Shown: piece by piece, positions 1 through 64,000 of the stretch | Numbering within the stretch: the stretch's first letter is position 1 | Layout: each line of letters starts with the position of its first letter | Assembly: GCF_024227435.1 (NCBI RefSeq) | Contig: NZ_CP100445.1 | Location: forward strand, 372,001-436,000 | Reading direction: 5' to 3' | Length of the DNA stretch: 64,000 nt | From: Natrinema caseinilyticum | GTDB lineage: Archaea > Halobacteriota > Halobacteria > Halobacteriales > Natrialbaceae | Translations under genes and position numbers: made by a program | The notes under the pieces: model-generated | What the model was told of the DNA's origin: nothing | What the model saw: the letters and a program-made list of their open reading frames with translations, nothing else | Database searches by the model: none

Positions 1-1
1 C

Positions 2-139
2 GTCACTATCGAGTTCATCGATCTGGGGAGCGATCTGACCGCGCCGTCGAAAGTCGATCGGGACCCGACGTTCGTCGATCGGTTGATGAAGCGGGGAACT
101 CGGCGCGCCGAGCGTTTTCTCCGGGAACAGCGCGATTGA
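2..139 (+). CDS. C-terminal end of an unidentified protein (partial)
   Basis: An open frame runs in from the left edge and stops at a TGA at 137-139, giving 45 residues. The mix of acidic and basic residues and the ending in an Arg/Glu-rich helix (RRAERFLREQRD) fit a haloarchaeal protein. The gene's start lies outside the window, and the visible part is too short to assign a family. No other open frame in this stretch looks better. Confidence 0.5.
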   Translation, partial: VTIEFIDLGSDLTAPSKVDRDPTFVDRLMKRGTRRAERFLREQRD

Positions 140-354
140 TTTGCTCGTTCCCGCGACGATACTCCGAAGGGGTACTCAGTTTGCGGCGGATACTGATGCC
201 GAAACGGACAGATTCGACCCCGGTCAACGGCGACCGACGATCGGCAGGTGTGGGCTCCAGTTGACCTGTTGCGTTCGCCGACAGTACGCGGCATGTAACG
301 TTCAGTATCTCTCGAAGAGGCGTATTTCTGTCTCGAGACTGTACGAATCCCTCC

Positions 355-1635
355 ATGGCGCCTCACATCAGTCGACGACGATTCCTGACGGTTGCAACCG
401 TGGGAGCGACGACGGGAAGTGCCGGATTTGCGGTACGAGGGTCCGCTACGCCTCCGGGCCCGGACGAACGGACGAACGCGATCGATCGAGTTCCGAATTC
501 GGTCGGACTCGAGACGCTCGCCGACGGGGTAGCGATGCCGGTGGCGGTCGAATTTGCGCCGGAGGCCGACCGACGGTACATCGCCCAGCGCGACGGCCGC
601 GTCGTCGTCCACGAGTCGGACGGGATCCGCGAGGAACCGTTTCTCGATCTGAGCGAGACAGTCATCACCGGGGGCGAACGAGGACTCCTGGGGATGACGC
701 TTCATCCGGAGTTCGCGGAAAACCGGCGGCTGTTCGTCCATTACAGTACGTCGTCTCGGCCCGGGACGCCACAGGAGTTCGACCACACGGGCGTCATCGC
801 CGAATTCGAGGCGACCGACGAGGGAACCCGGGCGAGGCGGAAGACCGAACGAGTCGTGCTCGAAGTGCCCCAGCCGGCGAATTTCCACAACGGTGGTGAT
901 CTCGCGTTCGGCCCGGACGAGTATTTCTACGCCGGTATCGGGGCGGGCGGTGGCGGAGGCGGTGGCGGACAGGATGTAACGACCGACTTCCTGGGCAGCG
1001 TACTGCGCATCGACGTCGACGACCGGGCGGCGGATCGGGGGTACACGATCCCCGACGACAACCCGCTGGTGGGCCGCGAGGGTCTCGACGAGTATTACGC
1101 GTGGGGCTTTCGGAACCCCTGGCGTCTGTCGTTCGACGACGACGATTTCTTCGTCGCGGACGTCGGCGAGAGCGACTACGAAGAGGTGAACCTCGTCGAG
1201 AAGGGCGGCAACTACGGCTGGAATATCATGGAAGGCACGCATTGTTACCGGGACGACGACTGTCCGGACGAGCCGCCCGTCGACGGCGGCGGTGGCGAAT
1301 CGTTCCGCGATCCAATAATCGAGTATCCGCACGGAGAGGACGCCTCGAGCGTGACCGGCGTCTCGGTTATCGGCGGCTACGTGTACGACGGTTCGACGAT
1401 GCCGGCGTTAGAAGGCGCGTACGTTTTCGGGGACTTCCTGGCCTCGGGACGGTTGTTCGCAGCGACGCGCCCCGAGGACGAGGGGGACGTGTGGCCGACC
1501 ACCGTCGTCGACGTTTCGAACGGTCCGACCATAGAGCGCATCCTCTCGTTCGGTCGCGACGACAGCGGTGAGGTGTACGTTCTCGGGATCGGACCCGACG
1601 GGGGCGGCCTTTATCGCGTCGTTCCAGCGGCGTGA
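355..1635 (+). CDS. PQQ-dependent sugar dehydrogenase family protein (exported)
   Basis: The 426-residue protein resembles soluble PQQ glucose/sorbosone dehydrogenases, six-bladed beta-propellers that oxidise sugars outside the cell. It starts with a twin-arginine signal (SRRRFLTVATVG, about residues 5-16). Family blocks are in the usual order: GERGLLGMTLHPEF, HNGGDLAFGPD with the likely catalytic His, NPWRLSFD, GGNYGWNIMEG and a C-terminal GAYVFGDFLASGRL. Eight consecutive glycines follow the HNGGDL block; the family usually has a short loop there. No PQQ synthesis genes are in the window, so cofactor and substrate are inferred from the family only. The gene stands alone. Confidence 0.85.
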   Translation: MAPHISRRRFLTVATVGATTGSAGFAVRGSATPPGPDERTNAIDRVPNSVGLETLADGVAMPVAVEFAPEADRRYIAQRDGRVVVHESDGIREEPFLDLSETVITGGERGLLGMTLHPEFAENRRLFVHYSTSSRPGTPQEFDHTGVIAEFEATDEGTRARRKTERVVLEVPQPANFHNGGDLAFGPDEYFYAGIGAGGGGGGGGQDVTTDFLGSVLRIDVDDRAADRGYTIPDDNPLVGREGLDEYYAWGFRNPWRLSFDDDDFFVADVGESDYEEVNLVEKGGNYGWNIMEGTHCYRDDDCPDEPPVDGGGGESFRDPIIEYPHGEDASSVTGVSVIGGYVYDGSTMPALEGAYVFGDFLASGRLFAATRPEDEGDVWPTTVVDVSNGPTIERILSFGRDDSGEVYVLGIGPDGGGLYRVVPAA

Positions 1636-2030
1636 TCGGACCCGAACGCGACGATGCTCGAGGCGTCGCGGGGGAGATCGTGGTCCGTTACAACGGAAGC
1701 GTTCGCCGCGGACCGCGAACGGGACGATCGCACGGTGACATCGACGTCGACGCGAGGGGCCAGGGACCCTACGCGTCGTACATGGTAAACTCGCGCCAGT
1801 GCCGGAGCGACCACATACCGAGCGCGGTACAGATCAACCCGGCGGACAGCGGGGTGCCACGGTGATCCGGCGAGTGAACGCGACGAAATCGCGTCGAAAT
1901 GGCCGTCGCCCGAAACTGCGACGAAATGGCGGCCGAGCGGTCCGGTGGCGCGATGAAACGAGGAACACCTCCAGATAACGGCGACCCGACCGGGCGCTAA
2001 ACGTTTTTAAGCTGCCCGCGAACGGGACGT
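1636..2030. other. Intergenic stretch, possible gene remnant
   Basis: No convincing gene was found here. On the minus strand, an open frame ending with a stop at 1769-1771 encodes a hydrophobic then aromatic tail (LICTALGMWSLRHWREF) that looks like the end of a small membrane protein. It has no believable start, so it may be a remnant. The right end carries the promoter of the next gene. Confidence 0.3.
2003..2010 (+). promoter_or_regulatory. TATA box for the gene at 2031
   Basis: GTTTTTAA lies 21-28 bases before the ATG, the spacing of a leaderless haloarchaeal transcript. Confidence 0.55.
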
Positions 2031-2351
2031 ATGGTCGATCCGGCACCGTACGAACTCGTCGGCCGCCTCGCCGTGGCAGCGTTCGTCATGATCGCACCGT
2101 CGCTGTGCTTTCTGGGGTTGGTCCGGGGACTCGAGCGACTGCGCGACGACGCTCTCATTCTCGAGTGGGCGCAGAACCGAAGTGGCGACCCGGAGTACGA
2201 ACTCCCGACGGAAAGCGACGTACTCGCCGCGCTGGCGACGGACATCGGGACCGAACCGGGCGATACGTCGGCCGTTCGGTGTCCAATCTGCAGCGCGAGA
2301 AATCGGACCGAAGTGACGTACTGTAACGGTTGTCTGCATCGCCTGGAATAG
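2031..2351 (+). CDS. Membrane-anchored zinc-ribbon protein (DUF7577-like)
   Basis: This is a small protein of 106 residues. One hydrophobic helix lies near the N-terminus (about residues 11-32), followed by an acidic linker. A C-terminal zinc-ribbon half follows with two knuckles, CPIC and CNGC (about residues 84-102). The layout matches small haloarchaeal membrane zinc-finger proteins of unknown role, with the zinc ribbon expected in the cytoplasm. The start is supported by the TATA box just upstream. It is followed by a convergent SDR gene, so it is probably transcribed alone. Confidence 0.7.
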   Translation: MVDPAPYELVGRLAVAAFVMIAPSLCFLGLVRGLERLRDDALILEWAQNRSGDPEYELPTESDVLAALATDIGTEPGDTSAVRCPICSARNRTEVTYCNGCLHRLE

Positions 2352-2461
2352 AACCGAGCCGATATCGTCCTGTTCGGGAGCGCTCCGATTTCGGAACCGA
2401 CCCGCTGTCGCTGCTGCCCCCGTCGACGAACCGGTTCTACGGTGCGGCCGGGACGTGCACC

Positions 2462-3202
2462 TCACCCGAGACGCTGTTCCCACTCCTCGGCGGTCATCGA
2501 ATCGCCGGTGACTCCGTTTGGCCCCTGGGCTGCGAGCGCTGCAGCGGCCTCGTCCATCACGTCGGCCTGGAGAATCTGCTCCCGTTCGTCGTCGGGAAGG
2601 TGTTCCCAGATGCGCGTGTTGACTCGACCGCCGGGATCGATCGCGTTGACGTTGATGCCGTCGGACTCGACCTCGAGTGCGACCGCCCGCGTGAACCCTT
2701 CGAGACCCCACTTCGACGTGATGTACGCCGCAGCCCCCGGAATCGCGTTCCGGCCGAGACCCGAGGACACGTTCACGACGTTCCCCGACGGCCGGTCGCG
2801 GTCGAGCATTTCCTCGAGGACCCGTTTCGTGAACAGGGCGACGCCTCTCACGTTGACGTCCATGATTCGGTCCCACTCGTCTTCGCTCGTGTCGACGAGC
2901 GACTGTCGCTCGTCGCCAAAACTGAGACCCGACAGTCCGGCGTTGTTGATGAGCGTATCGACGGCACCGAAGCGTTCGATCGTCGACGAGACGACCCGGT
3001 CGACCGCATCCGCGTCGCGGACGTCTGCCGGTGCAACCAGCGTCTCGCCGTCCGCCTCGTTCGCCGCCGACTCGAGGTCCTCTCGGTTCCGGGCAACGAG
3101 AACGACGTTCGCACCGAGGCTCGAAAGGGACAGCGCCATCGAGCGACCAAGTCCTCTGCTCGCGCCAGTGACGATGATCGTCTCTTCGTCCAGGTTCGTC
3201 AT
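2462..3202 (-). CDS. Short-chain dehydrogenase/reductase (SDR)
   Basis: This is a 246-residue classical SDR. The Rossmann nucleotide motif GASRGLG is near residue 13, NNAG follows the fourth strand, a catalytic Ser sits in NVSSGLG, and the YxxxK pair is present as YITSK. The cofactor is NAD(P); the substrate cannot be told from sequence. The acidic residue usual for NAD-specific enzymes after strand 2 is not seen (VVLVARNRED), which leans towards NADP. The start codon overlaps the stop of a weak upstream ORF (ATGA arrangement). Confidence 0.88.
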   Translation of the reverse strand: MTNLDEETIIVTGASRGLGRSMALSLSSLGANVVLVARNREDLESAANEADGETLVAPADVRDADAVDRVVSSTIERFGAVDTLINNAGLSGLSFGDERQSLVDTSEDEWDRIMDVNVRGVALFTKRVLEEMLDRDRPSGNVVNVSSGLGRNAIPGAAAYITSKWGLEGFTRAVALEVESDGINVNAIDPGGRVNTRIWEHLPDDEREQILQADVMDEAAAALAAQGPNGVTGDSMTAEEWEQRLG

Positions 3203-3583
3203 GTGTTGCTGCCGTCGTAGTCCAGGAAGTAATACGTTCGTCCCTCGCTGCTTACAGGATCGGTCACGTCACGGTCCGGAAACTCCGTCCCGATCGAAAG
3301 CGTTGCCGGTGACGGTGACGCGGCCCGACCGAGGCTCCCGACCCACAGTCCGCTGATTCCGACGCACGGTCTCGTGACGCGTCCGCTCTCGAGGTACCGG
3401 TTGGTCGGCTGCGACGCGCTCGTTGGATTCCGTCGGCGAAGTGCGGTCCCGCGAATCGATACTTTCCGATGTCGTCCACTCGGTACGGGGTTACCCCGAC
3501 TCGAGCGGACCGGGTCCGAACTCTCGACAGTCCTTTCCGGCGACACAAAGAATTTACATCTCCTAATTATATCTAATTACGAG
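3203..3583. other. Intergenic stretch with divergent promoters and a doubtful small ORF
   Basis: This region separates the SDR gene (minus) from the CysD-like gene (plus). A minus-strand open frame ends at 3199 and overlaps the SDR start, but its N-terminal half is basic and its third-position GC is lower than in neighbouring genes, so it is not annotated as a gene. The right end is AT-rich and holds the promoter of the next gene. Confidence 0.4.
3551..3558 (+). promoter_or_regulatory. TATA-like box for the gene at 3584
   Basis: AATTTACA lies 26-33 bases before the chosen ATG. It supports starting the gene at 3584 and not at the longer upstream in-frame start at 3374. Confidence 0.5.
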
Positions 3584-4555
3584 ATGGCCGAGAACTTTCC
3601 CGACTACGTCGACGTCGACTATACGGACGGTGAAGGCGAAGACCCTGCGGATTACCCGCACATTCAGGAGAAGATCGAGAAGGCGATCGAAGTCACCCGC
3701 GAGGGCCTGGAGGCGTACGAGAACCCGGCGGTCATGTGGACCGGCGGCAAGGACTCGACGCTCACGCTGTATTTCATCAAGGAGGTCGCCGACCGCTTCG
3801 ATCTCGAGGTCCCGCCCGCGGTGTTCATCGACCACTACCAGCACTTCGATAAGATCCACGACTTCGTCGACCATTGGGCCGACGAGTGGGATCTCGAGGT
3901 GATTTACGCTCGCAACGAGGACGTCGGCGCCTACGTCGAGGAACACGACCTCGAACCGGGCGACGATATCGAAATTTCGGACCTGTCCGAACACAACCAG
4001 CACCACGTGGAAAATATCCTCGAGTACGACGAGGAGGCGTTCCCGTTCCTGTTGGACACCTACGTCGGCAACCACTTGCTCAAAACGGTCGCGCTCAACG
4101 ACGCGCTCGAGGAGTACGACATCGACGGCGTCATCTCCGGCGTCCGCTGGGACGAACAGGAGGCCCGCGCGGACGAGACGTTCTTCTCACCGCGTCACGA
4201 CCCGGACATCTACCCGCCACACGATCGCATTCAGCCCATCCTGCAGTTCGACGAGGCGGCCGTCTGGGAGGCGTTCTGGAACTTCGTGGTGCCGGACACC
4301 GTCGAGAACTTCCCGGAGGAAGGCTACGTCCCCGAAAGCGACGACGACCTGCCGGCGGGCGTCGACCAGGCTGACGTCCCGATCTCGCCGAAGTACTTCG
4401 CCGGCTTCCGATCGCTGGGCAGCGAAGTCAGCACCGAGAAGAGCGACCAGGAACCCGCCTGGCTCCAGGATCTCGAGGGGACGACCGAGCGCGCGGGACG
4501 CGCCCAGGACAAGGAAGACCTGATGGAGCGCCTGCGCGATCTGGGTTACATGTAG
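3584..4555 (+). CDS. PP-loop ATP pyrophosphatase, CysD / PAPS-reductase family
   Basis: The 323-residue protein has a PP-loop (TGGKDS, residues 53-58), which binds ATP in PAPS reductases and in CysD, the catalytic subunit of ATP sulfurylase. Proteins like this are often named PAPS reductase. However, it contains no cysteine at all, and the catalytic Cys of PAPS reductases is therefore missing. Its C-terminal plan (GFRSLGS, then TTERAGRAQD, ending LRDLGYM) follows E. coli CysD (RFRTLG, TTSERQGRxxD, KKRQGYF). A role in sulfate activation or another adenylyl transfer is more likely than thiol-driven reduction. No CysN partner is adjacent. The frame stays open upstream to 3374, but the TATA position favours the ATG at 3584. 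Confidence 0.8.
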   Translation: MAENFPDYVDVDYTDGEGEDPADYPHIQEKIEKAIEVTREGLEAYENPAVMWTGGKDSTLTLYFIKEVADRFDLEVPPAVFIDHYQHFDKIHDFVDHWADEWDLEVIYARNEDVGAYVEEHDLEPGDDIEISDLSEHNQHHVENILEYDEEAFPFLLDTYVGNHLLKTVALNDALEEYDIDGVISGVRWDEQEARADETFFSPRHDPDIYPPHDRIQPILQFDEAAVWEAFWNFVVPDTVENFPEEGYVPESDDDLPAGVDQADVPISPKYFAGFRSLGSEVSTEKSDQEPAWLQDLEGTTERAGRAQDKEDLMERLRDLGYM

Positions 4556-4697
4556 GCCGGCCGCGGTCGACGACCGTCGAATCGTTGCTCACCGAATTAC
4601 TCTCCCGTTTTTTCGAACGTGACGGCACCGCCGATATAAATGGGGCCACAGCCGCGACAGATCACGAGTCGATCGATAGCCGTCTTTCTACTCGCGG

Positions 4698-4892
4698 TTA
4701 CCGGCCCGCAGCCCGATATTCGCCGTGTTTGACGCCGAGTGCGAGCATGAGCAGACCGAAAACGATCATCGACGGTGCAACCATCATCAGTATGGTGTCC
4801 GTCGGCATCATCCCGCCGCCGATCAGGCCACCGACGCCGAGTGCGATCACGACGATGAACGCGGCCGCCGTTTTTGGAAGGTCGAAATCCAT
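4698..4892 (-). CDS. Small two-helix membrane protein (DUF7333-like)
   Basis: The 64-residue protein has two hydrophobic helices (about residues 8-27 and 31-52) joined by a short GGGMMPTD loop and a short basic tail. The beginning MDFDLPKTAAAF and the overall pattern recall a common haloarchaeal family of unknown function. It lies alone between two convergent or same-strand genes. Confidence 0.65.
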   Translation of the reverse strand: MDFDLPKTAAAFIVVIALGVGGLIGGGMMPTDTILMMVAPSMIVFGLLMLALGVKHGEYRAAGR

Positions 4893-4970
4893 GGGCGGTC
4901 GTTAGGACGGGGCCGTCAAATGGTATCGGGAACCGGAAGTCCGTTCACAGAAGTTGTCAAAGAAAAGTGA

Positions 4971-5741
4971 TTACTCCGACGGACGAACCAGGTTCGCCAG
5001 CGCGACGATGATACCGAGGAACCAGCCGATCGGAAACGAGATGCCGACCCACATCGCCGCGTAGGCCGGCCCCTCGAGCGTGAAGTTGGATCGGAGATAG
5101 TCGTTCGCGCCGCCGAGGACCAACACGTTGTCGAGCGCCCAGACGGCGAAGTCGTAGCTGGGGTCGAGAACGTACGGATGCAGGGACGGCGTGACCAGCG
5201 CCGCGACGACGGGCGGCAGAAACAGCGCGGTCATCGCGAACGGGTACGCGAGGCCGACCGTCGAACCCCGACCGCCTATCTTCGAGAACGTGGCGGCGAG
5301 CGCGGTCGAAACCGTCGCGACACCGCTTGCGACTGCGACCGCAAGGACTGCTTCGAGAGGGATTTCGACCTGTTCCATGTACGACATCGCGCCCCACGCG
5401 ACGGTTAGCAGTCCCCACCCGAGCAGCGCCACGCCCGTGACGCCGACGATTCCCAGACGAGTTCGCGTCGAGTCGAGTTTCGCCGCGTAAAAGCGGGTCG
5501 CGAGGCCGAGAACGGTCAACGGATAGAGAACCAGCAAGCCGATAATTCCGAGGACGCTCCAGCCGTGGTAGCCGACCTTCTGTGGCAGGGTTTCGGGCTT
5601 CCACTTGCCCATGACGGAATGACCGCGGCCACGCTGTCTGGGGAAAACGATCTCCATCCAGACACCGTGTATCCGACGGATGTCGGCTCTGACTGCGCCG
5701 ACGAACCCCCCACCGCCACTGCGTTGTGTGCGGGTAGACAT
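4971..5741 (-). CDS. Multi-pass membrane protein of unknown function
   Basis: I do not recognise the family of this 256-residue protein. After a polar N-terminal region of about 55 residues (with GGGG and FPRQRGRGHS), five to six hydrophobic helices follow up to the C-terminus. A WKPETLPQKVGYHGWS segment precedes the first helix. No catalytic or metal motif is evident. The N-terminal part is likely cytoplasmic. The gene is separated from the upstream reductase by about 110 bases. Confidence 0.7.
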   Translation of the reverse strand: MSTRTQRSGGGGFVGAVRADIRRIHGVWMEIVFPRQRGRGHSVMGKWKPETLPQKVGYHGWSVLGIIGLLVLYPLTVLGLATRFYAAKLDSTRTRLGIVGVTGVALLGWGLLTVAWGAMSYMEQVEIPLEAVLAVAVASGVATVSTALAATFSKIGGRGSTVGLAYPFAMTALFLPPVVAALVTPSLHPYVLDPSYDFAVWALDNVLVLGGANDYLRSNFTLEGPAYAAMWVGISFPIGWFLGIIVALANLVRPSE

Positions 5742-5852
5742 ACGCCAGCCCCTAGCCCGGCGAACCGTAAGCTTTCCTGCTTATTCTTTGCAAGTGATAC
5801 GTCGTCCCGAAACGAGTCGCGAGGCTCGGACGCCGCTACCGGATGGGAGCCG

Positions 5853-6695
5853 TCAGTTCCAGGGCGCGAATCCCGGGTCGACCTGACGGCTCGTTTCGTC
5901 GATGGCATCAATCGTGTTGATATCCTCTCGGTCGAGGTCCACGGTGAGCGATCCCCAATTATCGGCGATGTGGTTCGCACTGGTCGCTTTCGGGATCGCA
6001 GTAACGTCCTTCTCGCGAGCCCAGGCGAGACTGACCTGGGCCTCGGTCACGTCGTGTTTCTCGGCGATCGACTGTATCTCGGGCTGGTCGATGATTCGGC
6101 CGCGCGCCAGCGGCGAGTAGCCGACGACGTCGACGTCCAGGTTGTCGCAGGTTTCCCGGACCGATTCCTGGGGGAGCAGCGGATGGAACTCGACCTGATT
6201 CGCGAAGATCGGCGCGTCGCAGACGTCGACTGCGACCTCGAGTTGTTCGGGTTCGAAATTACTGACGCCGACGTTGTCGATCAGTCCCTCGTTGTAGAGT
6301 TCCGCGAACGCGGCGAGGGTCTCCTCGGCGTCGTAGGTCCTGGACGGCCAGTGGACGTACAGGAGGTCGAGATAGTCGACGCCGAGTCGGTCGAGGCTCT
6401 CTCGAGCCGTCTCGAGGACGTCGTCGTGAGCCAGATTCGATATCCAGATCTTGGTCGCGAGGAAGACGTCTTCGCGATCGACGTCGGCGGCCGCGATGCC
6501 GTCGCCGACGGCGGCTTCGTTGCCGTACGCCTGGGCGGTGTCGATGTGGCGGTAGCCGGTCTCGAGAGCGGTTCGGACGCTCTCGGCGCACTGCGTGGCG
6601 TCCTCGTTCTCCCAGGTTCCGAGGCCGAGCATCGGCATTCCGTCGGTCCGTGGGCACGTTTCGGGAGCGATCACGTCGGCGTCTTCTGTTTCCAT
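5853..6695 (-). CDS. Aldo/keto reductase
   Basis: The 280-residue protein is a TIM-barrel NADPH-dependent carbonyl reductase. The catalytic tetrad is visible: Asp and Tyr in DTAQAYGNE, Lys in LATKIW and His in LYVHWP. The NADPH-binding end (IPKATSANHIADN) is near residue 235. Length and order are normal for the family. The substrate is unknown; haloarchaeal members are usually named 2,5-diketo-D-gluconate reductase-like. The start at 6695 gives METEDADVIAPETCPRTDGMP ahead of the first strand. Confidence 0.88.
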   Translation of the reverse strand: METEDADVIAPETCPRTDGMPMLGLGTWENEDATQCAESVRTALETGYRHIDTAQAYGNEAAVGDGIAAADVDREDVFLATKIWISNLAHDDVLETARESLDRLGVDYLDLLYVHWPSRTYDAEETLAAFAELYNEGLIDNVGVSNFEPEQLEVAVDVCDAPIFANQVEFHPLLPQESVRETCDNLDVDVVGYSPLARGRIIDQPEIQSIAEKHDVTEAQVSLAWAREKDVTAIPKATSANHIADNWGSLTVDLDREDINTIDAIDETSRQVDPGFAPWN

Positions 6696-6858
6696 ACAGT
6701 GACGGACGCGGAGAACGCGAAAAGGGGTTGTGGTACCGGTCAGCGGTTCGGGTTACGACACGGAAATGAGACGGGAGACGATGCGTGCGGCCTGTGAACG
6801 GCACTCGTGGTCGAGCGGAGCCGTGATCGACTGTCCGAGACTCGTATAGATGGGGCCG

Positions 6859-8283
6859 TTATTGGTACAGGTGGTCCCAGGGACGTTCCCGCTCGAGTGC
6901 CGCGCTCGCGGCGAGGACGGTGTCGTCTTCGAATCGGCGGCCGACCAACTGGAGGCCGACGGGATGGTCGCGGTCCGTCAGTCCGGCGGGCGCGGAGGCG
7001 ACCGGATGGCCGGTCCAGTTGAACGGCCACGTCATCGGCCACTCCCAGGCCTCTGCGCCGAGATCCTCCTGCAGTCCGACGTCCCCTCGCGAGAGCGTCG
7101 GCGCGACGAGCAGATCGTAGTCGGCCAGCACGTCCTGGACGGCGTCGTAGACGCCGGTTCGGACGATGCCCGATCGGGCGACGTCCTCGGTGTCGTACTC
7201 GTCGCCGATGTGGAGCATCGCCAGCAGGCTGTCGGAAACCTCCTCGGACCGCTCTCGAAAGTCGACGCCGTGGGACGCTTCCATCACTGTCGCAGATTCG
7301 AAGACGGACGACGTGTACGTCGGCATCGCCGCCTCGCTCAACTCCGCCATCGAATAGTCGTGGCCGACGGTCACCGTATCGACCGTCGCACCGGCGTTCG
7401 CGAGCGCATCGACCGCCTCGTCGACGACCGCCCGCACCTCGTCCGCGACCGGGAAGACGTCGAGGTCAGGACTGTACGCGATACGATACCCGTCGATCGA
7501 CCGTTCGAGTGCGTCTCGATACGCTATCTCGGCGGGAACGCTGTTCGGATCGGCCGGGTGCGGACCGTCCATGACGGAGAGGAGGAGGGCTGCATCTGCG
7601 ACGGTGCGGGTCATCGGCCCCTTCGTCGTGTGCTGGGGTTCGCGGCCGAACGCGCTCGGCCGACCGTCGTCGGGCACCAGCCCGAACGTCGGTTTGAACC
7701 CGTAGACGCCGCAGGCCGCGGCCGGAATGCGAAGCGAGCCTCCCGCGTCGCTGCCCGTCGCGATCGGTGCCATGCGAGCGGACAGCGCCGCGGCGGAACC
7801 GCCGGAGGAGCCGCCCGCGTTGAGATCGGTGTCGATCGGCGACGCCGTCGGGCCGATCACCTCGTTGTCCGTCGTGCCCTTGTGTCCCAGCTCCGGCGTG
7901 TTCGTCTTTCCGATCACGATGGCGCCGGCGTTCTCGAGGCGCTCGACTGTCGCAGCCGTTCGTTCGGAGACGTAGTCCTCGAACAGCGCCGAGCCGTACG
8001 TGTGCCGGATCCCCGCCTTTTCGGCCCCGAGGTCTTTCAACGCCAGCGGGACGCCGTGGAGCGGCCCGACGTCCTCGCCCGCCTCGAGCGCCCGGTCGGC
8101 TTCGGCAGCGGCCTCAAGGGCCTCGTCTTCACAGACCGTGACGAAGGCGTTGATCTCGTCGTCTCGCTCTTCGATCCGTTCGATGTGGGCTTCGACGACT
8201 TCGGTCGCCGTCAACTCCTCGTCTCGAATTCGGCTCGCCAGTTCCGACGCCGAAAGTCGTGTGAGTTCCGTCTCGCGTGACAT
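6859..8283 (-). CDS. Amidase (amidase-signature family)
   Basis: This 474-residue enzyme hydrolyses a carboxamide bond. The amidase-signature Ser-cisSer-Lys triad is present: Lys in PLALKDLG, and the two serines in GGSSGGSAAALSARM and GSDAGGSLRIPAAACG. A C-terminal APAGLTDRDHPVGLQLVG block completes the fold. It is similar to GatA but has no gatB or gatC nearby, so a free-standing amidase of unknown substrate is more likely. The start at 8283 matches the usual N-terminus (two helices before the Lys). Confidence 0.88.
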   Translation of the reverse strand: MSRETELTRLSASELASRIRDEELTATEVVEAHIERIEERDDEINAFVTVCEDEALEAAAEADRALEAGEDVGPLHGVPLALKDLGAEKAGIRHTYGSALFEDYVSERTAATVERLENAGAIVIGKTNTPELGHKGTTDNEVIGPTASPIDTDLNAGGSSGGSAAALSARMAPIATGSDAGGSLRIPAAACGVYGFKPTFGLVPDDGRPSAFGREPQHTTKGPMTRTVADAALLLSVMDGPHPADPNSVPAEIAYRDALERSIDGYRIAYSPDLDVFPVADEVRAVVDEAVDALANAGATVDTVTVGHDYSMAELSEAAMPTYTSSVFESATVMEASHGVDFRERSEEVSDSLLAMLHIGDEYDTEDVARSGIVRTGVYDAVQDVLADYDLLVAPTLSRGDVGLQEDLGAEAWEWPMTWPFNWTGHPVASAPAGLTDRDHPVGLQLVGRRFEDDTVLAASAALERERPWDHLYQ

Positions 8284-8447
8284 ACTGCTAGAACAAGACG
8301 GGAGGATGATATACGTTCGTCCGACGTACGTGGCGGTCTGGCGTGAATCGAATCCCCTCTCCGTTCGATTATCGCCCCACCGATCGGGTAGTCGAGACTC
8401 GAGGTTCCGTCTCTCGGGATGATCGACAATTGCGGTCGGCTGTTCTT

Positions 8448-8474
8448 CGCCGGGTCGAACCCGCCGACCCGGCG
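8448..8474 (-). terminator. Perfect 10-bp hairpin downstream of the PAC2 gene
   Basis: CGCCGGGTCG (8448-8457) and CGACCCGGCG (8465-8474) form a perfect inverted repeat with a 7-base loop, starting 9 bases after the stop of the minus-strand PAC2 gene. A T-tract is not present, so it may act as a 3' end stabiliser and not as a true terminator. Confidence 0.35.
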
Positions 8475-8483
8475 AGTGGGCCC

Positions 8484-9230
8484 CTACTGGTACATTCGCA
8501 GTGGCTGGGCCTGGGTGCTCTCCTCCTGGCCGATCGCCTGCATCTGCCGCGCCAGTCGCTCTCGCTTCGCACGGATCTCCTCCGCGTGGTCGATGAGGTC
8601 CTGGACGTCGATATCGAGGCCGGTGATCGGGCCGATCCCGTCTTCGAGGAGAACGCTCGCTGCCTGCGGATCGGGGAACTGGGGGTCACACTGGACGATG
8701 AGGCCCAGCGTGTCGTAGCCCTCTCGTGCAGCGGCGTCGATGAGCGCCCCCGTCGGACCGGTGATGACGCCGTCTTCCGGCGGGATCGGAACGTCGGCCG
8801 TCTCGAGCCGGTCGCCACCGTCGGCGGTCGCGATGCCGTAGATATCCGGTCGGGTCTCCTCGTCGCGTTCGGCCGGCAGTCCGCTGAGATATACCGGCGT
8901 GGCCCCCCGGTCGATGATCCAACCGGTCAGGCAGTCGGCGACGTTCCCGATGGCCGCCGAACCGATCGGCGCGTCGCTCTGGAGGACGAGCAAGTCGTGG
9001 TCCTCGCTGACGTAGAGGCGCACCGGCGGGCGCGCGGTTCGGTTACCGCCGCGGTAGACGCCGATCCTGGCCAGTCCGTCGCAATGGACGCTCGCGTAGT
9101 AGCGCATATCCAGTTGCGTAACGAGGTGATCGGCCGCGAGCTTTCCCACGAGGCCGACGCCCGGGAATCCCTCCACGAGCGTGGGGTTCTCGAGTTCGAC
9201 GTCCGGTCCCTGCTGGCGAATCTCTGGCAT
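8484..9230 (-). CDS. PAC2 family protein (proteasome assembly chaperone-like)
   Basis: The 248-residue protein has the PAC2 fold beginning (VEGFPGVGLVGKLAADHL, about residues 18-35), shared by archaeal PbaB-type chaperones. The block GLPAERDEETRPDIYGIATA and the late VQCDPQFPDPQAA are typical. The C-terminus is a predicted helix or coiled coil (HAEEIRAKRERLARQMQAI) followed by a QPLRMYQ tail. In archaea such proteins bind proteasome subunits or HbYX-like partners; the exact role here is inferred. The start at 9230 fits the family; a much longer open frame continues upstream but is the antisense of the next gene. Confidence 0.85.
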   Translation of the reverse strand: MPEIRQQGPDVELENPTLVEGFPGVGLVGKLAADHLVTQLDMRYYASVHCDGLARIGVYRGGNRTARPPVRLYVSEDHDLLVLQSDAPIGSAAIGNVADCLTGWIIDRGATPVYLSGLPAERDEETRPDIYGIATADGGDRLETADVPIPPEDGVITGPTGALIDAAAREGYDTLGLIVQCDPQFPDPQAASVLLEDGIGPITGLDIDVQDLIDHAEEIRAKRERLARQMQAIGQEESTQAQPLRMYQ

Positions 9231-9446
9231 AGCCTGAGAGAGGGCCGTCAGCGGTATAAAATCGAGGGCGGACGGCGCCTCCAGGAACCTGTTCACGGTC
9301 GGAGCACGAGCCGCTCCGTCGACTCCGCCCGCAACTCGAGGGGGCCGATCGAAGGCGGCTCGTACCGCTCGTCCGCGAGCGTCGAGAGCCGGGTGATTCC
9401 GTCCGCTTCGAAACCCACAAGCGGCGGGCCAGCGAAACCGCGTCCG

Positions 9447-10358
9447 ATGGAGCCACTCGAGCGGTATCGATCGATCATCGACGATTTCGACGCGTTCCGT
9501 GCGGCCTGTAAGCGGCCGCTCGGCAACGCCGTCCGCGTGAACACGATCAAGGCCTCGGTCGACCGGACGACCGCAGCCCTCGAGCGAGAGGGGGTCGGGT
9601 ACGAGCAAGCGGACTGGAATCCGCGGGTTCTGCGCCTCGAAACCGATTCGCCCGGATCGACGTGGACGTCCTTTCACGGGTTCACGCACGGCCAGGAGGA
9701 GGTTTCGGCCGTCCCGCCGGTCGTCCTCGATCCCGAACCGGGCGAGCGAGTCTGGGATTCTTGTGCCGCCCCCGGTGGAAAGACGACACAACTCGCGGCG
9801 CGCATGGACGACCGCGGAACGGTCGTCGCAAACGACAACAACCTGGGACGCATCTCGGCGCTGCGATTCAACGCGGAGCGCCTCGGTGCGACCAGCCTCG
9901 CGGTGACGAACGCCGACGCACGGACGTACTCGCTCGAGCGGTTCGACTTCGACGCGTTCGACCGGGCCCTGGTCGACGCACCCTGTTCGTGCGAGGGAAC
10001 GATCCGCAAGAACCCCGACGCGCTCGACAACTGGTCCGAGGGACACATTTCCTCCGTCTCCGGGATACAGAAAGGGATCCTCCGGCGAGCCGTGCAGGCG
10101 ACTCGAACGGGCGGCGTCGTCGTCTATTCGACGTGTACGTTCGCCCCCGAGGAGAACGAGGCGGTCGTCCAGCACGCCCTCGAGACCGAATCGTGTCGCC
10201 TCGTCGATTTCGAACTCGAACTCGAGCACTCCCCGGGCCTGACGGCGTGGGAGGACGAGGACTTCGATTCGAGTCTCGAGCGAGCGACCCGGATCTATCC
10301 ACACCAGAACGACACCGGCGGCTTTTTCGTCGCGAAACTGGAGGTGACCGCGGAATGA
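9447..10358 (+). CDS. NSUN/RsmB-type RNA (cytosine-C5) methyltransferase
   Basis: The 303-residue enzyme transfers a methyl group from SAM to C5 of cytosine in rRNA or tRNA. Motif I is AAPGGKTTQ (about residues 106-114). Both active-site cysteines are present: Cys180 in DAPCSCEGTIRK and Cys230 in STCTFAPEENE. The gene overlaps its downstream partner by four bases (ATGA), so the two are translated as a pair. The open frame runs far upstream, but MEPLERYRSIIDDF is the family's normal beginning and the upstream part is noncoding. It is divergent from the PAC2 gene. Confidence 0.9.
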   Translation: MEPLERYRSIIDDFDAFRAACKRPLGNAVRVNTIKASVDRTTAALEREGVGYEQADWNPRVLRLETDSPGSTWTSFHGFTHGQEEVSAVPPVVLDPEPGERVWDSCAAPGGKTTQLAARMDDRGTVVANDNNLGRISALRFNAERLGATSLAVTNADARTYSLERFDFDAFDRALVDAPCSCEGTIRKNPDALDNWSEGHISSVSGIQKGILRRAVQATRTGGVVVYSTCTFAPEENEAVVQHALETESCRLVDFELELEHSPGLTAWEDEDFDSSLERATRIYPHQNDTGGFFVAKLEVTAE

Positions 10359-10891
10359 CCGACGGACGCGACGGTGGCGATCCGGAGACGAACGTGGGCG
10401 ATCGATTCGACCGGGTGCCCGAGAGCGAGGCGGACCGCACCGTCGAGGGCCGGGCCACGCGGACGGCGATCGTCGACTACTTCGCGGATCGGTTCGGCAT
10501 TCCACCGGAGACGTTCGACGACTACACGTTCTGGGAGAAGGGCGCGGGGAAAATCTGGATCTACCGCGGGGAGGCCCCGTCACCGATCGAAATCGAAGCG
10601 ATCGGGATGACCTGTCTACGGACTCGGCAGGAACACTGGAAGCCCACGACGGACTTCGTCCAGCGCTTCGGGCGGGTGGCGACCGAGTGCGTAATCGAAC
10701 TCGAGCGCGACGAGGCCCGACGGTTCGCCGCGGGCGAGGACCAGGATCTCGAGTGGGGCGGCGACTGGGGGTATCTCATCGCCGCTCACGACGTCGCGGG
10801 CGAACGCGAACCGCTCGGCGTCGGCCTGTTCGTCCACGGCGAACTCCGCTCGATGGTGCCGAAAGGTCGGCAGCGAACCCTCGAGTCGTAA
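10355..10891 (+). CDS. Partner of the RNA methylase, PUA-like (DUF7122-like)
   Basis: The 178-residue acidic protein overlaps the NSUN gene by four bases. The segment FWEKGAGKIWIYRGE, followed by GMTCLRTRQEHWKPTTDF, resembles the C-terminal PUA-like extension seen in bacterial RsmF and in the NIP7 family. My reading is that this haloarchaeon carries the RNA-binding accessory domain of its rRNA methylase as a separate, co-translated protein. The function is inferred from domain resemblance and overlap. Confidence 0.75.
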   Translation: MTDGRDGGDPETNVGDRFDRVPESEADRTVEGRATRTAIVDYFADRFGIPPETFDDYTFWEKGAGKIWIYRGEAPSPIEIEAIGMTCLRTRQEHWKPTTDFVQRFGRVATECVIELERDEARRFAAGEDQDLEWGGDWGYLIAAHDVAGEREPLGVGLFVHGELRSMVPKGRQRTLES

Positions 10892-11011
10892 CGATTGCGA
10901 ACCGGGGTCGTCGGTCGTGCGCCCGACATACGCTGGTAGTACCAGCCAGTCCATTACCAATGACAACGGAGTTTCGACACACATAAACCACGGCGTCCGA
11001 ACCACTCACCT

Positions 11012-11215
11012 ATGCCCGACGCGACGCAGCTGCGAGACAGCACCCAGATAATCCTCCCTCGGGAGGTACTCGAGGGGCTCGAACAGCAGCTCGTCGACGA
11101 GTTCACCGTCACCGTCTTTCCGGAGGGTGAGCACGCGTGTCGAATCATCGGCAGTCCCGTCGAGATCAAAGCGGCCAGCGAGTTTCTTTCGCGCCACGGG
11201 GTACGCGTTCGCTGA
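11012..11215 (+). CDS. VNG_1110C family small protein
   Basis: The 67-residue protein (MPDATQLRDSTQIILPREVL...) matches my memory of a short haloarchaeal family of unknown function. The pattern is a DSTQI strand, a helix (EVLEGLEQQLVDEF), then VTVFPEG, a second strand RIIGSPVEIKAAS and an ending FLSRHGV. The fold looks KH- or ACT-like, but that is a guess from the strand-helix order. An ATG with a normal spacing to an AT-rich element supports the start. Confidence 0.7.
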   Translation: MPDATQLRDSTQIILPREVLEGLEQQLVDEFTVTVFPEGEHACRIIGSPVEIKAASEFLSRHGVRVR

Positions 11216-11485
11216 TTGCGCGTCCCGACCGCGTCTCACCGCGGCCCCACGTTGGGATCGGCTTCGCCCGTATCCGGTTCTGCCTTCGTCGATGCCCTCC
11301 GCCGGCGGCACCGGTCTCCGTCCCGTTCCCGACGCTGGATCGCCCCGATGACGTGGCGGTCGGAGCGATCGTGAGACGAGTCCGTTCTCGATCCGATGTA
11401 TCGTTCGTCGACGATCGGTCCGGGATCTGAAATCTACTCTCTCGTCTCCTCGAGCACGGACCGGTCGAGAATCGAAACCGGACGC

Positions 11486-12808
11486 TCACCGCTCGGGATG
11501 AGTCGGTGCGTCGAATCCGCCCCGGACGAGCGGCTTCGAGATGTGTCGGCGCGCACACGGCGGGACCTCGTACCAACCGGGCTCGAGGTCGCGTTCGAGC
11601 GGTCGGTGGGCCTTCTCCGTCCGCGACGTTCCACAGTCGCGGCAGCGATAGCCCTGGTTCCGTCCGGCGCTCTCCATCGTCCGTCCGCAGTCGGGGCAGG
11701 GCGGGGTCACTCGCTCGGTTTTGACGAGGTCGCGGACGGCGATCTTCTCGAGTTTGAGCGTGCCGTCGGACACCTCACCGCAGGCGGTGATTCGATCGCC
11801 CATCCGGAGCGATCGAACGCGATCCCTGAAGCGCTTCGTCGGTTCGAAGGCTGCACACGTGAGCCGCTCCGGTGGCCCTTCGGCGTCTACTGGCGTCCCG
11901 GCGGTCGGTGCGTCGAGGTCGAGGAAGACGTGACCGCCCCGACGGGTCTCCGGGTCGGTCGCGACTCGGCCCTCGAGCCGGTAGGCCCGACCGTCTTCGA
12001 CGGTTCCGATCCCGCCGGGTTGGAGGTGACCGTCCGTCCCCTGATTGGTGACGAACAACTGGCTCTCGGCGACCGGTTCGCACTCGGTGCGTTCGGCGAC
12101 GGACCGGACCGCGTCCGGATCGTCGCCGCGAATCCCGTGCAGGATCGGACCCGGCGTGTGAGGGACGCAAACGGTTTCGCTCTCGCCGCGGTCGACCGTA
12201 TCCCAGACGTCGGGATAGCCCCAGTCGGCCGCCGCGAAGACGCTCTCGCGTTCGACTTCACGCGGCGTCCCCCAGCGGTCTGACTCGCGGTAGGAGATGT
12301 ACTCGTACGTCCACTCTTCGAGCGACCCCCAGGCGCCGATCGCGGCCAGCGCGCCGATCCGTCCCCGGCCGTCGCCGGCGTACCACGATCGATACTCGTG
12401 TCGCTCGAGCAGTGCCACGGCGTCGGCTATCGCCAGGTGATCGCGGATCGCCGCGTGCGCGAATCGCTCGACGTCGGCGGGCGTGTCGCGTTCGTCGGGA
12501 TCGAGGTCCGCGACGACCAGACCGGGATTCGTTCGGTCGTCCGCCGTTTCGGCCAGCTCCTCGAGTCGCTCGCGTGCGATCGTAAACGCCACCTCGGGAT
12601 CGCAGTCGGTGTGGATCGCCAGTGCGGCGTTCCCCCGCGTCTTGTACTCGACAGCCGGGTTGAGACGGACGAGAAGAGTCCTCGAGACGATCGAAGAGCC
12701 GCCCGTGGAGCAACGCTTGCGGAGGTGGTCGGCGATCTCTGTGGCGACGTAGGTCGTACACATCCCCCGCTCGCGCGAGTCGGTATCGTCGATCCCCACG
12801 ATAGTCAT
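11486..12808 (-). CDS. tiaS: tRNA(Ile2) 2-agmatinylcytidine synthetase TiaS
   Basis: TiaS attaches agmatine to C34 of the tRNA-Ile that reads AUA codons, an archaea-specific and essential modification. The 440-residue protein begins with [11 protein letters not shown] and [12 protein letters not shown], the TCKD/ATP-binding start of the family. The FLD and OB-type regions follow. A C-terminal zinc ribbon is seen ([12 protein letters not shown]...YRCRDCGTS, about residues 375-400). The open frame extends 40 codons upstream, but [10 protein letters not shown] is the conserved N-terminus, so the start is placed at 12808. It is divergent from the HTH regulator. Confidence 0.92.
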
Positions 12809-12950
12809 CGTCGGTTCTTGCAGTCCCGTCGAGTAACCCCTTTCGGGACGTTCCCCAGCGGCGGCGGGGACCGAAGGGACGGGTACAAAAGTATTCTCCC
12901 GATACGGGCCCCAATCGCAACCCGGCACACCGACGTCTCGGGGAAAATGT

Positions 12951-12958
12951 CTTATAGG
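12951..12958 (+). promoter_or_regulatory. TATA box for the HTH regulator
   Basis: CTTATAGG is 22-29 bases before the ATG at 12980. This decides against the in-frame ATG at 12947, which lies upstream of the box. Confidence 0.55.
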
Positions 12959-12979
12959 AGGAATCGCTTACGTCCCCGT

Positions 12980-13945
12980 ATGTCCCGTTCGGCACTGGTC
13001 GGCAACGTTACCGCGATGCTAGAGGACGCGGGATTCGTGGTCAGCGACCGGTGTGCGATCCGGCCGAAGAGTTTCGATATCGCTGCACGGCGCGGCGAAG
13101 ATCTGATCCTGGTCAAGATCCTCGCGAACATCGACGCGTTCAACGAGGCGACGGGCCACGAGATGCGACGGCTGGGAACCTACCTCCAGGCGACGCCGCT
13201 GGTAATCGGCCTCCGCAGTCGCGACGAGGATCTCAAGCCGGACGTCGTCTACTTCCGCCACGGCGTCCCCGTCTTCAGTCCAGATACGGCGTACAACCTG
13301 TTTATCGAGAGCGTCCCACCGTTGATTTACGCCGCTCCGGGCGGCCTCTACGTCAACATCGATGGTGACCTGCTGGCCGACGAACGCCAGGACCGCGACT
13401 GGAGTCTGGGCCAACTCGCCAGTGAACTCGGCGTCTCACGTCGGACCGTCTCGAAGTACGAAGACGGCATGAACGCGTCCGTCGAAGTCGCGATGGCGCT
13501 CGAGGAACTGTTCGACGCGCCATTGACCAGCCCCGTCGACGTTCTCGAGGGGGCGGACGAGGTCCACGAGAGCGAGGCGACGCCCGACGATCCGGAAGCG
13601 GATCCGGACGACGAACAGGTCGTCGCCGTCCTCACCCGGGCCGGGTACCGGGTTCACCCGACGGTTCGGTCGCCGTTTACGGCGGTCAGCGAGGACGAAG
13701 ACGACAGCGACGTCGTCCTCACCGGTCACTCGAAGTTTACGAAGGCCGCGGAGAAACGCGCACGGATCATGAGTTCGATCGGCAACGTCACCCGCACGCG
13801 ATCGGTCTACGTCGTCGACCGGGCGAAACGTGAGTCCGTCGATGGCACTGCGCTGGTCGAACGCGACGAACTCGCGCAACTCCGCAACGCAGACGAACTG
13901 CGAGACGTCATCCGGGAACGCTCCGAACGAGAGGAGGCTGCCTGA
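12980..13945 (+). CDS. Archaeal HTH transcriptional regulator
   Basis: The 321-residue protein belongs to the archaeal family of putative HTH regulators with an N-terminal nuclease-like domain. The N-terminal part (residues 1-125) has the pattern [23 protein letters not shown] Cro/C1-type HTH follows at about 137-185 ([36 protein letters not shown]). After an acidic linker, the C-terminal third has a second alpha/beta domain. The start is fixed by the TATA box, giving a leaderless message. DNA binding is inferred from the HTH; targets are unknown. Confidence 0.85.
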
Positions 13946-14059
13946 ACGAGTTCGTCGGAGCCGATCGATTTTCCAGCGCAGAACGCGACTCCGTCGACGA
14001 CTATCGTCAGGGGGCGTCGCCGCTCTCCACCTTCGATCGCCTCAGACGGTGTCCCCGAT

Positions 14060-14317
14060 TTACCTCGAGCCGTCGCCGTACGTCTCCTCTAAGTACTCGA
14101 CGATGTCGGTGCTCTCGTGCATTCCATCGACACCGTTCGATTCGTCGGTGATGACGGGTACGCCCGTCTGGCCGCTGATTCGCTCGACCTCGGTGCGATC
14201 GCCGTGTGACCGGGGGACTTCGATGGTATCGTAGTCGAGACCGAGTTCGTCGAGTTTCGAGCGGACCCTCGCACAGAACGGACAGCCGGGGAGGTCGTAC
14301 ATCGTAATGTCTGCCAT
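14060..14317 (-). CDS. Glutaredoxin-like protein
   Basis: This is an 85-residue thioredoxin-fold protein. The redox motif CPFC is at residues 12-15, the cis-proline lies in TGVPVIT, and the helix 3 motif DGMHESTDIVEYLEE is present. It probably reduces disulfides or handles low-molecular-weight thiols; haloarchaea use gamma-glutamylcysteine instead of glutathione. It stands alone between convergent and same-strand genes. Confidence 0.88.
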   Translation of the reverse strand: MADITMYDLPGCPFCARVRSKLDELGLDYDTIEVPRSHGDRTEVERISGQTGVPVITDESNGVDGMHESTDIVEYLEETYGDGSR

Positions 14318-14423
14318 GGTGTGGTAAGGTACACGTCTCGAAGGCCAAGAACGCAGCGGTAGCGGGTATCTGCCTGCAAAAAACGGTGCCGCGAAAACGT
14401 GGGTCGGTACCGCCGGCGAGACG

Positions 14424-15884
14424 TCAACCGAGCATGCCGCTCGTGGACACGTAGAAGTAGCCCACGAGGACGATCGCGAGAACCCACTGCCCGAACTGGA
14501 CGTCCTCGTATTCGCCCATCGCCGTTTTGATGAGCGGGAACGCGATGATACCCGCCGCCAGGCCGTTCGAAATCGAGTACGTCAGCGGCATGACGGTGAT
14601 CGTCAGGCCGGCTGAGATGGCCCACGCGGGGTCCTGCCAGTCGATGTCGAGGACTCCCCGGAGCATCATGATACCGACGGCGACGAGCGCGATGTACGAC
14701 GCGTACGCGGGGATCGCTGCGACGACCGGCACTGCGACGAGCGATACCGCGAACAAAACCGCGACGACGAGGGCGGTGAATCCGGTGCTGCCGCCTTCTT
14801 CGACCCCGGCGGAGGACTCGATGTAGGTCGTCACGGTCGACGTTCCGATCATCGCACCGACCGTCGTCCCGACTGCGTCGGCCATGAGCGGTTTCTCGAT
14901 CTCGGGCAACTCGCCATCCTCGTCCAGGAACCCGCCGAATTGCGACACGCCGATGAGCGTCCCGGCGGTGTCGAAGAAGTCGACGAAGAAGAACGTGAAC
15001 ACGACGAGCGCGAACGTGAGCGGTTCGATATCGCTCAGGCCGTCGATGAACGCGCCGACCAGCGGTGTGATATCGTAGTGCGGCGACGTCACGGACTCGA
15101 AGCTGACCGTTCCCTCCTGGGTGAGAAGTGTCGACGGTGCGAGTGCGCTCGCGGACGCGACGCCGGCGTACAGGAGCGCCCACCCGGCGACCGCCGTGGT
15201 GAAGATACCGACGATGATCGCCCCTTTCACACCGCGTGCCCAGAGGACGAACGTCAGGAAGAGTCCGGCCACGGCGAGCACTGCGGCGGGGTTCTGCGCG
15301 ATGCTCCCCAGCGTAACCATGGTCGCCGGGTCGGACGCGACGAGTTGCATTTCCTGAAGACCGATGAACAGGAGGAAGACACCGATACCCGCGCCGACCG
15401 AGAATTTCACCGGCTTTGGGAAGAGATTGATGATGTACTTTCGAGCCCCGACGGCGGTGAGGAAGATGAAGATGATCCCTTCCACGAAGACCGCCGCGAG
15501 TGCCGTCTGCCACGGAACACCCAGTCCGATGACGACGGTGAAGGTAAAGAACGCGTTGAGGCCCATACCGGGCGCGAGTCCGAACGGACGTTTTGCGTAG
15601 AACGCCATGACGAGCATCGCGACGACCGATGCGAGAATCGTCGAGATGGCGAGCATCTGAAACACTTCGTTCGCGCTGTAGACGGCCCCATTGATGGTCG
15701 TCTCCGCGTTCATCTGGCCCTCTTCGTTGAAGCCCATTATCGCCGTCATCAGGATCGACGGGTTGACGACGATGATGTACGACATCGCCAAGAACGTCGT
15801 CATCCCCGCGATCAATTCTGTTTTGAAGTCTGTATCGTGTTCGTCGAATCCGAAATACGCTCCGAGTTGATCTACGGACCCCAT
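14424..15884 (-). CDS. NCS2 family nucleobase permease (AzgA-like)
   Basis: The 486-residue membrane protein has 12-14 hydrophobic helices and is a proton-coupled purine transporter of the guanine/hypoxanthine branch. The beginning (FGFDEHDTDFKTELIAGMTTFLAMSYIIVVNP) and the block PFGLAPGMGLNAFFTFTVV are typical, as is IGTSTVTTYIESSAGVEEGGSTGFTA, which lines the substrate site. The substrate, hypoxanthine or guanine, is inferred from the branch. A TATA element on the minus strand lies about 20 bases upstream, giving a leaderless start. Confidence 0.9.
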   Translation of the reverse strand: MGSVDQLGAYFGFDEHDTDFKTELIAGMTTFLAMSYIIVVNPSILMTAIMGFNEEGQMNAETTINGAVYSANEVFQMLAISTILASVVAMLVMAFYAKRPFGLAPGMGLNAFFTFTVVIGLGVPWQTALAAVFVEGIIFIFLTAVGARKYIINLFPKPVKFSVGAGIGVFLLFIGLQEMQLVASDPATMVTLGSIAQNPAAVLAVAGLFLTFVLWARGVKGAIIVGIFTTAVAGWALLYAGVASASALAPSTLLTQEGTVSFESVTSPHYDITPLVGAFIDGLSDIEPLTFALVVFTFFFVDFFDTAGTLIGVSQFGGFLDEDGELPEIEKPLMADAVGTTVGAMIGTSTVTTYIESSAGVEEGGSTGFTALVVAVLFAVSLVAVPVVAAIPAYASYIALVAVGIMMLRGVLDIDWQDPAWAISAGLTITVMPLTYSISNGLAAGIIAFPLIKTAMGEYEDVQFGQWVLAIVLVGYFYVSTSGMLG

Positions 15885-15900
15885 ATTGGACGCTCGAGCA

Positions 15901-15909
15901 TTATAAGAC
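15901..15909 (-). promoter_or_regulatory. TATA box of the nucleobase permease gene
   Basis: On the minus strand, CTTATAAT lies about 20-25 bases upstream of the ATG at 15884, consistent with a leaderless transcript. Confidence 0.5.
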
Positions 15910-16108
15910 AGTTAAGTTAAAAGTTCCGGCCTCATTATCCGCCAGAATCCCTTCATTTGTTAATAAACGAACCCGACGAACGCTCCCGCCGTTCGTCTCG
16001 AGAAATGGCGATCGAGATCGATCGTCGAACGCGGGAGCGTGCGAGTGACGGAGAGGTGGATGATCGACGGACCAACGTATTTCATCTCCGGCCACGTACT
16101 GTGACAAC

Positions 16109-16771
16109 ATGAAGTTTGTTATCATGGGATACGGTCGAGTCGGATCGCGCACGGCGACGATCCTCCTCGAAGAGGGCCACGAGGTCGTGATCGTCGACAG
16201 CGACATCGACCGGATCGAACGGGCCGCCGACGCCGGATTCGAGACGGTGCAGGGGGACGGGTCCGACGAAGACGTACTCGTCGAGGCGGGGATCGAAATT
16301 GCTCACGCGATCGGTGCGTTCACCCCGGATCTCAACGTCAATTTCGCGGCCTGTATGGTCGGGACGCACCACGGTTGTCGGACCGTTTTGCGGATCGACG
16401 AGGACTACCGCGAAGACATCTACGAAAAGTACGCCGAGGAAGTCGACGAGATCATCTATCCCGAACGTCTCGGCGCAGCGGGTGCGAAGACGGCCTTGCT
16501 CGGCGGCGACTTCAACGTCGTCGCGGACCTCGCAGAGAATCTGCAACTGACCGTCCTCGAGATCAAAGACGGGTCGCCGGCGGTCGGCAAGCGGATGAGT
16601 GAACTCGAGTTACCCGAATCCGCCCGGATATACGCCCACGGCCGGGCTCGCGAACCACTGACGATTCCGCTACCGGGGACGGAACTCGCCGTCGGCGACG
16701 AGGTCGCGGTCATCACTGAAACCGAGCGAGCGGACGAGGTTCGGTCGTCCCTGATGCCCGCTCGTCCGTAA
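16109..16771 (+). CDS. trkA: TrkA-type RCK protein (K+ channel/transport regulator)
   Basis: The 220-residue protein has a Rossmann RCK-N domain with GYGRVGS (residues 6-12) and the NAD-ribose acidic residue in VVIVDSDIDRI. An RCK-C domain follows (about 140-215). It binds NAD(H) or another nucleotide in the cytoplasm and gates a TrkH-type potassium transporter. No trkH gene is adjacent, so the partner lies elsewhere. Potassium uptake is central to salt-in haloarchaea. An AT-rich element (CGTATTTCAT) about 28 bases upstream supports the start. Confidence 0.9.
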   Translation: MKFVIMGYGRVGSRTATILLEEGHEVVIVDSDIDRIERAADAGFETVQGDGSDEDVLVEAGIEIAHAIGAFTPDLNVNFAACMVGTHHGCRTVLRIDEDYREDIYEKYAEEVDEIIYPERLGAAGAKTALLGGDFNVVADLAENLQLTVLEIKDGSPAVGKRMSELELPESARIYAHGRAREPLTIPLPGTELAVGDEVAVITETERADEVRSSLMPARP

Positions 16772-16784
16772 GCGCCGCGTCCTC

Positions 16785-17025
16785 TCGAACCGTCGTGTCG
16801 CGTGTCACGAACCAAGGTGTTGCGCGGCGTGCACCGTAGTGATGAGCGACGTGCGCCGCGGTAGTGGGTGACGTGAATCGCGGTAGTAGGTGACATGAAC
16901 CACGGTAGTGGGTGACGTGAACTGTGGTGTTATCCCTCATGAAATGTGGTGGCATGTGACATACCTCGTTGCGTCGTGTGGCACTATCGTGATGGTGTGT
17001 GGCACGAACACCGGTGGCTCGGCTC
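16785..17025. repeat. Degenerate 22-bp tandem repeat array, about 11 units
   Basis: This 480-bp stretch between two convergent genes has no gene. It contains head-to-tail units of 22 bp that start at 16785, 16807, 16829, 16851, 16873, 16895, 16917, 16939, 16961 and 16983 (the last is 21 bp), with an eleventh from 17004. Units share rTGAACCG.GGTAGT followed by GGGTGAC; the best three neighbours (16851-16916) differ from each other at 3-5 positions. The outer units are more diverged. The period is not a multiple of three, so this is not a protein repeat. There are no spacers, so it is not a CRISPR array. Confidence 0.75.
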
Positions 17026-17251
17026 GAGCAGTAGTCGTTTCCGTCTCGTCGGTCGGTGGGTGCGGGTACGTTTCGACGTCGTCGGTCCGACGGCGTTTCG
17101 TCCGTGGCCACGAAGGGAGAAACGGCACAAGGCGCGAAGACGGATGGGGGATGGGGAGGGGGAGTGGGACCGCCAACGCGCCCGTTCGATTCGTCATCGT
17201 ACCCGTAAATAAAACCGCGTCAGACGACCGACCGACGCGAGTCAGACGCGG

Positions 17252-18316
17252 TCAGGTTTGCGTCTCTTCCACGTCCTCGAGTCGGAAGACGAGGACGTTC
17301 TGGTGGACCATCGAGGGGACGAACGAAAACGGGTACCCGTAGACGTGGAGGTCCTTCGTCGGATCGTACCAGATCAGATTCGCCGCGAGCGTTACCGGGG
17401 CGGTCGACTCGATCGCCCGCGCCAGATCCGCCGAGAGGAACTCGTACGATTGCTCGCGGTACATGTCACCGATGAAGACCACCACGTGGCCCTCCGGCGT
17501 GACGACGTCCGTAAACCGATCGAACTTCGCCGCCATGTCCGCGAGCCAGTCGGCTTTCGTCCGGTGCCCTGCGGACGGGTCGGTTGCATCGGCCTCGTCG
17601 TCTTCGCCGGACGCGACGCCGTCGAACGAACCGAGCTTGCTCTCGCGGGTCCGTCGCTCGTTACGCGTTTGCTCGAGTTCGTCCATGTGCCAGTAGGGAA
17701 CGTCGGTCAGCAGGAGGTCCACCGAATCGTCGGGAACGTCCGCGATCAACTCGGCGCAGTCGCCGTGGCGCATGTCCTGGTCGGCAAGCGGTGGATCTCC
17801 CCGCGCGCGGCGCTCCTCGTTTTCCCGCTCGAGAACCTCGTGATAGATCTCGATCCAGCGCTCGGTCCGCTCGAAGCCGATGGCCTCACGGCGGCCGGTA
17901 CCCTCGTACTCGCACACGCTCGCGCCGAGTAACGTGCCGCCGACGCCCGCGAAGGGATCGAGGACGGTGTCGCCCGCCGACGTGAACCGGCCGATGAGTT
18001 CGGCGCAGAGTCGCGGCGGTTTCTGCCCCCCGTGTTCGCTGCGGAGGTCGTGCTGGAGGTCTGGAGGGTAGCTCTCTGGGATCACGGACTTCGTGGCGTA
18101 CTTCCACTCCTTCCCGGTGAGGTCGTTCACCCGGTTTCGCTCGTCGTAGACCCCTCTCCCTTCGATGTAGCGCTGGTGATCGGCTAACTCGTCGGTATCG
18201 ATCACTTCGCCGTCTTCGACCGGCAGGGATTCTTTCCGTGCGCGATCGGCATCGAACTCGCCGTCATCGTCCGTGAACAGGCGACTCTGGCGGTGTCGGT
18301 CCCCGTCGTCTGCCAT
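17252..18316 (-). CDS. DNA (N4-cytosine or N6-adenine) methyltransferase, orphan
   Basis: The 354-residue SAM-dependent methylase has motif I as DPFAGVGGTLLGA (about residues 120-132) followed by catalytic motif IV as LLLTDVPYW, where most family members have DPPY. A proline-rich YPPDLQHDLRSEHGGQKPP block precedes motif I. No restriction endonuclease or specificity gene is adjacent, so it is a candidate solitary methylase or an RNA/DNA base methylase of unknown target. The open frame starts at a GTG at 18331, but the ATG at 18316 is better placed relative to a TATA-like GTTTAAGC near 18345. Confidence 0.82.
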   Translation of the reverse strand: MADDGDRHRQSRLFTDDDGEFDADRARKESLPVEDGEVIDTDELADHQRYIEGRGVYDERNRVNDLTGKEWKYATKSVIPESYPPDLQHDLRSEHGGQKPPRLCAELIGRFTSAGDTVLDPFAGVGGTLLGASVCEYEGTGRREAIGFERTERWIEIYHEVLERENEERRARGDPPLADQDMRHGDCAELIADVPDDSVDLLLTDVPYWHMDELEQTRNERRTRESKLGSFDGVASGEDDEADATDPSAGHRTKADWLADMAAKFDRFTDVVTPEGHVVVFIGDMYREQSYEFLSADLARAIESTAPVTLAANLIWYDPTKDLHVYGYPFSFVPSMVHQNVLVFRLEDVEETQT

Positions 18317-18433
18317 ACCTCGAGTGCTCACTCGGGCCGCTTAAACGCTTGCAGCATCGATCGGTCGCGAGACGTCAGCCGGTGGGTCTCCCGCCCGACT
18401 TTTTCACGGTGCCGTCCGAAGAACACTGCGACG

Positions 18434-19423
18434 ATGCTGCCAGTCGGAGACGTCGTTTCGCTCGTCGTCGGCCTCCTCGCTCTGTGGATCGGTGCCAGAT
18501 CGCTCGTGACCGGCGCGTCCGCACTCGCCAGCGCCGCCGGCGTCTCCGCGCTCGTCATCGGCCTCACCGTGGTCGCGTTCGGAACGTCGTCCCCGGAGGC
18601 CGTGGTGTCCACCGAAGCGGCGCTCGAGGGGCGAGGCGATATCGCGGTCGGAAACGTCATCGGTTCGAATCTGTTCAACATCGCCGTTACCCTCGGCGTC
18701 GTCGCCATCCTCTCACCGTTTCGCGTCTCGCAGACGTTGATTCGGCGGGATGCATTCGCGATGGCGGTTTCGACGGTCGTCGCGGCCGGCGTCCTCGCGA
18801 ACGGAACCGCCTCGCGACTCGAGGGCGCGATCCTCGTCGCGCTGTTGGTCGGATATTTCGGCGTGCTCGGTGCCGCAATTCGGGCCTCGAGCGACACGGA
18901 AACGCCGCCCCTCGCGAGCGCGGAGGTGGATCGGCCACCCCGCGGGGGACCGCCCGACGAACACGCCGGAGCCGAACTCCGTCCCGGCCGCGAGACGGTC
19001 CGCGTCCTCGTCGGACTCGCGCTCCTCGTCGTGGGTGGGCGAGTGGTGATCGATTCGGCTGTCGGGGTCGCCACGGCCGTCGGCGTCTCGGAGTGGGTGA
19101 TCGGTGCGACCGTCGTCGCGGCCGGTACCTCCCTGCCGGAATTCGTAACCTCGGTCGTGGCCGCTCGCGGGGACGACGTCGGTATCGCCGCGGGCAACGT
19201 CATCGGCTCGAACGTCTTCAACGTCCTCGGCGTGCTCGGTATCGCCGCGCTGGTCCGCCCGCTGGCCGTCGATCCGGCCGTCGTCATCGCGCTGGTCTGG
19301 CTCACCGTCCTGACCGCCTTCGCGACGGCGGTACTCGCGACGGGGAGACGGCTGACCCGCCTCGAGGGAATCGTCCTGGTCGCGCTCGGTGCGGGGTACT
19401 GGATCGTCAGTGCGGCGGTCTGA
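18434..19423 (+). CDS. Calcium/sodium antiporter (CaCA family, YrbG-like)
   Basis: The 329-residue membrane protein has about ten helices and exchanges Ca2+ for Na+ or H+. The two alpha-repeats that form the ion site are clear: GTSSPEAVVS with VGNVIGSNLFN in the first half and GTSLPEFVTS with AAGNVIGSNVFN in the second. A hydrophilic loop between the halves (about residues 155-195) is acidic and His-poor. The start at 18434 (MLPVGDVVSLVVG) gives the usual N-terminal helix; the longer frame from 18293 is not used. Confidence 0.9.
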   Translation: MLPVGDVVSLVVGLLALWIGARSLVTGASALASAAGVSALVIGLTVVAFGTSSPEAVVSTEAALEGRGDIAVGNVIGSNLFNIAVTLGVVAILSPFRVSQTLIRRDAFAMAVSTVVAAGVLANGTASRLEGAILVALLVGYFGVLGAAIRASSDTETPPLASAEVDRPPRGGPPDEHAGAELRPGRETVRVLVGLALLVVGGRVVIDSAVGVATAVGVSEWVIGATVVAAGTSLPEFVTSVVAARGDDVGIAAGNVIGSNVFNVLGVLGIAALVRPLAVDPAVVIALVWLTVLTAFATAVLATGRRLTRLEGIVLVALGAGYWIVSAAV

Positions 19424-19525
19424 CTCGAGAATCCGCCCATCGTCGGACGTCCGTCGGCGGTCGGGCGCGTCCGGTGACGTGAGTGTTAGCGAGACCCTTT
19501 GTGTCCGGGATTCGTTACCGCTCGT

Positions 19526-20593
19526 ATGAACATGCTCGTCGACGGCGAGTGGCGAACCGACGCGTCGGAGTCGACCGGCGACGACGGTTCGTTCGTCCGT
19601 CAAGAGACGACGTTCCGAGATGCGGTCAGGGACGAACCCGACGCTCGGTTCCGGCCGGACGCGGGTCGGTACCGTCTTTACGTTTCATACGCGTGCCCGT
19701 GGGCCCACCGGACCCTCGTGATGCGGTCGTTGAAAGGGCTCGAGGATGCGATTCCGGTCTCGGTCGTCGACCCGTACCGCGACGAGGACGGCTGGCAGTT
19801 CACGCCCGAGAAAGCCGGGTGTACGCGCGATCACGAACACGACTCGGACTATCTCCGAGAACTGTACGTCCGCGCGGACCCGGACGTGACGTGCCGCGTG
19901 ACGGTGCCGGTCCTCTGGGACACGGAGACGGACACCATCGTCAACAACGAGTCCGAAGAGATCATGCGAATGCTGGACACCGAGTTCGACGGGGTCCCCG
20001 AGAGCGAAGCGAGTGAGGGCTCGTCAGTCGAGCGAACCGAGTCTGACGGTGTCGCGACGCGGGACGTGGACCTCTACCCTGACGGCTACCAGGACGACGT
20101 CGACCGGATCATCGACGAGATCTACGACCCGATCAACGACGGCGTCTATCGCGCCGGTTTCGCGACGGAACAGGCCCCCTACGACGAGGCGGTCGAGGAC
20201 CTCTTTTCGGCGCTCGATCGCTGGGACGCGGTGCTCGCCGACCGACGATACCTCGCGGGCGATCGATTGACGGAGGCCGATATCGCGATGTTTACGACGC
20301 TCGTCCGGTTCGACAACGTCTATCACACCCACTTCATGTGTAACGTCCAGTACGTCCGTGAGTACGACAACCTCTGGCCGTACCTCCGCGATCTGTATCA
20401 GACGCCGGGCGTCGCCGAGACGGTCGACATGAGCCACATCAAAGAGCACTACTACACGACGCACCCGGACGTGAATCCAAACCGAATCGTGGCTCGAGGA
20501 CCGGACCCGAACTTCGAGGCGCCCCACGACCGAGACGAACTCCCGGGCGGACCGCCGTCCGATCTCGTTGCGACCGGCTTCGCCGACGACTGA
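19526..20593 (+). CDS. Glutathionyl-hydroquinone reductase-like GST (Xi class)
   Basis: The 355-residue protein matches the YqjG/ECM4 family. The active-site motif CPWA (Cys57) lies in YVSYACPWAHRT, the segment VPVLWDTETDTIVNNESEEIMRM holds the GSH-binding Ser region, and the C-terminal all-helical domain contains EADIAMFTTLVRFD. Bacterial relatives reduce glutathionyl-hydroquinones. Haloarchaea lack glutathione, so the physiological thiol is probably gamma-glutamylcysteine; this is inference. The start at 19526 is the family's usual N-terminus. Confidence 0.87.
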   Translation: MNMLVDGEWRTDASESTGDDGSFVRQETTFRDAVRDEPDARFRPDAGRYRLYVSYACPWAHRTLVMRSLKGLEDAIPVSVVDPYRDEDGWQFTPEKAGCTRDHEHDSDYLRELYVRADPDVTCRVTVPVLWDTETDTIVNNESEEIMRMLDTEFDGVPESEASEGSSVERTESDGVATRDVDLYPDGYQDDVDRIIDEIYDPINDGVYRAGFATEQAPYDEAVEDLFSALDRWDAVLADRRYLAGDRLTEADIAMFTTLVRFDNVYHTHFMCNVQYVREYDNLWPYLRDLYQTPGVAETVDMSHIKEHYYTTHPDVNPNRIVARGPDPNFEAPHDRDELPGGPPSDLVATGFADD

Positions 20594-20602
20594 CGGCCGG
20601 TT

Positions 20603-20824
20603 TCAGGACCCGCTCGGCGGACGGCCGGATTCTCGGCGCCAGTCCGCGAAGCTGTTTTCGATATCTTCGCTCGAAACGAAGGCTTTCCAGAGGATCCACG
20701 CGAGCGCGATGACCGGGAGCAGCGGCAAGAGAATAATGACGAGGATCGCGGCCATCACGTACCCGAACAGGGACATCTGCGTATTCGGTCCGTAACCCGT
20801 CGACTCGGACACCTTGGTTGACAT
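20603..20824 (-). CDS. Small membrane protein (DUF7535-like)
   Basis: The 73-residue protein has one long hydrophobic helix (about residues 19-48, MSLFGYVMAAILVIILLPLL...), a short acidic region (SSEDIENSFADWR) and a polar tail. It resembles a widespread haloarchaeal single-helix family. The start at 20824 (MSTKVSESTG) is preferred over an upstream in-frame start. It ends 9 bases from the convergent GST-like gene. Confidence 0.65.
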   Translation of the reverse strand: MSTKVSESTGYGPNTQMSLFGYVMAAILVIILLPLLPVIALAWILWKAFVSSEDIENSFADWRRESGRPPSGS

Positions 20825-20954
20825 GTACGGTGGTACGAACGTGTCGCTATTCCGTCTTTCGACTCTGCGGGTCGCCAACGCGCCCGAGCGGGGCCAGTCG
20901 GGCGGTCGACGCGCGGACCCGCACCGACACTCACGGCCGTCGAGCGACCGTCTC

Positions 20955-21758
20955 TCACGTCGTCTCGAGCCCCTCGCGACCGCTCGACTCGTCGCTCAGT
21001 ACGGCCTCGGAATCGTCCTGCGGGCGGTACCCGAGCGTCTGCATCGTCTCGGCCAGCGAAAGGAACCGTTCGGAATTGTCCGAGATTCCGTGGGCGATCA
21101 GCGGCGAGTCCTCGAGCGTGGCCGTCGCGGCCGCGTCGAGCACCCGCCGGCAGTCGCCGGGGCTGAGCCACATCGCGCGGGCGTAGCGCTCGCCGACACC
21201 GTCACGGTCTCGACACTCCTGGCGGAGTTCGTCCCGCGTGAGGAGCCAGCCGATACGCAGATTCACCACGTCGAACCCGTGTCGCTTCGCGTAGTACGAT
21301 CCCATCGCTTCGCCGAAGACTTTCGTAACGCCGTAGAAGGTGTCCGGATCCGCCCGCCCGTCCGGGCGAACGATCGCTGGGGTGGCGACCGTCGACTCGG
21401 GCCTGACCACCGAGACCGTGTTGCTCATGTTGACCGCGTGGTTGGAACTCGAAAAGACGACCCGCTCCAGGTCGTTCTCGACTGCGGCTTCGAAGGCGTT
21501 GTAGAGGCCGTCCACGTTCGGTCCGCGCAGTTCGTCCCACGCGGCTCGCGGGGAGGGGTTCGCGGCGAGGTGAATCAATACGTCCTGGCCTTCGAGGGCG
21601 TCGGCGAACGCTTCTCGATCGGTGATCTCGAGCGGCGTGGTGTCCAGTTCGTCGGTCGGACTGTGGGAGAACAACGTCAACTCGTGGTCGTCGGGGAACG
21701 CGTCGATGGCTTCGCTGCCGACGTTCCCCGCCGCGCCGGTGATAGCGATACGCGTCAT
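20955..21758 (-). CDS. NAD-dependent epimerase/dehydratase family, similar to glucose-6-phosphate/uronate dehydrogenases
   Basis: The 267-residue extended SDR has GAAGNVGS (about residues 8-15), HLAANPSPRAAW, FSSSNHAVN and YGVTKVFGE with the YxxxK pair. The late AMWLSPGDC and HGISDN blocks match what I recall of the Haloferax volcanii NAD-dependent glucose-6-phosphate dehydrogenase and of uronate dehydrogenases. Oxidation of a sugar phosphate or sugar acid is therefore likely, but the substrate cannot be fixed from sequence. It is divergent from the ferredoxin gene. Confidence 0.83.
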   Translation of the reverse strand: MTRIAITGAAGNVGSEAIDAFPDDHELTLFSHSPTDELDTTPLEITDREAFADALEGQDVLIHLAANPSPRAAWDELRGPNVDGLYNAFEAAVENDLERVVFSSSNHAVNMSNTVSVVRPESTVATPAIVRPDGRADPDTFYGVTKVFGEAMGSYYAKRHGFDVVNLRIGWLLTRDELRQECRDRDGVGERYARAMWLSPGDCRRVLDAAATATLEDSPLIAHGISDNSERFLSLAETMQTLGYRPQDDSEAVLSDESSGREGLETT

Positions 21759-21887
21759 ACGAAACGAACACCGACGCCGCTGAAATAGGCCGACCCAGCG
21801 CGTTCCGGTCGCGGGGTCCAGTCCGACACGCCGTCGTCGGACCGGGTCGACCGGAGCGTTTTTTCTCGATCAGCCCTACGTTTATCC

Positions 21888-22262
21888 GTGAGTTCCACCA
21901 CGACGTGGTCTGTCGAACTGCTGGTCCCCGAGGACGCCGATCTGGATGCCGCCGGCGAATCGCGGACGATCGAGGTCGGCGAAGACGAGTCGATTCTCGC
22001 GGCGGCTCGGGCCGCGGGCCTCTGGCTGTCCGCGGACTGCCAGCAGGGGTGGTGTGTTACCTGCGGCGCGAAACTGCGCTCCGGCGAGGTGGACCACAGT
22101 CGGGCCAAGCGGTATTATCCGGAAGACGAGGAGGCGGGATTCGTCCTCACTTGCGTCGCCCGACCCCGTTCGGACTGCGTCATCGAGGTCGAACAGTACG
22201 ACGAACTGCTTCGACATCGCGCCGACCACGACCGACCGCCCGGACGATCGAAGTTCGGATAG
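21888..22262 (+). CDS. 2Fe-2S ferredoxin
   Basis: The 124-residue plant-type ferredoxin has cluster ligands in CQQGWCVTC with a further Cys in VLTCVARP. The haloarchaeal acidic insertion near the N-terminus is reduced here compared with the main ferredoxins. It carries electrons to an unknown partner. The start is a GTG at 21888, with no better ATG in frame. The DCC thiol protein lies 89 bases downstream on the same strand, so the two may be co-transcribed. Confidence 0.88.
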   Translation: MSSTTTWSVELLVPEDADLDAAGESRTIEVGEDESILAAARAAGLWLSADCQQGWCVTCGAKLRSGEVDHSRAKRYYPEDEEAGFVLTCVARPRSDCVIEVEQYDELLRHRADHDRPPGRSKFG

Positions 22263-22351
22263 GTGCGAGCACCACACCGGCGAGACCGACCACCGGTACC
22301 CGCTCGCCGAACGCGCCGAACGTTTTCCCGATCGCTGTCGTACGATCGGCC

Positions 22352-22810
22352 ATGACGGAGCCGACCGCACCGCAGGCACCGCAGTTTACCGGCGTTTTGC
22401 TCTACGATGGGGACTGTCCGTTCTGCTCGGCCGCCTCGACGGCGATGCGGCAACTCGAGCGGGTGGGCATCGTTCCGTGGGACGATCCGGCCGCACAGGA
22501 CTTTCTCGAGGCCCAGTTCGGTTCGGTCCCGTTCGCACTCTTTTTCGCCGATATCGAGGCCGAGACGGTCTGGGCCGGTCGAGCCGCCGCCACCGAACTG
22601 TGTGATCGGGCCGGAATGCCGGTTCTGGTTCGGGATATCGTCGACGAGCGATACGAACGGTTCGCGGACGCCATCCGGTTCGTCTCAGGCGCCGACCGCG
22701 AGGTCGATCCGTACCACGACGCCTATCCGCTGACCGACGACGCCGCGGCGCTGTTCGACGAGGTGGCGGCGGCGAGCAACCGGACGCACGTGCCGCTAGA
22801 CTCGCGGTGA
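22352..22810 (+). CDS. DCC family thiol-disulfide protein (DUF393)
   Basis: The 152-residue thioredoxin-like protein has the defining YDGDCPFC motif (Cys22 and Cys25). A predicted role is thiol-disulfide exchange. DCC proteins often neighbour or fuse to HTTM membrane proteins, and an HTTM gene lies 3.6 kb downstream here. It ends one base before the convergent DyP-like gene. The start ATG at 22352 is chosen over the long overlapping frame that begins in the ferredoxin gene. Confidence 0.88.
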   Translation: MTEPTAPQAPQFTGVLLYDGDCPFCSAASTAMRQLERVGIVPWDDPAAQDFLEAQFGSVPFALFFADIEAETVWAGRAAATELCDRAGMPVLVRDIVDERYERFADAIRFVSGADREVDPYHDAYPLTDDAAALFDEVAAASNRTHVPLDSR

Positions 22811-22811
22811 G

Positions 22812-24095
22812 TCACGCCGGATTCGGTGCGGGCAAGGCACGGAGCCCGCGCGGCGGAACGAGGTAGTTCGCGCGGGAACGAACGGTGAGATACTGCAGGA
22901 TACCACTGTTCGACCGCATGACGGAGAGGTCGGACCCTGTCATCGCTTCGCGCGTCTTCACGAAATCCGCGATCGAGCGCTGCAGCGAGAGGAAGTGCGT
23001 GGCCGCCGTGTCGTCGTCGGTCGAGTCGAAGTCCCGTCGAAGGACGATCGGTTCGCCGTCCTCTCGAGCGCGCGCGGCCTTCTGAGCGTGGCCGACCGTG
23101 CCCTCGTGCTGGGCGACCTCGGCCGCGCTCTCCGGAACGTCGGTGATCCCGCTCGAGTCGCCGAGGTTGTGACCGGCTCCCTCGACCAGGTCGTCCGCGG
23201 CGTGAGACGGCGAGAACATCTTGGCGACGCGCTGGGTGCGGCTGTCTTGCTCGTACCACTGACGGAGGTTGAGCTGAATATTCGAGAGGTGAATCGTCGT
23301 CCCGCCGCCGAACGGCCCGTCCTGAATCGTCACGCGATCCTCGGTCGCCTGATTCTGCCTGAACCCGGATTTGAATCCCATGAACATCGGTGCATCTTCC
23401 GGGACGGGTTCGCTCTCCGGAATGCCACTGACGCCGGACTGGCGCGCTGCCGGGAGGCCACGTCCGATGAATCCCGTCCGTCGGTCCGCGACGTCGAAAA
23501 TTCCGTCGATCGTCCCCTCGACATCGAGGCCGTTTAGTTGCTCGAGCTTCCCTTTCAGGGCTTCCTCGGCGCTCAGCGTGACGTGACCGTAGTCGCTGGC
23601 CAGGTGAACGAGCGCGTCGTACTCGTCGATCGCGATCGCGGAATCCTCGATCGGTGCGAGCGCGCGCGGTTCGGGCAGGTCGACCTCGTCGGGGAGGGCT
23701 GCGTCGAACCGGTCGAAGTACGCCGGGCTGTAGCCGATTACGGACGCCAGGCCCTCGTTACCCCGCTTGTACGCCTTCTCGAGCGTCCGGAACGCGGACT
23801 CGAGTCGGTCGCGCTCCTCGGATGCATCGGCGGGGCCGTCCCCGATGTAGTCGAGGCCGAGCAGGAGGTGGTGTTCGGGCGGTCGCACGTTTCCGTCCTC
23901 GTCGGTCGAGAGAAATTCGTTCCAGGCGTGCTGGCGTCGGGGGAGGTCGTCCGGAGCGAGGGTCGCCTGTGGCACGTCTTCGGTCTCCTCGCGCTGGAGG
24001 CACGCGGCGAGCGCGCTCGCACCGCCGATGGCGACGGCGCTGCGAACGAACCCGCGACGCGAGAGTCCGCGATCCGGTCCGTGCATGGACGTCAC
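22812..24095 (-). CDS. Tat-exported DyP-type peroxidase-like protein (DUF7405-like)
   Basis: The 427-residue protein starts with a twin-arginine signal (LSRRGFVRSAVAIGG) ending near a possible lipobox (SALAAC, Cys32). The C-terminal half follows the order of dye-decolourising peroxidases: GHAQKAARAR, where His336 aligns with the proximal haem ligand, then EPIVLRRDFDS and HFLSLQRSIADFV. The distal Asp/Arg motif of classical DyPs (GxxDG) is not evident. It is probably a haem protein attached outside the membrane, with peroxidase activity uncertain. Two possible starts (24095 and 24086) exist. Confidence 0.78.
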   Translation of the reverse strand: MTSMHGPDRGLSRRGFVRSAVAIGGASALAACLQREETEDVPQATLAPDDLPRRQHAWNEFLSTDEDGNVRPPEHHLLLGLDYIGDGPADASEERDRLESAFRTLEKAYKRGNEGLASVIGYSPAYFDRFDAALPDEVDLPEPRALAPIEDSAIAIDEYDALVHLASDYGHVTLSAEEALKGKLEQLNGLDVEGTIDGIFDVADRRTGFIGRGLPAARQSGVSGIPESEPVPEDAPMFMGFKSGFRQNQATEDRVTIQDGPFGGGTTIHLSNIQLNLRQWYEQDSRTQRVAKMFSPSHAADDLVEGAGHNLGDSSGITDVPESAAEVAQHEGTVGHAQKAARAREDGEPIVLRRDFDSTDDDTAATHFLSLQRSIADFVKTREAMTGSDLSVMRSNSGILQYLTVRSRANYLVPPRGLRALPAPNPA

Positions 24096-24251
24096 TGAGT
24101 GCCCGTCGCAGAAGGGGGTTGCGGTCCCGTCGCCTTCGATAATCCGTCCTCCCGAAACGGTCTACTCGGCGGTGTACCGTTCCGAAATGGATACATTCCA
24201 CGGGCGGCACGCAAACCTCTAAGTGGCGACTTATGGGAGTCATTCGGTGCG

Positions 24252-24911
24252 ATGTCCGAGGAAAAACCACACGCTGCAGGCAGTGTCGAAGCGGGTGACA
24301 CCAGCGAACGAGTCGGGATGGCGGTCCTTCGCGAACGTGGGCTCGAACCGGAGGAACTACGCGAGAAACTGATCGATGCGATCGGTGCCGAATTCACCAC
24401 CTATTACTACTACACGAACCTGCGGATGCACCTGGCCGGGCACGAAGACTACAAGGAAATAACCGAGGACGCACGCCTCGAGGACAGGGCGCACTTCGAA
24501 CTGGTCGCACCGAGAGTGTACGAACTCGGCGGCGCGCTGCCGAACGACATCCGGGACTTCGCCGACCGGGCGTCCTGTCCCGATGCCGAGGTTCCGACGC
24601 CGATGGACGACGAGGGCGGTTTCGACACCCACGACCTCGACGCGGAAAGCGTACTGGAGGTACTGCTCGAGGCCGAACGCTGTGCGATTCGAACGTGGTC
24701 GGAGGTCTGTGACATGACTCAGGGGGTCGACCCGCGGACGTACGACATGGCACAGCGAATCCTCCAGGAGGAAATCGAACACGAGGCCTGGTTCGTCGAA
24801 CTCCTCTCGATGGAGCGGGACGGCGAAATCAATCCCGCCGGTCACTTCATCCGGGGCGAGCCAGGTGACGCACCGCTGTCGACGAACCGCCGGTTCAACG
24901 ACAGCGCGTGA
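24252..24911 (+). CDS. DPSL/thioferritin-like diiron ferritin
   Basis: The 219-residue four-helix ferritin has likely diiron ligands Glu47 ([10 protein letters not shown]), Glu78/His81 (LEDRAHFE), Glu142 (EAERC) and Glu174/His177 (EEIEHEA). Cys109 and Cys144, near the metal site, match the dicysteine arrangement of archaeal DPSL or thioferritin proteins. It is expected to assemble into a cage that oxidises Fe2+ with peroxide, protecting DNA. It faces away from the DyP-like gene, which may also handle peroxide. The start at 24252 excludes a long upstream frame. Confidence 0.83.
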
Positions 24912-25087
24912 ACTGTCCGGTCCCGGTCGCTTCGGCTTTCGGAACGTAACCGCCCGGGCCGGGAGACGTCGGATCGATCCCGTGAGCGACTCGATCCGCG
25001 ATCCCTCGACGTCGTTTGCGGCGGTCCGCCCGCCCGACCCGCCGTCGCACCGATACAGCCATAGAGTGGTATGGGCTACCAATAAGC

Positions 25088-25579
25088 ATGGAAGAGGTCG
25101 AAGTGTTCGTCGATATCGACGCGCCGCCGGCGGCCGTCTGGGACGCGCTCCGCTCGTTCGCGAGCTATCCCGAGTGGGACCCGATCGGCCGAACGATCGT
25201 CGGCGTCACAGTCGAAGACGGTACAGCTCGGGGACGCGATCTCTCTTTCGCACTCGGCAGTCGCCCCATTCGACCCGCGGTAGTGGCGATCGAACCGCAA
25301 CGGCGACTCGCCTGGCTCGATCGGCTGGTCGTGCCGTTCGCGTTCGATCGGTACCACGAATTCCACCTCGAGCCGATCGACGACGGTGAGCGATCCGACC
25401 GATCGGGGTCGGGCTCGCGGTCCACCGATGGCCGTCGCACGCGACTGCTCCAGCGCGAGACGGTTCGCGGTGCGCTCGTCCCGTTAGTCTTCGATCACGC
25501 TCGCGTCGAAGAATCGTTCGCGACGATGAACGACGCGATCGCGGCTCGAGCCGAACGGTCCGCGAGTGTCGCCGTCTGA
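25088..25579 (+). CDS. SRPBCC (START-like) domain protein
   Basis: The 163-residue protein begins VEVFVDIDAPPAAVWDALRSFASYPEWDP, the standard opening of the SRPBCC/polyketide cyclase fold, which encloses a hydrophobic ligand cavity. The middle has WLDRLVVPFAFDRYHEFHLEP and the end has the long helix EESFATMNDAIAARAE. An acidic/Ser-Gly insert with DRSGSGSRS lies in a loop. The ligand is unknown. The ATG at 25088 matches the family start. Confidence 0.82.
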   Translation: MEEVEVFVDIDAPPAAVWDALRSFASYPEWDPIGRTIVGVTVEDGTARGRDLSFALGSRPIRPAVVAIEPQRRLAWLDRLVVPFAFDRYHEFHLEPIDDGERSDRSGSGSRSTDGRRTRLLQRETVRGALVPLVFDHARVEESFATMNDAIAARAERSASVAV

Positions 25580-25620
25580 CCCTCGGCTGCGGGAACCGGC
25601 CGTCCGTTTCGCGAGCCGAC

Positions 25621-26280
25621 TCAGACCAACTCCGACAGTCCCGAGAGCGACTCGATTTCGTGTGCCGGTTCGGTCGGGAGCTCGTAGCCCACGCGGTGAT
25701 CACGACGGATGAACGCCGCGTCGACGCCGGCCGCGTCGGCCGCAGCGATGTCGACCCTGCTATCGCCCACGTACAGCGGATTCCCGACGCCGAGGTCCGC
25801 GAACGCCCGTTCGAGGTAGTACGGGGTCGGCTTCTTGCGTTCGATCCCCTCGAGCGTCGGTTCGCGGCCGTACCAGGCGTCGAACCCGCCGAGGTCGCAG
25901 TGTTCGACGATGTTCCCGATCGTCTCGTGTTGGTTGTTACTGACGATCGCGGTCGGGACTGACAGGGACTCGAGCGTCACGACGTCCTCGTAGTGTCGTT
26001 TCCGACCGGTCCGAAGTTCGGCGAGTTGAACCGCGATCGCCGCATCCTCGCGGGCGGTCCAGAGTTCTTCGGGACCGATGCCGTGATCGTCCGCGACACG
26101 GCGTAACGAGTGGACGTCGGGGCTCAACAGCGTCTCGACGTGATCTGTCGGCGGTTCGGTGACGCCGACGGCTTCGAAGGCCTCGTGCATCGCCTCGACC
26201 AGTACGTCCCGTTCCGTCGGCGTCGTCAACACGCCATCGTTGTCGAAGACGACCGCATCGTACGCCGTCCCGGTGCTCAT
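25621..26280 (-). CDS. HAD superfamily phosphatase
   Basis: The 219-residue hydrolase has motif I FDNDGVL (nucleophile Asp13, acid Asp15), motif II in IVSNNQHE, motif III Lys in ERKKPTP and motif IV GDSRVDIAAADAAG. The cap insertion after motif I is helical, as in phosphoglycolate phosphatase-like members. Substrate is unknown. The frame continues upstream to 26487, but MSTGTAYDAVVFDNDG at 26280 is the natural start. Confidence 0.87.
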   Translation of the reverse strand: MSTGTAYDAVVFDNDGVLTTPTERDVLVEAMHEAFEAVGVTEPPTDHVETLLSPDVHSLRRVADDHGIGPEELWTAREDAAIAVQLAELRTGRKRHYEDVVTLESLSVPTAIVSNNQHETIGNIVEHCDLGGFDAWYGREPTLEGIERKKPTPYYLERAFADLGVGNPLYVGDSRVDIAAADAAGVDAAFIRRDHRVGYELPTEPAHEIESLSGLSELV

Positions 26281-26459
26281 GTGTGTCGTCGTAGGGGACG
26301 GACGGATTTCGTTGTTTTCCCTCCGAACGATTTTCGGGTCGTTCCGCGCGGATCGCGTTCGGTTTCGAGACCGTCCGACCGTCGATTTTCGCCCCCACCG
26401 TGAGCAGAAAATACTTATACGGTTGTTGGAAACCCAGGATCGACGATACTGGTCCCACC

Positions 26460-27974
26460 ATGACACCCGCTCGATCCGACTCGACATCGACGACGGGCGG
26501 TGACCTGACGATACCGCCGTCGGTTCGAGCGTTCGTTCGCGCGCGTCTCGGGATCGATCCCCGGGCGCTCGGCGCCTTCCGGATCGGACTGGGACTGGTG
26601 GTCGTGGCCGATCTGCTCGTCCTCAGGGCACCGGGGCTCCGCACGTTCTATACGGACCGCGGAATCCGCCCTCGAGGACGTTTCTCCGACGCTCGCGCAG
26701 TGGTCACTCCACGCCGTTTCCGGATCCCTCTGGGTGCAAGCAGTCCTGCTCGCGGTCACCGCGCTGTTCGCGACGTGCGTCTCGTCGGCTATCGGTCTCG
26801 AATCGCGGCCCTCGGTTCGGCGCTTCTCCTCGCATCGCTCCACGCCCGCAATCCGTATCTGGTCAACGGTGGCGATACGATCCTCGTCTCGCTGCTCGTC
26901 CTTGCAGCGTTTCTGCCGCTCGATTCGATGTGGTCGCTCCGTCGTCGGCCCGATCCCCGGCGGGGCGAGACGCGTATCGACGAGGAGCACCGCATTACCA
27001 CGACCGCGACCGCAATCGTCCTCCTCCACGTCGTGAGTATCTACGCGATAAATGCGATTCTCAAGTTCCGGAGCGACGCCTGGATGAGCGGCGTCGCGGT
27101 CCGGCGGATATTCCGGCTCGAGGACTTCGTCTACCTGTTCGGTCCGATGCTCGCGGAACAGACCGCTGCTCTCACCGCGATCAACTGGCTCTGGACGGTG
27201 ACCCTTTCGGCGTCCGTGCTACTGATTCTCACGACCGGCTGGCTTCGGGCGGCGATCGGCGTCGCCTTCGTCGTCTCCCACCTCGGAATGGCGGCGACGA
27301 TGCGTCTCGGTGCCTTTCCCTACGTCATGGTCGCCGCCGTGCTGTTGTTCGTTCCACCGCGGATGTGGGATCGTCTCGCCGAATTCGCGTCGAGGACCGA
27401 TCCCGCGGGTCGGCTCGAGTCCATCGCGTGGGAGCGACGGAGTGGCCACACGGCCGCTTCGATGCCGTCCGGCGTCGCAGTCTGGCCGCGTCTCCGCCGC
27501 GGGGGGCGCCTCGCTGGAGTCGTGTTTCTCGTCGGATTCGCCCTCTCGATCGGATGCTGGCAAGTGGTCGCTGCCGGTCTCGTCGACGCACCCGCCGCGA
27601 CAACCGACGGGGAACTGGACGGTGCGAGCTGGGCCTTTTTCGCTCCGAATCCCCCGGATTCGTACAGCTGGTACGTGATCGAAGCCGACCGGGGTACCGG
27701 GGACCCGATAGACCTCGTCGACGGAGGGACTGTGGATTTCGACCGGCCGGCGGACGCGATGGATCGCTATCCGACCACGCTCTGGAAACGCTACGGGACG
27801 AAAACGCGGGGCGCGGGCGAGGCGCACCGCGAGCCGGCGGTCGCATACTTCTGTGATCGCGCTCCGGCCGACGTCGAATCGGTGACCATCTATCGGTTCG
27901 ATCAACCGGTCGACGCCGACGGCCCGGTCGGTGAGCCGATCCGACGCGAGCGGATCACGGCCGCCTGCGGCTGA
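26460..27974 (+). pseudogene. HTTM-domain membrane protein with two compensating frameshifts
   Basis: The 504-residue frame encodes an HTTM (gamma-carboxylase-like) membrane protein: an N-terminal ALGAFRIGLGLVVVADLL helix, then RNPYLVNGGD, and further helices to about residue 390. Residues about 69-106 (from RPRGRFSDARAVV to RAVRDVR) are Arg-rich and unlike the family. The +1-shifted frame in the same DNA (about 26665-26780) reads ALEDVSPTLAQWSLHAVSG and WVQAVLLAVTALFATCV, exactly the expected second helix. Returning at 26781 gives LVGYRSRIAALGSALLL. Two opposite shifts thus keep the frame open while destroying a helix. It may be a decaying gene or two assembly errors. The DCC gene nearby is a usual neighbour of HTTM proteins. 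Confidence 0.8.
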
Positions 27975-28181
27975 GTGGCCGGCCCGCGGCTGGGGCGGCC
28001 ACCGCGACCGGTCGAGAGACGTTCGGAGGGAGATTCGTCCGCAGGTTCAAGTACTGATGGGCGGCCAGAGTCGTCGTGATCTGCAACAACGCACCTCGAA
28101 CGAGCGTCGGTACGGCCGACGCCGTCGTTTCGATCGGACCGATCGACGCCGCCGGTCGACGCCGTTTCAGTCGGGTGGACG

Positions 28182-28865
28182 ATGGGACATAGGGCGCTGG
28201 TCGCCTACCGGCGATCGGATCGGCTCTACGACCTCCGGTACAGTCACTGGGGGGGCGAGTCCCTGTCGTTCGCCGATCGGATATCCGCTGACACTCCCTA
28301 CGCCGATGGCGCGATCGAACGCGACGTCCTGACGGACTCCATCACGCGCGATCGGATTCTAACGGACTATCTCGATCCCTGCGTTCACGAGGCGCTGTAT
28401 CTCGTCACACCGGCGGCCGAGTACGCGGTCGACTCCTTTCGAGTCTGCTGGCTCGAGTGGGCCGGTGGATGGGACAGCGGTCGGGGCGCCGTCGTCGCGG
28501 TCGAACCCGCCGATGACCGGGCGCTCAGGGTCTGGTTTCGATCGACCAAGACGGCACTGGCAGACGTCGTCGAGATGGGCGCACTCTCGCGGCGAGCGGC
28601 ACGGGCCTATCTCGAGGCCCGAATCTGCGACGATCTGGACGCCGCGGTTTACACCTACGACGACGTGCCGGCGACCGATCCCGACCGGACGTCCGCGTCG
28701 ATGGCCGACCGCTGGTTCGAGACCGGAAAGCGCGATCGCGAGGATCAGACGTGCGGGCCGGACGCGGCCGATAGCAACCCGGAGCCAGATGCGCTGGACG
28801 AGACGGACGCGACCGACGCGACCGACGGCACGGACCGGATCGACGACGAGGACTGGCCCGGTTGA
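28182..28865 (+). CDS. DUF6735-like haloarchaeal protein
   Basis: The 227-residue protein begins MGHRALVAYRRSDRLYDLRYSHWGG, the opening of a haloarchaeal family of unknown function. The core (to about residue 175) contains VHEALYLVTPAAEYAVDSFRVCWLEW. The last 50 residues are an acidic, disordered tail with repeated DATD steps. It converges on the MutS-like gene with 7 bases between stop codons. No catalytic motif is visible. Confidence 0.7.
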   Translation: MGHRALVAYRRSDRLYDLRYSHWGGESLSFADRISADTPYADGAIERDVLTDSITRDRILTDYLDPCVHEALYLVTPAAEYAVDSFRVCWLEWAGGWDSGRGAVVAVEPADDRALRVWFRSTKTALADVVEMGALSRRAARAYLEARICDDLDAAVYTYDDVPATDPDRTSASMADRWFETGKRDREDQTCGPDAADSNPEPDALDETDATDATDGTDRIDDEDWPG

Positions 28866-28872
28866 ACCGGAC

Positions 28873-30648
28873 TTACTCGCCGGAGGCCCATCGTGCGTCC
28901 GCGAGCGTGCGCTGTACGACCTCGTCGCCGACGGCTTCCGCCAGCGTTTCGAAGCCGACCCGTTCGCTCCGGTCGGTCGCGTTCGCGACCAGCCGAGAGA
29001 CGATAAATTCGGGCGTCGAACGCCCGACCGTCCCGAATCGAGGCTGGTAGTCGACGAGTAACTCGAGGTCGGGACTCAGCCCTTCGGCGAAGATGCCGTC
29101 GACCCGCGCCTCGGGCGGCAGGGGCTCGAGATCGTCGGCGAGGTGAGTGACGAAGACGCCGAGCGCGTCGCGATCGACCGACAGCGTGACGAGGCCGTGA
29201 AGCAGATCCGCGGCGCTACCCGGCTCCGTGATCGCCTCGAACTCGTCGACCAGCATCAGCGTACGCCCGTCCGTCGAGAGCGGCGGAACGATGGAACGCA
29301 GCGTCGACTCGAGGACGCCGGCGTTGAAGCTCGCGTGCCGTCTGTGAAAGACCAGGGAGTCGACCGGCGCCACCTCGGCGCGGTCGGCCGGGACCGGCAA
29401 CCCCATCGTCGCCAGCAGGACGACCTGACACAGCGTCTCGAGCAGGGTCGTCTTCCCGCCGCTGTTCGCGCCCGTCAGGACGGCGACGCGCTCGTCGTCG
29501 GGGACGGAGTCGACGCCGGCGGGGACGCTCGAGATGTCGTGTTCACCGAGCGCGTACGTGATCGACTGGACGCTCTCGTCGTCGCGCGCGGCGAGCGTGA
29601 GATTCCGCGCCTCGACGACGGAGACGGTGGCCGCCCCGCCGTCGACGAACGTGGGACGCGAACAGTCGTACTCGAGCGCGAAGCGCGCGAGCGAGAGATG
29701 CAGCGCGATGTCGTCGACCGCCTCGACGGCCCGCTCGACGCCCTCGCGAGCATCATCGAGCGTGTTCCGAAACTCGTCCGCGACGGCTTCCTCCCGCTCG
29801 TCGATAGCCGCGGTAAGGTCGCCCCGGAGCGTCCGTAACGTTGCGCCGACGAAATCCGTCGCGTCAGTCGCTTCGGTCGGCATCGCGTCTCGAACCTGAT
29901 CGATCGTCACGGCCGTCTCGTTCAGGAGGTGATCCTCGAACGACTGGCGGAATCCCTCGACGTCGCGGATCCCCTCCGAACGGAGGTCTTCGATCAACGC
30001 GAGCGCGTTCGCGTCCATGTCCTCGACCGCACCCAGTGCGTCACGCAATCGATCGAGTTCTTCGTCCGCGCCCTCGCGTACCCGGCTCCCGTCGAGTGCG
30101 GCCAGGGCCTCCGCGGCCTCGGCCAGCCGGCCGCCGTCGAGGTCGGCGATGACGGCGAACGGTCCGGAGTCGACCCCCGCCTCGAGCAATGCCAGTGCGG
30201 CCTCGACGGCGGCGTGTTCGCTGCCGTCACGCTCGTCGTAGCGATCGTAGGCGTCGAGGACGGCGGTGCGATCGTCGTCGGAAAGATCGGCCCAGGCGTC
30301 GCGGGCCGCGAGGACGTCCTCGAGTCGGTTCTCCATCGCGTCGCGGTCGGCAAGCGGCGTGAGCACTCGAATCCGATCTGCCGCACGTTGGGTGACGGCG
30401 TGGCCGACGGCGAGGTCGAGTAGCTCCTTGTACGCAGACCGGGCGTCACTGGTCGCCAGAACATCCATTCCCGCCCCGCCTGTCGCCCGGCGGAGGATTC
30501 GCGTCGCCCGGCCGCGGGCGAGGCCGGCATCGGAAAGCGTCCGCACGTCCCCGCTTTCGATCGCCCGGATCGCCTGTTCCCTTCCCAGTTCGTCGACCAG
30601 CGTCTCGCGCGTCTTCGGGCCGACTCCCCAGTACTCCTCGAGTCGCAT
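28873..30648 (-). CDS. Archaeal MutS-like (MutS2-related) ATPase
   Basis: The 591-residue protein starts with a helix-hairpin-helix-like segment (YWGVGPKTRETLVDELG) and ends with a MutS-type ABC ATPase. Walker A is GANSGGKTT (about 393-401), Walker B is LMLVDEFE (about 463-470), and the switch His lies in VFVTHLADD. The central part is helical, matching the MutS core and clamp. The mismatch-recognition domain I of MutS1 and the C-terminal Smr nuclease of bacterial MutS2 are both absent. A role in recombination or DNA structure handling is inferred. An in-frame start at 30672 is possible. Confidence 0.82.
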   Translation of the reverse strand: MRLEEYWGVGPKTRETLVDELGREQAIRAIESGDVRTLSDAGLARGRATRILRRATGGAGMDVLATSDARSAYKELLDLAVGHAVTQRAADRIRVLTPLADRDAMENRLEDVLAARDAWADLSDDDRTAVLDAYDRYDERDGSEHAAVEAALALLEAGVDSGPFAVIADLDGGRLAEAAEALAALDGSRVREGADEELDRLRDALGAVEDMDANALALIEDLRSEGIRDVEGFRQSFEDHLLNETAVTIDQVRDAMPTEATDATDFVGATLRTLRGDLTAAIDEREEAVADEFRNTLDDAREGVERAVEAVDDIALHLSLARFALEYDCSRPTFVDGGAATVSVVEARNLTLAARDDESVQSITYALGEHDISSVPAGVDSVPDDERVAVLTGANSGGKTTLLETLCQVVLLATMGLPVPADRAEVAPVDSLVFHRRHASFNAGVLESTLRSIVPPLSTDGRTLMLVDEFEAITEPGSAADLLHGLVTLSVDRDALGVFVTHLADDLEPLPPEARVDGIFAEGLSPDLELLVDYQPRFGTVGRSTPEFIVSRLVANATDRSERVGFETLAEAVGDEVVQRTLADARWASGE

Positions 30649-30913
30649 ACACCCTGCACTCGAGGCGACCATCTTGAACGCTGTGTCATCCGCGTGTCAT
30701 CGGCCGGCCCAACTCCGCCCCTCGGGTGGCCCTCGTGGTCGAGAGGTACTCCGACCGGTCGATCGGTGCTGCGCGTCGCTCACCCGCCACTCGTTGCTCG
30801 AGTCGGGGGCGACTCGAGGTCGGACGGGATATCGAGCGTGGTCTCGCGATAGGTATCCACGAACGTGAACAACAACGGGGAATGAAGGAGACCGTAAAAG
30901 CACAAACACGGGG

Positions 30914-30921
30914 ATTTTTAT
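30914..30921 (+). promoter_or_regulatory. TATA box for purF
   Basis: ATTTTTAT is 25-32 bases before the ATG at 30946. This supports the longer start and a leaderless purF transcript. Confidence 0.55.
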
Positions 30922-30945
30922 CGACTCGGTGCCCTACTCACTCCC

Positions 30946-32457
30946 ATGACTGATGGGCGGGGCGAGACTCCCCGGCGAACAGGAATGACCGAAAAGTGCG
31001 GCGTCGTCGGCGTCTCACTCGACGGTCGGGACGCGGCACGACCGTTGTACTACGCGCTCTACGCACTCCAGCATCGGGGGCAGGAATCGGCGGGTATCGT
31101 GACCCACGACGGGTTCCAGCAGCACAGTCACGTCGAGATGGGGCTCGTGGGAGACGCGTTCGGTGAGGGCGACCTCGACACGCTCAACGGGTCGGCGGGG
31201 ATCGGCCACGTGCGCTATCCGACGGCCGGGTCCGTCGATTCGTCCTGTGCGCAGCCCTTCTCCGTCTCGTTCAAGAGCGGTTCGCTCGGCCTCTCACACA
31301 ACGGCAACCTCGTCAACGCCGACGAGATCCGCGACGAACTCGCCGCCGCGGGCCACGCCTTCACCAGCGACGGCGACACGGAGGTCATCGCCCACGACCT
31401 CGCGCGGAATCTCCTGGAGGAGGATCTGGTCCGAGCCGTCAAACGCACCATGGGTCGGATCCACGGGTCGTACTCGCTGACGATCAGCCACGACGATACG
31501 ATCCTCGGCGTGCGGGATCCACAGGGCAATCGGCCGCTTTGCATCGGGGAACTCGAGGACGGCTACATTCTGGCCTCGGAGTCGGCGGCGATAGACACCC
31601 TCGACGGGGAACTCGTCCGCGACGTGCGACCGGGCGAACTGGTCGTCCTCCAGGACGGTGGGCAGGGATTCGACACGTACCAGCTCGTCGAACAGGAGCA
31701 CACGGCCCACTGCTTTTTCGAACACGTCTACTTCGCGCGGCCCGACAGCGTCATCGACGGGACGCTCGTCTACGAGGCCCGGCGCGAACTCGGCCGCAGG
31801 CTCTGGGAGGAAAGCGGCGTCGAGACGGACGTCGTGATGCCGGTCCCCGACTCCGGGCGCGCGTTCGCCTCGGGGTATGCCGACGCCGCGAGCGAGACGA
31901 CCGCCGACGGCGAACCCCGAGCCGGGGACGACGAGGGCGTCGAGTTCGCCGAGGGGCTGATGAAGAACCGGTACGTCGGCCGGACGTTCATCATGCCGAC
32001 CCAGGACGAGCGCGAGCGAGCGGTTCGGCTCAAACTGAATCCGATCAAGTCGACCATCGAAGGGAAAACCGTCACCGTGATCGACGACAGCATCGTCCGC
32101 GGGACGACCTCGACCCAACTCGTCCAGTTGCTCAAAGATTGCGGTGCGAAGGAGGTTCACGTCAGAATCGGCGCGCCCGCCATCGTCGCCCCCTGTTACA
32201 TGGGAATCGACATGGCGACCCGCGAGGAGCTGATCGCCTCGGACAAATCGACCGACGAAATCCGTAGCGAAATCGCCGCCGACAGTCTCGCGTACCTCTC
32301 GACCGACGCCGTCGCCGACGTCCTAGAGCAGGAACGCATCGACCTCTGTCTCGGTTGTGTGACCGGCGAGTACCCCTACGACATCGAGGGCGAGGAGACC
32401 GACCGCGACGTCCACTGTCCCGACCTCGGCGGGCAACCGATGCACGCGGACGACTAA
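30946..32457 (+). CDS. purF: Amidophosphoribosyltransferase
   Basis: PurF makes phosphoribosylamine from PRPP and glutamine, the first committed step of purine synthesis. The 503-residue protein has the catalytic Cys18 in EKCGVVGVSLDG; the first 17 residues act as a cleaved propeptide. The PRPP-binding loop is VTVIDDSIVRGTTS. Cysteines matching the 4Fe-4S ligands of B. subtilis PurF are present: AHCFFEHVYFARPDS, APCYMGIDM and CLGCVTGEYP, so the cluster is probably retained. A TATA box supports the start at 30946; another ATG lies at 30985. Confidence 0.93.
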   Translation: MTDGRGETPRRTGMTEKCGVVGVSLDGRDAARPLYYALYALQHRGQESAGIVTHDGFQQHSHVEMGLVGDAFGEGDLDTLNGSAGIGHVRYPTAGSVDSSCAQPFSVSFKSGSLGLSHNGNLVNADEIRDELAAAGHAFTSDGDTEVIAHDLARNLLEEDLVRAVKRTMGRIHGSYSLTISHDDTILGVRDPQGNRPLCIGELEDGYILASESAAIDTLDGELVRDVRPGELVVLQDGGQGFDTYQLVEQEHTAHCFFEHVYFARPDSVIDGTLVYEARRELGRRLWEESGVETDVVMPVPDSGRAFASGYADAASETTADGEPRAGDDEGVEFAEGLMKNRYVGRTFIMPTQDERERAVRLKLNPIKSTIEGKTVTVIDDSIVRGTTSTQLVQLLKDCGAKEVHVRIGAPAIVAPCYMGIDMATREELIASDKSTDEIRSEIAADSLAYLSTDAVADVLEQERIDLCLGCVTGEYPYDIEGEETDRDVHCPDLGGQPMHADD

Positions 32458-32482
32458 TATCGCACGATTGCCGTAATCGCGA

Positions 32483-33673
32483 CTACCGCAGGCAGGCCGC
32501 GACGACCTCGAGCATGCCTTCTCCCCGAACTTCGTCGGCGAACAGGGGGACGCGGCGCACGTCGGTCCCCCGAAAGAGATCCTGCGCTTCGGACAGTGCC
32601 GACTGCTGGACGTTCCAGCGCCGCTGGCAAAACTCGCAATCGTCGAGGTTCGGTTGCAGGAACTCGCCTTCGACGTCCGCCGTCACGTTCGACAGCGGTT
32701 CCATCACTCGATTGACGACGACGGTTCCGACCGGAATCTCGAACTCATCGAGTTGCTGACGGAGCCGTTTCGATTCGATGACGCTCATCTCCTCGGGGAC
32801 CATGACGATTCGAAAGTCCGTTCGCGCCGGATCACGCAGCGCGGCCCGCAGGCGCTCGATGCGCTCGCGCAGTTCCTGTAAGTCCGCTACGTCTCCGCCG
32901 TCCTCCGGAACCTCGGCCCCGCCGAACATCCCTTTGACCCCGTCGATCATCCCGCTGATGCGCTGGCGGAATTGCACGAGTCGGCCCATCATTGTGTCCA
33001 TGATCTCCGGAAGCTGCAACAGTCGAAGGGTGTGTCCGGTGGGTGCCGTGTCGACGATCACGCGCTCGAACCGTTCGTCGTCCATGTACTCGAGCAAGAG
33101 TTGCATCGCGGCGGCCTCGTCTGCACCGGGCATCGCACCGCCGAAGAGCGCGTCCATCGGCGATTCGTCGCCGAGCAGTTCGCCCAATCCACCGAGGGGG
33201 GCGTCCGCGGCGTCACCGTCGAGGGGGCCGTCGGCGCTTTCGCCGGCGGAACCGCCGAGAAAGGCGGCCTGTCCCTCCTCGAGTGCGGCGTCGGGGTCGA
33301 TTTCGGCCGCGAAGAGCGGGATATCGTCGCGGATCCGGTCGGGTCGCGCGGGGACGTCCGTCTCGAACGTATCCGACAGGGAGTGGGCGGGGTCGGTCGA
33401 GACGACGAGCGTCCGGGTGCCACCGCGGGCGCTGTCCAGCGCGGTCGCTGCGGCCATCGTCGTCTTCCCGACGCCGCCTTTCCCACCGTAGAGTACGTAA
33501 TCGGGCCCGTCGATCGGCTCCTCGGATGGCTGCACGTCGATGGTCTCTCGTCGCCCGGTCCCTTCCTGGTCGACCGAATCGGTCGGCGTCACCTCGATCC
33601 GTTCCGCGCCGCCGTTGGTCTCGGTCGCCGCCTCGTCTTCCGCATCGACCGGCTCGACGTCGATCCCGCTCAT
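32483..33673 (-). CDS. Get3/ArsA-family ATPase
   Basis: The 396-residue cytoplasmic ATPase has a deviant Walker A loop GGKGGVGKTT (about residues 63-72), switch I DPAHSLSDTF and switch II DTAPTGHTLRLL. A CxxC pair (CEFC) near residue 350 can bind zinc at the dimer interface, as in eukaryotic Get3, which inserts tail-anchored proteins. It carries an acidic N-terminal extension of about 58 residues. Tail-anchored protein targeting is the likely role; arsenite efflux is less likely, as no arsB is nearby. Its ATG overlaps the stop of a small upstream membrane ORF. Confidence 0.88.
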   Translation of the reverse strand: MSGIDVEPVDAEDEAATETNGGAERIEVTPTDSVDQEGTGRRETIDVQPSEEPIDGPDYVLYGGKGGVGKTTMAAATALDSARGGTRTLVVSTDPAHSLSDTFETDVPARPDRIRDDIPLFAAEIDPDAALEEGQAAFLGGSAGESADGPLDGDAADAPLGGLGELLGDESPMDALFGGAMPGADEAAAMQLLLEYMDDERFERVIVDTAPTGHTLRLLQLPEIMDTMMGRLVQFRQRISGMIDGVKGMFGGAEVPEDGGDVADLQELRERIERLRAALRDPARTDFRIVMVPEEMSVIESKRLRQQLDEFEIPVGTVVVNRVMEPLSNVTADVEGEFLQPNLDDCEFCQRRWNVQQSALSEAQDLFRGTDVRRVPLFADEVRGEGMLEVVAACLR

Positions 33674-33846
33674 ACGGACCGATTTCCCGCCCACACAGGA
33701 GTATTCGTCGGTCTCGGTTCGACGAACGTCGCGTCGTCGATTCCGGTGGCGGGTCGTCGAACGAACCGCGACAGTAGGACACAGTTAACGGCGACGTAGC
33801 TCGCTTGCGTGAGAACGAACGCGACGACGACGGCCTCGAGCAGCAT
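33670..33846 (-). CDS. Small membrane protein overlapping the Get3-like gene
   Basis: A 58-residue ORF ends with TGA that overlaps the ATG of the ATPase gene by four bases (ATGA). It encodes one N-terminal hydrophobic helix (about residues 2-26, EAVVVAFVLTQASYVAVNCV) followed by a basic patch SRFVRRP and an acidic-polar tail. The overlap suggests translational coupling. I do not recognise a family. The small size and single helix make it easy for gene finders to miss. Confidence 0.55.
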   Translation of the reverse strand: MLLEAVVVAFVLTQASYVAVNCVLLSRFVRRPATGIDDATFVEPRPTNTPVWAGNRSV

Positions 33847-34017
33847 CTCCCGCTACGTGTGGGCCCGTCGGGTATCCGTGTCGTGGCCGGCGGGTCACCC
33901 GTATCGGGAAGTCGCTCGGAGCCGGGGAACCGGTGCGTCGCTTGCGTCCGACGGCCGGTGACTAACGCGGTCGGAACGAGGGGTGAGAAGCGAGCGCGTC
34001 GCCGGGAGAACGACGGA

Positions 34018-35118
34018 TCACTCGAAGTACTCTGTCAGCCGCGCTGCGGCTTCTTCGACCCGCGGGGTGACGAGCGCGAACCGTACCCACGCCGTTTTCG
34101 ACTCGCCGAATGCCTCGCCGGGCATCCCCGCGACGCCGGCGTCGTCGATCAGCCGCATCACGTTCTCGAGCGTCCCCGGGAAGCCGTCGAATCGAGCTAG
34201 TACGTAGAACGATCCGTTCGGGCTGGTGTACTCCGCCCCCGACGCGTCGAGCGCGTCGGTGAACGTGACGACCCGTTCGCGGAGTCGGCGCCGATTGCGC
34301 TCGTAGTATTCGGTCGGCGTCTCACGGAGGGCGTTTAGAACAGCGTACTGACCGGGCCTGGTGGTCGCCACGTTGACGAGCATGTGTCGGCTTTTGGCTG
34401 CCTCGACGAGGTCCGGCGGGAAGATCGCGTATCCGACTCGGAGCCCGGTGACCGCCATCGACTTCGAAAACGCGTTGGTGACGATTCGGTGATCGGAATC
34501 GACAGTGAGCGCGCTCGCGAACCGGTTCGAAAGGTCGTAGTGGTCGTACACCTCGTCGCTGATCAGGAGCGCATCGTGCGCTTCGGCGACCGCGACCAGT
34601 TCCCGCATCGTCCCTTCGGGATAGACCGCACCCGTGGGATTGTTCGGGGTGTTCACCACGATAGCTGCCGTCTCGGCGCTTGCAGCGTCGCGAACGGCAC
34701 TCGGGTCGAGTTGTCCGTCGGCCGACGTCCCGACGAACGTCTGCGTTCCGCCGAGCATCGTCGTCTTTCCGGGATAGTAGGGGTACACGGGATCCGTCAG
34801 CAGTATCTCGGTCCCGCTGTCGCGCTCGAGCGCCCGGGCCATCGCGAGGTAATTCGCCTCGCCTCCTCCGTTCGTGACGACGACCTGCTCGGGGTCTACG
34901 CCGCGGCGTGCCGCGATCTCCTCGCGAAGTTCGAGTACGCCCTCGCTGGGCGGATACTGAAACCGATCCGGCTCGAGGTCGGCGTACTCCCGGAGGCCCT
35001 CGCGGAGCGCCGCCGGGGGGTCCCAGTCGGGGTTGCCGCTGACCATGTCGATGACGTCGCGGTCCGCCGCGTTCGCGTACTCCATCACCCGGAAGAACAG
35101 CGGCGTTTCGTAGTTCAT
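34018..35118 (-). CDS. PLP-dependent aminotransferase (class I/II)
   Basis: The 366-residue fold-type I enzyme transfers an amino group between amino and keto acids. The PLP lysine is in NAFSKSMAVTGLRVGY, the NPNNPTG block appears as NTPNNPTGAVYP, and the Asp/Tyr pair is in LISDEVYDHYD. The substrate-binding Arg is in WVRFALV. It begins MNYETPLFFRVMEYA, typical for haloarchaeal members annotated as aspartate/aromatic aminotransferases. The start at 35118 is chosen over a much longer upstream frame. It is divergent from cinA. Confidence 0.9.
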   Translation of the reverse strand: MNYETPLFFRVMEYANAADRDVIDMVSGNPDWDPPAALREGLREYADLEPDRFQYPPSEGVLELREEIAARRGVDPEQVVVTNGGGEANYLAMARALERDSGTEILLTDPVYPYYPGKTTMLGGTQTFVGTSADGQLDPSAVRDAASAETAAIVVNTPNNPTGAVYPEGTMRELVAVAEAHDALLISDEVYDHYDLSNRFASALTVDSDHRIVTNAFSKSMAVTGLRVGYAIFPPDLVEAAKSRHMLVNVATTRPGQYAVLNALRETPTEYYERNRRRLRERVVTFTDALDASGAEYTSPNGSFYVLARFDGFPGTLENVMRLIDDAGVAGMPGEAFGESKTAWVRFALVTPRVEEAAARLTEYFE

Positions 35119-35272
35119 GTGGTATCGAGTACTGTGTCGGCGCTCTCCGTCGTTCTTTTCGTTTTCCGGCCGGACCGGGCCGTGTCCGGGCCCCGAACGG
35201 TGGTGAGCCACGTCTCCGTCGTCACGAATTGCAGTCCGTGGGTTGACGTCCGAGCGGCCCGTCGACCCGAGC

Positions 35273-35785
35273 ATGAACGACGACATCGACCGCGACCTGC
35301 CGATGACGGTCGGCGACGCCCTGCGCGATGCCGAGGAGACCCTGTCAGTCGCTGAATCCTGTACCGGTGGCCTGATCGGTGCTGCCATCACCGCGGTGCC
35401 AGGCGCGAGCGACTACTTCGACACCGGGGTGACGAGCTACGCCTACGACGCCAAGCGACGACACCTCGGCGTCAGTCGCGAATCGCTCGACGAACACGGT
35501 GCCGTCTCGGAACCCGTGGCTCGGGAGATGGCACAGGGGATTCGGGACGTCACGAACGTAACGTGGGGCGTCTCGACGACGGGGGTCGCCGGACCGAGCG
35601 GCGGGAGCGACGAAACCCCCGTCGGGACCGTCTACATCGGGGTGTCGTACGCGGCCCCCTGGGGAAGCGAAGCGTCGTATTCGACCGTCTCACGGTACGT
35701 CTTCGACGGTGACCGCGCGGACGTCCGCGCGAAAACCGTCGATCAGGCGCTCGCGGACCTCCTCGCGGAACTCGAGGCGCGCTGA
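35273..35785 (+). CDS. cinA: CinA-family nicotinamide-nucleotide amidase
   Basis: The 170-residue protein corresponds to the C-terminal (PncC-type) domain of CinA, which deamidates NMN to nicotinate mononucleotide in NAD salvage. The SVAESCTGG block (about residues 24-32) carries the active-site Ser and Cys, followed by GASDYFDTGVTSYAYDAK and TGVAGPSGGSDETPVGTVYIGV. The N-terminal COG1058 domain is absent, as in free-standing PncC. The gene's last 12 bases and stop lie in a 19-bp unit that is duplicated just downstream. Confidence 0.9.
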   Translation: MNDDIDRDLPMTVGDALRDAEETLSVAESCTGGLIGAAITAVPGASDYFDTGVTSYAYDAKRRHLGVSRESLDEHGAVSEPVAREMAQGIRDVTNVTWGVSTTGVAGPSGGSDETPVGTVYIGVSYAAPWGSEASYSTVSRYVFDGDRADVRAKTVDQALADLLAELEAR

Positions 35786-35816
35786 ACTCCGTCATCCAAC
35801 TCGAGGCGCGCTGAAC
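35769..35816. repeat. 19-bp direct repeat around the cinA stop codon
   Basis: AACTCGAGGCGCGCTGAAC occurs at 35769-35787 and again at 35798-35816, a period of 29 bp. The first copy contains the cinA stop codon, the second is in the intergenic DNA, so the gene's 3' end has been tandemly duplicated. Confidence 0.85.
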
Positions 35817-35936
35817 GTACCCGTCGATGGTGCCTCTCGAGGGGTCGGTTTCAGTTATCGTCGCTCGAGAAAAACACGACTGGATGACAATCTCGAGAGT
35901 AAACTATTCCCGGATCGCCTCCCCAGAGTCGACTAG

Positions 35937-36422
35937 ATGAACAAGAAGGGCCACGTGCTGAACGCCGTTCTTTTGAGTATCGGGCTAGGGTACCTGCTCG
36001 AACCGGCGGGGGATCTGGAGACGTTCGAGACGATCGTGATGATCGGCGTTCCGATCACGCTCGGAGCGCTCTTTCCGGACGTCGATACAGCGTTCGGCAA
36101 GCATCGAAAGACGCTGCACAACCTGCCGATCCTCGTCGGGTTCGTCCTGTTTCCGTACGTATTCGAGAACCTCATGTACGTCTGGATCGGTGTGTTGACC
36201 CATTACGTCCTCGACGTCGCGGGGAGCAAGCGCGGCATCGCGCTGTTCTATCCGGTCTGGTCGGAGGAGTTCGGACTGCCGACCGGTGTCACGGTCAGCA
36301 GCAAGCGGGCCGATCTCATGATGGTGGTCGTCACCGCGGGCGAACTCGTACTCGCCGGCGCAGTCGTGTTCCGGCTCCCCCAGTGGGGACTCTCGATCGG
36401 CCGACAGCTGGTCGGGGTCTGA
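35937..36422 (+). CDS. YdjM-like membrane-bound metal-dependent hydrolase
   Basis: The 161-residue membrane protein begins MNKKGHVLNAVLLSIGLGYLL, with His6 in the family's N-terminal metal motif. It then has TLGALFPDVDTAFGKHRKTLHN, holding the Asp and His residues, and ITHY-like LTHYVLDV. About four helices are seen. The order matches the YdjM/DUF457 metal-binding membrane hydrolases. Its substrate is unknown. An AT-rich element (GTAAACTATT) near 35900 is about 34 bases upstream of the start. Confidence 0.82.
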   Translation: MNKKGHVLNAVLLSIGLGYLLEPAGDLETFETIVMIGVPITLGALFPDVDTAFGKHRKTLHNLPILVGFVLFPYVFENLMYVWIGVLTHYVLDVAGSKRGIALFYPVWSEEFGLPTGVTVSSKRADLMMVVVTAGELVLAGAVVFRLPQWGLSIGRQLVGV

Positions 36423-36487
36423 CGGCTCGTCCGCCGAGCCGCTTCTTTTAGCTGTCGATCGAGTCCGAACGGTCTCACCGTCTCGAG

Positions 36488-36757
36488 TCACCAGTCGTTC
36501 TCCGGAACGATCGACAGTTGGTTGCCGTTGATCTCGATTCGATACTCGTCGACGGCAAAGGATAGTTTCGGGTCGTTGCTGGTCGTGATGAGCGTATCGA
36601 GCGCCTCGGGATCGACGTGATCGTACAGTGCAGAGTCGAGTGCCATCGGGAGGTCGGTCGGATCGACGTTTTCGATGCCGGCGATGGCGTTGGCAATCGC
36701 AACTGTCGGCGTCGTACTCGACCAGACGTATCGACCACAGAACAGTTCGTCCCCCAT
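36488..36757 (-). CDS. HalOD1 output-domain protein
   Basis: The 89-residue stand-alone HalOD1 domain is a haloarchaea-specific module thought to be an output of two-component systems. The pattern is PTVAIANAIAGIENVDPTDLP, LDSALYDHVDPEALDTLI and the terminal strand LSFAVDEYRIEINGNQLSIVPE. It has no receiver or kinase domain attached and no such gene adjacent. Between it and the gene at 37052 lie about 290 bases in which I see no gene. Confidence 0.8.
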   Translation of the reverse strand: MGDELFCGRYVWSSTTPTVAIANAIAGIENVDPTDLPMALDSALYDHVDPEALDTLITTSNDPKLSFAVDEYRIEINGNQLSIVPENDW

Positions 36758-37051
36758 ATGTTGACCTCTATGAGACGACCCATCGACGACTCACTTTGGT
36801 ATGGTGTCGTTATTCCGGTGCCAACTGTCAGTTGCGCAAGCTGATACCGCGATCGACCCCGAGCGAGCGGACCGTCAACGAGAGGGCTCACTCGTCGACG
36901 GCCTCGTTCCCGGTCGACGAGCGAGGCCGGTGGACTCGGGCAACCGGGCCGGTCCGGTCGACCGCCGGCTACCGAACCGGCCGAAACCGAGCGAACGGAC
37001 GGTCAGGCGCACCGGGCGGACCGAAACGGACACGACGGGCAATCTCGAGAG

Positions 37052-38056
37052 CTACTGGCGATTCGGCGTCCAGTCCTCGCAGGCGTCCATGTCGTCCATC
37101 GCCGTCTCGTGGCGGGCACAGTATGGAATCATTCCGTCGGACGAACGAACGTACTCGAAGTGCGTGCAGTTTCCACAGTAGCGGTCAGTTGGGGCAGCCG
37201 ACCGTGCCTTCGGAGAGTCGACGATTTCTGCACCGGTGCCGTCGTCGCCCTCGAGCGGCGAGGAGATGTCCGCGGTCGTCGATCCGCCGTCGCTGGTCGC
37301 AGCACCGACGGATCGCCCGGGCGTCGTCGCGGTCCCGCCGCCGATTCCCGTCGAACGGGGGGATCGTCCCGGAGACCGACGCGCACTCGACACTCCCTCC
37401 CGGATAACGCCCGCGCCAGCGTCTTTCGTGTCCGTTTCAGCGCTCGCGTTCGTCTGCGTTTCGACGTCACCGTCGGGCATCCCACCGAGAAAGCCGATCC
37501 CGCCGAGGCCGCCCGAACTCGTCGAGTCGTCGATTTCGACGACGGTCTTGTTGTGGCGAGTGACGTTCATTTCGAGGTTCCCCCCGGGGTCGTTGCGCCG
37601 TTTGAACGTCGCGACGGCGGCGAACAGACACCAGATCGCGGTCAGCAACCCGAGCAAGTAGATCGCGGAGACCTCGAGCGTCAACTGGTCACTGCCGTAT
37701 CGCCACTGGTGTGGGTAGGCGTGCCAGAAGAGCGCGACCCCCAGCAGGCAGAGGCTCGCGCTGATCGCGGCCGTCGCCTGGATACGGCGGCTGGCCGGTA
37801 ACACGACGAAGACACCGACGAGGACGGTCGGAACGCTGAGTCCGGCCAGAACGCCCGCCGCACGGACTGTCGCGAACTGGGCGGCCATTCCTCCCGAGAG
37901 TTCGACTGCGAAGCCACCGACGGGGTCAGTCGTCGCCACGAGGACGGCTACGACTGCCAGGAACGCACCCACCAAGACGAGCGCCGTTCCCGTGTACAGC
38001 CGGCGACTCGTCACCCCAGGCGCGGTTCCATCGTAGACCTCCGTCAGGCTTGTCAT
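37052..38056 (-). CDS. Membrane protein with Cys-rich tail (DUF7139-like)
   Basis: The 334-residue protein has four hydrophobic helices in the first 160 residues, beginning after MTSLTEVYDGTAPGVTSRRLY. A long Ser/Gly/Thr-rich disordered linker follows (about 185-290). The C-terminus holds a small cysteine cluster: CGNCTHFEY, PYCARH and ACEDW, likely zinc-binding. Function is unknown. The start at 38056 removes an eight-residue upstream extension. Confidence 0.7.
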   Translation of the reverse strand: MTSLTEVYDGTAPGVTSRRLYTGTALVLVGAFLAVVAVLVATTDPVGGFAVELSGGMAAQFATVRAAGVLAGLSVPTVLVGVFVVLPASRRIQATAAISASLCLLGVALFWHAYPHQWRYGSDQLTLEVSAIYLLGLLTAIWCLFAAVATFKRRNDPGGNLEMNVTRHNKTVVEIDDSTSSGGLGGIGFLGGMPDGDVETQTNASAETDTKDAGAGVIREGVSSARRSPGRSPRSTGIGGGTATTPGRSVGAATSDGGSTTADISSPLEGDDGTGAEIVDSPKARSAAPTDRYCGNCTHFEYVRSSDGMIPYCARHETAMDDMDACEDWTPNRQ

Positions 38057-38232
38057 GGAGCCTCGTTCGGTTCCCTCACACAAAACGATACGTCAGACAC
38101 ATGTAGTCTGTTGGATAATTAACGTGACGGACGGCGTATGGTGGCTGAGTACTCTTCCGGCTGGGGTGAGGGGCGAACCGGTCCACCGCCCGAAACGAAA
38201 GCTTGAATCGGCGGCCACGCGAACGACTGCTC

Positions 38233-38520
38233 ATGAGCGACGAGGAGGCGGACTCGGAGCCGGCGGTTTCACTCGGCGAACGCACGCCCGTCGACGGCGC
38301 GCCGCTCGCCCGGGTCAGTTCCCGACTCACCTGGCCGAAAGAGAAAAGCGAGGTCGACCGACTCGAGGGCGACACGGTCATCCGGACGCCGGACGGCCCG
38401 CGCGAACTCTCGGCCGTTCTCGAGGACGTCGACGAGACGTACTTCCAACGCTACCAGGAGTTCGAAGGTCACGTCCAGGACGTGATCGGAACCGGCCCTG
38501 TGCCGACCGCGGACGAATAG
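38233..38520 (+). CDS. DUF5789 family protein
   Basis: The 95-residue acidic protein has the family core SRLTWPKEKSEVDRLEGDTVIRTPDGPREL followed by LEDVDETYFQRYQEFEGHVQDVI. The tight strand-turn-helix layout is common in haloarchaea; function is unknown. The CPBP protease gene begins four bases after its stop, so the two are probably one operon. Confidence 0.82.
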   Translation: MSDEEADSEPAVSLGERTPVDGAPLARVSSRLTWPKEKSEVDRLEGDTVIRTPDGPRELSAVLEDVDETYFQRYQEFEGHVQDVIGTGPVPTADE

Positions 38521-38524
38521 TATC

Positions 38525-39220
38525 GTGGCGTCCGAGCCGGATCACCACGGCGGTCGCTGGTTCCAGCGCGGACCGGAGCTCACCTGGGTGCAGAAGTCGC
38601 TGGTGGTCGGTGCCGTCGTCGCACTGTTGTGGATGCAGTTCGTTCCGAACAGATTGGGCCCGCGGGTCGCCGTCGACAGCGTTCTGCTCATCGGCGGGCC
38701 GCTCGCGCTCGGACTCTCGCACGGTAACCGCATCGGCTGGCGCGTCGATCGGCTCGCGGTTCGAAACACGATCCTACTCGCGCTGTTCGTCCTCCCGTTC
38801 TACGTCGTGGGTTCGACGTTCCCGACGATTCGCGCGTTCTATCCGATCTGGGAGACGTCGGCTGCGCCTGCGGCGTTCGTTCCCCACGCGGTACGACTCA
38901 TGGTCCTCGCGCTCGCGGCAGAGACCTACTATCGAGGATTGCTCTGCGTCGGCGTCAGGGAACTCGGATTCGTCGCCGTGTTCATCAGCCCGGTCGTCTA
39001 CATGCTTCACCACTCCTCGAAGCCGCCGATCGAATTCCTGCTGTCGGGTCCGACGGACGTGTTGTTCGGTGCCGTCGACTACAAGTCGAATTCCATCCTC
39101 CCGTCCGTACTCGCCCACGGCGGCGGACTCGTCCTGCTCGATTGGCTCGTTCTCCACGAGCCGCTGTTCGATCCGTCGATCGTCGTCCGGTACCTCGAGT
39201 GGTTACCGATCCCACTCTAA
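38525..39220 (+). CDS. CPBP-family intramembrane protease-like protein
   Basis: The 231-residue membrane protein has 6-7 helices. The first CPBP motif, normally EExxxR, appears as AAETYYRGLL, keeping one Glu and the Arg. A second motif is near MLHHSS and a third at LAHGGG. CPBP proteins cleave or bind membrane partners; loss of one Glu suggests altered or absent proteolysis. A GTG start four bases after the DUF5789 stop is used because no earlier ATG exists. Confidence 0.72.
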   Translation: MASEPDHHGGRWFQRGPELTWVQKSLVVGAVVALLWMQFVPNRLGPRVAVDSVLLIGGPLALGLSHGNRIGWRVDRLAVRNTILLALFVLPFYVVGSTFPTIRAFYPIWETSAAPAAFVPHAVRLMVLALAAETYYRGLLCVGVRELGFVAVFISPVVYMLHHSSKPPIEFLLSGPTDVLFGAVDYKSNSILPSVLAHGGGLVLLDWLVLHEPLFDPSIVVRYLEWLPIPL

Positions 39221-39376
39221 TACCAGCGTCTCGAGGGCGAGCGTGCTGGACGGCCTGGTAACGCGGACACTCGATTCCCTCGCGGCAACGAAATCGACGT
39301 CCGTTGGAGTATGATGTTGATTCGATCGACAGTCACGACCCTCAACACTTATTGGGCCAACTCGCAAACGTGAAAT

Positions 39377-40444
39377 ATGGACGCCCGCACGGCGTTTTTC
39401 GCCCTCCTGGTGTGTACACTCGGCGCGCTCGCCGCACTGGTAGTCCTACCACTGGTGGAGTACGTCATGTCGGCCTGTCTGCTCGCAGCGTTTCTCCGTC
39501 CCGCGAACGAACGACTGGCCCAGCGAGTCGGGACACGCGCCGCCGCGATCTCGCTCATGGCTGCTGCCGTCGTCGCCGGCATCGTTCCACTCGTCCTCGT
39601 TTCGCTGGTCGTACTCCGCACGACGGTGTCGACTCTCGAGGTGGTCGACGGAACGCGAATCGCGACGTACGGTCGCGACGTGGCGCGATCCACGCTCGGA
39701 CTGAGCGAGGAGACAGTCGTCGCACTCGAAGCCGCCGTTCGGTCGGAACTCGAAGGGGCGTTTTCGAGCGTCGCCGAGGTGACGCTTTCGCGGACCATCG
39801 ACCTCGTTACGCTGGGCGTCGACCTGGTCGTCGGAACGATCGTCTTTCTGTTCGTGCTGTACGCTCTCCTCGCGGAGGGTCCGGCGGTCGTCGCCTGGTT
39901 CCGTGACGTCTCACCGCTCGATCCCCGAGTGTTCGACGAACTGTTCGCCGAAGTGGCCGACGTCACCCGCGCCGTCCTCCGCAGTCACGTGCTGATTGCA
40001 ATCGTGCAGGGAGTCCTCGGCGGCCTTGGACTGGCGATCCTCGGCGTTTCGTACGCAACGACGCTCGGGGTCGTCCTCGTCCTCGTCTCGGTTCTCCCGA
40101 CGATCGGAATCTGGCTGGTCTGGGGTCCGGTAACGATCGCGCACGCGGCTTCCAGCGGACTCGTACACGGGGGCGTCCTGTTGGCATACGGACTCGTCGT
40201 CCTCACCGTCACCGACTACTACCTGCGAGCGTTCCTCGTCGATCGCGGCTCCGATCTTCACCCCGCGGTCGCCCTGCTCGGAGTTATCGGCGGCCTCCAG
40301 CTCTTCGGAATCGTCGGACTGTTCGTCGGTCCCGTCGTCCTCGCGAGTTTCAAAGCGGTCGTGAGCCGACTCGATCGCCACCCCTCGCGTCCCGGACTCG
40401 CCGACATCGAACGGAATCGGCAACTCACGGAACAGAACGGGTAG
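39377..40444 (+). CDS. AI-2E family transporter-like permease
   Basis: The 355-residue protein has the AI-2E/PerM architecture. Two N-terminal helices (residues 4-32 and 55-75) are followed by an extracellular helical domain, then four or five more helices. The conserved region around GGLGLAILGVSYATTLGVVLVLVSVLPTIGIWLVW and DYYLRAFLVDRGSDLHPAVALLGVIGG is present. Substrate in haloarchaea is unknown; some relatives export Na+ for H+. A decayed paralogue lies at 42761-43007. Confidence 0.87.
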   Translation: MDARTAFFALLVCTLGALAALVVLPLVEYVMSACLLAAFLRPANERLAQRVGTRAAAISLMAAAVVAGIVPLVLVSLVVLRTTVSTLEVVDGTRIATYGRDVARSTLGLSEETVVALEAAVRSELEGAFSSVAEVTLSRTIDLVTLGVDLVVGTIVFLFVLYALLAEGPAVVAWFRDVSPLDPRVFDELFAEVADVTRAVLRSHVLIAIVQGVLGGLGLAILGVSYATTLGVVLVLVSVLPTIGIWLVWGPVTIAHAASSGLVHGGVLLAYGLVVLTVTDYYLRAFLVDRGSDLHPAVALLGVIGGLQLFGIVGLFVGPVVLASFKAVVSRLDRHPSRPGLADIERNRQLTEQNG

Positions 40445-40468
40445 GAGGTACCGCCGGGGCGCTATCGC

Positions 40469-41770
40469 TCACCCCGATTTCGAGAAGGCGTTCAGGTTCG
40501 ACTGTAGTCCCGCTGCGAGTTCGGATTTTCGCTGCAATCGTGCGTGCGACACCGGCAACCGGGTCGCGACCTCCGAGACCGCCTCGTGGAACGTCTCCGC
40601 CTCGCCGTACTCGCCGTCGAAGGCGTTGCGGACGCTCTCGCGAACCTGCCAGACGCCGACCGGCGCCCAGTAGTCGTCGCTCACTTCCCGCAAGACGAGA
40701 CACTTCGCTTGGCGGCCGATCGACTCGAGGTACTCGAGGACCCCCAATCGAGCGGCGTAGTAGGCGCCAGCGGTCTCTTCGACGTAGCTCGAGCGCCCTT
40801 CGTATCCCTCCGACGCACTCGCCATCCAGACGTCGTCTTCGGGATCCGGGTTCCAGATACTGCCCGGCGCTTTCATCTCGACGAGTTCGAACTCCCAGGT
40901 ACCGGGCGCGAGGACGATCCAGTAGCGGTTCCCGACGTACTCGTTGGCCCAGACCTGCACCTCGTCGATACTCGATGCGTTCCGTATGCGCCCGCGCAGG
41001 TAGGTTCCGATCGTGTCGTCGACCGCGGTGATCGACCATCGTGTCGGGACGAGTCGGCGCTGTTTCGCCTCGCCGAGCGCGCCCGCAGAAAGGATCGAAT
41101 TGATGTCGTAGACGTCGAAGCCGCGTCGATAGAGGTAGGTCATCGCCCCCTGGGCCTGCCAATCGTCGTCCTCCAAGGTTTTCTTGATCGGACGGGGAAC
41201 GTACGGGTTCTCCCGCAGCTCCGCGTTCCGAGCGCTGGCGCGGGGACCGCGCGGGGTCGCGACGTCCGTTCCGGTATCCAGCCCGAGATCCGGCGTGTCG
41301 TCCAGTCCGATTTCGAGGTCCACGGGTCGATCGGCGATGGCGACCTCGCGCTGGACGCCGACGAACCCGTCCCAGGCGTCGTGGACGGACGGCGCGAGTC
41401 GGCTCGCGATGCTCGGCGAATCGACGTTCGCGCGCTTGCTCGAGTTCAGGAGCCCGGTCCGCCGCTGGAGGACGTCGTCGATCGCGTACCCCTGCTGGTA
41501 CCACTCTCCGTCGGTGACGTACTCCGCCGCGGCGTCTTCGTCGCCGACCGGAGAGAGCAACCCGACCGGGATGTCCGGGTAGTTCGACCGCCCGACGAAG
41601 ATCGACGGCGAGGTCGAACCGACGAGGGTGTCGCCGCTCAGCGCATCGTCGAACCGGCGCTCGAACTCCGCGAGATGATCCGTGATCGCGTAGGACTTCT
41701 CCTTGGCGAGTTGGCGGCGCTTTGCCTCCTCGTCGGGCTCTAAGTCCTCGATGTAGTCGTCGAGGCGCAT
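40469..41770 (-). CDS. nreA: NreA DNA repair protein (PCNA-binding)
   Basis: The 433-residue protein matches the archaeal NreA family, linked to repair of DNA cross-links and mitomycin damage. Family blocks include SPSIFVGRSNYPDIPVGLLSP, RENPYVPRPIKKTLEDDDW, and MTYLYRRGFDVYDINSILSAGALG. The C-terminus QSNLNAFSKSG is a PIP-box-like motif for binding PCNA (consensus QxxLxxFF; here the last aromatic is Ser). It is convergent with the AI-2E gene. The start at 41770 is the first ATG and gives the usual beginning MRLDDYIEDLEPDEEAKRRQL. Confidence 0.9.
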   Translation of the reverse strand: MRLDDYIEDLEPDEEAKRRQLAKEKSYAITDHLAEFERRFDDALSGDTLVGSTSPSIFVGRSNYPDIPVGLLSPVGDEDAAAEYVTDGEWYQQGYAIDDVLQRRTGLLNSSKRANVDSPSIASRLAPSVHDAWDGFVGVQREVAIADRPVDLEIGLDDTPDLGLDTGTDVATPRGPRASARNAELRENPYVPRPIKKTLEDDDWQAQGAMTYLYRRGFDVYDINSILSAGALGEAKQRRLVPTRWSITAVDDTIGTYLRGRIRNASSIDEVQVWANEYVGNRYWIVLAPGTWEFELVEMKAPGSIWNPDPEDDVWMASASEGYEGRSSYVEETAGAYYAARLGVLEYLESIGRQAKCLVLREVSDDYWAPVGVWQVRESVRNAFDGEYGEAETFHEAVSEVATRLPVSHARLQRKSELAAGLQSNLNAFSKSG

Positions 41771-42198
41771 TCGTCCGAAGTTGGGTCGGCACGGCTTTGA
41801 ATGTTGAGTTCGAGGCGGGCGCTATCGTCCCGGTTTCGGCCCGGGCGGGACGTAAACAGCCGGTCGGCTGAGGAATTCGTTCGACGAGGGAACCGACCGA
41901 CGGAGATGTCAGAGGCAGAGGCCCGGTCGGCGGTAACCTACCGGACCTCATCCGCCAATTCACGCCGGATCGATAAGTACCCGACAGCGCGTTTTCAGAG
42001 TCGGAAAACGGTGGTCGAAACGTCGGCATCTCGGCCGAGAGCCGCGTTGTCCCACCCGGCTGGACCGCGTTGTCCCACCCGATCGGATCGATTCGTCGCC
42101 CGTTCGAAGACGGTGGTGCGGCGACCGGGAGCGAACGGCCGCTGTCGAACGGCTCGAGAAAGACAACCGTTAAAAACGGCGGGCGGGAAGTGGTGCGT
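41771..42198. other. Intergenic stretch with a 23-bp tandem duplication and a promoter
   Basis: No gene is seen. It is the divergent region between nreA (minus) and the zinc-protein/aEF-1beta operon (plus). CCGCGTTGTCCCACCCG is present at 42042-42058 and repeated at 42065-42081, a 23-bp period. The AT-rich promoter of the operon is at the right end. Confidence 0.5.
42169..42177 (+). promoter_or_regulatory. TATA box of the zinc-protein/aEF-1beta operon
   Basis: GTTAAAAAC lies 22-30 bases before the ATG at 42199, the expected spacing for a leaderless transcript. Confidence 0.55.
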
Positions 42199-42378
42199 AT
42201 GAGTACGACCGACGACCGAGAGACGCGCTCCTGCGTCTCTTGCGGACTCAATATCGCGGGCACGAACGCCGCCGCGTTCAAGTGTCCAGAATGCGGCCAG
42301 CAGGTCTATCGCTGCGCCAAGTGCCGCAAGCAAAGCAACCTCTACGAATGCCCCGATTGCGGTTTCACGGGACCATAA
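42199..42378 (+). CDS. HVO_2753-type zinc finger protein
   Basis: The 59-residue protein has four CxxC knuckles (CVSCG, CPECG, CAKCR, CPDCG), which form two zinc sites. Its Haloferax volcanii counterpart HVO_2753 is a structurally known small zinc protein with effects on biofilm formation and motility; this is from memory of the literature. The downstream aEF-1beta gene starts 8 bases later, so both share a transcript, hinting at a translation-related role. Confidence 0.85.
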
Positions 42379-42385
42379 GTTCACC

Positions 42386-42652
42386 ATGGGAAAAGTCGCT
42401 GCCAAAATCAAGGTCATGCCGGACAGCCCCGAGATCGACCTCGACGCGCTTCAGGAGCGCCTCGAGAGCGCCCTGCCGGAGGGGGCGAAGATCAACGGCG
42501 TCGAGCGCGAGGAAGTCGCGTTCGGTCTCGTCGCCCTCTACCCGACCGTTATCGTACCGGACGGTGCGGGCGGCACGGAGACGGTCGAGGAGAATTTCAC
42601 CGACGTCGACGGCGTCGAAAGCGTCGGCGTCGAAAACGTCGGTCGAATCTAA
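42386..42652 (+). CDS. ef1b: Elongation factor 1-beta (aEF-1beta)
   Basis: The 88-residue protein is the nucleotide exchange factor of archaeal EF-1alpha. The fold is a ferredoxin-like two-layer sandwich, with the pattern [28 protein letters not shown] and a C-terminal [13 protein letters not shown]. Length is normal. It is downstream of the zinc-protein gene with 7 bases between them. Confidence 0.93.
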
Positions 42653-42760
42653 CGACGGCCGGTCTCGTTTTTCGCCGATTCACGTCCCTCACGAGCCGGT
42701 CGTCTCGCGTCCGGCATTCCCGTCCCGGACGCCTTTCGTCGCAGGAGCCCGTCGTGGCCG

Positions 42761-43007
42761 ATGGACGCCCGAACAGTGTTCGCCTGGGGACTTATTCGGT
42801 CGCGGGACGGACGACTATCTCCGAGCGAGGCTGATCGATCGCGGCTCGGGGCCCCACTCGGCGGTGATCTTCGTCGGGGTTCTGGGTGGCACCTCCCTCC
42901 TCGGATCGGTCGATCTGTTCGTCGGCCCGCTGCTCATCGGGTTCGCGCTGACGGCCATCGAAGTACCCGGTGATCACTACGACGTGATCCGGGGACCCAC
43001 GAGATGA
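42761..43007 (+). pseudogene. Remnant of an AI-2E permease paralogue
   Basis: The DNA starts with an ATG that reads MDARTVFAWGL, matching the first residues of the permease at 39377 (MDARTAFFALL). In another frame, from about 42810, it reads DDYLRARLIDRGS, followed by a GVLGGTSLLGSVDLFVGPLLIGF block that parallels the permease's C-terminal DYYLRAFLVDRGS and GVIGGLQLFGIVGLFVGPVVL. About 260 residues between the two ends are missing and the frames differ. It is therefore an internally deleted, frameshifted copy. Confidence 0.75.
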
Positions 43008-43029
43008 CCGAAAAACCGACGACCGCCGG

Positions 43030-43467
43030 TTAGCTCTGATTCTGCTCTCGATTCGCGCCGAGATCTGCCTGAGAAACGATCTCCGCCCCGACGGGCGAGA
43101 GATCGACGGTCACGTCCTCGGTGACGGCCTTGCTGATCTCGTCTAAGTTGCCCGCGAGCACGGTCAACACGTCGTCCGGGTTCGCGTACAGGAGCATGTT
43201 CCCGTCCTGTCCCTCCGCGACGAGTTGCGTGTCGTTCAGGACGATCTGATTGTTCTGAATCGTCGCCGACACGACCGGTAGCGCCGCCGGTTTCCCCGGC
43301 TCGTCGTCTCTGACCCGTCGAATGTGCACCTCCTCGAGATCGATGACCTCCTTGTGTTTCTTGATCTGTTCGGCGCAGTCGACCATATCGTTGAGAAGGG
43401 CCGTTCGTTTCTCGTTGCCGTGATCGCCGTCGAGACAGTGCTGACAGACGCGGAGTTCGAGACGCAT
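43030..43467 (-). CDS. Hypothetical haloarchaeal protein
   Basis: The 145-residue acidic protein is not recognised. The first 20 residues hold CQHCLDGDHG, a possible zinc or redox pair, and Cys31 follows in VDCAEQIKKHKEV. The central part contains VSATIQNNQIVLNDTQLVA and a predicted helix DVLTVLAGNLDEISKAV. The start at 43467 gives MRLELRVCQHC; an upstream extension of the frame is not used. It lies 106 bases from the convergent-side MBL gene. Confidence 0.65.
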   Translation of the reverse strand: MRLELRVCQHCLDGDHGNEKRTALLNDMVDCAEQIKKHKEVIDLEEVHIRRVRDDEPGKPAALPVVSATIQNNQIVLNDTQLVAEGQDGNMLLYANPDDVLTVLAGNLDEISKAVTEDVTVDLSPVGAEIVSQADLGANREQNQS

Positions 43468-43573
43468 TGACCGCCGATTGGAGATGGAGACCGATGAGAA
43501 TTCCGCTTCCACACCCGGCGAGGCGCGGCGCCGAACTCTCCTCGAGTTGTCGGTTCGACGCCGGATACCGCGC

Positions 43574-44251
43574 TCACTCGCGCAACCGGTCGTGAATGTC
43601 CCGAATGCGCTCGGTCCCGCGGTCGACGTAGCCGCCGTGAAAGCACAGCGTGTGATCGACGTCGAGTGCTCCGAGCGCGGCGACCGACTCGGCCGCGCGG
43701 TCCATCTCCGGCGTGAAATGGGGTTTGGGCCCCGCGAGCGGCTCGTCGCCGTCTGCAACGAGTGCGTCGCCAGCGATCAACAGATTTCCGTCCGGGAAGT
43801 AAAGCGAAATATGACCCGGTGAATGTCCGGGCGTCGCGACGACCTCCATCGGACCCGCGAGCGTCGAGATCCGAACGCCGTCCGCGAGTTCGAGGTCGAC
43901 TTCGACGGGCGGGTAGCGGTCCCCGTCACCCTTTATCGGGTCGCGCTCGCCGGAGAGGTACGGGACCTCGTCGCGGTGGCACGCGACGACCGCGTCGACT
44001 CGTTCGAGCAGTTCGGCGAGGCCTGCGGCGTGGTCTCCGTCGTGGTGCGTGAGAGCAACCAGCCAGACGTCCTCGAGTTCGTACCCCAGATTTCGGAGGT
44101 GAGTCTCGAGCGTCTCGACGGCGCCACGAGGACCGACGTCGAGGAGTACCAGCCCGCGCGCCGTCTCCGTAACTGTCGGGGTGATCGTGATCTCTCGACC
44201 GCCGTAGTCGACCGTGATCGGCAACGCGTGGACACCAACGCTTCCTTGCAT
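43574..44251 (-). CDS. MBL-fold metallo-hydrolase
   Basis: The 225-residue protein has the metallo-beta-lactamase metal motif THHDGDHAAG (a variant HxHxDH, with His-Asp-Gly-Asp-His), then TPGHSPGHIS, GDALVAD and a final CFHGG. It belongs to the large hydrolase superfamily; substrate unknown. The start MQGSVGVHALPITVDYGG is the usual family opening. A minus-strand TATA element at 44355-44362 would allow a start at 44323, adding 24 residues. It shares a divergent promoter region with the terpene-synthase-like gene. Confidence 0.83.
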   Translation of the reverse strand: MQGSVGVHALPITVDYGGREITITPTVTETARGLVLLDVGPRGAVETLETHLRNLGYELEDVWLVALTHHDGDHAAGLAELLERVDAVVACHRDEVPYLSGERDPIKGDGDRYPPVEVDLELADGVRISTLAGPMEVVATPGHSPGHISLYFPDGNLLIAGDALVADGDEPLAGPKPHFTPEMDRAAESVAALGALDVDHTLCFHGGYVDRGTERIRDIHDRLRE

Positions 44252-44365
44252 GCAGCGGCCATTCGATGCCAGCACGATAGAGTTGTCCGTCTCTCGGCAC
44301 GCACTCGTGACTCGGACTGCCATCGGGCGCCCTCCCTTCGTCGCAATCATGAACAATTATACAAG

Positions 44366-44372
44366 TTTATTA
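44366..44372 (+). promoter_or_regulatory. TATA box for the terpene-synthase-like gene
   Basis: TTTATTA is 25-31 bases before the ATG at 44397. A second AT-rich element (44355-44362) reads as a TATA box in the opposite direction for the MBL gene. Confidence 0.5.
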
Positions 44373-44396
44373 CCGCCGAATTGCAGATTCAATGTG

Positions 44397-45392
44397 ATGA
44401 GGAACAAGTTTGAAGTTTCAACTCGCGATGCTGATACTACCCCCCTTGCTGCCGTTCGACAACAGGACCTCCCTGACACGGTTCTGCCGTTGATCGAGTC
44501 GTACGACGAGATCGCTGCTGACAGGGATCGGTTCCTCTGGCAGTGGCTCTATCACCTTTTTCCGACGTTCAGGTTTTCGTGTGTCCAGGACGAACGCGGT
44601 CGCACCGTCCGCGACGCGAAATTGGTCGCGACGATATTCGCCGTCGTCGCTGACGACGTCGCGGAACAACACGCCGATCGCGCGACGTTCGACGAACTGA
44701 CCGCGATTCCGTTCGACCACCGGCGTTCGAACCCGGATCGCGACGACGTCGACGGCGACGTTATTCGGTTTTTATCGGACGTCTGGGAACAGTTCACCGC
44801 GCTCTACGACAGCGGCCCCCGATCCGCGGAATTCGAGGACCTGTTGCTGTTCGATCTCAAGCAGGTGTTTCAGGCGGTCGAATACTCGTACCTCGCGAAC
44901 GATTACCCCGGTCTGGTCTCGGAACGCGAACTCTGGCGGTACGACGCGTACAACATGCTGATCTTCGTGTACGCCGATATCGACCTCGCGAACGCCCCGT
45001 CGTTCGACTCGAGCGAGTTGTCGCTGCTCCGGCAGGTGTGTGACCGGACGCAGCGAATGGCGCGCATCGGTAACTGGATTTCGACCTGGAAGCGAGAACT
45101 CGCCGAGGGCGACTGTAGTTCCGGCGTCGTCGTCCACGCGTTGGAAAACGACATCGTCTCTCACGAGACGATACGGACGATCAGGAGAAACCGGACCGAC
45201 GCCGTAGTCCGTCCCGTCATCGAATCGATCGAGGAATCCGACGTCGTCGACCGGTTCCTGCAATGTTGGCGAGCAGAATACGAGAAGGCAATGCAGTTCG
45301 AGTCGGCGATCGACAGCATCGATGTCGGAACGTATCTCGATGGATTCGAACGAATACTGGACTACCACATCTCGAGCGAGGGGCACAAGTGA
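44397..45392 (+). CDS. Class I terpene-synthase-like protein
   Basis: Of the 331 residues, residues 80-105 read IFAVVADDVAEQHADRATFDEL, the spacing of the DDxxD/E metal motif (Asp86, Asp87, Glu90). About 140 residues later GNWISTWKRELAEGD gives the second metal (NSE) motif, N226-x-x-x-T-x-x-x-E234, then a tail like that of bacterial enzymes (SSGVVVHALENDIVSHETI). Arg181, 45 residues before Asn226, is a candidate pyrophosphate sensor. The second NSE position is Trp, where Asp is usual. Family: sesquiterpene or similar cyclases that bind an isoprenoid diphosphate with three Mg2+. The substrate is unknown. No prenyltransferase or P450 gene is adjacent. The start is supported by a TATA box. Confidence 0.6.
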   Translation: MRNKFEVSTRDADTTPLAAVRQQDLPDTVLPLIESYDEIAADRDRFLWQWLYHLFPTFRFSCVQDERGRTVRDAKLVATIFAVVADDVAEQHADRATFDELTAIPFDHRRSNPDRDDVDGDVIRFLSDVWEQFTALYDSGPRSAEFEDLLLFDLKQVFQAVEYSYLANDYPGLVSERELWRYDAYNMLIFVYADIDLANAPSFDSSELSLLRQVCDRTQRMARIGNWISTWKRELAEGDCSSGVVVHALENDIVSHETIRTIRRNRTDAVVRPVIESIEESDVVDRFLQCWRAEYEKAMQFESAIDSIDVGTYLDGFERILDYHISSEGHK

Positions 45393-45837
45393 CGGTCGCG
45401 TCGTAACGGGTTCGTAACCGGAGTCGATTCCCGGACGGGCGGTTCGACGTGGGTCGGTTCGGTTTTCGACGTCGTAGCCGCGGCTATCGGTGTCGTCGTT
45501 CACCGAGGACCGTGACGGAGACAGAGACGCCGTCCCGCTATACAGCGCCTTCCGAATTCAGAGACTGTGTACTCCTCGGCCCGTCTCCTTTCGGTGTGGC
45601 GAAAGCGGAGGCGTTCACCGACGGCCTCGACCGCGTTGACCTGGACGGACATCCACCGGTCGGATAGCGTTGCCTGGCCGCTTCGGTATGATCTCATTTC
45701 GGGGCCGAACGGGACCAGCATCACGTTTCCGGTCGGATCTGCCGGCGGAGCGGTCGCGAGGAGCGGACGACCGTAATGTCCACCTAGATGATTCTCCACC
45801 GCTCATAACTTTACCACCTCGTAACACGTGGCCGGGT
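45393..45837. other. Intergenic stretch before the deacetylase-like gene
   Basis: No convincing gene is seen. Two overlapping open frames exist (plus 45449-45667 and minus 45500-45799). The plus frame ends with AKAEAFTDGLDRVDLDGHPP, which is acidic like real haloarchaeal protein, but its start is Arg-rich. An AT-rich CATAACTTTA near 45804-45813 is a likely promoter for the gene at 45838. Confidence 0.35.
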
Positions 45838-46611
45838 ATGGTTGGGTCGCTATCACAACACGAAGAGGCCGACTCCGTCAGTGCAGGAACCGAGGACTCG
45901 AACCCAATCCAGTTCACGTACGATACGTACGAGGAGCTCCTGGTCCAGCTGCGATCACGGGGATACGAATTCACGTCGTACGATGGCTCCGTCACCGACG
46001 GCGAGGTTTTGTTGCGCCACGACGTGGACTGGTCGCCCCAGCGGGCGACGAAGATCGCGGAAATCGAGGCCGACGCCGGTGTCTCCGCGACCTACTTCTT
46101 CTTGCTCTCCTCGCCGTTTTACAACGCGTTGTACGAGGAGAATCGAGACGCCATCGATCGAATCACCTCACTGGGGCACGACGTCGGCTTGCACTTCAGC
46201 ACTCACCAGTACTGGTCGTCGGAACCCGCGGACGAGGATCTCGTTGCAGCCGTCGATCGCGAGCGCGACATCCTCTCGTCGGTGGTCGACGAACCGATCG
46301 ACGTCGTCTCGTTCCATATCCCGCCGGATTGGGTGCTGAAACGGAGCTACGACGGGTTCGTGAGCACCTACGAGAAACGGTTCTTCACGTCGATCGCGTA
46401 CCGGGGAGACTCGAACCAGCGGTGGCGTGATTCGCCGCCGTTTGCCGACGGGTTTCCCGGGCGACTACAGATCCTCGTCCACCCGGGGCTGTGGGCCGAA
46501 TCCGATCAAATGTTCGCCGAGCGGTTGTACCGCGAACGTGACGACCGACATCTGGCGATCAGTGAATTCCTCAATTATCAATTCATCGAGGACGGCGTGA
46601 GTAGATCGTAA
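45838..46611 (+). CDS. NodB-like polysaccharide deacetylase family protein
   Basis: The 257-residue protein has LLRHDVDWS (Asp62, Asp64) for the first NodB metal motif and GLHFSTH (His119, His123) for the second, followed by SFHIPPDW and a late HPGLW. It is cytoplasmic, as no signal peptide is visible. Members of this branch act on small sugars or nucleotide sugars in glycan pathways. It lies 47 bases upstream of a formyltransferase gene on the same strand, so both may modify the same amino sugar. The ATG at 45838 is preferred over the upstream extension. Confidence 0.75.
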   Translation: MVGSLSQHEEADSVSAGTEDSNPIQFTYDTYEELLVQLRSRGYEFTSYDGSVTDGEVLLRHDVDWSPQRATKIAEIEADAGVSATYFFLLSSPFYNALYEENRDAIDRITSLGHDVGLHFSTHQYWSSEPADEDLVAAVDRERDILSSVVDEPIDVVSFHIPPDWVLKRSYDGFVSTYEKRFFTSIAYRGDSNQRWRDSPPFADGFPGRLQILVHPGLWAESDQMFAERLYRERDDRHLAISEFLNYQFIEDGVSRS

Positions 46612-46658
46612 AACGATAGCTTTGAACGAAAGACATACTTCGACCCACCGATCGAAAA

Positions 46659-47690
46659 ATGGAACATACACAACTCGAACCTGAAGACGAACCGATCCGC
46701 GAGCCGCGGATCGTATTCGCCAGCTGTACGGACGCCGGATTCGACCTCTTTCGGTACGTCCACGAGGAACTCGCCGAAGTGACCGAACTCGTTTCGCTGA
46801 CGCCCGAACAGGGCGAGCGGAACGGCGTCTGCAGTTACTACGATCACGCCGAGTACGCCGCGGAGCAGGACATTTCGGTCTACTATCCCCAGACCTACGG
46901 AATGGACGAGCGGGACGTCGATCACTTCGTCACCCTCGACGCCGATCTCTTGCTCGTACACGGCTGGCAGCGGCTCATCCCCGGGGACGTCCTCGAGTCG
47001 TTCACGCGCGGAGCGCTCGGCCTGCACGGGTCGGCCTTTGGATTGCCGAAAGGGCGGGGCCGGTCGCCGATGAACTGGTCGCTCATCGAAGACCTCGACA
47101 GGTTTCTCCTCTCGGTGATGCACCTGGACGAGGGGGCCGACTCCGGTGACGTCGTCGCAACGCAGAAGTTCGACATCAATCGTCACGACGACATCCAGTC
47201 GCTATATCATAAGCTCGTCATGACCGGTCAACAACTATTCGACGAAATACTCGACGACGTCCTGGCTGGAACCGCAGAACTCGAGGTTCAAACGGCTGAA
47301 CCAACCTATTACCCGAAGCGGAATCCCGAGGACGGTGCTATCCACTGGGAGGATTCGACGAGAACGATCTACAACCTCGTTCGGGCCGTCGCACGTCCCT
47401 ATCCGGGGGCGTTCACCGAACACGACGGAACGCGCGTTACCATCTGGGACGCCCAGCCGTTCTCTGCGGATCTACTGCTCGACGAGCGCCCCGGCACGGT
47501 CGTTCAGGTCTTCCAGGCGAGCCAGCAGTTCGTCGTCAAGACGAGCGACGGCACGCTGCTCGTCACCGACTGGGAGGGGGAAAATTGGGACCCAGAGCGA
47601 GGGATGGTCCTCGAGTCGCTCACGAACGAGCTATCGGATAGCCCGAACCGGATCGATCGGCCGGAACACGAGGACTCGTTGACGCGGTAG
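46659..47690 (+). CDS. Sugar-type formyltransferase (FMT fold)
   Basis: The 343-residue protein resembles methionyl-tRNA formyltransferase, but archaea do not formylate initiator tRNA, so a sugar N-formyltransferase is more likely. LLVHGWQRLIP and GLHGSAFGLPKGRGRSPMNWS match the catalytic region (His123), and the Asp of EGADSGDV (Asp161) is present. The catalytic Asn expected two residues before His is Gly121. A C-terminal FMT-like domain follows (NLVRAVARPYPGAFTEHDG). It follows a deacetylase-like gene, which could supply the free amino sugar. Confidence 0.75.
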   Translation: MEHTQLEPEDEPIREPRIVFASCTDAGFDLFRYVHEELAEVTELVSLTPEQGERNGVCSYYDHAEYAAEQDISVYYPQTYGMDERDVDHFVTLDADLLLVHGWQRLIPGDVLESFTRGALGLHGSAFGLPKGRGRSPMNWSLIEDLDRFLLSVMHLDEGADSGDVVATQKFDINRHDDIQSLYHKLVMTGQQLFDEILDDVLAGTAELEVQTAEPTYYPKRNPEDGAIHWEDSTRTIYNLVRAVARPYPGAFTEHDGTRVTIWDAQPFSADLLLDERPGTVVQVFQASQQFVVKTSDGTLLVTDWEGENWDPERGMVLESLTNELSDSPNRIDRPEHEDSLTR

Positions 47691-47754
47691 TCGTGCGGGC
47701 AGCGGACCGATCCTCGAGCGGATCTCGTCGAGCGGATCATCCCGAATACGTGTG

Positions 47755-47762
47755 TTTTATAA
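47755..47762 (+). promoter_or_regulatory. TATA box of the rpl21e-rpoF operon
   Basis: TTTTATAA lies 30-37 bases before the rpl21e ATG at 47792, leaving a leader of only a few bases. Confidence 0.6.
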
Positions 47763-47767
47763 CCGTC

Positions 47768-47782
47768 ACCGGATAATCCGGT
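47768..47782. promoter_or_regulatory. Perfect 15-bp palindrome between TATA and start of rpl21e
   Basis: ACCGGAT-A-ATCCGGT is a perfect inverted repeat (7+1+7) starting six bases after the TATA box and ending nine bases before the rpl21e ATG. It overlaps the expected transcription start, the position of a typical archaeal repressor site. Confidence 0.45.
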
Positions 47783-47791
47783 CGTACGACC

Positions 47792-48100
47792 ATGCCGAAG
47801 TCTAATGGCCCTCGTCAGGGAACTCGGAAGAAGCTCGCGAACAAACCTCGAGATCGCGGTACGTCGCCGCCGCAGCGGGCGATTCAGGAGTACGAGACCG
47901 GTGAGAAAGTACATCTGAAAATCGACCCGAGCGTACCGGACGGTCGCTTCCACCCTCGATTCGACGGGCGAACCGGCGAAGTCGTCGGGAAACAGGGGAG
48001 CGCGTTCAAGGTACAGATCAACGACGGCGGGAAGGACAAAACGCTGCTCGTGACCGCAGCACACCTTCGCGCGCAGAATCAGGAAAAATCCCGGATCTAA
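47792..48100 (+). CDS. rpl21e: 50S ribosomal protein L21e
   Basis: The 102-residue ribosomal protein is L21e, with the typical start [23 protein letters not shown]. The SH3-like core is [24 protein letters not shown]. It is unusually basic for this proteome, as expected of an rRNA binder. It is first in the operon L21e-Rpb4, with the next gene 7 bases downstream. Confidence 0.95.
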
Positions 48101-48107
48101 CTCAGGG

Positions 48108-48464
48108 ATGACGATCTTCAAAGAGATCGTCGACGAGGAGTTCCTGACGGTCTCGGAAACGAAGGAGCTGCTCGCCGACATCGAAGCCGAACGCGCGTTG
48201 GACGAGGATCGCGAGCTGCGCTACGAACTCGCGCGAGCCATCGAACACGCAAACCGGTTTGCCGTCCTGGAACCCGCCGATGCCCAGCAACTCGTCGACG
48301 ACTTGCAGGCTCTCGAGAAGGTGGACGAGCCCACCGCCTACAAAATCGCGAACCTGCTGCCGCGGGATCGGGACGAGCTCCGGTCGGTGTACGCACAGCA
48401 GCGATATACCCTGTCGGGAGACGAACTGGACGAAATCCTCAACGTCGTCGCGCAGTACGTCTGA
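48108..48464 (+). CDS. rpoF: RNA polymerase subunit Rpo4 (Rpb4/RpoF)
   Basis: The 118-residue helical protein forms the stalk of archaeal RNA polymerase with Rpo7. FLTVSETKELLADIEAERA is its N-terminal helix, and the HRDC-like end has YKIANLLPRDRDELRSVYAQQRYTL. The order L21e-Rpb4-DUF655-KsgA is conserved in archaea. Confidence 0.92.
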   Translation: MTIFKEIVDEEFLTVSETKELLADIEAERALDEDRELRYELARAIEHANRFAVLEPADAQQLVDDLQALEKVDEPTAYKIANLLPRDRDELRSVYAQQRYTLSGDELDEILNVVAQYV

Positions 48465-48551
48465 GATCACCAGCCGTCCGGTTCACGGAGCGAATCAGCG
48501 GTCGAACGCTATCGTTGCGCTCCGTCCAGCCGTCTGATAGCGGGCCGACTC

Positions 48552-48558
48552 TTTAAGT
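48552..48558 (+). promoter_or_regulatory. TATA box for the DUF655 gene
   Basis: TTTAAGT lies 25-31 bases before the ATG at 48583. This suggests the DUF655 gene has its own promoter in addition to read-through from rpoF. Confidence 0.5.
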
Positions 48559-48582
48559 ACGACGTCGCCGTATCGGGATTCA

Positions 48583-49182
48583 ATGAGCGAAGCCGATGGC
48601 GACGAGACGGACGTTCGGCGTGCGGTCGTGTTGGATTACCTCGCACACGGACTGTCGGAAGACGGCCGACCACAGTACGCGAAGTCACCGGCAGGCTACG
48701 CTGTTGGTATTGAGGACTTTCAGCTCTACCAGGTCGCGTTCGATGAGGACGAACGGCTCACGATCGGGAGCGAGGTGGTCGTCGAACCGCCCGCGGAGCG
48801 GGACGTCGTTACCGAGGCACATCGTGTCGAATACGACGATCTCTCCTCCGGCGCGCAGTCGGAACTCGAGTACGTCGTCGCCGATCTCGTCGAGGACGAC
48901 GAGCAGCGATTCGTCGACTTCTACAACGACGCCCAGCCGATAACGCTTCGACTCCACCAGCTCAACCTGTTGCCGGGAATCGGGAAGAAGCTCCGAAACG
49001 GCATTCTCGACGAGCGCAAGCGCAAACCCTTCGAGAGCTTCGAGGAACTGTCCGAACGGGTCTCCGGGCTCCACGACCCCGACCAGATCCTCGTCGATCG
49101 TATCCTAGAGGAGTTGCGCGACGACGACCTGAAGTATCAGACGTTCGTCGGCCGTCGAGAGCAACAACAGGGCCAGAACTAG
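48583..49182 (+). CDS. DUF655 RNA-binding protein
   Basis: The 199-residue protein has an OB-like N-terminal half (AVVLDYLAHG... VVVEPPAERDVV) and a helix-hairpin-helix C-terminal half (HQLNLLPGIGKKLRNGILDERKRKPFESFEELSERV). The DUF655 family is archaeal, conserved beside rpoF and ksgA, and predicted to bind RNA. Its position between Rpb4 and the 16S rRNA methylase suggests a role in rRNA processing. Confidence 0.88.
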   Translation: MSEADGDETDVRRAVVLDYLAHGLSEDGRPQYAKSPAGYAVGIEDFQLYQVAFDEDERLTIGSEVVVEPPAERDVVTEAHRVEYDDLSSGAQSELEYVVADLVEDDEQRFVDFYNDAQPITLRLHQLNLLPGIGKKLRNGILDERKRKPFESFEELSERVSGLHDPDQILVDRILEELRDDDLKYQTFVGRREQQQGQN

Positions 49183-49407
49183 GCGCCGCTCCAGAACGAA
49201 CGGTACTCGCCGGCGCGAGTGTCGTTCTTCGGGTCAGTCGTTATTTTGTCGTATTCGTTTCACCTGCTCGGCGGGCTCGTCGACGGGCCCACGTCTCGTT
49301 CGTCGTCCAGTGGGCGACGTCGTCGAAACGCGACTGTGACGACCGCCGGGCTCTCGGCCGACCCGCGAGACGGTGCGTTTACACCTGCCCCGTTCATAGC
49401 GGCGACA

Positions 49408-50247
49408 ATGAGAGATCCAGACGGGTTAATCGCCCGAGCGGGCGTTCGGGGCGATCCGGACCGCGACCAGCACTTCCTCGTCGACGATCGCGTGCTGGAC
49501 CGGTTGCCGACCTATCTCGAGGAGATCGACGCCGACACGAGCCAGCTGCTCGAGATCGGCGGTGGGACGGGCGCACTGACGGATCGACTGCTCGCAGTCG
49601 CAGACCACGTGACCGTCGTCGAGCGTGATCCAGCCCTCGCCAACTTTCTACGCGAGGAGTTCGCCGCCGAGATCGACGCCGGTGACCTGACGGTGATCGA
49701 GGGTGACGCCTTGGCCGTCGACCTTCCGGACTTTTCGGCGTCGGTGTCGAACCTCCCGTACGGCGTCTCGAGCGAGATCGCGTTCCGGCTGTTTCCGGAA
49801 ACGCGTCCGCTCGTGTTGATGTTCCAGCGCGAGTTCGCCGAGCGGATGGTCGCCGAGCCCGGAACGAGCGAGTACGGTCGACTGTCGGTCTCGAGTCAGC
49901 ATTACGCTGACGTCGAACTCGTCGAGTCGGTGCCCAAAGAGGCGTTCTCGCCGCCGCCGGCGGTCCAGAGCGCGGTGGTACGTGCGATTCCGCGCGAGCC
50001 GGACTACCACGTCGACGACGAAGCGTTTTTCCTGCGATTCGTCAAAGCGCTGTTTACCCAGCGCCGGAAGACGATCCGCAACGCGATCCGGAATACGGCG
50101 CACATCTCCGGGCTCGCGGATCCGGACGCGGTCGTCGATGCGGCCGAGGACGCCGTTCTACGGAAGCGGGCCGGTGCGATGGCGCCGGCAGAGTTCGCGG
50201 CGTTGGCCCAACTCGCGATGGAGGTCGGTGATCCAGGTGCCGACTGA
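49408..50247 (+). CDS. ksgA: 16S rRNA dimethyladenosine transferase KsgA
   Basis: The 279-residue methylase dimethylates two adenines near the 3' end of 16S rRNA during subunit maturation. Motifs: ARAGVRGDPDRDQHFLVDD at the N-terminus, LEIGGGTGALT (motif I), VVERDPALANFL (motif II) and catalytic NLPYGVSSEI. The C-terminal helical domain contains FVKALFTQRRKTIRNAI. The ATG at 49408 fits the family; the frame stays open upstream to 49219. Confidence 0.93.
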   Translation: MRDPDGLIARAGVRGDPDRDQHFLVDDRVLDRLPTYLEEIDADTSQLLEIGGGTGALTDRLLAVADHVTVVERDPALANFLREEFAAEIDAGDLTVIEGDALAVDLPDFSASVSNLPYGVSSEIAFRLFPETRPLVLMFQREFAERMVAEPGTSEYGRLSVSSQHYADVELVESVPKEAFSPPPAVQSAVVRAIPREPDYHVDDEAFFLRFVKALFTQRRKTIRNAIRNTAHISGLADPDAVVDAAEDAVLRKRAGAMAPAEFAALAQLAMEVGDPGAD

Positions 50248-50373
50248 TCCAGAACGGCGGTTCGACCGGGCCCCCCGAGTTCGGTCGGACGGCCCCTATC
50301 GGAGGGCCGATCCGTCCGGGACGACCGACGAATATTCAAAGCTGCGCGAACGACTCGCCGGTGGGACGAACGT

Positions 50374-51570
50374 ATGGCCGGATTACTGACGGGACTCGAC
50401 TGGTTGTCGGAGGCGATTCCGTCGACGCCTCTCAAGGTCGCGGTCTCTCTCGCTGCAGTGGCGGTCGTGATCGTGGTTCTCCTCTCCTATCGTCGATTCT
50501 ACTCGTGGGTTTGCGAACGGTCGAAGCCGTTGTACGCCGACATCGTTTCGATGACCCTCCTCATCGGGGTCTGTCTGGCGTGTCTCGGAATCGTCACGGG
50601 AGTCTGGGGACGTGTGGAGGAAGTACAGCAACTGTTCACGACTCTCGATCTCGGTAGCGATGCCGTCCCCCGCGCGATCTTTTCGTTTCTCATGCTGGTC
50701 GTGACGATGATCGTTACCCGATTCGTCCGACGAGTGATCGAGGAAATCTTTGGCTCGTCGTCCGCCGTGACGGCACACCAGCGAAAGATTACCCACCGTC
50801 TCTCGCAGGTCATCATCTGGTCCGTTTCGCTCGTCGTCGTACTGGGCGTCTGGATCGACGACCTCGGGAGCCTGCTCGTCGGGGCCGGCTTCCTCGGGAT
50901 CATCGTCGGCATGGCCGCTCGTCAGACGCTCGGGACGATGCTGTCGGGCTTCGTGTTGATGTTCGCCCGGCCGTTCGAGATCGGTGACTGGATCGAGGTT
51001 GAAGACGACGAAGGCGTCGTCACCGACATCTCGATCGTCAACACGCAACTCCGATCGTTCGACGGGGAGTACATCATGATCCCCAACGACGTCATTGCCT
51101 CGAGCATGGTTACCAACCGCTCGAGACGCGGTCGCCTGCGCCTCGAGATAGAGGTCGGCGTCGATTACGCGACCGACATCGATCGGGCGATCGGCCTCGC
51201 GGAGGACGCGATCGACGACGTCGAGCAGGCGATGTCCGCGCCGTCGCCGCAAGTCGTGACCAGATCGTTCGGCGACTCGGCGGTCGTCCTCGCCGCCCGT
51301 TTCTGGATCGACAAACCGAGCGCCAGGCGCTACTGGCAGGCGCGAACGGCCGCGATTAGCGCAATCAAGCGAGCGTACGAGGCCGAGGACATCACGATCC
51401 CGTTCCCACAGCGCGAACTCTCGGGTCGGAGCGAGACCGGCGGGTTGCAGGTCGCCGACGAACGGCGGTCGACGACGTCGGAACAGGCCGCTGAAACGGG
51501 CCAGTCGGGCGATACCGACGGTAACGAGAGCGTCCAGGAACATCGGATGACAACGCCGGAGGAGAACTGA
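50374..51570 (+). CDS. mscS: MscS-family mechanosensitive channel
   Basis: The 398-residue membrane protein opens when the membrane is stretched and lets solutes out during hypo-osmotic shock. Four or five helices are seen. The pore helix is LVGAGFLGIIVGMAARQTLGTMLSGFVLMFARPF, followed by the beta domain (IGDWIEVEDDEGVVTDISI, then LRSFDGEYIMIPND). A polar, acidic tail follows. It is directly followed, with no gap, by the HemK2 gene. Confidence 0.9.
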   Translation: MAGLLTGLDWLSEAIPSTPLKVAVSLAAVAVVIVVLLSYRRFYSWVCERSKPLYADIVSMTLLIGVCLACLGIVTGVWGRVEEVQQLFTTLDLGSDAVPRAIFSFLMLVVTMIVTRFVRRVIEEIFGSSSAVTAHQRKITHRLSQVIIWSVSLVVVLGVWIDDLGSLLVGAGFLGIIVGMAARQTLGTMLSGFVLMFARPFEIGDWIEVEDDEGVVTDISIVNTQLRSFDGEYIMIPNDVIASSMVTNRSRRGRLRLEIEVGVDYATDIDRAIGLAEDAIDDVEQAMSAPSPQVVTRSFGDSAVVLAARFWIDKPSARRYWQARTAAISAIKRAYEAEDITIPFPQRELSGRSETGGLQVADERRSTTSEQAAETGQSGDTDGNESVQEHRMTTPEEN

Positions 51571-52143
51571 ATGGGGCTCGAGAACAGACGCGAGGAGGGG
51601 CCCGACGTCTACCAGCCCGCCGAGGACTCCGCGTTGCTGGCCGAGGCGGTCCGTGATCGACTGACGACTGCGGAACTCGTGCTCGAAGTTGGAACCGGGT
51701 CGGGTTTCGTGGCCGAGCGGATCAGCGACGAGACGAACGCACGAGTGATCGCGTCCGACCTGAATCCGCACGCGGTGCGTCAGGCCCGCGGTGGCGGTGT
51801 CGAGACGGTGCGGGCGGATCTGGTCGCTCCGTTTCGCGACGAGACGTTCGACGCGGTGGTGTTTAATCCGCCGTATCTCCCGACCGATCCCGACAACGAG
51901 TGGGACGACTGGATGGAACGGGCGCTGTCGGGCGGGGAAACCGGTCGCGCCGTCATCGATCCGTTTCTCGAGACGGTCGGTCGCGTCCTCGCCCCGGATG
52001 GGGTCGTCTACCTGCTCGTTAGCAGCCTCACGGGCGTCGACGAGGTCGTCGAGCGCGCCGGCGACGAGGGCTTCAGTGCCGTGGCTGTGGCAGACGAGTC
52101 GTTTCCCTTCGAGACGTTGACCGTACTCGAGTTACTCCGGTGA
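51571..52143 (+). CDS. HemK2/Mtq2-type protein (glutamine) methyltransferase
   Basis: The 190-residue SAM enzyme has motif I LEVGTGSGFVAERI and the catalytic NPPYLP. VYQPAEDSALLAEAV is the signature N-terminus of the HemK2 group, which methylates the GGQ glutamine of translation release factor aRF1. Its start codon follows the mscS stop immediately, so the two are co-transcribed. The methylation target is inferred from the family. Confidence 0.9.
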   Translation: MGLENRREEGPDVYQPAEDSALLAEAVRDRLTTAELVLEVGTGSGFVAERISDETNARVIASDLNPHAVRQARGGGVETVRADLVAPFRDETFDAVVFNPPYLPTDPDNEWDDWMERALSGGETGRAVIDPFLETVGRVLAPDGVVYLLVSSLTGVDEVVERAGDEGFSAVAVADESFPFETLTVLELLR

Positions 52144-52276
52144 CCGGCGCACGCGAGCACGCGTCGCGAAACGACCTCGGTCGCTACGACGTCGTAACCG
52201 ACGAGACGGTTCGAAACGGCCGAATTCGGCGCCCCCTCCCGATGGAATTACTACAGTGTATTAGTTCGGATGGAAA

Positions 52277-52285
52277 ATATTAAGC
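52277..52285 (+). promoter_or_regulatory. TATA-like box for the methionine synthase operon
   Basis: AATATTAAG lies 27-35 bases before the ATG at 52312. Confidence 0.45.
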
Positions 52286-52311
52286 GTCGGTATAGCCTAG
52301 CCGGAACCACG

Positions 52312-53310
52312 ATGACTGAGTACGTTTCGACCACGCCGGGGCTGTATCCGCTCCCGGACTGGGCGAAAGACGACCTCTCGGACCTCAAAGGACATCAGAA
52401 ACACGACCTCGTCAGCGGCGACGAGGGCGATGCGATCACCGCGGCCTACGATGCAGCCCGCGAGGAAGTGATCGAGGTCCAACAGGAGGCCGGACTCGAC
52501 CGCATCGTCGAGGGCCAACTGCGGTGGGACGACATGCTCGCACACCCGCTCGCGGTCCACGAGGCGGTCGAAACGCGTGGGATCGTCCGCTACTACGACA
52601 ACAATAACTTCTACCGCGAACCGGTCGTCGAAGGAGAACTCGGATTCTCCGGCGACGTCGCCTCGGAACTCGAGTCGGCCGCCGAACTGACCGACGACCT
52701 GCAGGCGGTCCTCCCCGGCCCGTACTCGCTTGCGGATCTCGCCACGGACGACCACTACGGGGACGAGGCCGAATTCCTCGACGCGATCGCCGATTTCCTC
52801 GCCGACGAGGTGGAGGCGTTCCCGGCCCACGAGACGTTGTTCCTGCTCGAGCCCTCGCTCGTCGAGAACGCCCCGGGTGACGGCCGAGACGAGCGAGCGA
52901 GCGAGGCGATCGATCGGGTCGCGAACGCGACCGACGCGGACGTCGTCGTCCAGCCCTACTGGGGGGCACTCGAGGAGAAAGTCTACGCCCACTTGCTCGA
53001 TGCGGACATCGATGCGGTCGGGTTCGACTTCGTCGCGAACCAGGACGACAACGTCTACAACATCCAGGAGTACGGCGCAACCGACGACGCGTCCCTCGGC
53101 CTCGCGGACGGCCAGAACACGCTCGTCGAGGATCCCGAGGCGATCCGCGACCGGGTCGATTGGGTCCACAACCAGCTCCAGGTGACCGAGTTCGAGACGA
53201 TCTACCTCACTACCAACACCGAAACGTTCTACCTGCCCTACGGCAAGTACGTCGAGAAACTCGAGGTCCTTGCCGAAGCCGCGGATCTCGCGGAGGTGAC
53301 CGCCGCATGA
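52312..53310 (+). CDS. MetE-like barrel protein without zinc ligands
   Basis: The 332-residue protein is related to the methionine synthase (MetE) barrel, with TTPGLYPLPDWAKDDL, GPYSLADLA and a C-terminal LGLADGQNTLVEDPEAI. It contains no cysteine, so the zinc site that activates homocysteine cannot form. It overlaps the zinc-containing second gene by four bases, and together they probably form a two-subunit, folate-independent methionine synthase, with the methyl donor unknown. The longer frame from 52270 precedes the TATA-based start. Confidence 0.78.
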   Translation: MTEYVSTTPGLYPLPDWAKDDLSDLKGHQKHDLVSGDEGDAITAAYDAAREEVIEVQQEAGLDRIVEGQLRWDDMLAHPLAVHEAVETRGIVRYYDNNNFYREPVVEGELGFSGDVASELESAAELTDDLQAVLPGPYSLADLATDDHYGDEAEFLDAIADFLADEVEAFPAHETLFLLEPSLVENAPGDGRDERASEAIDRVANATDADVVVQPYWGALEEKVYAHLLDADIDAVGFDFVANQDDNVYNIQEYGATDDASLGLADGQNTLVEDPEAIRDRVDWVHNQLQVTEFETIYLTTNTETFYLPYGKYVEKLEVLAEAADLAEVTAA

Positions 53311-54383
53311 GCGCAAACGAGAACAAAGATCAATTCCGACCGGACGACCACGAGAACGACCACTTCCTGCTGACGACCGTCGTCGGTTCCTATCCCAAAC
53401 CCAAGTGGCTCAACCGAGCGAAGGAACTCTACGAAGACGACGACGCCGATTTCGACGAGGAGAACTGGCAAGAAGCCAAAGACGACGCGGCCCGCCTCAT
53501 CACGGGCGAACACGAACGGGCCGGCCTGGACGTCGTCGTCGACGGCGAGATGCGCCGCACCGAGATGGTCGAATTCTTCGCCCATCGAATCGAGGGCTAC
53601 GAGTTCAACGGACCGGTCAAGGTCTGGGGCCACAACTACTTCGACAAGCCGAGCGTCGTCAGCGAAGTCGAGTACGACGAGAGCTGGCTCGTCGACGAGT
53701 ACGAGTTCACCGCGGCCGCTACCGACCGACCGGTCAAAGTCCCCATTACGGGACCCTACACCCTCGCGAACTGGTCGTTCAACGAAGCCTACGACGACGA
53801 GGAGGAACTCGCGTACGACCTGGCCGACCTCGTCAACGAGGAGATCGAGAAACTCGTCGACGCCGGGGCTCGTTACATTCAGATCGACGAACCCGCGCTC
53901 GCGACCACGCCGGACGACCACGCCATCGTCGGCGAGGCGCTCGAGCGCATCGTCGCCGATATCCCCGAGGAAGTCCGAATCGGACTCCACGTCTGTTACG
54001 GCGACTACTCTCGAATCTACCCCGAAATCCTCGAGTTCCCGGTCGACGAGTTCGACCTCGAACTCGCGAACGGCGACTACGACCAGCTCGACGTCTTCAA
54101 AGATCCCTCGTTCACGAAGGATCTCGCGCTCGGCGTCTGCGACGTTCACGTCGCCGAGGTCGAGTCCGTCGAGCAGATCGAGGACAACATCAAGAAGGGC
54201 CTCGAAGTCGTCCCGCCCGAACAGCTCGTCGTCTCGCCCGACTGCGGCGTGAAGCTGCTTCCCCGCGACGTCGCCTTCGGCAAGATGAAGAACATGGTGC
54301 AGGCGGCCCGAAACGTCGAGGCGGACCTCGACGCGGGCGAGATCGATATCGAACGCGGGACGCCGACGCCGGCGGACGACTGA
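53307..54383 (+). CDS. Methionine synthase, zinc-binding MetE-like half
   Basis: The 358-residue protein has the MetE catalytic barrel. TTVVGSYPKPKWL opens the barrel, GPYTLANWSF follows, and IQIDEPALATTPDDH marks the active site. The zinc ligands are visible in GLHVCYGDY (His-x-Cys) and SPDCGVKLLP (Cys). It transfers a methyl group to homocysteine. Unlike bacterial MetE it lacks the N-terminal folate-binding barrel; the preceding gene may substitute. It begins within the last codons of that gene (ATGA overlap). Confidence 0.87.
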   Translation: MSANENKDQFRPDDHENDHFLLTTVVGSYPKPKWLNRAKELYEDDDADFDEENWQEAKDDAARLITGEHERAGLDVVVDGEMRRTEMVEFFAHRIEGYEFNGPVKVWGHNYFDKPSVVSEVEYDESWLVDEYEFTAAATDRPVKVPITGPYTLANWSFNEAYDDEEELAYDLADLVNEEIEKLVDAGARYIQIDEPALATTPDDHAIVGEALERIVADIPEEVRIGLHVCYGDYSRIYPEILEFPVDEFDLELANGDYDQLDVFKDPSFTKDLALGVCDVHVAEVESVEQIEDNIKKGLEVVPPEQLVVSPDCGVKLLPRDVAFGKMKNMVQAARNVEADLDAGEIDIERGTPTPADD

Positions 54384-54534
54384 CGTCGTCCTCGGTATCG
54401 TAATCGGATTTCGTTTCCGACGAGATCGATCGTAACGGTCGTGTTCCCCGCGGTGAATCGGACCGTACGACGCGTGTGCGAAAGCCTGAATGGCGAGTGA
54501 AAGCGGGGACCTGCCGCGTCCATCGCACCGAAAA

Positions 54535-55401
54535 TCAGTCGTACGTGAACAGCCGCACGTCGCAATCGGGACACACCAATTTCTCCGACGGCGTCGATCC
54601 CGGTGGGGTCACCTCGCCGCAGCAGGTCGTTCGTGAGACGGTCAGTTCGCCGTCGCAGCGTGGACACCGCTCGAGGAGCGACCGTAACGGCCGGCCGGCC
54701 ACACGGCGAACGTCCGCGTCGTCGATCCAGGCCCGAAGCGCGCGGGTGGCGGCGAGTTCAGCGACGACGACGGCTTCGTCGATCGAGACGCTGTGACCGG
54801 CCTCGACTTCGAGACGAACGGTCGTCGCGCGCCCACGCCAATCTCGACCGACGTGCGCATCGACCGACGCGTCCGTCAGCGCGTCCGCTTCGTCGGCGAG
54901 CCCCTCGAGGTCCAGGTCCCGGAGGCGGGTCATCTCTCGGCGCCACTCGGCTCGAAACGCGTCCTCGAGGAAGAACTCCTCGCCGTCGGGGACGACGATG
55001 CCCGCCTCGAGCAGCGCGGAGACGACGGCGTCGCCCGTCGGTCCGGCCGTCTCGCCGTCCCCGCCGGTCGCCAGCCCGGAGTCCGGTAGCGGTCCGTCGT
55101 CCCGGTCCGTGTGATCACCGTAGACGCCGAAATCGAACGGAACCACGGCGAGCAGTCGTGGGGCGAACCCGGGCGTGTAGGGCACGAGGTAGCCCCGTAG
55201 CCAGATCGCGACCGCACCGACGAGGGCGACCCCAGCGGCCACTCCCCGGCGACCGGCTATCGTCAGGATCGCGACGCCGATCGACAGCACGACCCCGTTA
55301 GTAACTGTACACGGCCAACACCGGTTGGCGCCGGTGTATTCCGCTCGTCGAATCCGCTGTCCGAAGCCGACCATGGGAGTTGGTTTCTGTTCATCCATCA
55401 T
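54535..55401 (-). CDS. Membrane zinc-ribbon protein of unknown function
   Basis: The 288-residue protein opens with QRIRRAEYTGANRCWPCTVTNG, a Cys-containing block followed by two hydrophobic helices (about residues 35-75). A mainly acidic, helical region follows, and the C-terminus has a zinc ribbon (CPRCDGELTVSRTTCC ... LVCPDCDVRLF). Proteins of this layout are common in haloarchaea, but I do not know their role. The start at 55401 lies 23-30 bases from a minus-strand TATA. Its promoter region also holds an operator-like motif. Confidence 0.7.
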   Translation of the reverse strand: MMDEQKPTPMVGFGQRIRRAEYTGANRCWPCTVTNGVVLSIGVAILTIAGRRGVAAGVALVGAVAIWLRGYLVPYTPGFAPRLLAVVPFDFGVYGDHTDRDDGPLPDSGLATGGDGETAGPTGDAVVSALLEAGIVVPDGEEFFLEDAFRAEWRREMTRLRDLDLEGLADEADALTDASVDAHVGRDWRGRATTVRLEVEAGHSVSIDEAVVVAELAATRALRAWIDDADVRRVAGRPLRSLLERCPRCDGELTVSRTTCCGEVTPPGSTPSEKLVCPDCDVRLFTYD

Positions 55402-55423
55402 GAATATGACCGCCACAGACACA

Positions 55424-55431
55424 CTTATTTA
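55424..55431 (-). promoter_or_regulatory. TATA box of the minus-strand zinc-ribbon gene
   Basis: On the minus strand the sequence reads AAATAAG, 23-30 bases upstream of the ATG at 55401. Confidence 0.5.
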
Positions 55432-55444
55432 CAACGGGTGTAAT
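55431..55444. promoter_or_regulatory. Operator-like motif in the trmB promoter region
   Basis: ACAACGGGTGTAAT shares 11 of 14 positions with the perfect inverted repeat ACAACGGCTGTTGT at 56823, and the match extends on both sides (16 of 21 positions). It touches the TATA of the minus-strand gene and lies upstream of trmB, so autoregulation is likely. Confidence 0.5.
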
Positions 55445-55591
55445 AATCAGTTGGAATGATGACTACCGGAACAGATAGTGGCCCACTATCGCCCCGCTCC
55501 GGTCGCGTTCAGTTCGTCCGTCGGTGGCAGACACGAGTGGACTCGCGAAAACGAGCTGAAACGATCCTCGAGCGACAGCGGGTGAGACGCG

Positions 55592-56668
55592 ATGGACGGT
55601 GACCAACTGGTCGAAATCCTCGAGGATGCGGGTCTCTCGCCGTATCAGGCGGACGCGTTCGTCACGCTGCTTGGGCTCGGATCGGCGTCGGCGACCGACA
55701 TCGCACAGGCCAGCGACGTCCCCGATCCGCGGATCTACGACGTGTTGCGGGGGTTAGAAGAGAAGGGGTACATCGAAACGTACGAGCAGGACAGCCTCCA
55801 CGCCCGCGCACACGATCCGGCGGACGTACTCGCCGACCTTCGGTCGCGGGCGAACAGATTCGAAACGGCGGCCGACGAAATCGAGGACCGATGGAGTCGG
55901 CCGGACATCGAAGAGCACAAGGTCAGCATCGTCAAGCGACTCGACACCGTACTGACCCGAGCCGACGAGTTGATCCGCTCGGCGACGAATCAGGTGCAGA
56001 TCGGACTGACCCCGGCGCAGTTTGACGACCTTTCGGACGCGCTTCGGACGGCCCACGAGTCGGGCGTCGACGTCAAGGTCTGTCTGTTCCCGATGACGAC
56101 TTCGAAACCGGACATTCCGTCCGCCGAGGTGCTGGCCAGCACCTGTACCGAAGCGCGGTACCGCACCCTCCCGTCACCTTTCGTGGCGCTCGTCGACCGT
56201 TCGTGGACCTGCTTTTCGCCACACGGCGACTCGACGAACGAGTACGGCGTCATCGTCAACGACCGAACGCATACGTACGTCTTCCACTGGTACTTCCTGA
56301 CCTGCCTCTGGGAGATTCACGACGTCATCTACTCGGCCCGAGACACCGATCCACCGATCACGTACGTGGATCTCCGGCAGTGTCTCCAGGACGTCGAACC
56401 GCTGCTCGGTGACGGGGCGAAGATAGAGGCCACCGTTCACGGGTTCGAAACGGATACGGGCCGCGAGATAACGCGTCGAGGGACGATTACAGACGTCACG
56501 TACGCGGGCCACGCGACGAACGACGTCCAGGAGACGCCGCTTTTCCACCTCGCGGGAAAGGCCTCGCTGACGCTCGAGACCGACGACGGGACGTACACCG
56601 TCGGCGGCTGGGGGGCGATGCTCGAGGACTACGAGGCGACGCGAATTACGATCGAATCGATAGACTGA
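55592..56668 (+). CDS. trmB: TrmB family sugar-responsive transcriptional regulator
   Basis: The 358-residue regulator has an N-terminal winged helix (residues 4-75, LSPYQADAFVTLLGLGSASATDIAQASDVPDPRIYDVLRGLEEKG) followed by a coiled-coil segment. A C-terminal sugar-binding domain contains VSIVKRLDTVLTRADELIRSA and VHGFETDTGREITRRGTI. It controls sugar transport and metabolism genes in archaea. It is upstream of, and on the same strand as, a sugar ABC transporter. An in-frame TGA nine bases upstream fixes the ATG; GGTGA before it is a plausible ribosome binding site, so the mRNA is leadered. Confidence 0.88.
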   Translation: MDGDQLVEILEDAGLSPYQADAFVTLLGLGSASATDIAQASDVPDPRIYDVLRGLEEKGYIETYEQDSLHARAHDPADVLADLRSRANRFETAADEIEDRWSRPDIEEHKVSIVKRLDTVLTRADELIRSATNQVQIGLTPAQFDDLSDALRTAHESGVDVKVCLFPMTTSKPDIPSAEVLASTCTEARYRTLPSPFVALVDRSWTCFSPHGDSTNEYGVIVNDRTHTYVFHWYFLTCLWEIHDVIYSARDTDPPITYVDLRQCLQDVEPLLGDGAKIEATVHGFETDTGREITRRGTITDVTYAGHATNDVQETPLFHLAGKASLTLETDDGTYTVGGWGAMLEDYEATRITIESID

Positions 56669-56822
56669 CCGCTCGCGATTTCGTTTCGGTCGATTCGGTG
56701 CAGTTCTGACGTCTTTCGTGACCGTTCCGATCAGTGCTACCGATCGAGTAGCGGCCGTTTCGCCACACAGCGGACGACTTCTCCGAGAAGTACCGGCAAT
56801 TATGACAGATGTGAAGTGATTA

Positions 56823-56836
56823 ACAACGGCTGTTGT
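56823..56836. promoter_or_regulatory. Operator-like inverted repeat upstream of the sugar transporter
   Basis: ACAAC-GGCT-GTTGT is a perfect inverted repeat ending 13 bases before the TATA box. An almost identical motif lies upstream of trmB (55431). A site upstream of the TATA/BRE fits an activator role. The known TrmB site in Halobacterium is different, so this is a prediction. Confidence 0.55.
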
Positions 56837-56849
56837 ACTCGATCCATTA

Positions 56850-56859
56850 ATTATATAAT
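56850..56859 (+). promoter_or_regulatory. TATA box of the sugar ABC transporter operon
   Basis: ATTATATAAT lies 24-33 bases before the ATG at 56883. This places the start at 56883 and not at the GTG at 56862. Confidence 0.6.
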
Positions 56860-56882
56860 GAGTGAATGTCATACACCGTTAT

Positions 56883-58349
56883 ATGGGTGAGAGGCACTCG
56901 CACGGGAAGGCCGGTATCGACTCGAGCGTTTCGCGGCGAACGTTCGTCAAAGCAGCAGGTGCAAGCGGGACCGCGGTCGGTCTCGCGGGGTGTATTTACG
57001 GCAGTTCCTCGTCGGAAGGTGCTGTCGTCTGGGGGATCGGCCCGAACGTAGTGGAGGCGGTCGGAGACGAGGTCGTCGACCTCCTGACCGAAAACGGCGC
57101 GGACGGGGTCGACATCGAGCTCCAGCCCGGTGACGAAGACACGGGCGCCCGACGGGACACGTACACGAATCTGTTACAGGCTGGCGAAACGCAGCCAGAC
57201 CTCTTGTTGATGGACAACGGCTGGGTGAACGTCTTCATCCAGCGCGGTCACATCGCGAACCTGAGCGACGAACTCGACGATTCCGACCTGTCGACGATAC
57301 AGGACGAATACTTCGAGTCCTTTACAGCGACGGCTCGTGATCCCGGCTCCGGCGATCTGTTCGGGGTCCCGATCTTCCCCGACTACCCGACGATGCAGTA
57401 TCGCAAGGACTACGCGCGTGCGGCCGGCTACGGCGAGTCCGACTTCGAAACGTGGGCCACCGAGCCGATGACCTGGCAGGAGTGGGCCGAGATTACCCAG
57501 GAGATCGTCGCCGCCTCCGACGCGAGCTACGGGCTCGCGACCCAGTGGGACACGTACGAGGGAACGTCCTGCTGTACCTGGAACGAGGTCATGTCCTCGT
57601 TCGGCGGCGCGTACTTCGGCGGGCGCGACAACCTCTTCGGGCCGGTCGGCGATCGACCGGTGACCGTCGACGAACCGGAATTCGTCGAGGGACTCAAAAT
57701 GATGCGGACGTTCGTCGCCGACGAACACGGCGAGCACACGCTCGAAGAGTACCCCACCGGAATCGCCACCCCGGACATCACCTCGTGGGCGGAAGAGGAC
57801 GCCCGCAAGGCTATCCTCGACGGAAAGGCCGCGATGCAACGCAACTGGCCGTACGCGATCAGTATGAACGTCGATACGGCGGACGGTGCGCTCCCGGTCG
57901 AGGACTACGGCGCGATGCCGATTCCCTACGGGGTTACCAAAGACGATGCGAATCAGCCCGGAACCGGTGGCAGTACGTCCGCCCTGGGCGGCTGGCACGT
58001 CACCCTCAACCCGAACTCCCAGAACAAGGAGGACGCACTCGAGGTGATCCGCGCCGCGATGACCGACGAGTTCAACCTCGGAATGTTCGAACTCTACGGT
58101 TGGGTCCCGCCGAAACCGGCGCTGTTCGAGACGGAGAAGGCTGCACAGGTCGAGCCGATGGGGAACTACATGGAGACGCTCCGCGTCGCCGGTGAGAACG
58201 CGATGCCGCGTCCGGTGACGACGGTCTGGCCGAACGAGTCCACGCTCATCGCCGAGGAGGTAAACGGGGCGGTGGCCGGCGACAAGAGCCCCGATGCCGC
58301 GGCCGCGGATCTTCAGACCGGGCTGGAAGAGATCGAAGAGCAAGCATAA
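56883..58349 (+). CDS. Sugar ABC transporter substrate-binding lipoprotein
   Basis: The 488-residue extracellular binding protein starts with a Tat signal and lipobox: RR at residues 18-19 in VSRRTFVKAAG and Cys37 in VGLAGC. The mature part has the family-1 solute-binding fold, with LLTENGADGVDIELQPGDE, DLLLMDNGWVNVFI and a C-terminal GGWHVTLNPNSQNKEDALEVIRAA. It delivers a sugar, probably an oligosaccharide, to the permeases encoded next. Start chosen from the TATA position. Confidence 0.9.
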   Translation: MGERHSHGKAGIDSSVSRRTFVKAAGASGTAVGLAGCIYGSSSSEGAVVWGIGPNVVEAVGDEVVDLLTENGADGVDIELQPGDEDTGARRDTYTNLLQAGETQPDLLLMDNGWVNVFIQRGHIANLSDELDDSDLSTIQDEYFESFTATARDPGSGDLFGVPIFPDYPTMQYRKDYARAAGYGESDFETWATEPMTWQEWAEITQEIVAASDASYGLATQWDTYEGTSCCTWNEVMSSFGGAYFGGRDNLFGPVGDRPVTVDEPEFVEGLKMMRTFVADEHGEHTLEEYPTGIATPDITSWAEEDARKAILDGKAAMQRNWPYAISMNVDTADGALPVEDYGAMPIPYGVTKDDANQPGTGGSTSALGGWHVTLNPNSQNKEDALEVIRAAMTDEFNLGMFELYGWVPPKPALFETEKAAQVEPMGNYMETLRVAGENAMPRPVTTVWPNESTLIAEEVNGAVAGDKSPDAAAADLQTGLEEIEEQA

Positions 58350-58351
58350 GG

Positions 58352-59365
58352 ATGAGTACCGAAGATCGAACGTCCGGTCCGCTCGAGCGATCGAATCGAT
58401 CGGGCCCGATCGTCGCGGTCGCGCGCTGGATGGAAAACCTCGGCGAGACCGGGTTCGCCTACCTGCTGTTGACGCCGGTATTCGTCCTGTTGACAGTGAT
58501 CGCTCTGTATCCGCTGTTGCGAACGCTCGAGCTGTCGATGTTCCGGAACGTCCTGACGGATCCCGAATTCGTCGGACTCGAGAACTACATCCAGCTGTTC
58601 ACGGGTGGTGCGGACCCACGATTGCCCGGGTCGACGACGTTCTTGCCGAATATCAGCGTCGACGCGACCGCCCCGTTCGTCCACGTCGACGGTCTATTGC
58701 GGAGCGCGCTGGCGGTGACGCTCGTCTTCACCGCCGTGAGCGTCCTCTTCGAGACGCTCATCGGCTTCGGCCAGGCGCTCGTTCTCGATCAGGACTTCCG
58801 CGGCCGCCGATGGGTTCGCGCCGCGATCATCATCCCGTGGGCGATCCCGATCGTCGTTCAGGGGATGATCTTCTTCCTGATGTTCCATCCGACGGCCGGT
58901 TTCCTGACGGAACCGTTATCCGAGATCGGACTCGTCCAGGCGACCAATACCCTCAACGATCCGCAGAGTTCGCTGCTCATCATCACGGTCGCGGACATCT
59001 GGAAGACGTCCGCGTTCATGGCGTTGCTCATACTCGCCGGCCTCCAGAGCATCGACCGAAGCCTCTACGACGTGGCCGAAGTCGCCGGCGCCACCAGGTG
59101 GCAACGGTTCAAACTCGTCACGTTCCCGCTCGTGTTACCGACGCTCGGCATCGCGATCCTGTTCCGGACGATCGATGCCATGCGGATCTACGGCCTCATC
59201 GATTCGGTCTCGACCTGCTCGACGGTCCCGTCGCTTTCGTGTATGGTCGTCTCGACGTTCAACACGAGCAGGGGTCTCGCGTCCGCGATCGCGTTCGTCA
59301 CGGCCGGAATCATCGCCATCGCCGTACTCGGCGTGATCTACCAGCAGTACAAGGAGGGATTCTGA
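58352..59365 (+). CDS. Sugar ABC transporter permease (MalF-type)
   Basis: The 337-residue membrane protein has six helices. The conserved EAA-like loop that contacts the ATPase is VAEVAGATRWQRFKLVTFPLVLPTLG (about residues 240-265). It pairs with the permease encoded two bases after its stop. The start follows the binding-protein stop by two bases. Confidence 0.92.
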   Translation: MSTEDRTSGPLERSNRSGPIVAVARWMENLGETGFAYLLLTPVFVLLTVIALYPLLRTLELSMFRNVLTDPEFVGLENYIQLFTGGADPRLPGSTTFLPNISVDATAPFVHVDGLLRSALAVTLVFTAVSVLFETLIGFGQALVLDQDFRGRRWVRAAIIIPWAIPIVVQGMIFFLMFHPTAGFLTEPLSEIGLVQATNTLNDPQSSLLIITVADIWKTSAFMALLILAGLQSIDRSLYDVAEVAGATRWQRFKLVTFPLVLPTLGIAILFRTIDAMRIYGLIDSVSTCSTVPSLSCMVVSTFNTSRGLASAIAFVTAGIIAIAVLGVIYQQYKEGF

Positions 59366-59366
59366 A

Positions 59367-60383
59367 ATGGCGACACGGACCGATCGGACGGGGGGACCCG
59401 CGGACGACGAGAACGGGGGCCCCCTCGAGCGGTGGACCCGTAGCGTTATCACAGACGCGGAAAAACGCAGCCGCCTGTACAAGGCGTTGTTCTACGTCGC
59501 AGCGGGCTTTTTCCTCGTTACGACGCTGTTCCCGTTCTACTGGCTACTGGTGTTGGCACTGAAACCGAACGGGGACATCATCTCCGGCAGTTGGGCGCTT
59601 CCGATCGTCGGTGTCGAATTCCCGCACATCAATCCGCTGCAACCGGGCGAACCCAACGTCCTCGCCTTCGTCGAGGTGTTCCAGCAAGTGCCGTTCCATC
59701 TCTACGTGTTCAACAGCTTCGTGCTCGCGACGACCACGACGGTCATCGTCATCGTCCTCGCGAGCCTCGCGGGATACGTCTTCGGCCGACTCGAGTTCCC
59801 TGGACGCGGCGTGTTGATGCTCGCCATCCTGGCTATCTCGTACTTCCCGCCTGCAGCGTTCCTGATCCCGCTGTTCGACGCGTTCCTCGGCAACCCGGTG
59901 ACGGTGCCGTTTCTCGGCGTCGAGTTGTTCTCGCCGCCGCGGCTGGTCAACACGCCGAGCGCGATGATCATGCCCTTCAGCGCGCTGTTTCTGCCGCTGT
60001 CGATTTTCATCCTCACCACGTTCTATGCGCAGATTCCGGACGGTCTCGAGGATGCAGCACGGGTCGAGGGCACGACCCGGTTGGGTGCGCTGTTCCGCGT
60101 GATCATGCCGCTTTCGGCACCCGGTGTCGTGACGGCGGCCGTGCTGACGTTCATCTCGGTCTACAACGAGTACTTCTTCAGCTCGATCATGTCGCTCCAG
60201 AACGAACCCGAGCAGTGGTCACCGCTCGTCGGCGGCATTCTGAGCTATCAGACGCAGTACACGACAGACTTCAACCTGATGGCAGCAGCCAGCATCGTCG
60301 GCGTATTGCCCATGCTGATCGTCGTCATCGTCGCGCAGGAAAAGATCGTTAGCGGACTGACCGACGGAGCACTCAAAGAATAA
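59367..60383 (+). CDS. Sugar ABC transporter permease (MalG-type)
   Basis: The 338-residue membrane protein has six helices and a EAA-like loop as LEDAARVEGTTRLGALFRVIMPLSAPG (about residues 225-250). A polar, acidic N-terminal stretch of 40 residues precedes the first helix. With the previous permease it forms the transmembrane pore for sugar uptake. Confidence 0.92.
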   Translation: MATRTDRTGGPADDENGGPLERWTRSVITDAEKRSRLYKALFYVAAGFFLVTTLFPFYWLLVLALKPNGDIISGSWALPIVGVEFPHINPLQPGEPNVLAFVEVFQQVPFHLYVFNSFVLATTTTVIVIVLASLAGYVFGRLEFPGRGVLMLAILAISYFPPAAFLIPLFDAFLGNPVTVPFLGVELFSPPRLVNTPSAMIMPFSALFLPLSIFILTTFYAQIPDGLEDAARVEGTTRLGALFRVIMPLSAPGVVTAAVLTFISVYNEYFFSSIMSLQNEPEQWSPLVGGILSYQTQYTTDFNLMAAASIVGVLPMLIVVIVAQEKIVSGLTDGALKE

Positions 60384-60385
60384 CA

Positions 60386-61606
60386 ATGGCACGAGTACGA
60401 CTTGACAACGTTACGAAACGGTACGAAGACATCGTCGCCGTCGACGATATGAACCTCGAGATCGAGGACGGCGAATTCGTCTGCCTCGTCGGGCCCTCGG
60501 GCTGTGGGAAGTCGACGACGATGGAGACGATCGCCGGCCTCACCAAACCGACAGAGGGGACGATCCACATCGGCGAGACGGACGTCACCTCCTTTCCCCC
60601 GAAGGATCGAGGCGTCGCGATGGTGTTCCAGAACATCGCGTTGTTCCCACACATGGACGTCTTCGACAACATCTCGTTCGGGCTGCGCCTTCGGAAGTAC
60701 GACGACGAGGAGATAGAGCGGCGCGTCGAACGCGCCTCGGACGTCGTTCAACTCGAGGGGATGCTCGATCGGATGCCGGACGAACTGTCCGGAGGCCAGC
60801 AACAGCGGGTGGCGATCGCCCGCGCCATCGTTCGGGAACCGGCCGTCTTCCTGATGGACGAACCGCTGGCGAACCTGGACGCGAAATTGCGCGTTCACAT
60901 GCGAACCGAACTCCAGCGACTGCACAAGCAACTCGACACGACGATCATCTACGTCACGCACGATCAGGCGGAGGCGATGACCATGTCGGATCGGATCGCC
61001 GTCATCGACAGCGGTGAACTCCAGCAGATCGATCCGCCGTTGACCTGCTACAACGAGCCGGCAAACCGGTTCGTCGCCGGCTTCATCGGTTCACCGTCGA
61101 TGAACTTCGTCGACGGCGAACTGAGCGAGGACGGCCTCGAGACCGATCACTTCGACCTCGCGTTCGATCCGGACCCGCTCGAGGCCGCTCCCGGGGACGC
61201 CGTCACGATGGGGATTCGTCCCGAGGATATCTACCCTGCGGCCGACGCCGACTCGTCGACCGCTACGTCGTCGGTCATCGAGGCGACGACCGACGTTCTC
61301 GAACCGATGGGTGACGAGATATTCGTGTATCTCACGCTCGACGGCTCGGGGGGACAGCTGATGACGAGCGAAGAGGCGTCGGCTGCGTCGAATCAGCTGT
61401 TGATGAGCGTCGCGCCGGATTCGGCCATCGACGAAGACGAACAGGTGAGCGTCGTGCTCGATCGGTCGAAGGTCCACCTGTTCGAGACCGCATCGGGCGA
61501 TGCCATCGCACACGGTGTCGAAGGGCCCCCGGATTCGACTGCGGAGTCGGATGCGGTGGCGGAGAACGTCCGAGCCGAAGTCGATCCCGGAGGGGGCGAT
61601 GAGTGA
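60386..61606 (+). CDS. Sugar ABC transporter ATP-binding protein (MalK/UgpC-type)
   Basis: The 406-residue ATPase has Walker A GPSGCGKSTT (residues 38-47), the signature LSGGQQQRVAIARAI, Walker B VFLMDEPLANLD and the switch His in YVTHDQAE. A C-terminal TOBE/OB domain (about 240 onward) could bind a regulator or enzyme IIA-like partner. It powers sugar uptake by the preceding genes. The last eight bases overlap the next small gene. Confidence 0.93.
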   Translation: MARVRLDNVTKRYEDIVAVDDMNLEIEDGEFVCLVGPSGCGKSTTMETIAGLTKPTEGTIHIGETDVTSFPPKDRGVAMVFQNIALFPHMDVFDNISFGLRLRKYDDEEIERRVERASDVVQLEGMLDRMPDELSGGQQQRVAIARAIVREPAVFLMDEPLANLDAKLRVHMRTELQRLHKQLDTTIIYVTHDQAEAMTMSDRIAVIDSGELQQIDPPLTCYNEPANRFVAGFIGSPSMNFVDGELSEDGLETDHFDLAFDPDPLEAAPGDAVTMGIRPEDIYPAADADSSTATSSVIEATTDVLEPMGDEIFVYLTLDGSGGQLMTSEEASAASNQLLMSVAPDSAIDEDEQVSVVLDRSKVHLFETASGDAIAHGVEGPPDSTAESDAVAENVRAEVDPGGGDE

Positions 61607-61802
61607 TCTCGTCTCTGTCGTCTACTACGGCGGCCTGCTCGTGCTCTACTTCTTCTGGATCTACGGGATCGTGTCGTTCGGTCTGGATCTGAAGAACAAA
61701 GTCCTGCCGGGAATCCAGCAGTATCGTCGCGGCCGAAACCGACAGTCGGAAGAACGAACACAAGATGACGAACGTTCAACGAAAGAAGAGCAGTTGTACT
61801 GA
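61599..61802 (+). CDS. Small membrane protein of the sugar transport operon
   Basis: The 67-residue protein has one hydrophobic helix (residues 5-30, VVYYGGLLVLYFFWIYGIVSFGLDL). A positively charged then mixed-charge tail follows. Its ATG lies inside the end of the ATPase gene (8-base overlap), so the two are translated together. The helix is unusually aromatic. I do not recognise a family. A role as a small transporter subunit or anchor is inferred from position alone. Confidence 0.65.
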   Translation: MSDLVSVVYYGGLLVLYFFWIYGIVSFGLDLKNKVLPGIQQYRRGRNRQSEERTQDDERSTKEEQLY

Positions 61803-61853
61803 CCGCAGCAACGCGACCGTCGTCCGTCGGAGCGACCGACCGGTGGTCGACAG

Positions 61854-62930
61854 ATGAGCGGCGACTACGCGCCCGTTCGAACGGGCATCGTCGGACTCGG
61901 TAACATCGGGCACCACCACGCCGACCGTCTCGTCGACCTCGGTGTCCCCCTCGAGGGGGGCATGGACATCGACCACGAAGCGCGCACTGAGTTCGCCGAT
62001 CGGTACGACGTCGACGTCTACGACGACTACCACAGTCTCTACGACGAAATCGACGCCGTCGTTATAACGACACCGAACAAGTACCACGAGGAGTACGCCG
62101 TCGCCGCCCTCGAACGCGACTGCCACGTCCTGCTCGAGAAGCCGCTCGCGCACACGGTCGAGAGCGCTCGCCGGATCGCCGACGCGGCGTCGGCGTCGGC
62201 GGGGACGTTCCAGATCGGATTCAACAATCGGTTTCTGAACGCTGTTCAGATCATCAAGGATCGGATCGAACGCGGCGACTTCGGGGACCTCACTCACGTC
62301 GAGGCGAACTACGTCCGTCGGCGCGGCGTCCCCGGCCGCGGTTCGTGGTTCACCCGTCGGGAGGTATCGGGTGGCGGTTCGCTCATCGACCTCGGCGTTC
62401 ACGCGATCGACCTCTCGATGTACTTGCTCGGCTATCCGGACGTCGAGGAAGTTTCGGGGGTGACGCGTTCGAGCTTCGGCGACCGGGACGACTACGCCTA
62501 TCTCGAGATGTGGGGCGCTGACAGCGGCCCGGACGGGTTCGACGTCGACGATTCGGCGAGCGCGTTCATCCGGTGTACGGGGGGACACACGGTCTCCCTC
62601 GAGGTGGCCTGGGCGACCAATCGACCGCCGACGCACGAATTCGTCGTCCGCGGAACCGAGGCGGCCGCACGATTCGATCTACTGGAGGGTGATCTGACGA
62701 TCCACTCGGCGAGCGCCGACGGGCCGGATCACCTGCTCGATACCGCCGTCGAGGTCCGCGAGAACGACACCCACGCCGACGAACAACGGGCGTTTTTCGA
62801 CGCGGTCACGACCAGCCGCGATACCTGCGGTTCCATCGACGACGCGGTCACGGTCCAGGAAATTATCGATGCCATCTACCGCTCGAGTGAGGGCGGCCAC
62901 ACCGTGGTATTCGACGAATCAGTTCCGTGA
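61854..62930 (+). CDS. Gfo/Idh/MocA-family oxidoreductase
   Basis: The 358-residue NAD(P)-dependent sugar dehydrogenase has GIVGLGNIGHHHADRL (Rossmann motif near residue 11) and the EKPLAHT motif (catalytic Lys), followed by FQIGFNNRFLNA and GGGSLIDLGVHAIDLSMYL. Members oxidise inositol, sugars or sugar derivatives. It follows the transporter operon by 51 bases on the same strand and probably acts on the imported sugar or its product. Substrate unknown. Confidence 0.9.
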   Translation: MSGDYAPVRTGIVGLGNIGHHHADRLVDLGVPLEGGMDIDHEARTEFADRYDVDVYDDYHSLYDEIDAVVITTPNKYHEEYAVAALERDCHVLLEKPLAHTVESARRIADAASASAGTFQIGFNNRFLNAVQIIKDRIERGDFGDLTHVEANYVRRRGVPGRGSWFTRREVSGGGSLIDLGVHAIDLSMYLLGYPDVEEVSGVTRSSFGDRDDYAYLEMWGADSGPDGFDVDDSASAFIRCTGGHTVSLEVAWATNRPPTHEFVVRGTEAAARFDLLEGDLTIHSASADGPDHLLDTAVEVRENDTHADEQRAFFDAVTTSRDTCGSIDDAVTVQEIIDAIYRSSEGGHTVVFDESVP

Positions 62931-63094
62931 CCAGCGCACTCACGAATTCGTCACGACCGGGCTGACTCGACGTGGCCGCCGGACGGCGGTCCCGATACGT
63001 CGCCGGCGACGAACGACGCGCGCGCGTCACCGATTCCGGCCGCAAACGGTGCGAACAGTATCGACTGAATTTTATTTTATATTAAACAATCGTG

Positions 63095-63102
63095 AAATTT
63101 AT
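63095..63102 (+). promoter_or_regulatory. TATA-like box for the isomerase gene
   Basis: AAATTTAT lies 28-35 bases before the ATG at 63130. A second AT-rich run (TATATTAAAC, 63077-63086) is further upstream. Confidence 0.4.
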
Positions 63103-63129
63103 GCGTGCCGATTCCGTCGTTCGAACCGT

Positions 63130-64000
63130 ATGGAGATCGGAGTACACACGCCACCGCTCGCGAACGAATCGCTCGAGGACGCGCTCGCGTACCTCGCGAA
63201 CGTCGGGGTCGACGCCATCGAACCCGGTGTCGGGGGATATCCCGGCGACGACCACCTCGACCGCCGGACCTACTTAGACGACGAGGCCGCACAAGCCGAC
63301 CTGAAAGCGCTGCTCGAGCAGTACGGGATCACGATCAGCGCGCTCGCGACCCACAACAATCCGCTCCATCCGGACGAAACACGGGCCGAAGAAGCCGACG
63401 TCGAACTCCGGGAGGCGATCAGACTGGCGTCCCAGTTAGGGGTCGGTACTGTCACCTGTTTCTCGGGGCTGCCGGCGGGCAGCCCGACCGACGACACTCC
63501 CAACTGGATCACGGCGCCGTGGCCGCCCGAGCACGCCGACGCCCACGAGTACCAGTGGGAGGTGGCCCTGGACTATTGGACCGACCTCGCGGCGTCTGCG
63601 GACGACCACGACGTCGACCTCGCCCTCGAGATGCATCCGAACATGTTGGTGTACGAACCGCACGGGATGGCGCGCTTGCGCGCCGAGACGAACGACCGCG
63701 TCGGGGCGAACTTCGATCCCTCGCACCTCTACTGGCAGGGTATCTCGGTCACCGACGCCGTTCGATTCCTCGGCGAACGCGAGGCGATCCACCACGTCCA
63801 CGCCAAAGACACACGTATCTACGAGGAGCAGGCCCGCGAAAAAGGGGTCCTCGATACCACGCCGTACGACGACGAGGCGAACCGGTCGTGGCTCTTTCGC
63901 TCCGTCGGATACGGCCACGACGAATCCCACTGGAAGGATCTCGTCTCGACGCTCCGAATGGTCGGCTACGACGGGACACTGAGCATCGAACACGAGGACT
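63130..64000 (+). CDS. Sugar phosphate isomerase/epimerase (TIM barrel), partial
   Basis: The first 290 residues of a xylose-isomerase-like TIM barrel protein run off the right edge. Metal and active-site positions: LALEMHPNMLVY (Glu), GANFDPSHLYW (Asp-x-x-His), HHVHAKDT (His) and LSIEHED at the edge (Glu). It opens MEIGVHTPPLANESLEDALAYLANVG. With the Gfo/Idh/MocA enzyme and the transporter it suggests catabolism of a polyol or sugar such as inositol. The start is supported by the TATA position. Confidence 0.88.
   Translation, partial: MEIGVHTPPLANESLEDALAYLANVGVDAIEPGVGGYPGDDHLDRRTYLDDEAAQADLKALLEQYGITISALATHNNPLHPDETRAEEADVELREAIRLASQLGVGTVTCFSGLPAGSPTDDTPNWITAPWPPEHADAHEYQWEVALDYWTDLAASADDHDVDLALEMHPNMLVYEPHGMARLRAETNDRVGANFDPSHLYWQGISVTDAVRFLGEREAIHHVHAKDTRIYEEQAREKGVLDTTPYDDEANRSWLFRSVGYGHDESHWKDLVSTLRMVGYDGTLSIEHED

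Follow-up and report, generated by a model that had tools for sequence, protein, structure and literature searches.

Gene and genomic setting

The window, the whole stretch of 64,000 nucleotides that was analysed, carries a gene for a protein resembling class I terpene synthases (P0001). It comes from the largest of the contigs that make up a haloarchaeal genome of 4.77 Mb. Features are listed by window coordinates; residue numbers are those of P0001, and conservation counts refer to an alignment of 104 family sequences.

43574..44356, minus strand: divergent metallo-beta-lactamase-fold hydrolase; adjoins the gene in 19 loci of the P0001 subclade.
44397..45392, plus strand: terpene-synthase-like gene P0001, 331 aa (ORF, Pfam, AlphaFold2 model, VIA).
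44589..44669, plus strand: helix 65-91, equated with helix D (DSSP of the AlphaFold2 model); aspartate motif at its end.
44652..44666, plus strand: putative aspartate-rich metal motif DDVAE (86-90); D86 in 98/104, D87 in 103/104, E/D90 in 102/104.
44937..44939, plus strand: R181, profile-aligned with the pyrophosphate-sensor Arg of bacterial enzymes; Arg in 26/104.
44955..44963, plus strand: predicted helix G break, between helices 176-187 and 189-198 (AlphaFold2 model).
44982..44984, plus strand: D196, invariant (104/104); near the helix-G acidic anchor position of terpene synthases.
45072..45098, plus strand: putative NSE-type metal motif NWISTWKRE (226-234); metal-ligand positions N226, T230, and E234; Trp (W227) where Asp is usual.
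45321..45323, plus strand: D309, at the start of the last helix; 103/104, family-specific.

The mechanical open reading frame extends upstream to a GTG at 44214; homologues begin near the ATG at 44397. Among the named genomes compared, that of Natrinema gelatinilyticum is nearest; its copy is 88% identical, and the differences between the two copies point clearly to purifying selection (dN 0.065 vs. dS 0.415; dN/dS about 0.16).

In the tree, P0001 lies within a clade of 19 Natrialbaceae loci, all with the divergent metallo-beta-lactamase-fold neighbor. Nre, L21e, RpoF, DUF655, and KsgA surround the gene repeatedly across this clade, a recurrence that suggests vertical inheritance there. A phage or plasmid origin was rejected: neither a viral relative nor a PHROG was found, and the L21e/RpoF/DUF655/KsgA setting extends across the Natrialbaceae. 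A conserved haloarchaeal protein of 242 aa, with no Pfam family, is encoded at 43030-43758 (minus strand), and its relatives are found near the gene in 15 other loci. Between P0001 and the L21e region, a polysaccharide deacetylase-like gene is followed by a formyltransferase gene (45670-47690, plus strand); at one other locus (L061), two genes similar in size and spacing stand in the place of this pair. A biosynthetic cluster was likewise rejected, as none lies beside the gene in the window, the downstream genes being the deacetylase-like and formyltransferase pair, and no terpene-tailoring gene (P450 or prenyl synthase) adjoins P0001 there. Among the annotated neighbors of its relatives, no such tailoring gene was recognized save in Halobellus limi, where a prenyltransferase/squalene oxidase repeat protein is encoded two genes from the family member.

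Conservation of the putative metal site

An earlier note on this DNA, made from the letters alone, had described a protein of 331 residues with two class I metal motifs, DDVAE at 86-90 and NWISTWKRE at 226-234. Length and positions were all borne out, and both motifs are kept in nearly all homologues. At the metal-ligand positions of the second motif, N226 and E234 are each found in 103 of the 104 sequences and T/S230 in all of them; the basic position beside these ligands, R/K233, is kept in 103. The motif pair on its own is weak evidence, both motifs occurring 120-160 residues apart in 120 of 20,000 shuffles of P0001 (0.6%). A chance match was rejected on the predicted fold (see below) together with conservation across 104 homologues; it is these two, rather than the pair alone, that take the resemblance far beyond chance.

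The replacement of the NSE Asp by Trp, earlier thought liable to change activity, is present as described (W227), but in the alignment this residue falls outside the metal-ligand positions, and Trp there is the rule of the family (96/104; Thr or Ala in the Methanosarcina-type group); the Asp is also absent from the active enzyme SmTS1, discussed below. W231 is invariant, and R43, R212, and R223 are almost invariant.

Pyrophosphate-handling residues

Structural anchors of bacterial terpene synthases were listed by Hou and Dickschat (PMC8450962). R181, put forward in the earlier note as a candidate pyrophosphate sensor, sits 45 residues before N226 (consensus sensor Arg, about 46 before the NSE motif) and does align with the bacterial sensor Arg, but the low count given above shows that it is not a conserved feature of the family. 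Three further anchors of that consensus are absent from P0001: the Asp at the second NSE position (W227), the Pro 21 residues before DDxxD (D65), and the Asn 8-9 residues after NSE (S242/G243). The C-terminal RY pair is absent as well, the chain stopping at 331; its expected place, at about residue 331, is an extension of a profile alignment that stops at residue 325. The tail, which had been said to follow bacterial cyclases closely, therefore resembles them in part, with the post-NSE Asn and the RY pair missing.

Because the sensor Arg is rare in the family and the RY pair absent, pyrophosphate handling probably differs from that of canonical bacterial enzymes. The NSE Asp of selinadiene synthase is reported to form a hydrogen bond with the sensor Arg; SmTS1, an active sesterterpene synthase, has neither the sensor Arg (G180) nor the NSE Asp (N226QRYSYFKE) (PMC8450962). 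Since SmTS1 is active without both, these losses do not exclude activity, and the pairing of the two residues would naturally explain why they are lost together, with SmTS1 as a functioning precedent. With the sensor Arg rare, the RY pair gone, and Trp in place of the NSE Asp, other basic residues would be expected in that role.

Predicted structure

The AlphaFold2 model of P0001, built from a 90-sequence alignment, is all helix (pLDDT 91.5, pTM 0.90), with the NSE-like motif close to where helix 205-236 ends. The fold check proposed earlier thus turned out in favor of a predicted all-helical class I terpene synthase fold, rather than of the different fold that would have spoken against the earlier reading. 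In VIA (rows within Z 1 are treated as tied), the first-ranked match, to 1n1z (bornyl diphosphate synthase), had Z 21.5 with 282 residues aligned at rmsd 3.4. Taxadiene synthase, Sat1646 (7e4n; Z 21.1, 266 aligned), and selinadiene synthase (4okm; Z 20.7, 269 aligned), the last being a comparison suggested in the earlier note, were also among the top matches listed, and the best 50 listed were all terpene synthases. In Foldseek, the best match was the diterpene synthase VenA (E 9.3e-5), with prenyl diphosphate synthases at similar E-values. Identity as a prenyl diphosphate synthase was nevertheless rejected: these enzymes appear in Foldseek but not among the best 50 VIA rows, and P0001 has a single DDxxD-type motif. 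A Methanosarcina-type member about 20% identical to P0001 was modeled with pLDDT 87.1, and its model matches Sat1646 (best Z 23.8) and other terpene synthases.

Family membership and occurrence

Residues 80-269 of P0001 match Terpene_syn_C_2 (PF19086) over profile positions 4-196 of 199 at E 8.5e-5. The match to this family, a check proposed in the earlier note, is thus nearly full-length, but its score, 22.8 bits, falls below the curated cut-off of 23.7. PF19086 is matched at E<=0.1 by 77 of 90 aligned family members. A profile-profile comparison against ten annotated terpene synthases from bacteria and haloarchaea gave E 2.6e-5, with the NSE motifs superposed and the aspartate motifs within one residue of each other. 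P0001 is almost certainly a homologue of these enzymes that has the terpene synthase fold and the metal-site residues.

Homologues at E <=0.001 occur in 121 of 391 genomes of the class (haloarchaea), in 39 of 86 genera, and the great majority of the haloarchaeal homologues in this sample are full-length open frames. A PF19086 match above the cut-off is found in 50 of the 391 genomes, at least two of which (G183, G231) score best through a separate bacterial-type terpene synthase; many close relatives of P0001, unlike P0001 itself, score above this cut-off. A phylum-wide profile search adds methanogen-type genomes with divergent members; in Methanosarcina-type genomes (L144-L150) the motifs read AVDDSCD and NTVNTWKRE, and the one such member scanned was not recognized by Pfam. 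At L119, two gene copies stand in tandem (6326-7390, plus strand; 7671-8711, plus strand). In some non-halophilic members of the phylum, copies at L143 (6695-7468, minus strand), at L151, and on contig 231 of G593 are stop-interrupted or fragmented. On all six named haloarchaeal plasmids that were checked, the gene is labeled 'hypothetical protein'.

Proposed function and alternatives

P0001 is probably a class I terpene synthase that depends on Mg2+ and belongs to a divergent archaeal clade. For its metal binding, catalysis, substrate, and product we infer the following scheme. D86, D87, and E90, at the end of helix D, and N226, T230, and E234, near the end of helix H, would hold three Mg2+; these would coordinate the diphosphate group of a prenyl substrate and set off its loss, after which the allyl cation would cyclize or be quenched inside the helical pocket. 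Candidates for taking over the role of the sensor Arg and the RY pair are R233 and three nearly invariant residues, R43, R212, and R223. Haloarchaea make GGPP and GFPP for their lipids; the likely substrates would be GGPP or GFPP, or FPP.

There is a small but appreciable chance that P0001 is instead a prenyltransferase or hydrolase with a terpene synthase fold, which ionizes a prenyl diphosphate in the same metal site but forms no cyclic terpene, because water or a non-terpene acceptor takes up the prenyl cation. The altered diphosphate-handling residues would suit a changed reaction, and the N-prenyltransferase DabA (6vkz), which shares the fold, appears with Z 21.4 in the match list of the methanogen model. 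The best 50 VIA matches of P0001, all to terpene synthases, speak against this reading, yet matches within Z 1 of each other count as tied, and a shared fold does not by itself determine the reaction; the neighboring genes, for their part, suggest no acceptor.

A non-catalytic sensor or carrier, binding prenyl diphosphates and acting with adjoining signaling proteins, is quite unlikely. This reading draws on the genes found beside family members outside the P0001 lineage. Directly after the gene, some sister lineages have an HTH/FilR1-like regulator and, in many cases, HalOD1 next to that; in others the gene faces a Bat-type PAS/GAF/HTH_10 regulator or adjoins a PAS histidine kinase (loci with regulator or HalOD1 linkage: L086-L089, L094-L102, L113, L114, L117, L163-L167). 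A Bat-type, HTH/FilR1-like, or PAS-kinase gene lies within 600 bases in 22 of 63 loci, a count biased upwards because the regulator families were picked from recurrent neighbors; regulator matches number 25 within the first kilobase but 2 per kilobase past three, and three changes on the tree account for the HTH linkage, two for the Bat linkage. The frequent loss of the sensor Arg and the RY pair would also fit a mere binder. Such a binder, however, would have no need of the three NSE ligand positions and the aspartate motif, which are almost always kept, and at the loci of P0001's own lineage there is no Bat, HTH, or PAS-kinase neighbor.

That P0001 is a decayed terpene synthase on its way to a pseudogene is highly improbable: several residues conserved in characterized terpene synthases are missing from it, inactive terpene synthase clades are known (PMC10509563), and a few copies in other archaea are stop-interrupted (e.g., in G478 and G593), but against this stand the low dN/dS of its lineage, frames intact in nearly all haloarchaea, and ligand positions retained from haloarchaea to methanogens.

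Beyond the preferred reading of P0001 as a terpene synthase, a wider proposal can be put forward tentatively, as possible but rather doubtful: the family may form a Halobacteriota-specific terpenoid branch, a largely vertical clade with its own diphosphate grip, often wired to regulators, whose C20/C25 product would have a membrane or signal role.

Comparison with known systems

Archaea build their membranes from prenyl diphosphates; to our knowledge, almost no archaeal terpene cyclases have been described. Occurring as it does in about one in three haloarchaea and also among methanogens, the family would indicate a widespread, uncharacterized archaeal terpenoid, and would offer a test of how class I terpene synthases function when their usual diphosphate sensor is missing. 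In MARTS-DB, archaeal entries are rare, and the archaeal reference given there is a farnesylgeranyl diphosphate synthase. In the literature that was searched, no paper on the family of P0001 was found. A preprint by Samusevich et al. (bioRxiv 2024.01.29.577750), as its title is cited in PMC12797696, deals with terpenoid biosynthesis in archaea and claims active archaeal synthases, among which the family of P0001 may be included. The earlier remark that no described haloarchaeal enzyme of this kind was known is made uncertain by this preprint, because of which P0001's family is not presented here as a first archaeal terpene synthase.

A second, clearly bacterial-type family, in which an SRPBCC-like domain is fused to a terpene synthase domain, occurs in a few haloarchaea and is annotated 'SRPBCC family protein' or 'hypothetical'. 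The fusions are located as follows.

L123, 8500-9936, minus strand, and 10660-12051, plus strand: SRPBCC fusions.
L124, 1959-3392, plus strand: SRPBCC fusion.
L125, 492-1889, minus strand: SRPBCC fusion, near a P450.
L156, 7479-8918, plus strand: SRPBCC fusion.

In Actinarchaeum and Halocatena they stand beside a polyprenyl synthetase gene. The fusions of Actinarchaeum, Halocatena, and a Natrialba-type genome (L123, L156, and L124) share with P0001 a haloarchaeal origin and a class I domain; they differ in being bacterial-type, with 149-167 bits to PF19086 (two scanned), and in an N-terminal SRPBCC-like domain.

Sat1646 (7e4n/7e4o) and Stt4548 (7e4m), actinomycete class I pimarane-type diterpene synthases, are matched by the family profile among PDB sequences, aligning through an R..N....S..R...GD stretch at E 0.072 and 0.59, respectively, values that are not significant on sequence alone. 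The sestermobaraene synthase SmTS1, compared by its description (PMC8450962), acts on C25 GFPP and, like many family members, is without the sensor Arg and the NSE Asp; it differs in the Asn at its first aspartate position and in its Streptomyces origin.

With bacterial PF19086 enzymes such as selinadiene synthase and 1,8-cineole synthase, P0001 shares the (predicted) fold, helix order, and helix-G break, the aspartate-rich motif, the N/T/E ligand positions, and the K/R-E end of the NSE motif. It differs from them in an identity of about 10-15%, a Pfam score below the cut-off, and Trp for the NSE Asp; the archaeal family as a whole is set apart by a rare sensor Arg, the lack of an RY pair, and residues of its own, the invariant D196 and W231 and the near-invariant D309.

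Follow-up and report, generated by a model that had tools for sequence, protein, structure and literature searches.

Within the 4.77-Mb genome of Natrinema caseinilyticum, we analysed a stretch of 64,000 nucleotides (contig NZ_CP100445.1, positions 372,001 to 436,000; hereafter the window), in which a gene for a TrmB-family regulator precedes an ABC transporter operon (Table 1). The regulator combines an N-terminal winged helix (PF01978, 57.2 bits at a cut-off of 25.6) with a C-terminal sugar-binding domain (PF11495, 197 bits at a cut-off of 22.2). The gene diverging from trmB, described as a zinc ribbon in an earlier note on this DNA, gave no Pfam match. For the solute-binding protein, the mechanical open reading frame begins at a GTG (56862); an ATG at +60 from the box described below is conserved, and we infer a leaderless start there. 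Beyond the window end follow an AP_endonuc_2 protein (sugar isomerase/epimerase-like) and a Gfo/Idh/MocA protein, the latter closest to the levoglucosan dehydrogenase model, albeit below its cut-off (332 of 650 bits).

The earlier note had reported a 14-bp motif in both promoters of this locus, and its coordinates for the two copies proved correct. The copy at the ABC operon, ACAACGGCTGTTGT, had been called a perfect inverted repeat, which is true of its 5-bp arms, ACAAC and GTTGT, and of the innermost G-C pair, but not of the central positions 6 and 9 (G and T), which form a mismatched pair. The near copy claimed for the trmB divergent region, ACAACGGGTGTAAT, is indeed present and identical to it at 11 of 14 positions, but constitutes the weaker site; in several close relatives it takes the form ACAACGGGTGTTAT. 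A third box, ACAACACCTATTGT, starts 26 bp 5' of the ATG of the levoglucosan-dehydrogenase-like gene. Copies occupy the same place in Natrinema relatives, with one arm mismatch in four genomes (G004, G016, G017, G022) and two in G018 and G395; none was found within the stretch examined for G387.

Table 1. Genes and predicted regulatory elements of the trmB-ABC cluster (window coordinates)
Feature	Position	Strand	Remarks
Divergent gene	54535-55422	-	zinc ribbon according to the earlier note; neighbour of trmB at the majority of loci in the window's family
T-rich TATA-like element CTTATTT	55424-55430	+	immediately 5' of trmB-side box; CTTTTTT in relatives
trmB-side box (weaker) ACAACGGGTGTAAT	55431-55444		trmB promoter / divergent region; two mismatches to arms
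Leader ORF	55456-55602	+	48 codons; start codon 25 nt past box start; overlaps trmB start by 11 nt
TrmB-family regulator, TrmB3-type paralogue	55592-56668	+	PF01978 winged helix and PF11495 sugar-binding domain
Extended conserved form TTAAC...GTTGTA	56820-56837		covers ABC-operon box
ABC-operon TrmB box ACAACGGCTGTTGT	56823-56836		predicted from sequence and conservation
TATA-like element TTATATAA of ABC operon	56851-56858	+	14 bp past box; relatives A/T-rich there (TTATAAATA)
ABC solute-binding protein (SBP_bac_1)	56883-58349	+	TAT signal model TIGR01409, 20.1 bits (cut-off 16.7)
ABC permease 1 (BPD_transp_1)	58352-59365	+
ABC permease 2	59367-60383	+	named by operon place and conserved order of homologues
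ABC ATPase (MalK/UgpC type)	60386-61606	+
Gfo/Idh/MocA oxidoreductase	61854-62930	+	probable member of the same cluster
Third box ACAACACCTATTGT	64270-64283		C1:436270-436283 (L146:2271-2284); 270 bp beyond window end

Recurrence of the box across haloarchaea

We compared 92 TrmB loci, of which 6 came from a search of the genus (29 genomes), 26 from a search of the class (391 genomes), and 60 were picked by hand, among the matches listed, for their spread over genera; all counts include related genomes and hence do not represent independent events. In 52 loci a solute-binding gene directly follows trmB, and every one of these has, no more than 500 bp downstream of trmB, a box with at most one mismatch, against none of the other 40. 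By chance, 0.65 of the 52 would be expected on average, and 3 at most (40 first-order Markov randomisations of the same 52 stretches). In all 52 cases, an open frame has its start codon 56-65 bp past the box start. Clustering at 80% identity reduced the loci to 39 distinct rows. Since the arms served to find the sites, their conservation is partly circular, but this does not apply to the geometry, to the class-wide scan, or to columns in the flanks and centre that had no part in the picking: T at -3 (36/39), T at -2 (36/39), A at 15 (34/39) and C at 8 (35/39). Further out, positions -15 to -5 of these rows are not conserved.

A second set of 77 loci, drawn from 91 pattern stretches and comprising in part the same organisms (the overlap was not removed), behaved similarly. 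With a solute-binding gene within 700 bp (n = 41), the arms were exact in 12 loci, had one mismatch in 27 and two in 2; among 13 loci whose stretches lack such a gene, L308 alone had a box within 500 bp downstream of trmB. When the transporter is encoded on the opposite strand, mostly in Halorubrum, ACAACNNNTGTAAT-like forms that resemble the window's trmB-side copy predominate; two mismatches were counted in 9 of 13 such loci. Two-mismatch boxes occur at L127/L272, L243, L244 and L298-L300. The trmB-side site is less widespread: within two mismatches and with an ATG at +24 to +26 it is found in only 29 of the 92 loci, and L005, from the same genus, has no clear one. As a separate observation, nine loci (L105, L116, L119, L120, L123, L126, L129, L135, L139) encode TrmBs with the sequences GLSQYQ and VPxARIYDV and have no box near trmB; downstream of trmB in several of them, a AGAGGTATTTTGATAT-like element is conserved, which may be a promoter or operator element of another kind.

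The presence of the box tracks the regulator rather than the transporter. With 1-3 kb between trmB and the transporter, the latter retains a box within one mismatch at L092, L112, L138 and L140 and one with two mismatches at L127; at L102/L246, apparently one organism, the distance to trmB is 2.5 kb and a good box is lacking (3 mismatches). Even where the two are about 135 kb apart (G069) or on different contigs (G267), the transporter keeps exact arms. We further considered 23 solute-binding homologues whose stretches contain no trmB of this kind, 4 from earlier loci and 19 of 20 picked (L337 was left out). No box was present at 13 of them (3-4 mismatches), 3 had two mismatches, and 7 were within one; the genomes of these seven all encode a TrmB of this kind elsewhere. 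Conversely, G264 and G333 gave no TrmB match at 1e-65, and their solute-binding homologues are not preceded by a box. Two TrmB paralogues of about 45% identity (L316:7102, L317:5071) are convergent with an MFS transporter gene, the promoter of which contains an exact box.

Scanned as a whole, as the earlier note had proposed, the genome of N. caseinilyticum contains ACAACNNNNGTTGT once, but a reversed control pattern also once, so that rarity by itself proves little. With up to two mismatches, ACAACGGSTGTWRT yielded 44+47 matches against 28+40 for the control, which is hardly any enrichment, and most one-mismatch matches fall in coding sequence; the data therefore give no hint of a large regulon here. 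One intergenic match before an MFS gene (L034, C1:1640159) is a weak candidate site only. An enumeration of exact palindromes that presupposed no motif gave ACAAC-N4 a high rank, but stretches common to close relatives dominated its output, and it was superseded by the comparison of the 52 and 40 loci and by the class-wide scan.

In 391 haloarchaeal genomes, TTWACWACRNNYGTTGTA had 62 matches in 58 genomes, compared to 2 among the matches listed for the reversed control. Solute-binding genes are preceded by 38 of the 62: 31 as judged by position, 6 by tblastn (L361-L364, L368, L369), and the match in G374, which is locus L079. Another 14, from Haloarcula-type genomes, are followed at 57-60 bp by a GH13 glycosidase gene unlinked to trmB (L343, L346-L351, L353-L358, L374); Pfam confirmed the assignment on two of these, and the nearest NCBIfam models are phosphotrehalase-like. 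Two more (G069, G267) are at an ORF with a GH13 match, of 631 aa according to L371, the one locus from which its length was taken. The box thus precedes or flanks sugar uptake or glycosidase genes (solute-binding or GH13) in 54 cases. The remaining eight (G050, G042, G225, G377, G313, G309, G157, G055) are unassigned; in two of these genomes, G042 and G225, the match is close to the zinc-ribbon gene that lies upstream of trmB. Far from being frequent and randomly placed, which would have spoken against the earlier note, the motif is rare and concentrated before sugar uptake and glycosidase genes across the class. Two side observations concern single loci: at L351, a gene resembling the levoglucosan-dehydrogenase-like one is found near the box-bearing GH13 gene, and in G395 ACAACATGTGTTGT precedes a GH68 levansucrase/invertase gene (L315:3756, C1:2341755).

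Placement of the box and proposed direction of regulation

The palindrome recurs in the same place wherever the gene of this regulator is present, so it very probably is the binding site of this particular TrmB. As the best explanation of the comparative data, we consider ACAAC-N4-GTTGT to be, in all likelihood, the operator used by the product of the adjacent trmB gene. The link between TrmB and the transporter operon drawn in the earlier note from the shared box has strong comparative support, from the 52 of 52 loci as well as from the class scan.

In the proposed mechanism, a TrmB dimer would bind both half sites via its winged helices. At the ABC operon, it would sit just upstream of BRE/TATA, where about 53 bp separate the box centre from the start codon; at the trmB promoter and the sugar-dehydrogenase gene, its place would be downstream of the TATA-like element but still ahead of the start codon. 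The two geometries are distinct: at the operon, the box end is followed after ~14 bp by the TATA-like element and after another ~28 bp by the conserved ATG, a TATA-to-ATG spacing consistent with that expected for a leaderless haloarchaeal transcript, while at trmB the box directly follows the T-rich element, and 10-12 bp separate its end from an ATG. According to a review (PMC4158304), activation from sites upstream of BRE/TATA and repression from sites downstream of it are the rule for TrmBL1, Tgr and Halobacterium TrmB, and Pyrococcus TrmB represses from BRE/TATA itself. By analogy with this positional rule, the placement of the boxes relative to TATA favours activation of the importer and repression of trmB and the dehydrogenase gene, with activation of the importer being somewhat the better bet.

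A serious competitor, to which we attach somewhat less weight, is that the same TrmB represses the ABC operon as well, its footprint reaching BRE and blocking TFB/TBP, and that the transported sugar lifts repression everywhere, as for Pyrococcus TrmB at malE. With the box ending ~14 bp before the TATA-like element, the footprint of a dimer could indeed extend to BRE, and joint induction of importer and enzymes by their substrate would be the simpler physiology. However, all 52 loci have the box at a fixed place ahead of the TATA-like element, in clear contrast to the trmB-side and dehydrogenase sites, which is what the rule for activators and repressors predicts. As for the ligand, the nature of the targets (GH13, dehydrogenase) hints at alpha-glucosides or related oligosaccharides.

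The ATG after the trmB-side box opens a short leader ORF. In the window and 28 related loci, it starts 24-26 nt past the start of the box and, in 27 of the 29, has its end between -10 and +20 nt relative to the trmB start, compared to 5 and 6 of 29 for the other two frames. Its length ranges from about 11 to 86 codons, its peptide sequence is not conserved, and its frame differs between loci. Because the end is kept near the trmB start while length, peptide and frame vary, translation of trmB is likely coupled to this leaderless leader ORF.

Identity of the regulator and related systems

Haloarchaeal genomes carry several TrmB paralogues. On NF047392, the equivalog model of Halobacterium TrmB, the window protein scores 169.8 bits, far below the cut-off of 500, and the same genome encodes a separate TrmBHalo equivalog with 577 bits (C1:219241-220221). 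Judged by sequence, the window TrmB is a paralogue, not an orthologue, of Halobacterium TrmB. Given the separate TrmBHalo, the box would reflect the specificity of the paralogue and not a changed specificity of the known TrmB. The new TrmB specificity suggested in the earlier note thus stands as far as a distinct box is concerned, for which the comparative support is strong, but it belongs to a paralogue and not to an altered version of the known protein. We also looked for residues of the recognition helix that might account for it and abandoned the attempt: motif-bearing TrmBs vary (D/K/Q/R and P/A before RIYDV) and TrmBHalo, too, has QPR, for which reason we claim no residue rule for specificity.

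Gene order points in the same direction. The sequence of trmB, box, ABC operon and TrmBHalo is found in all three Haloarcula-type stretches (L309-L311; so named since a query protein from one such genome is 94-97% identical to Haloarcula proteins), while TrmBHalo lies away from the trmB-ABC cluster in the window's own genome; Haloarcula vallismortis was among the relatives found in the pattern-stretch search. In Haloarcula hispanica, HAH_1557 (trmB3) precedes the ABC operon and HAH_1548 is at the other end; in the accessible part of the report on the latter (TrmBHar), ChIP-seq yielded 15 peaks, none of which names a gene from HAH_1549 to HAH_1557, peak 3 being intergenic with no named gene (PMC10817205). 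From the low NF047392 score, the separate TrmBHalo, the gene order and HAH_1548 peaks that do not name the ABC operon, we conclude that the window's regulator is TrmB3 with its own predicted operator, gene order making it a probable orthologue of HAH_1557.

It is improbable that the box serves another regulator, for example the gluconeogenesis TrmB (TrmBHalo), as its operator and that the nearness of the box to this trmB is secondary. While TrmBHalo adjoins the far end of the cluster in Haloarcula-type genomes and has much of the same recognition helix, its known site, TACT-N7-8-GAGTA, has no match in or near the trmB-ABC cluster among the matches listed for this genome, which also bears out the earlier note in that the box differs from the TACT/GAGTA type. 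Moreover, the 15 tabulated HAH_1548 peaks bypass the named genes of the operon, as far as the accessible text goes (PMC10817205), and the box accompanies the ~45% identical paralogues with their MFS gene, yet is absent before the solute-binding homologues of G264 and G333, which have no close relative of this TrmB. At L318 (G124:C7), the ABC operon adjoins TrmBHalo with no TrmB3 in the stretch, and the box is decayed in one arm (TCGACACCTGTTGT), possibly a trace of regulator loss. Finally, a constitutive promoter element or chance similarity, to which the agreement of the window's copies at only 11 of 14 positions and the scant enrichment of relaxed forms in its genome might point, is hardly credible in view of conservation at a fixed distance, 62 matches against 2 with nearly all targets being sugar genes, and 39 clusters still distinct at 80% identity.

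We tentatively propose a more comprehensive picture, which as a whole is possible rather than probable: a clade of TrmB paralogues, distinct from the gluconeogenic TrmB, would have its own haloarchaea-wide operator and a small oligosaccharide regulon, consisting of the ABC importer, dehydrogenases, the unlinked GH13 glycosidase and, in some lineages, an MFS transporter; the same box would activate uptake from upstream of TATA and, from downstream, repress the regulator itself and the catabolic enzyme, with trmB coupled to the leaderless leader ORF. In the accessible literature, a mapped site was found only for the gluconeogenic one among the haloarchaeal TrmB paralogues; our search of it recognised no report of an ACAAC-N4-GTTGT site or a HAH_1557 binding site, and HAH_1557 was named in one paper only. 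With our results, a second and widespread TrmB clade has a predicted operator and a list of targets across the class, open to cheap direct tests in tractable hosts such as Haloarcula, and the archaeal rule that position decides the sign becomes testable with one regulator, one box and one locus.

Among known systems, the closest is TrmB3 of Haloarcula hispanica (HAH_1557): the Haloarcula-type orthologue is 57-58% identical to the window protein and precedes the same ABC operon, with TrmBHalo at the opposite end, but the paper, in its accessible part, studied HAH_1548 and reports no HAH_1557 site (PMC10817205). Halobacterium salinarum TrmB (VNG1451C) has the same two-domain architecture, and the position of its site relative to TATA sets activation or repression (PMC4158304); it is, however, a different paralogue, and its TACT-N7-8-GAGTA site differs from the window box. 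The Thermococcales TrmB and TrmBL1/Tgr are likewise sugar-gene regulators, in part encoded beside a sugar ABC operon, with a palindromic operator and a positional rule, but their operators, TACT-N3-AGTA for TrmB and TATCAC-N5-GTGATA for TrmBL1/Tgr, as given in the review, are unrelated to the window box (PMC4158304). The box ACAAC-N4-GTTGT is very probably a site different from those known for other members of the TrmB family.
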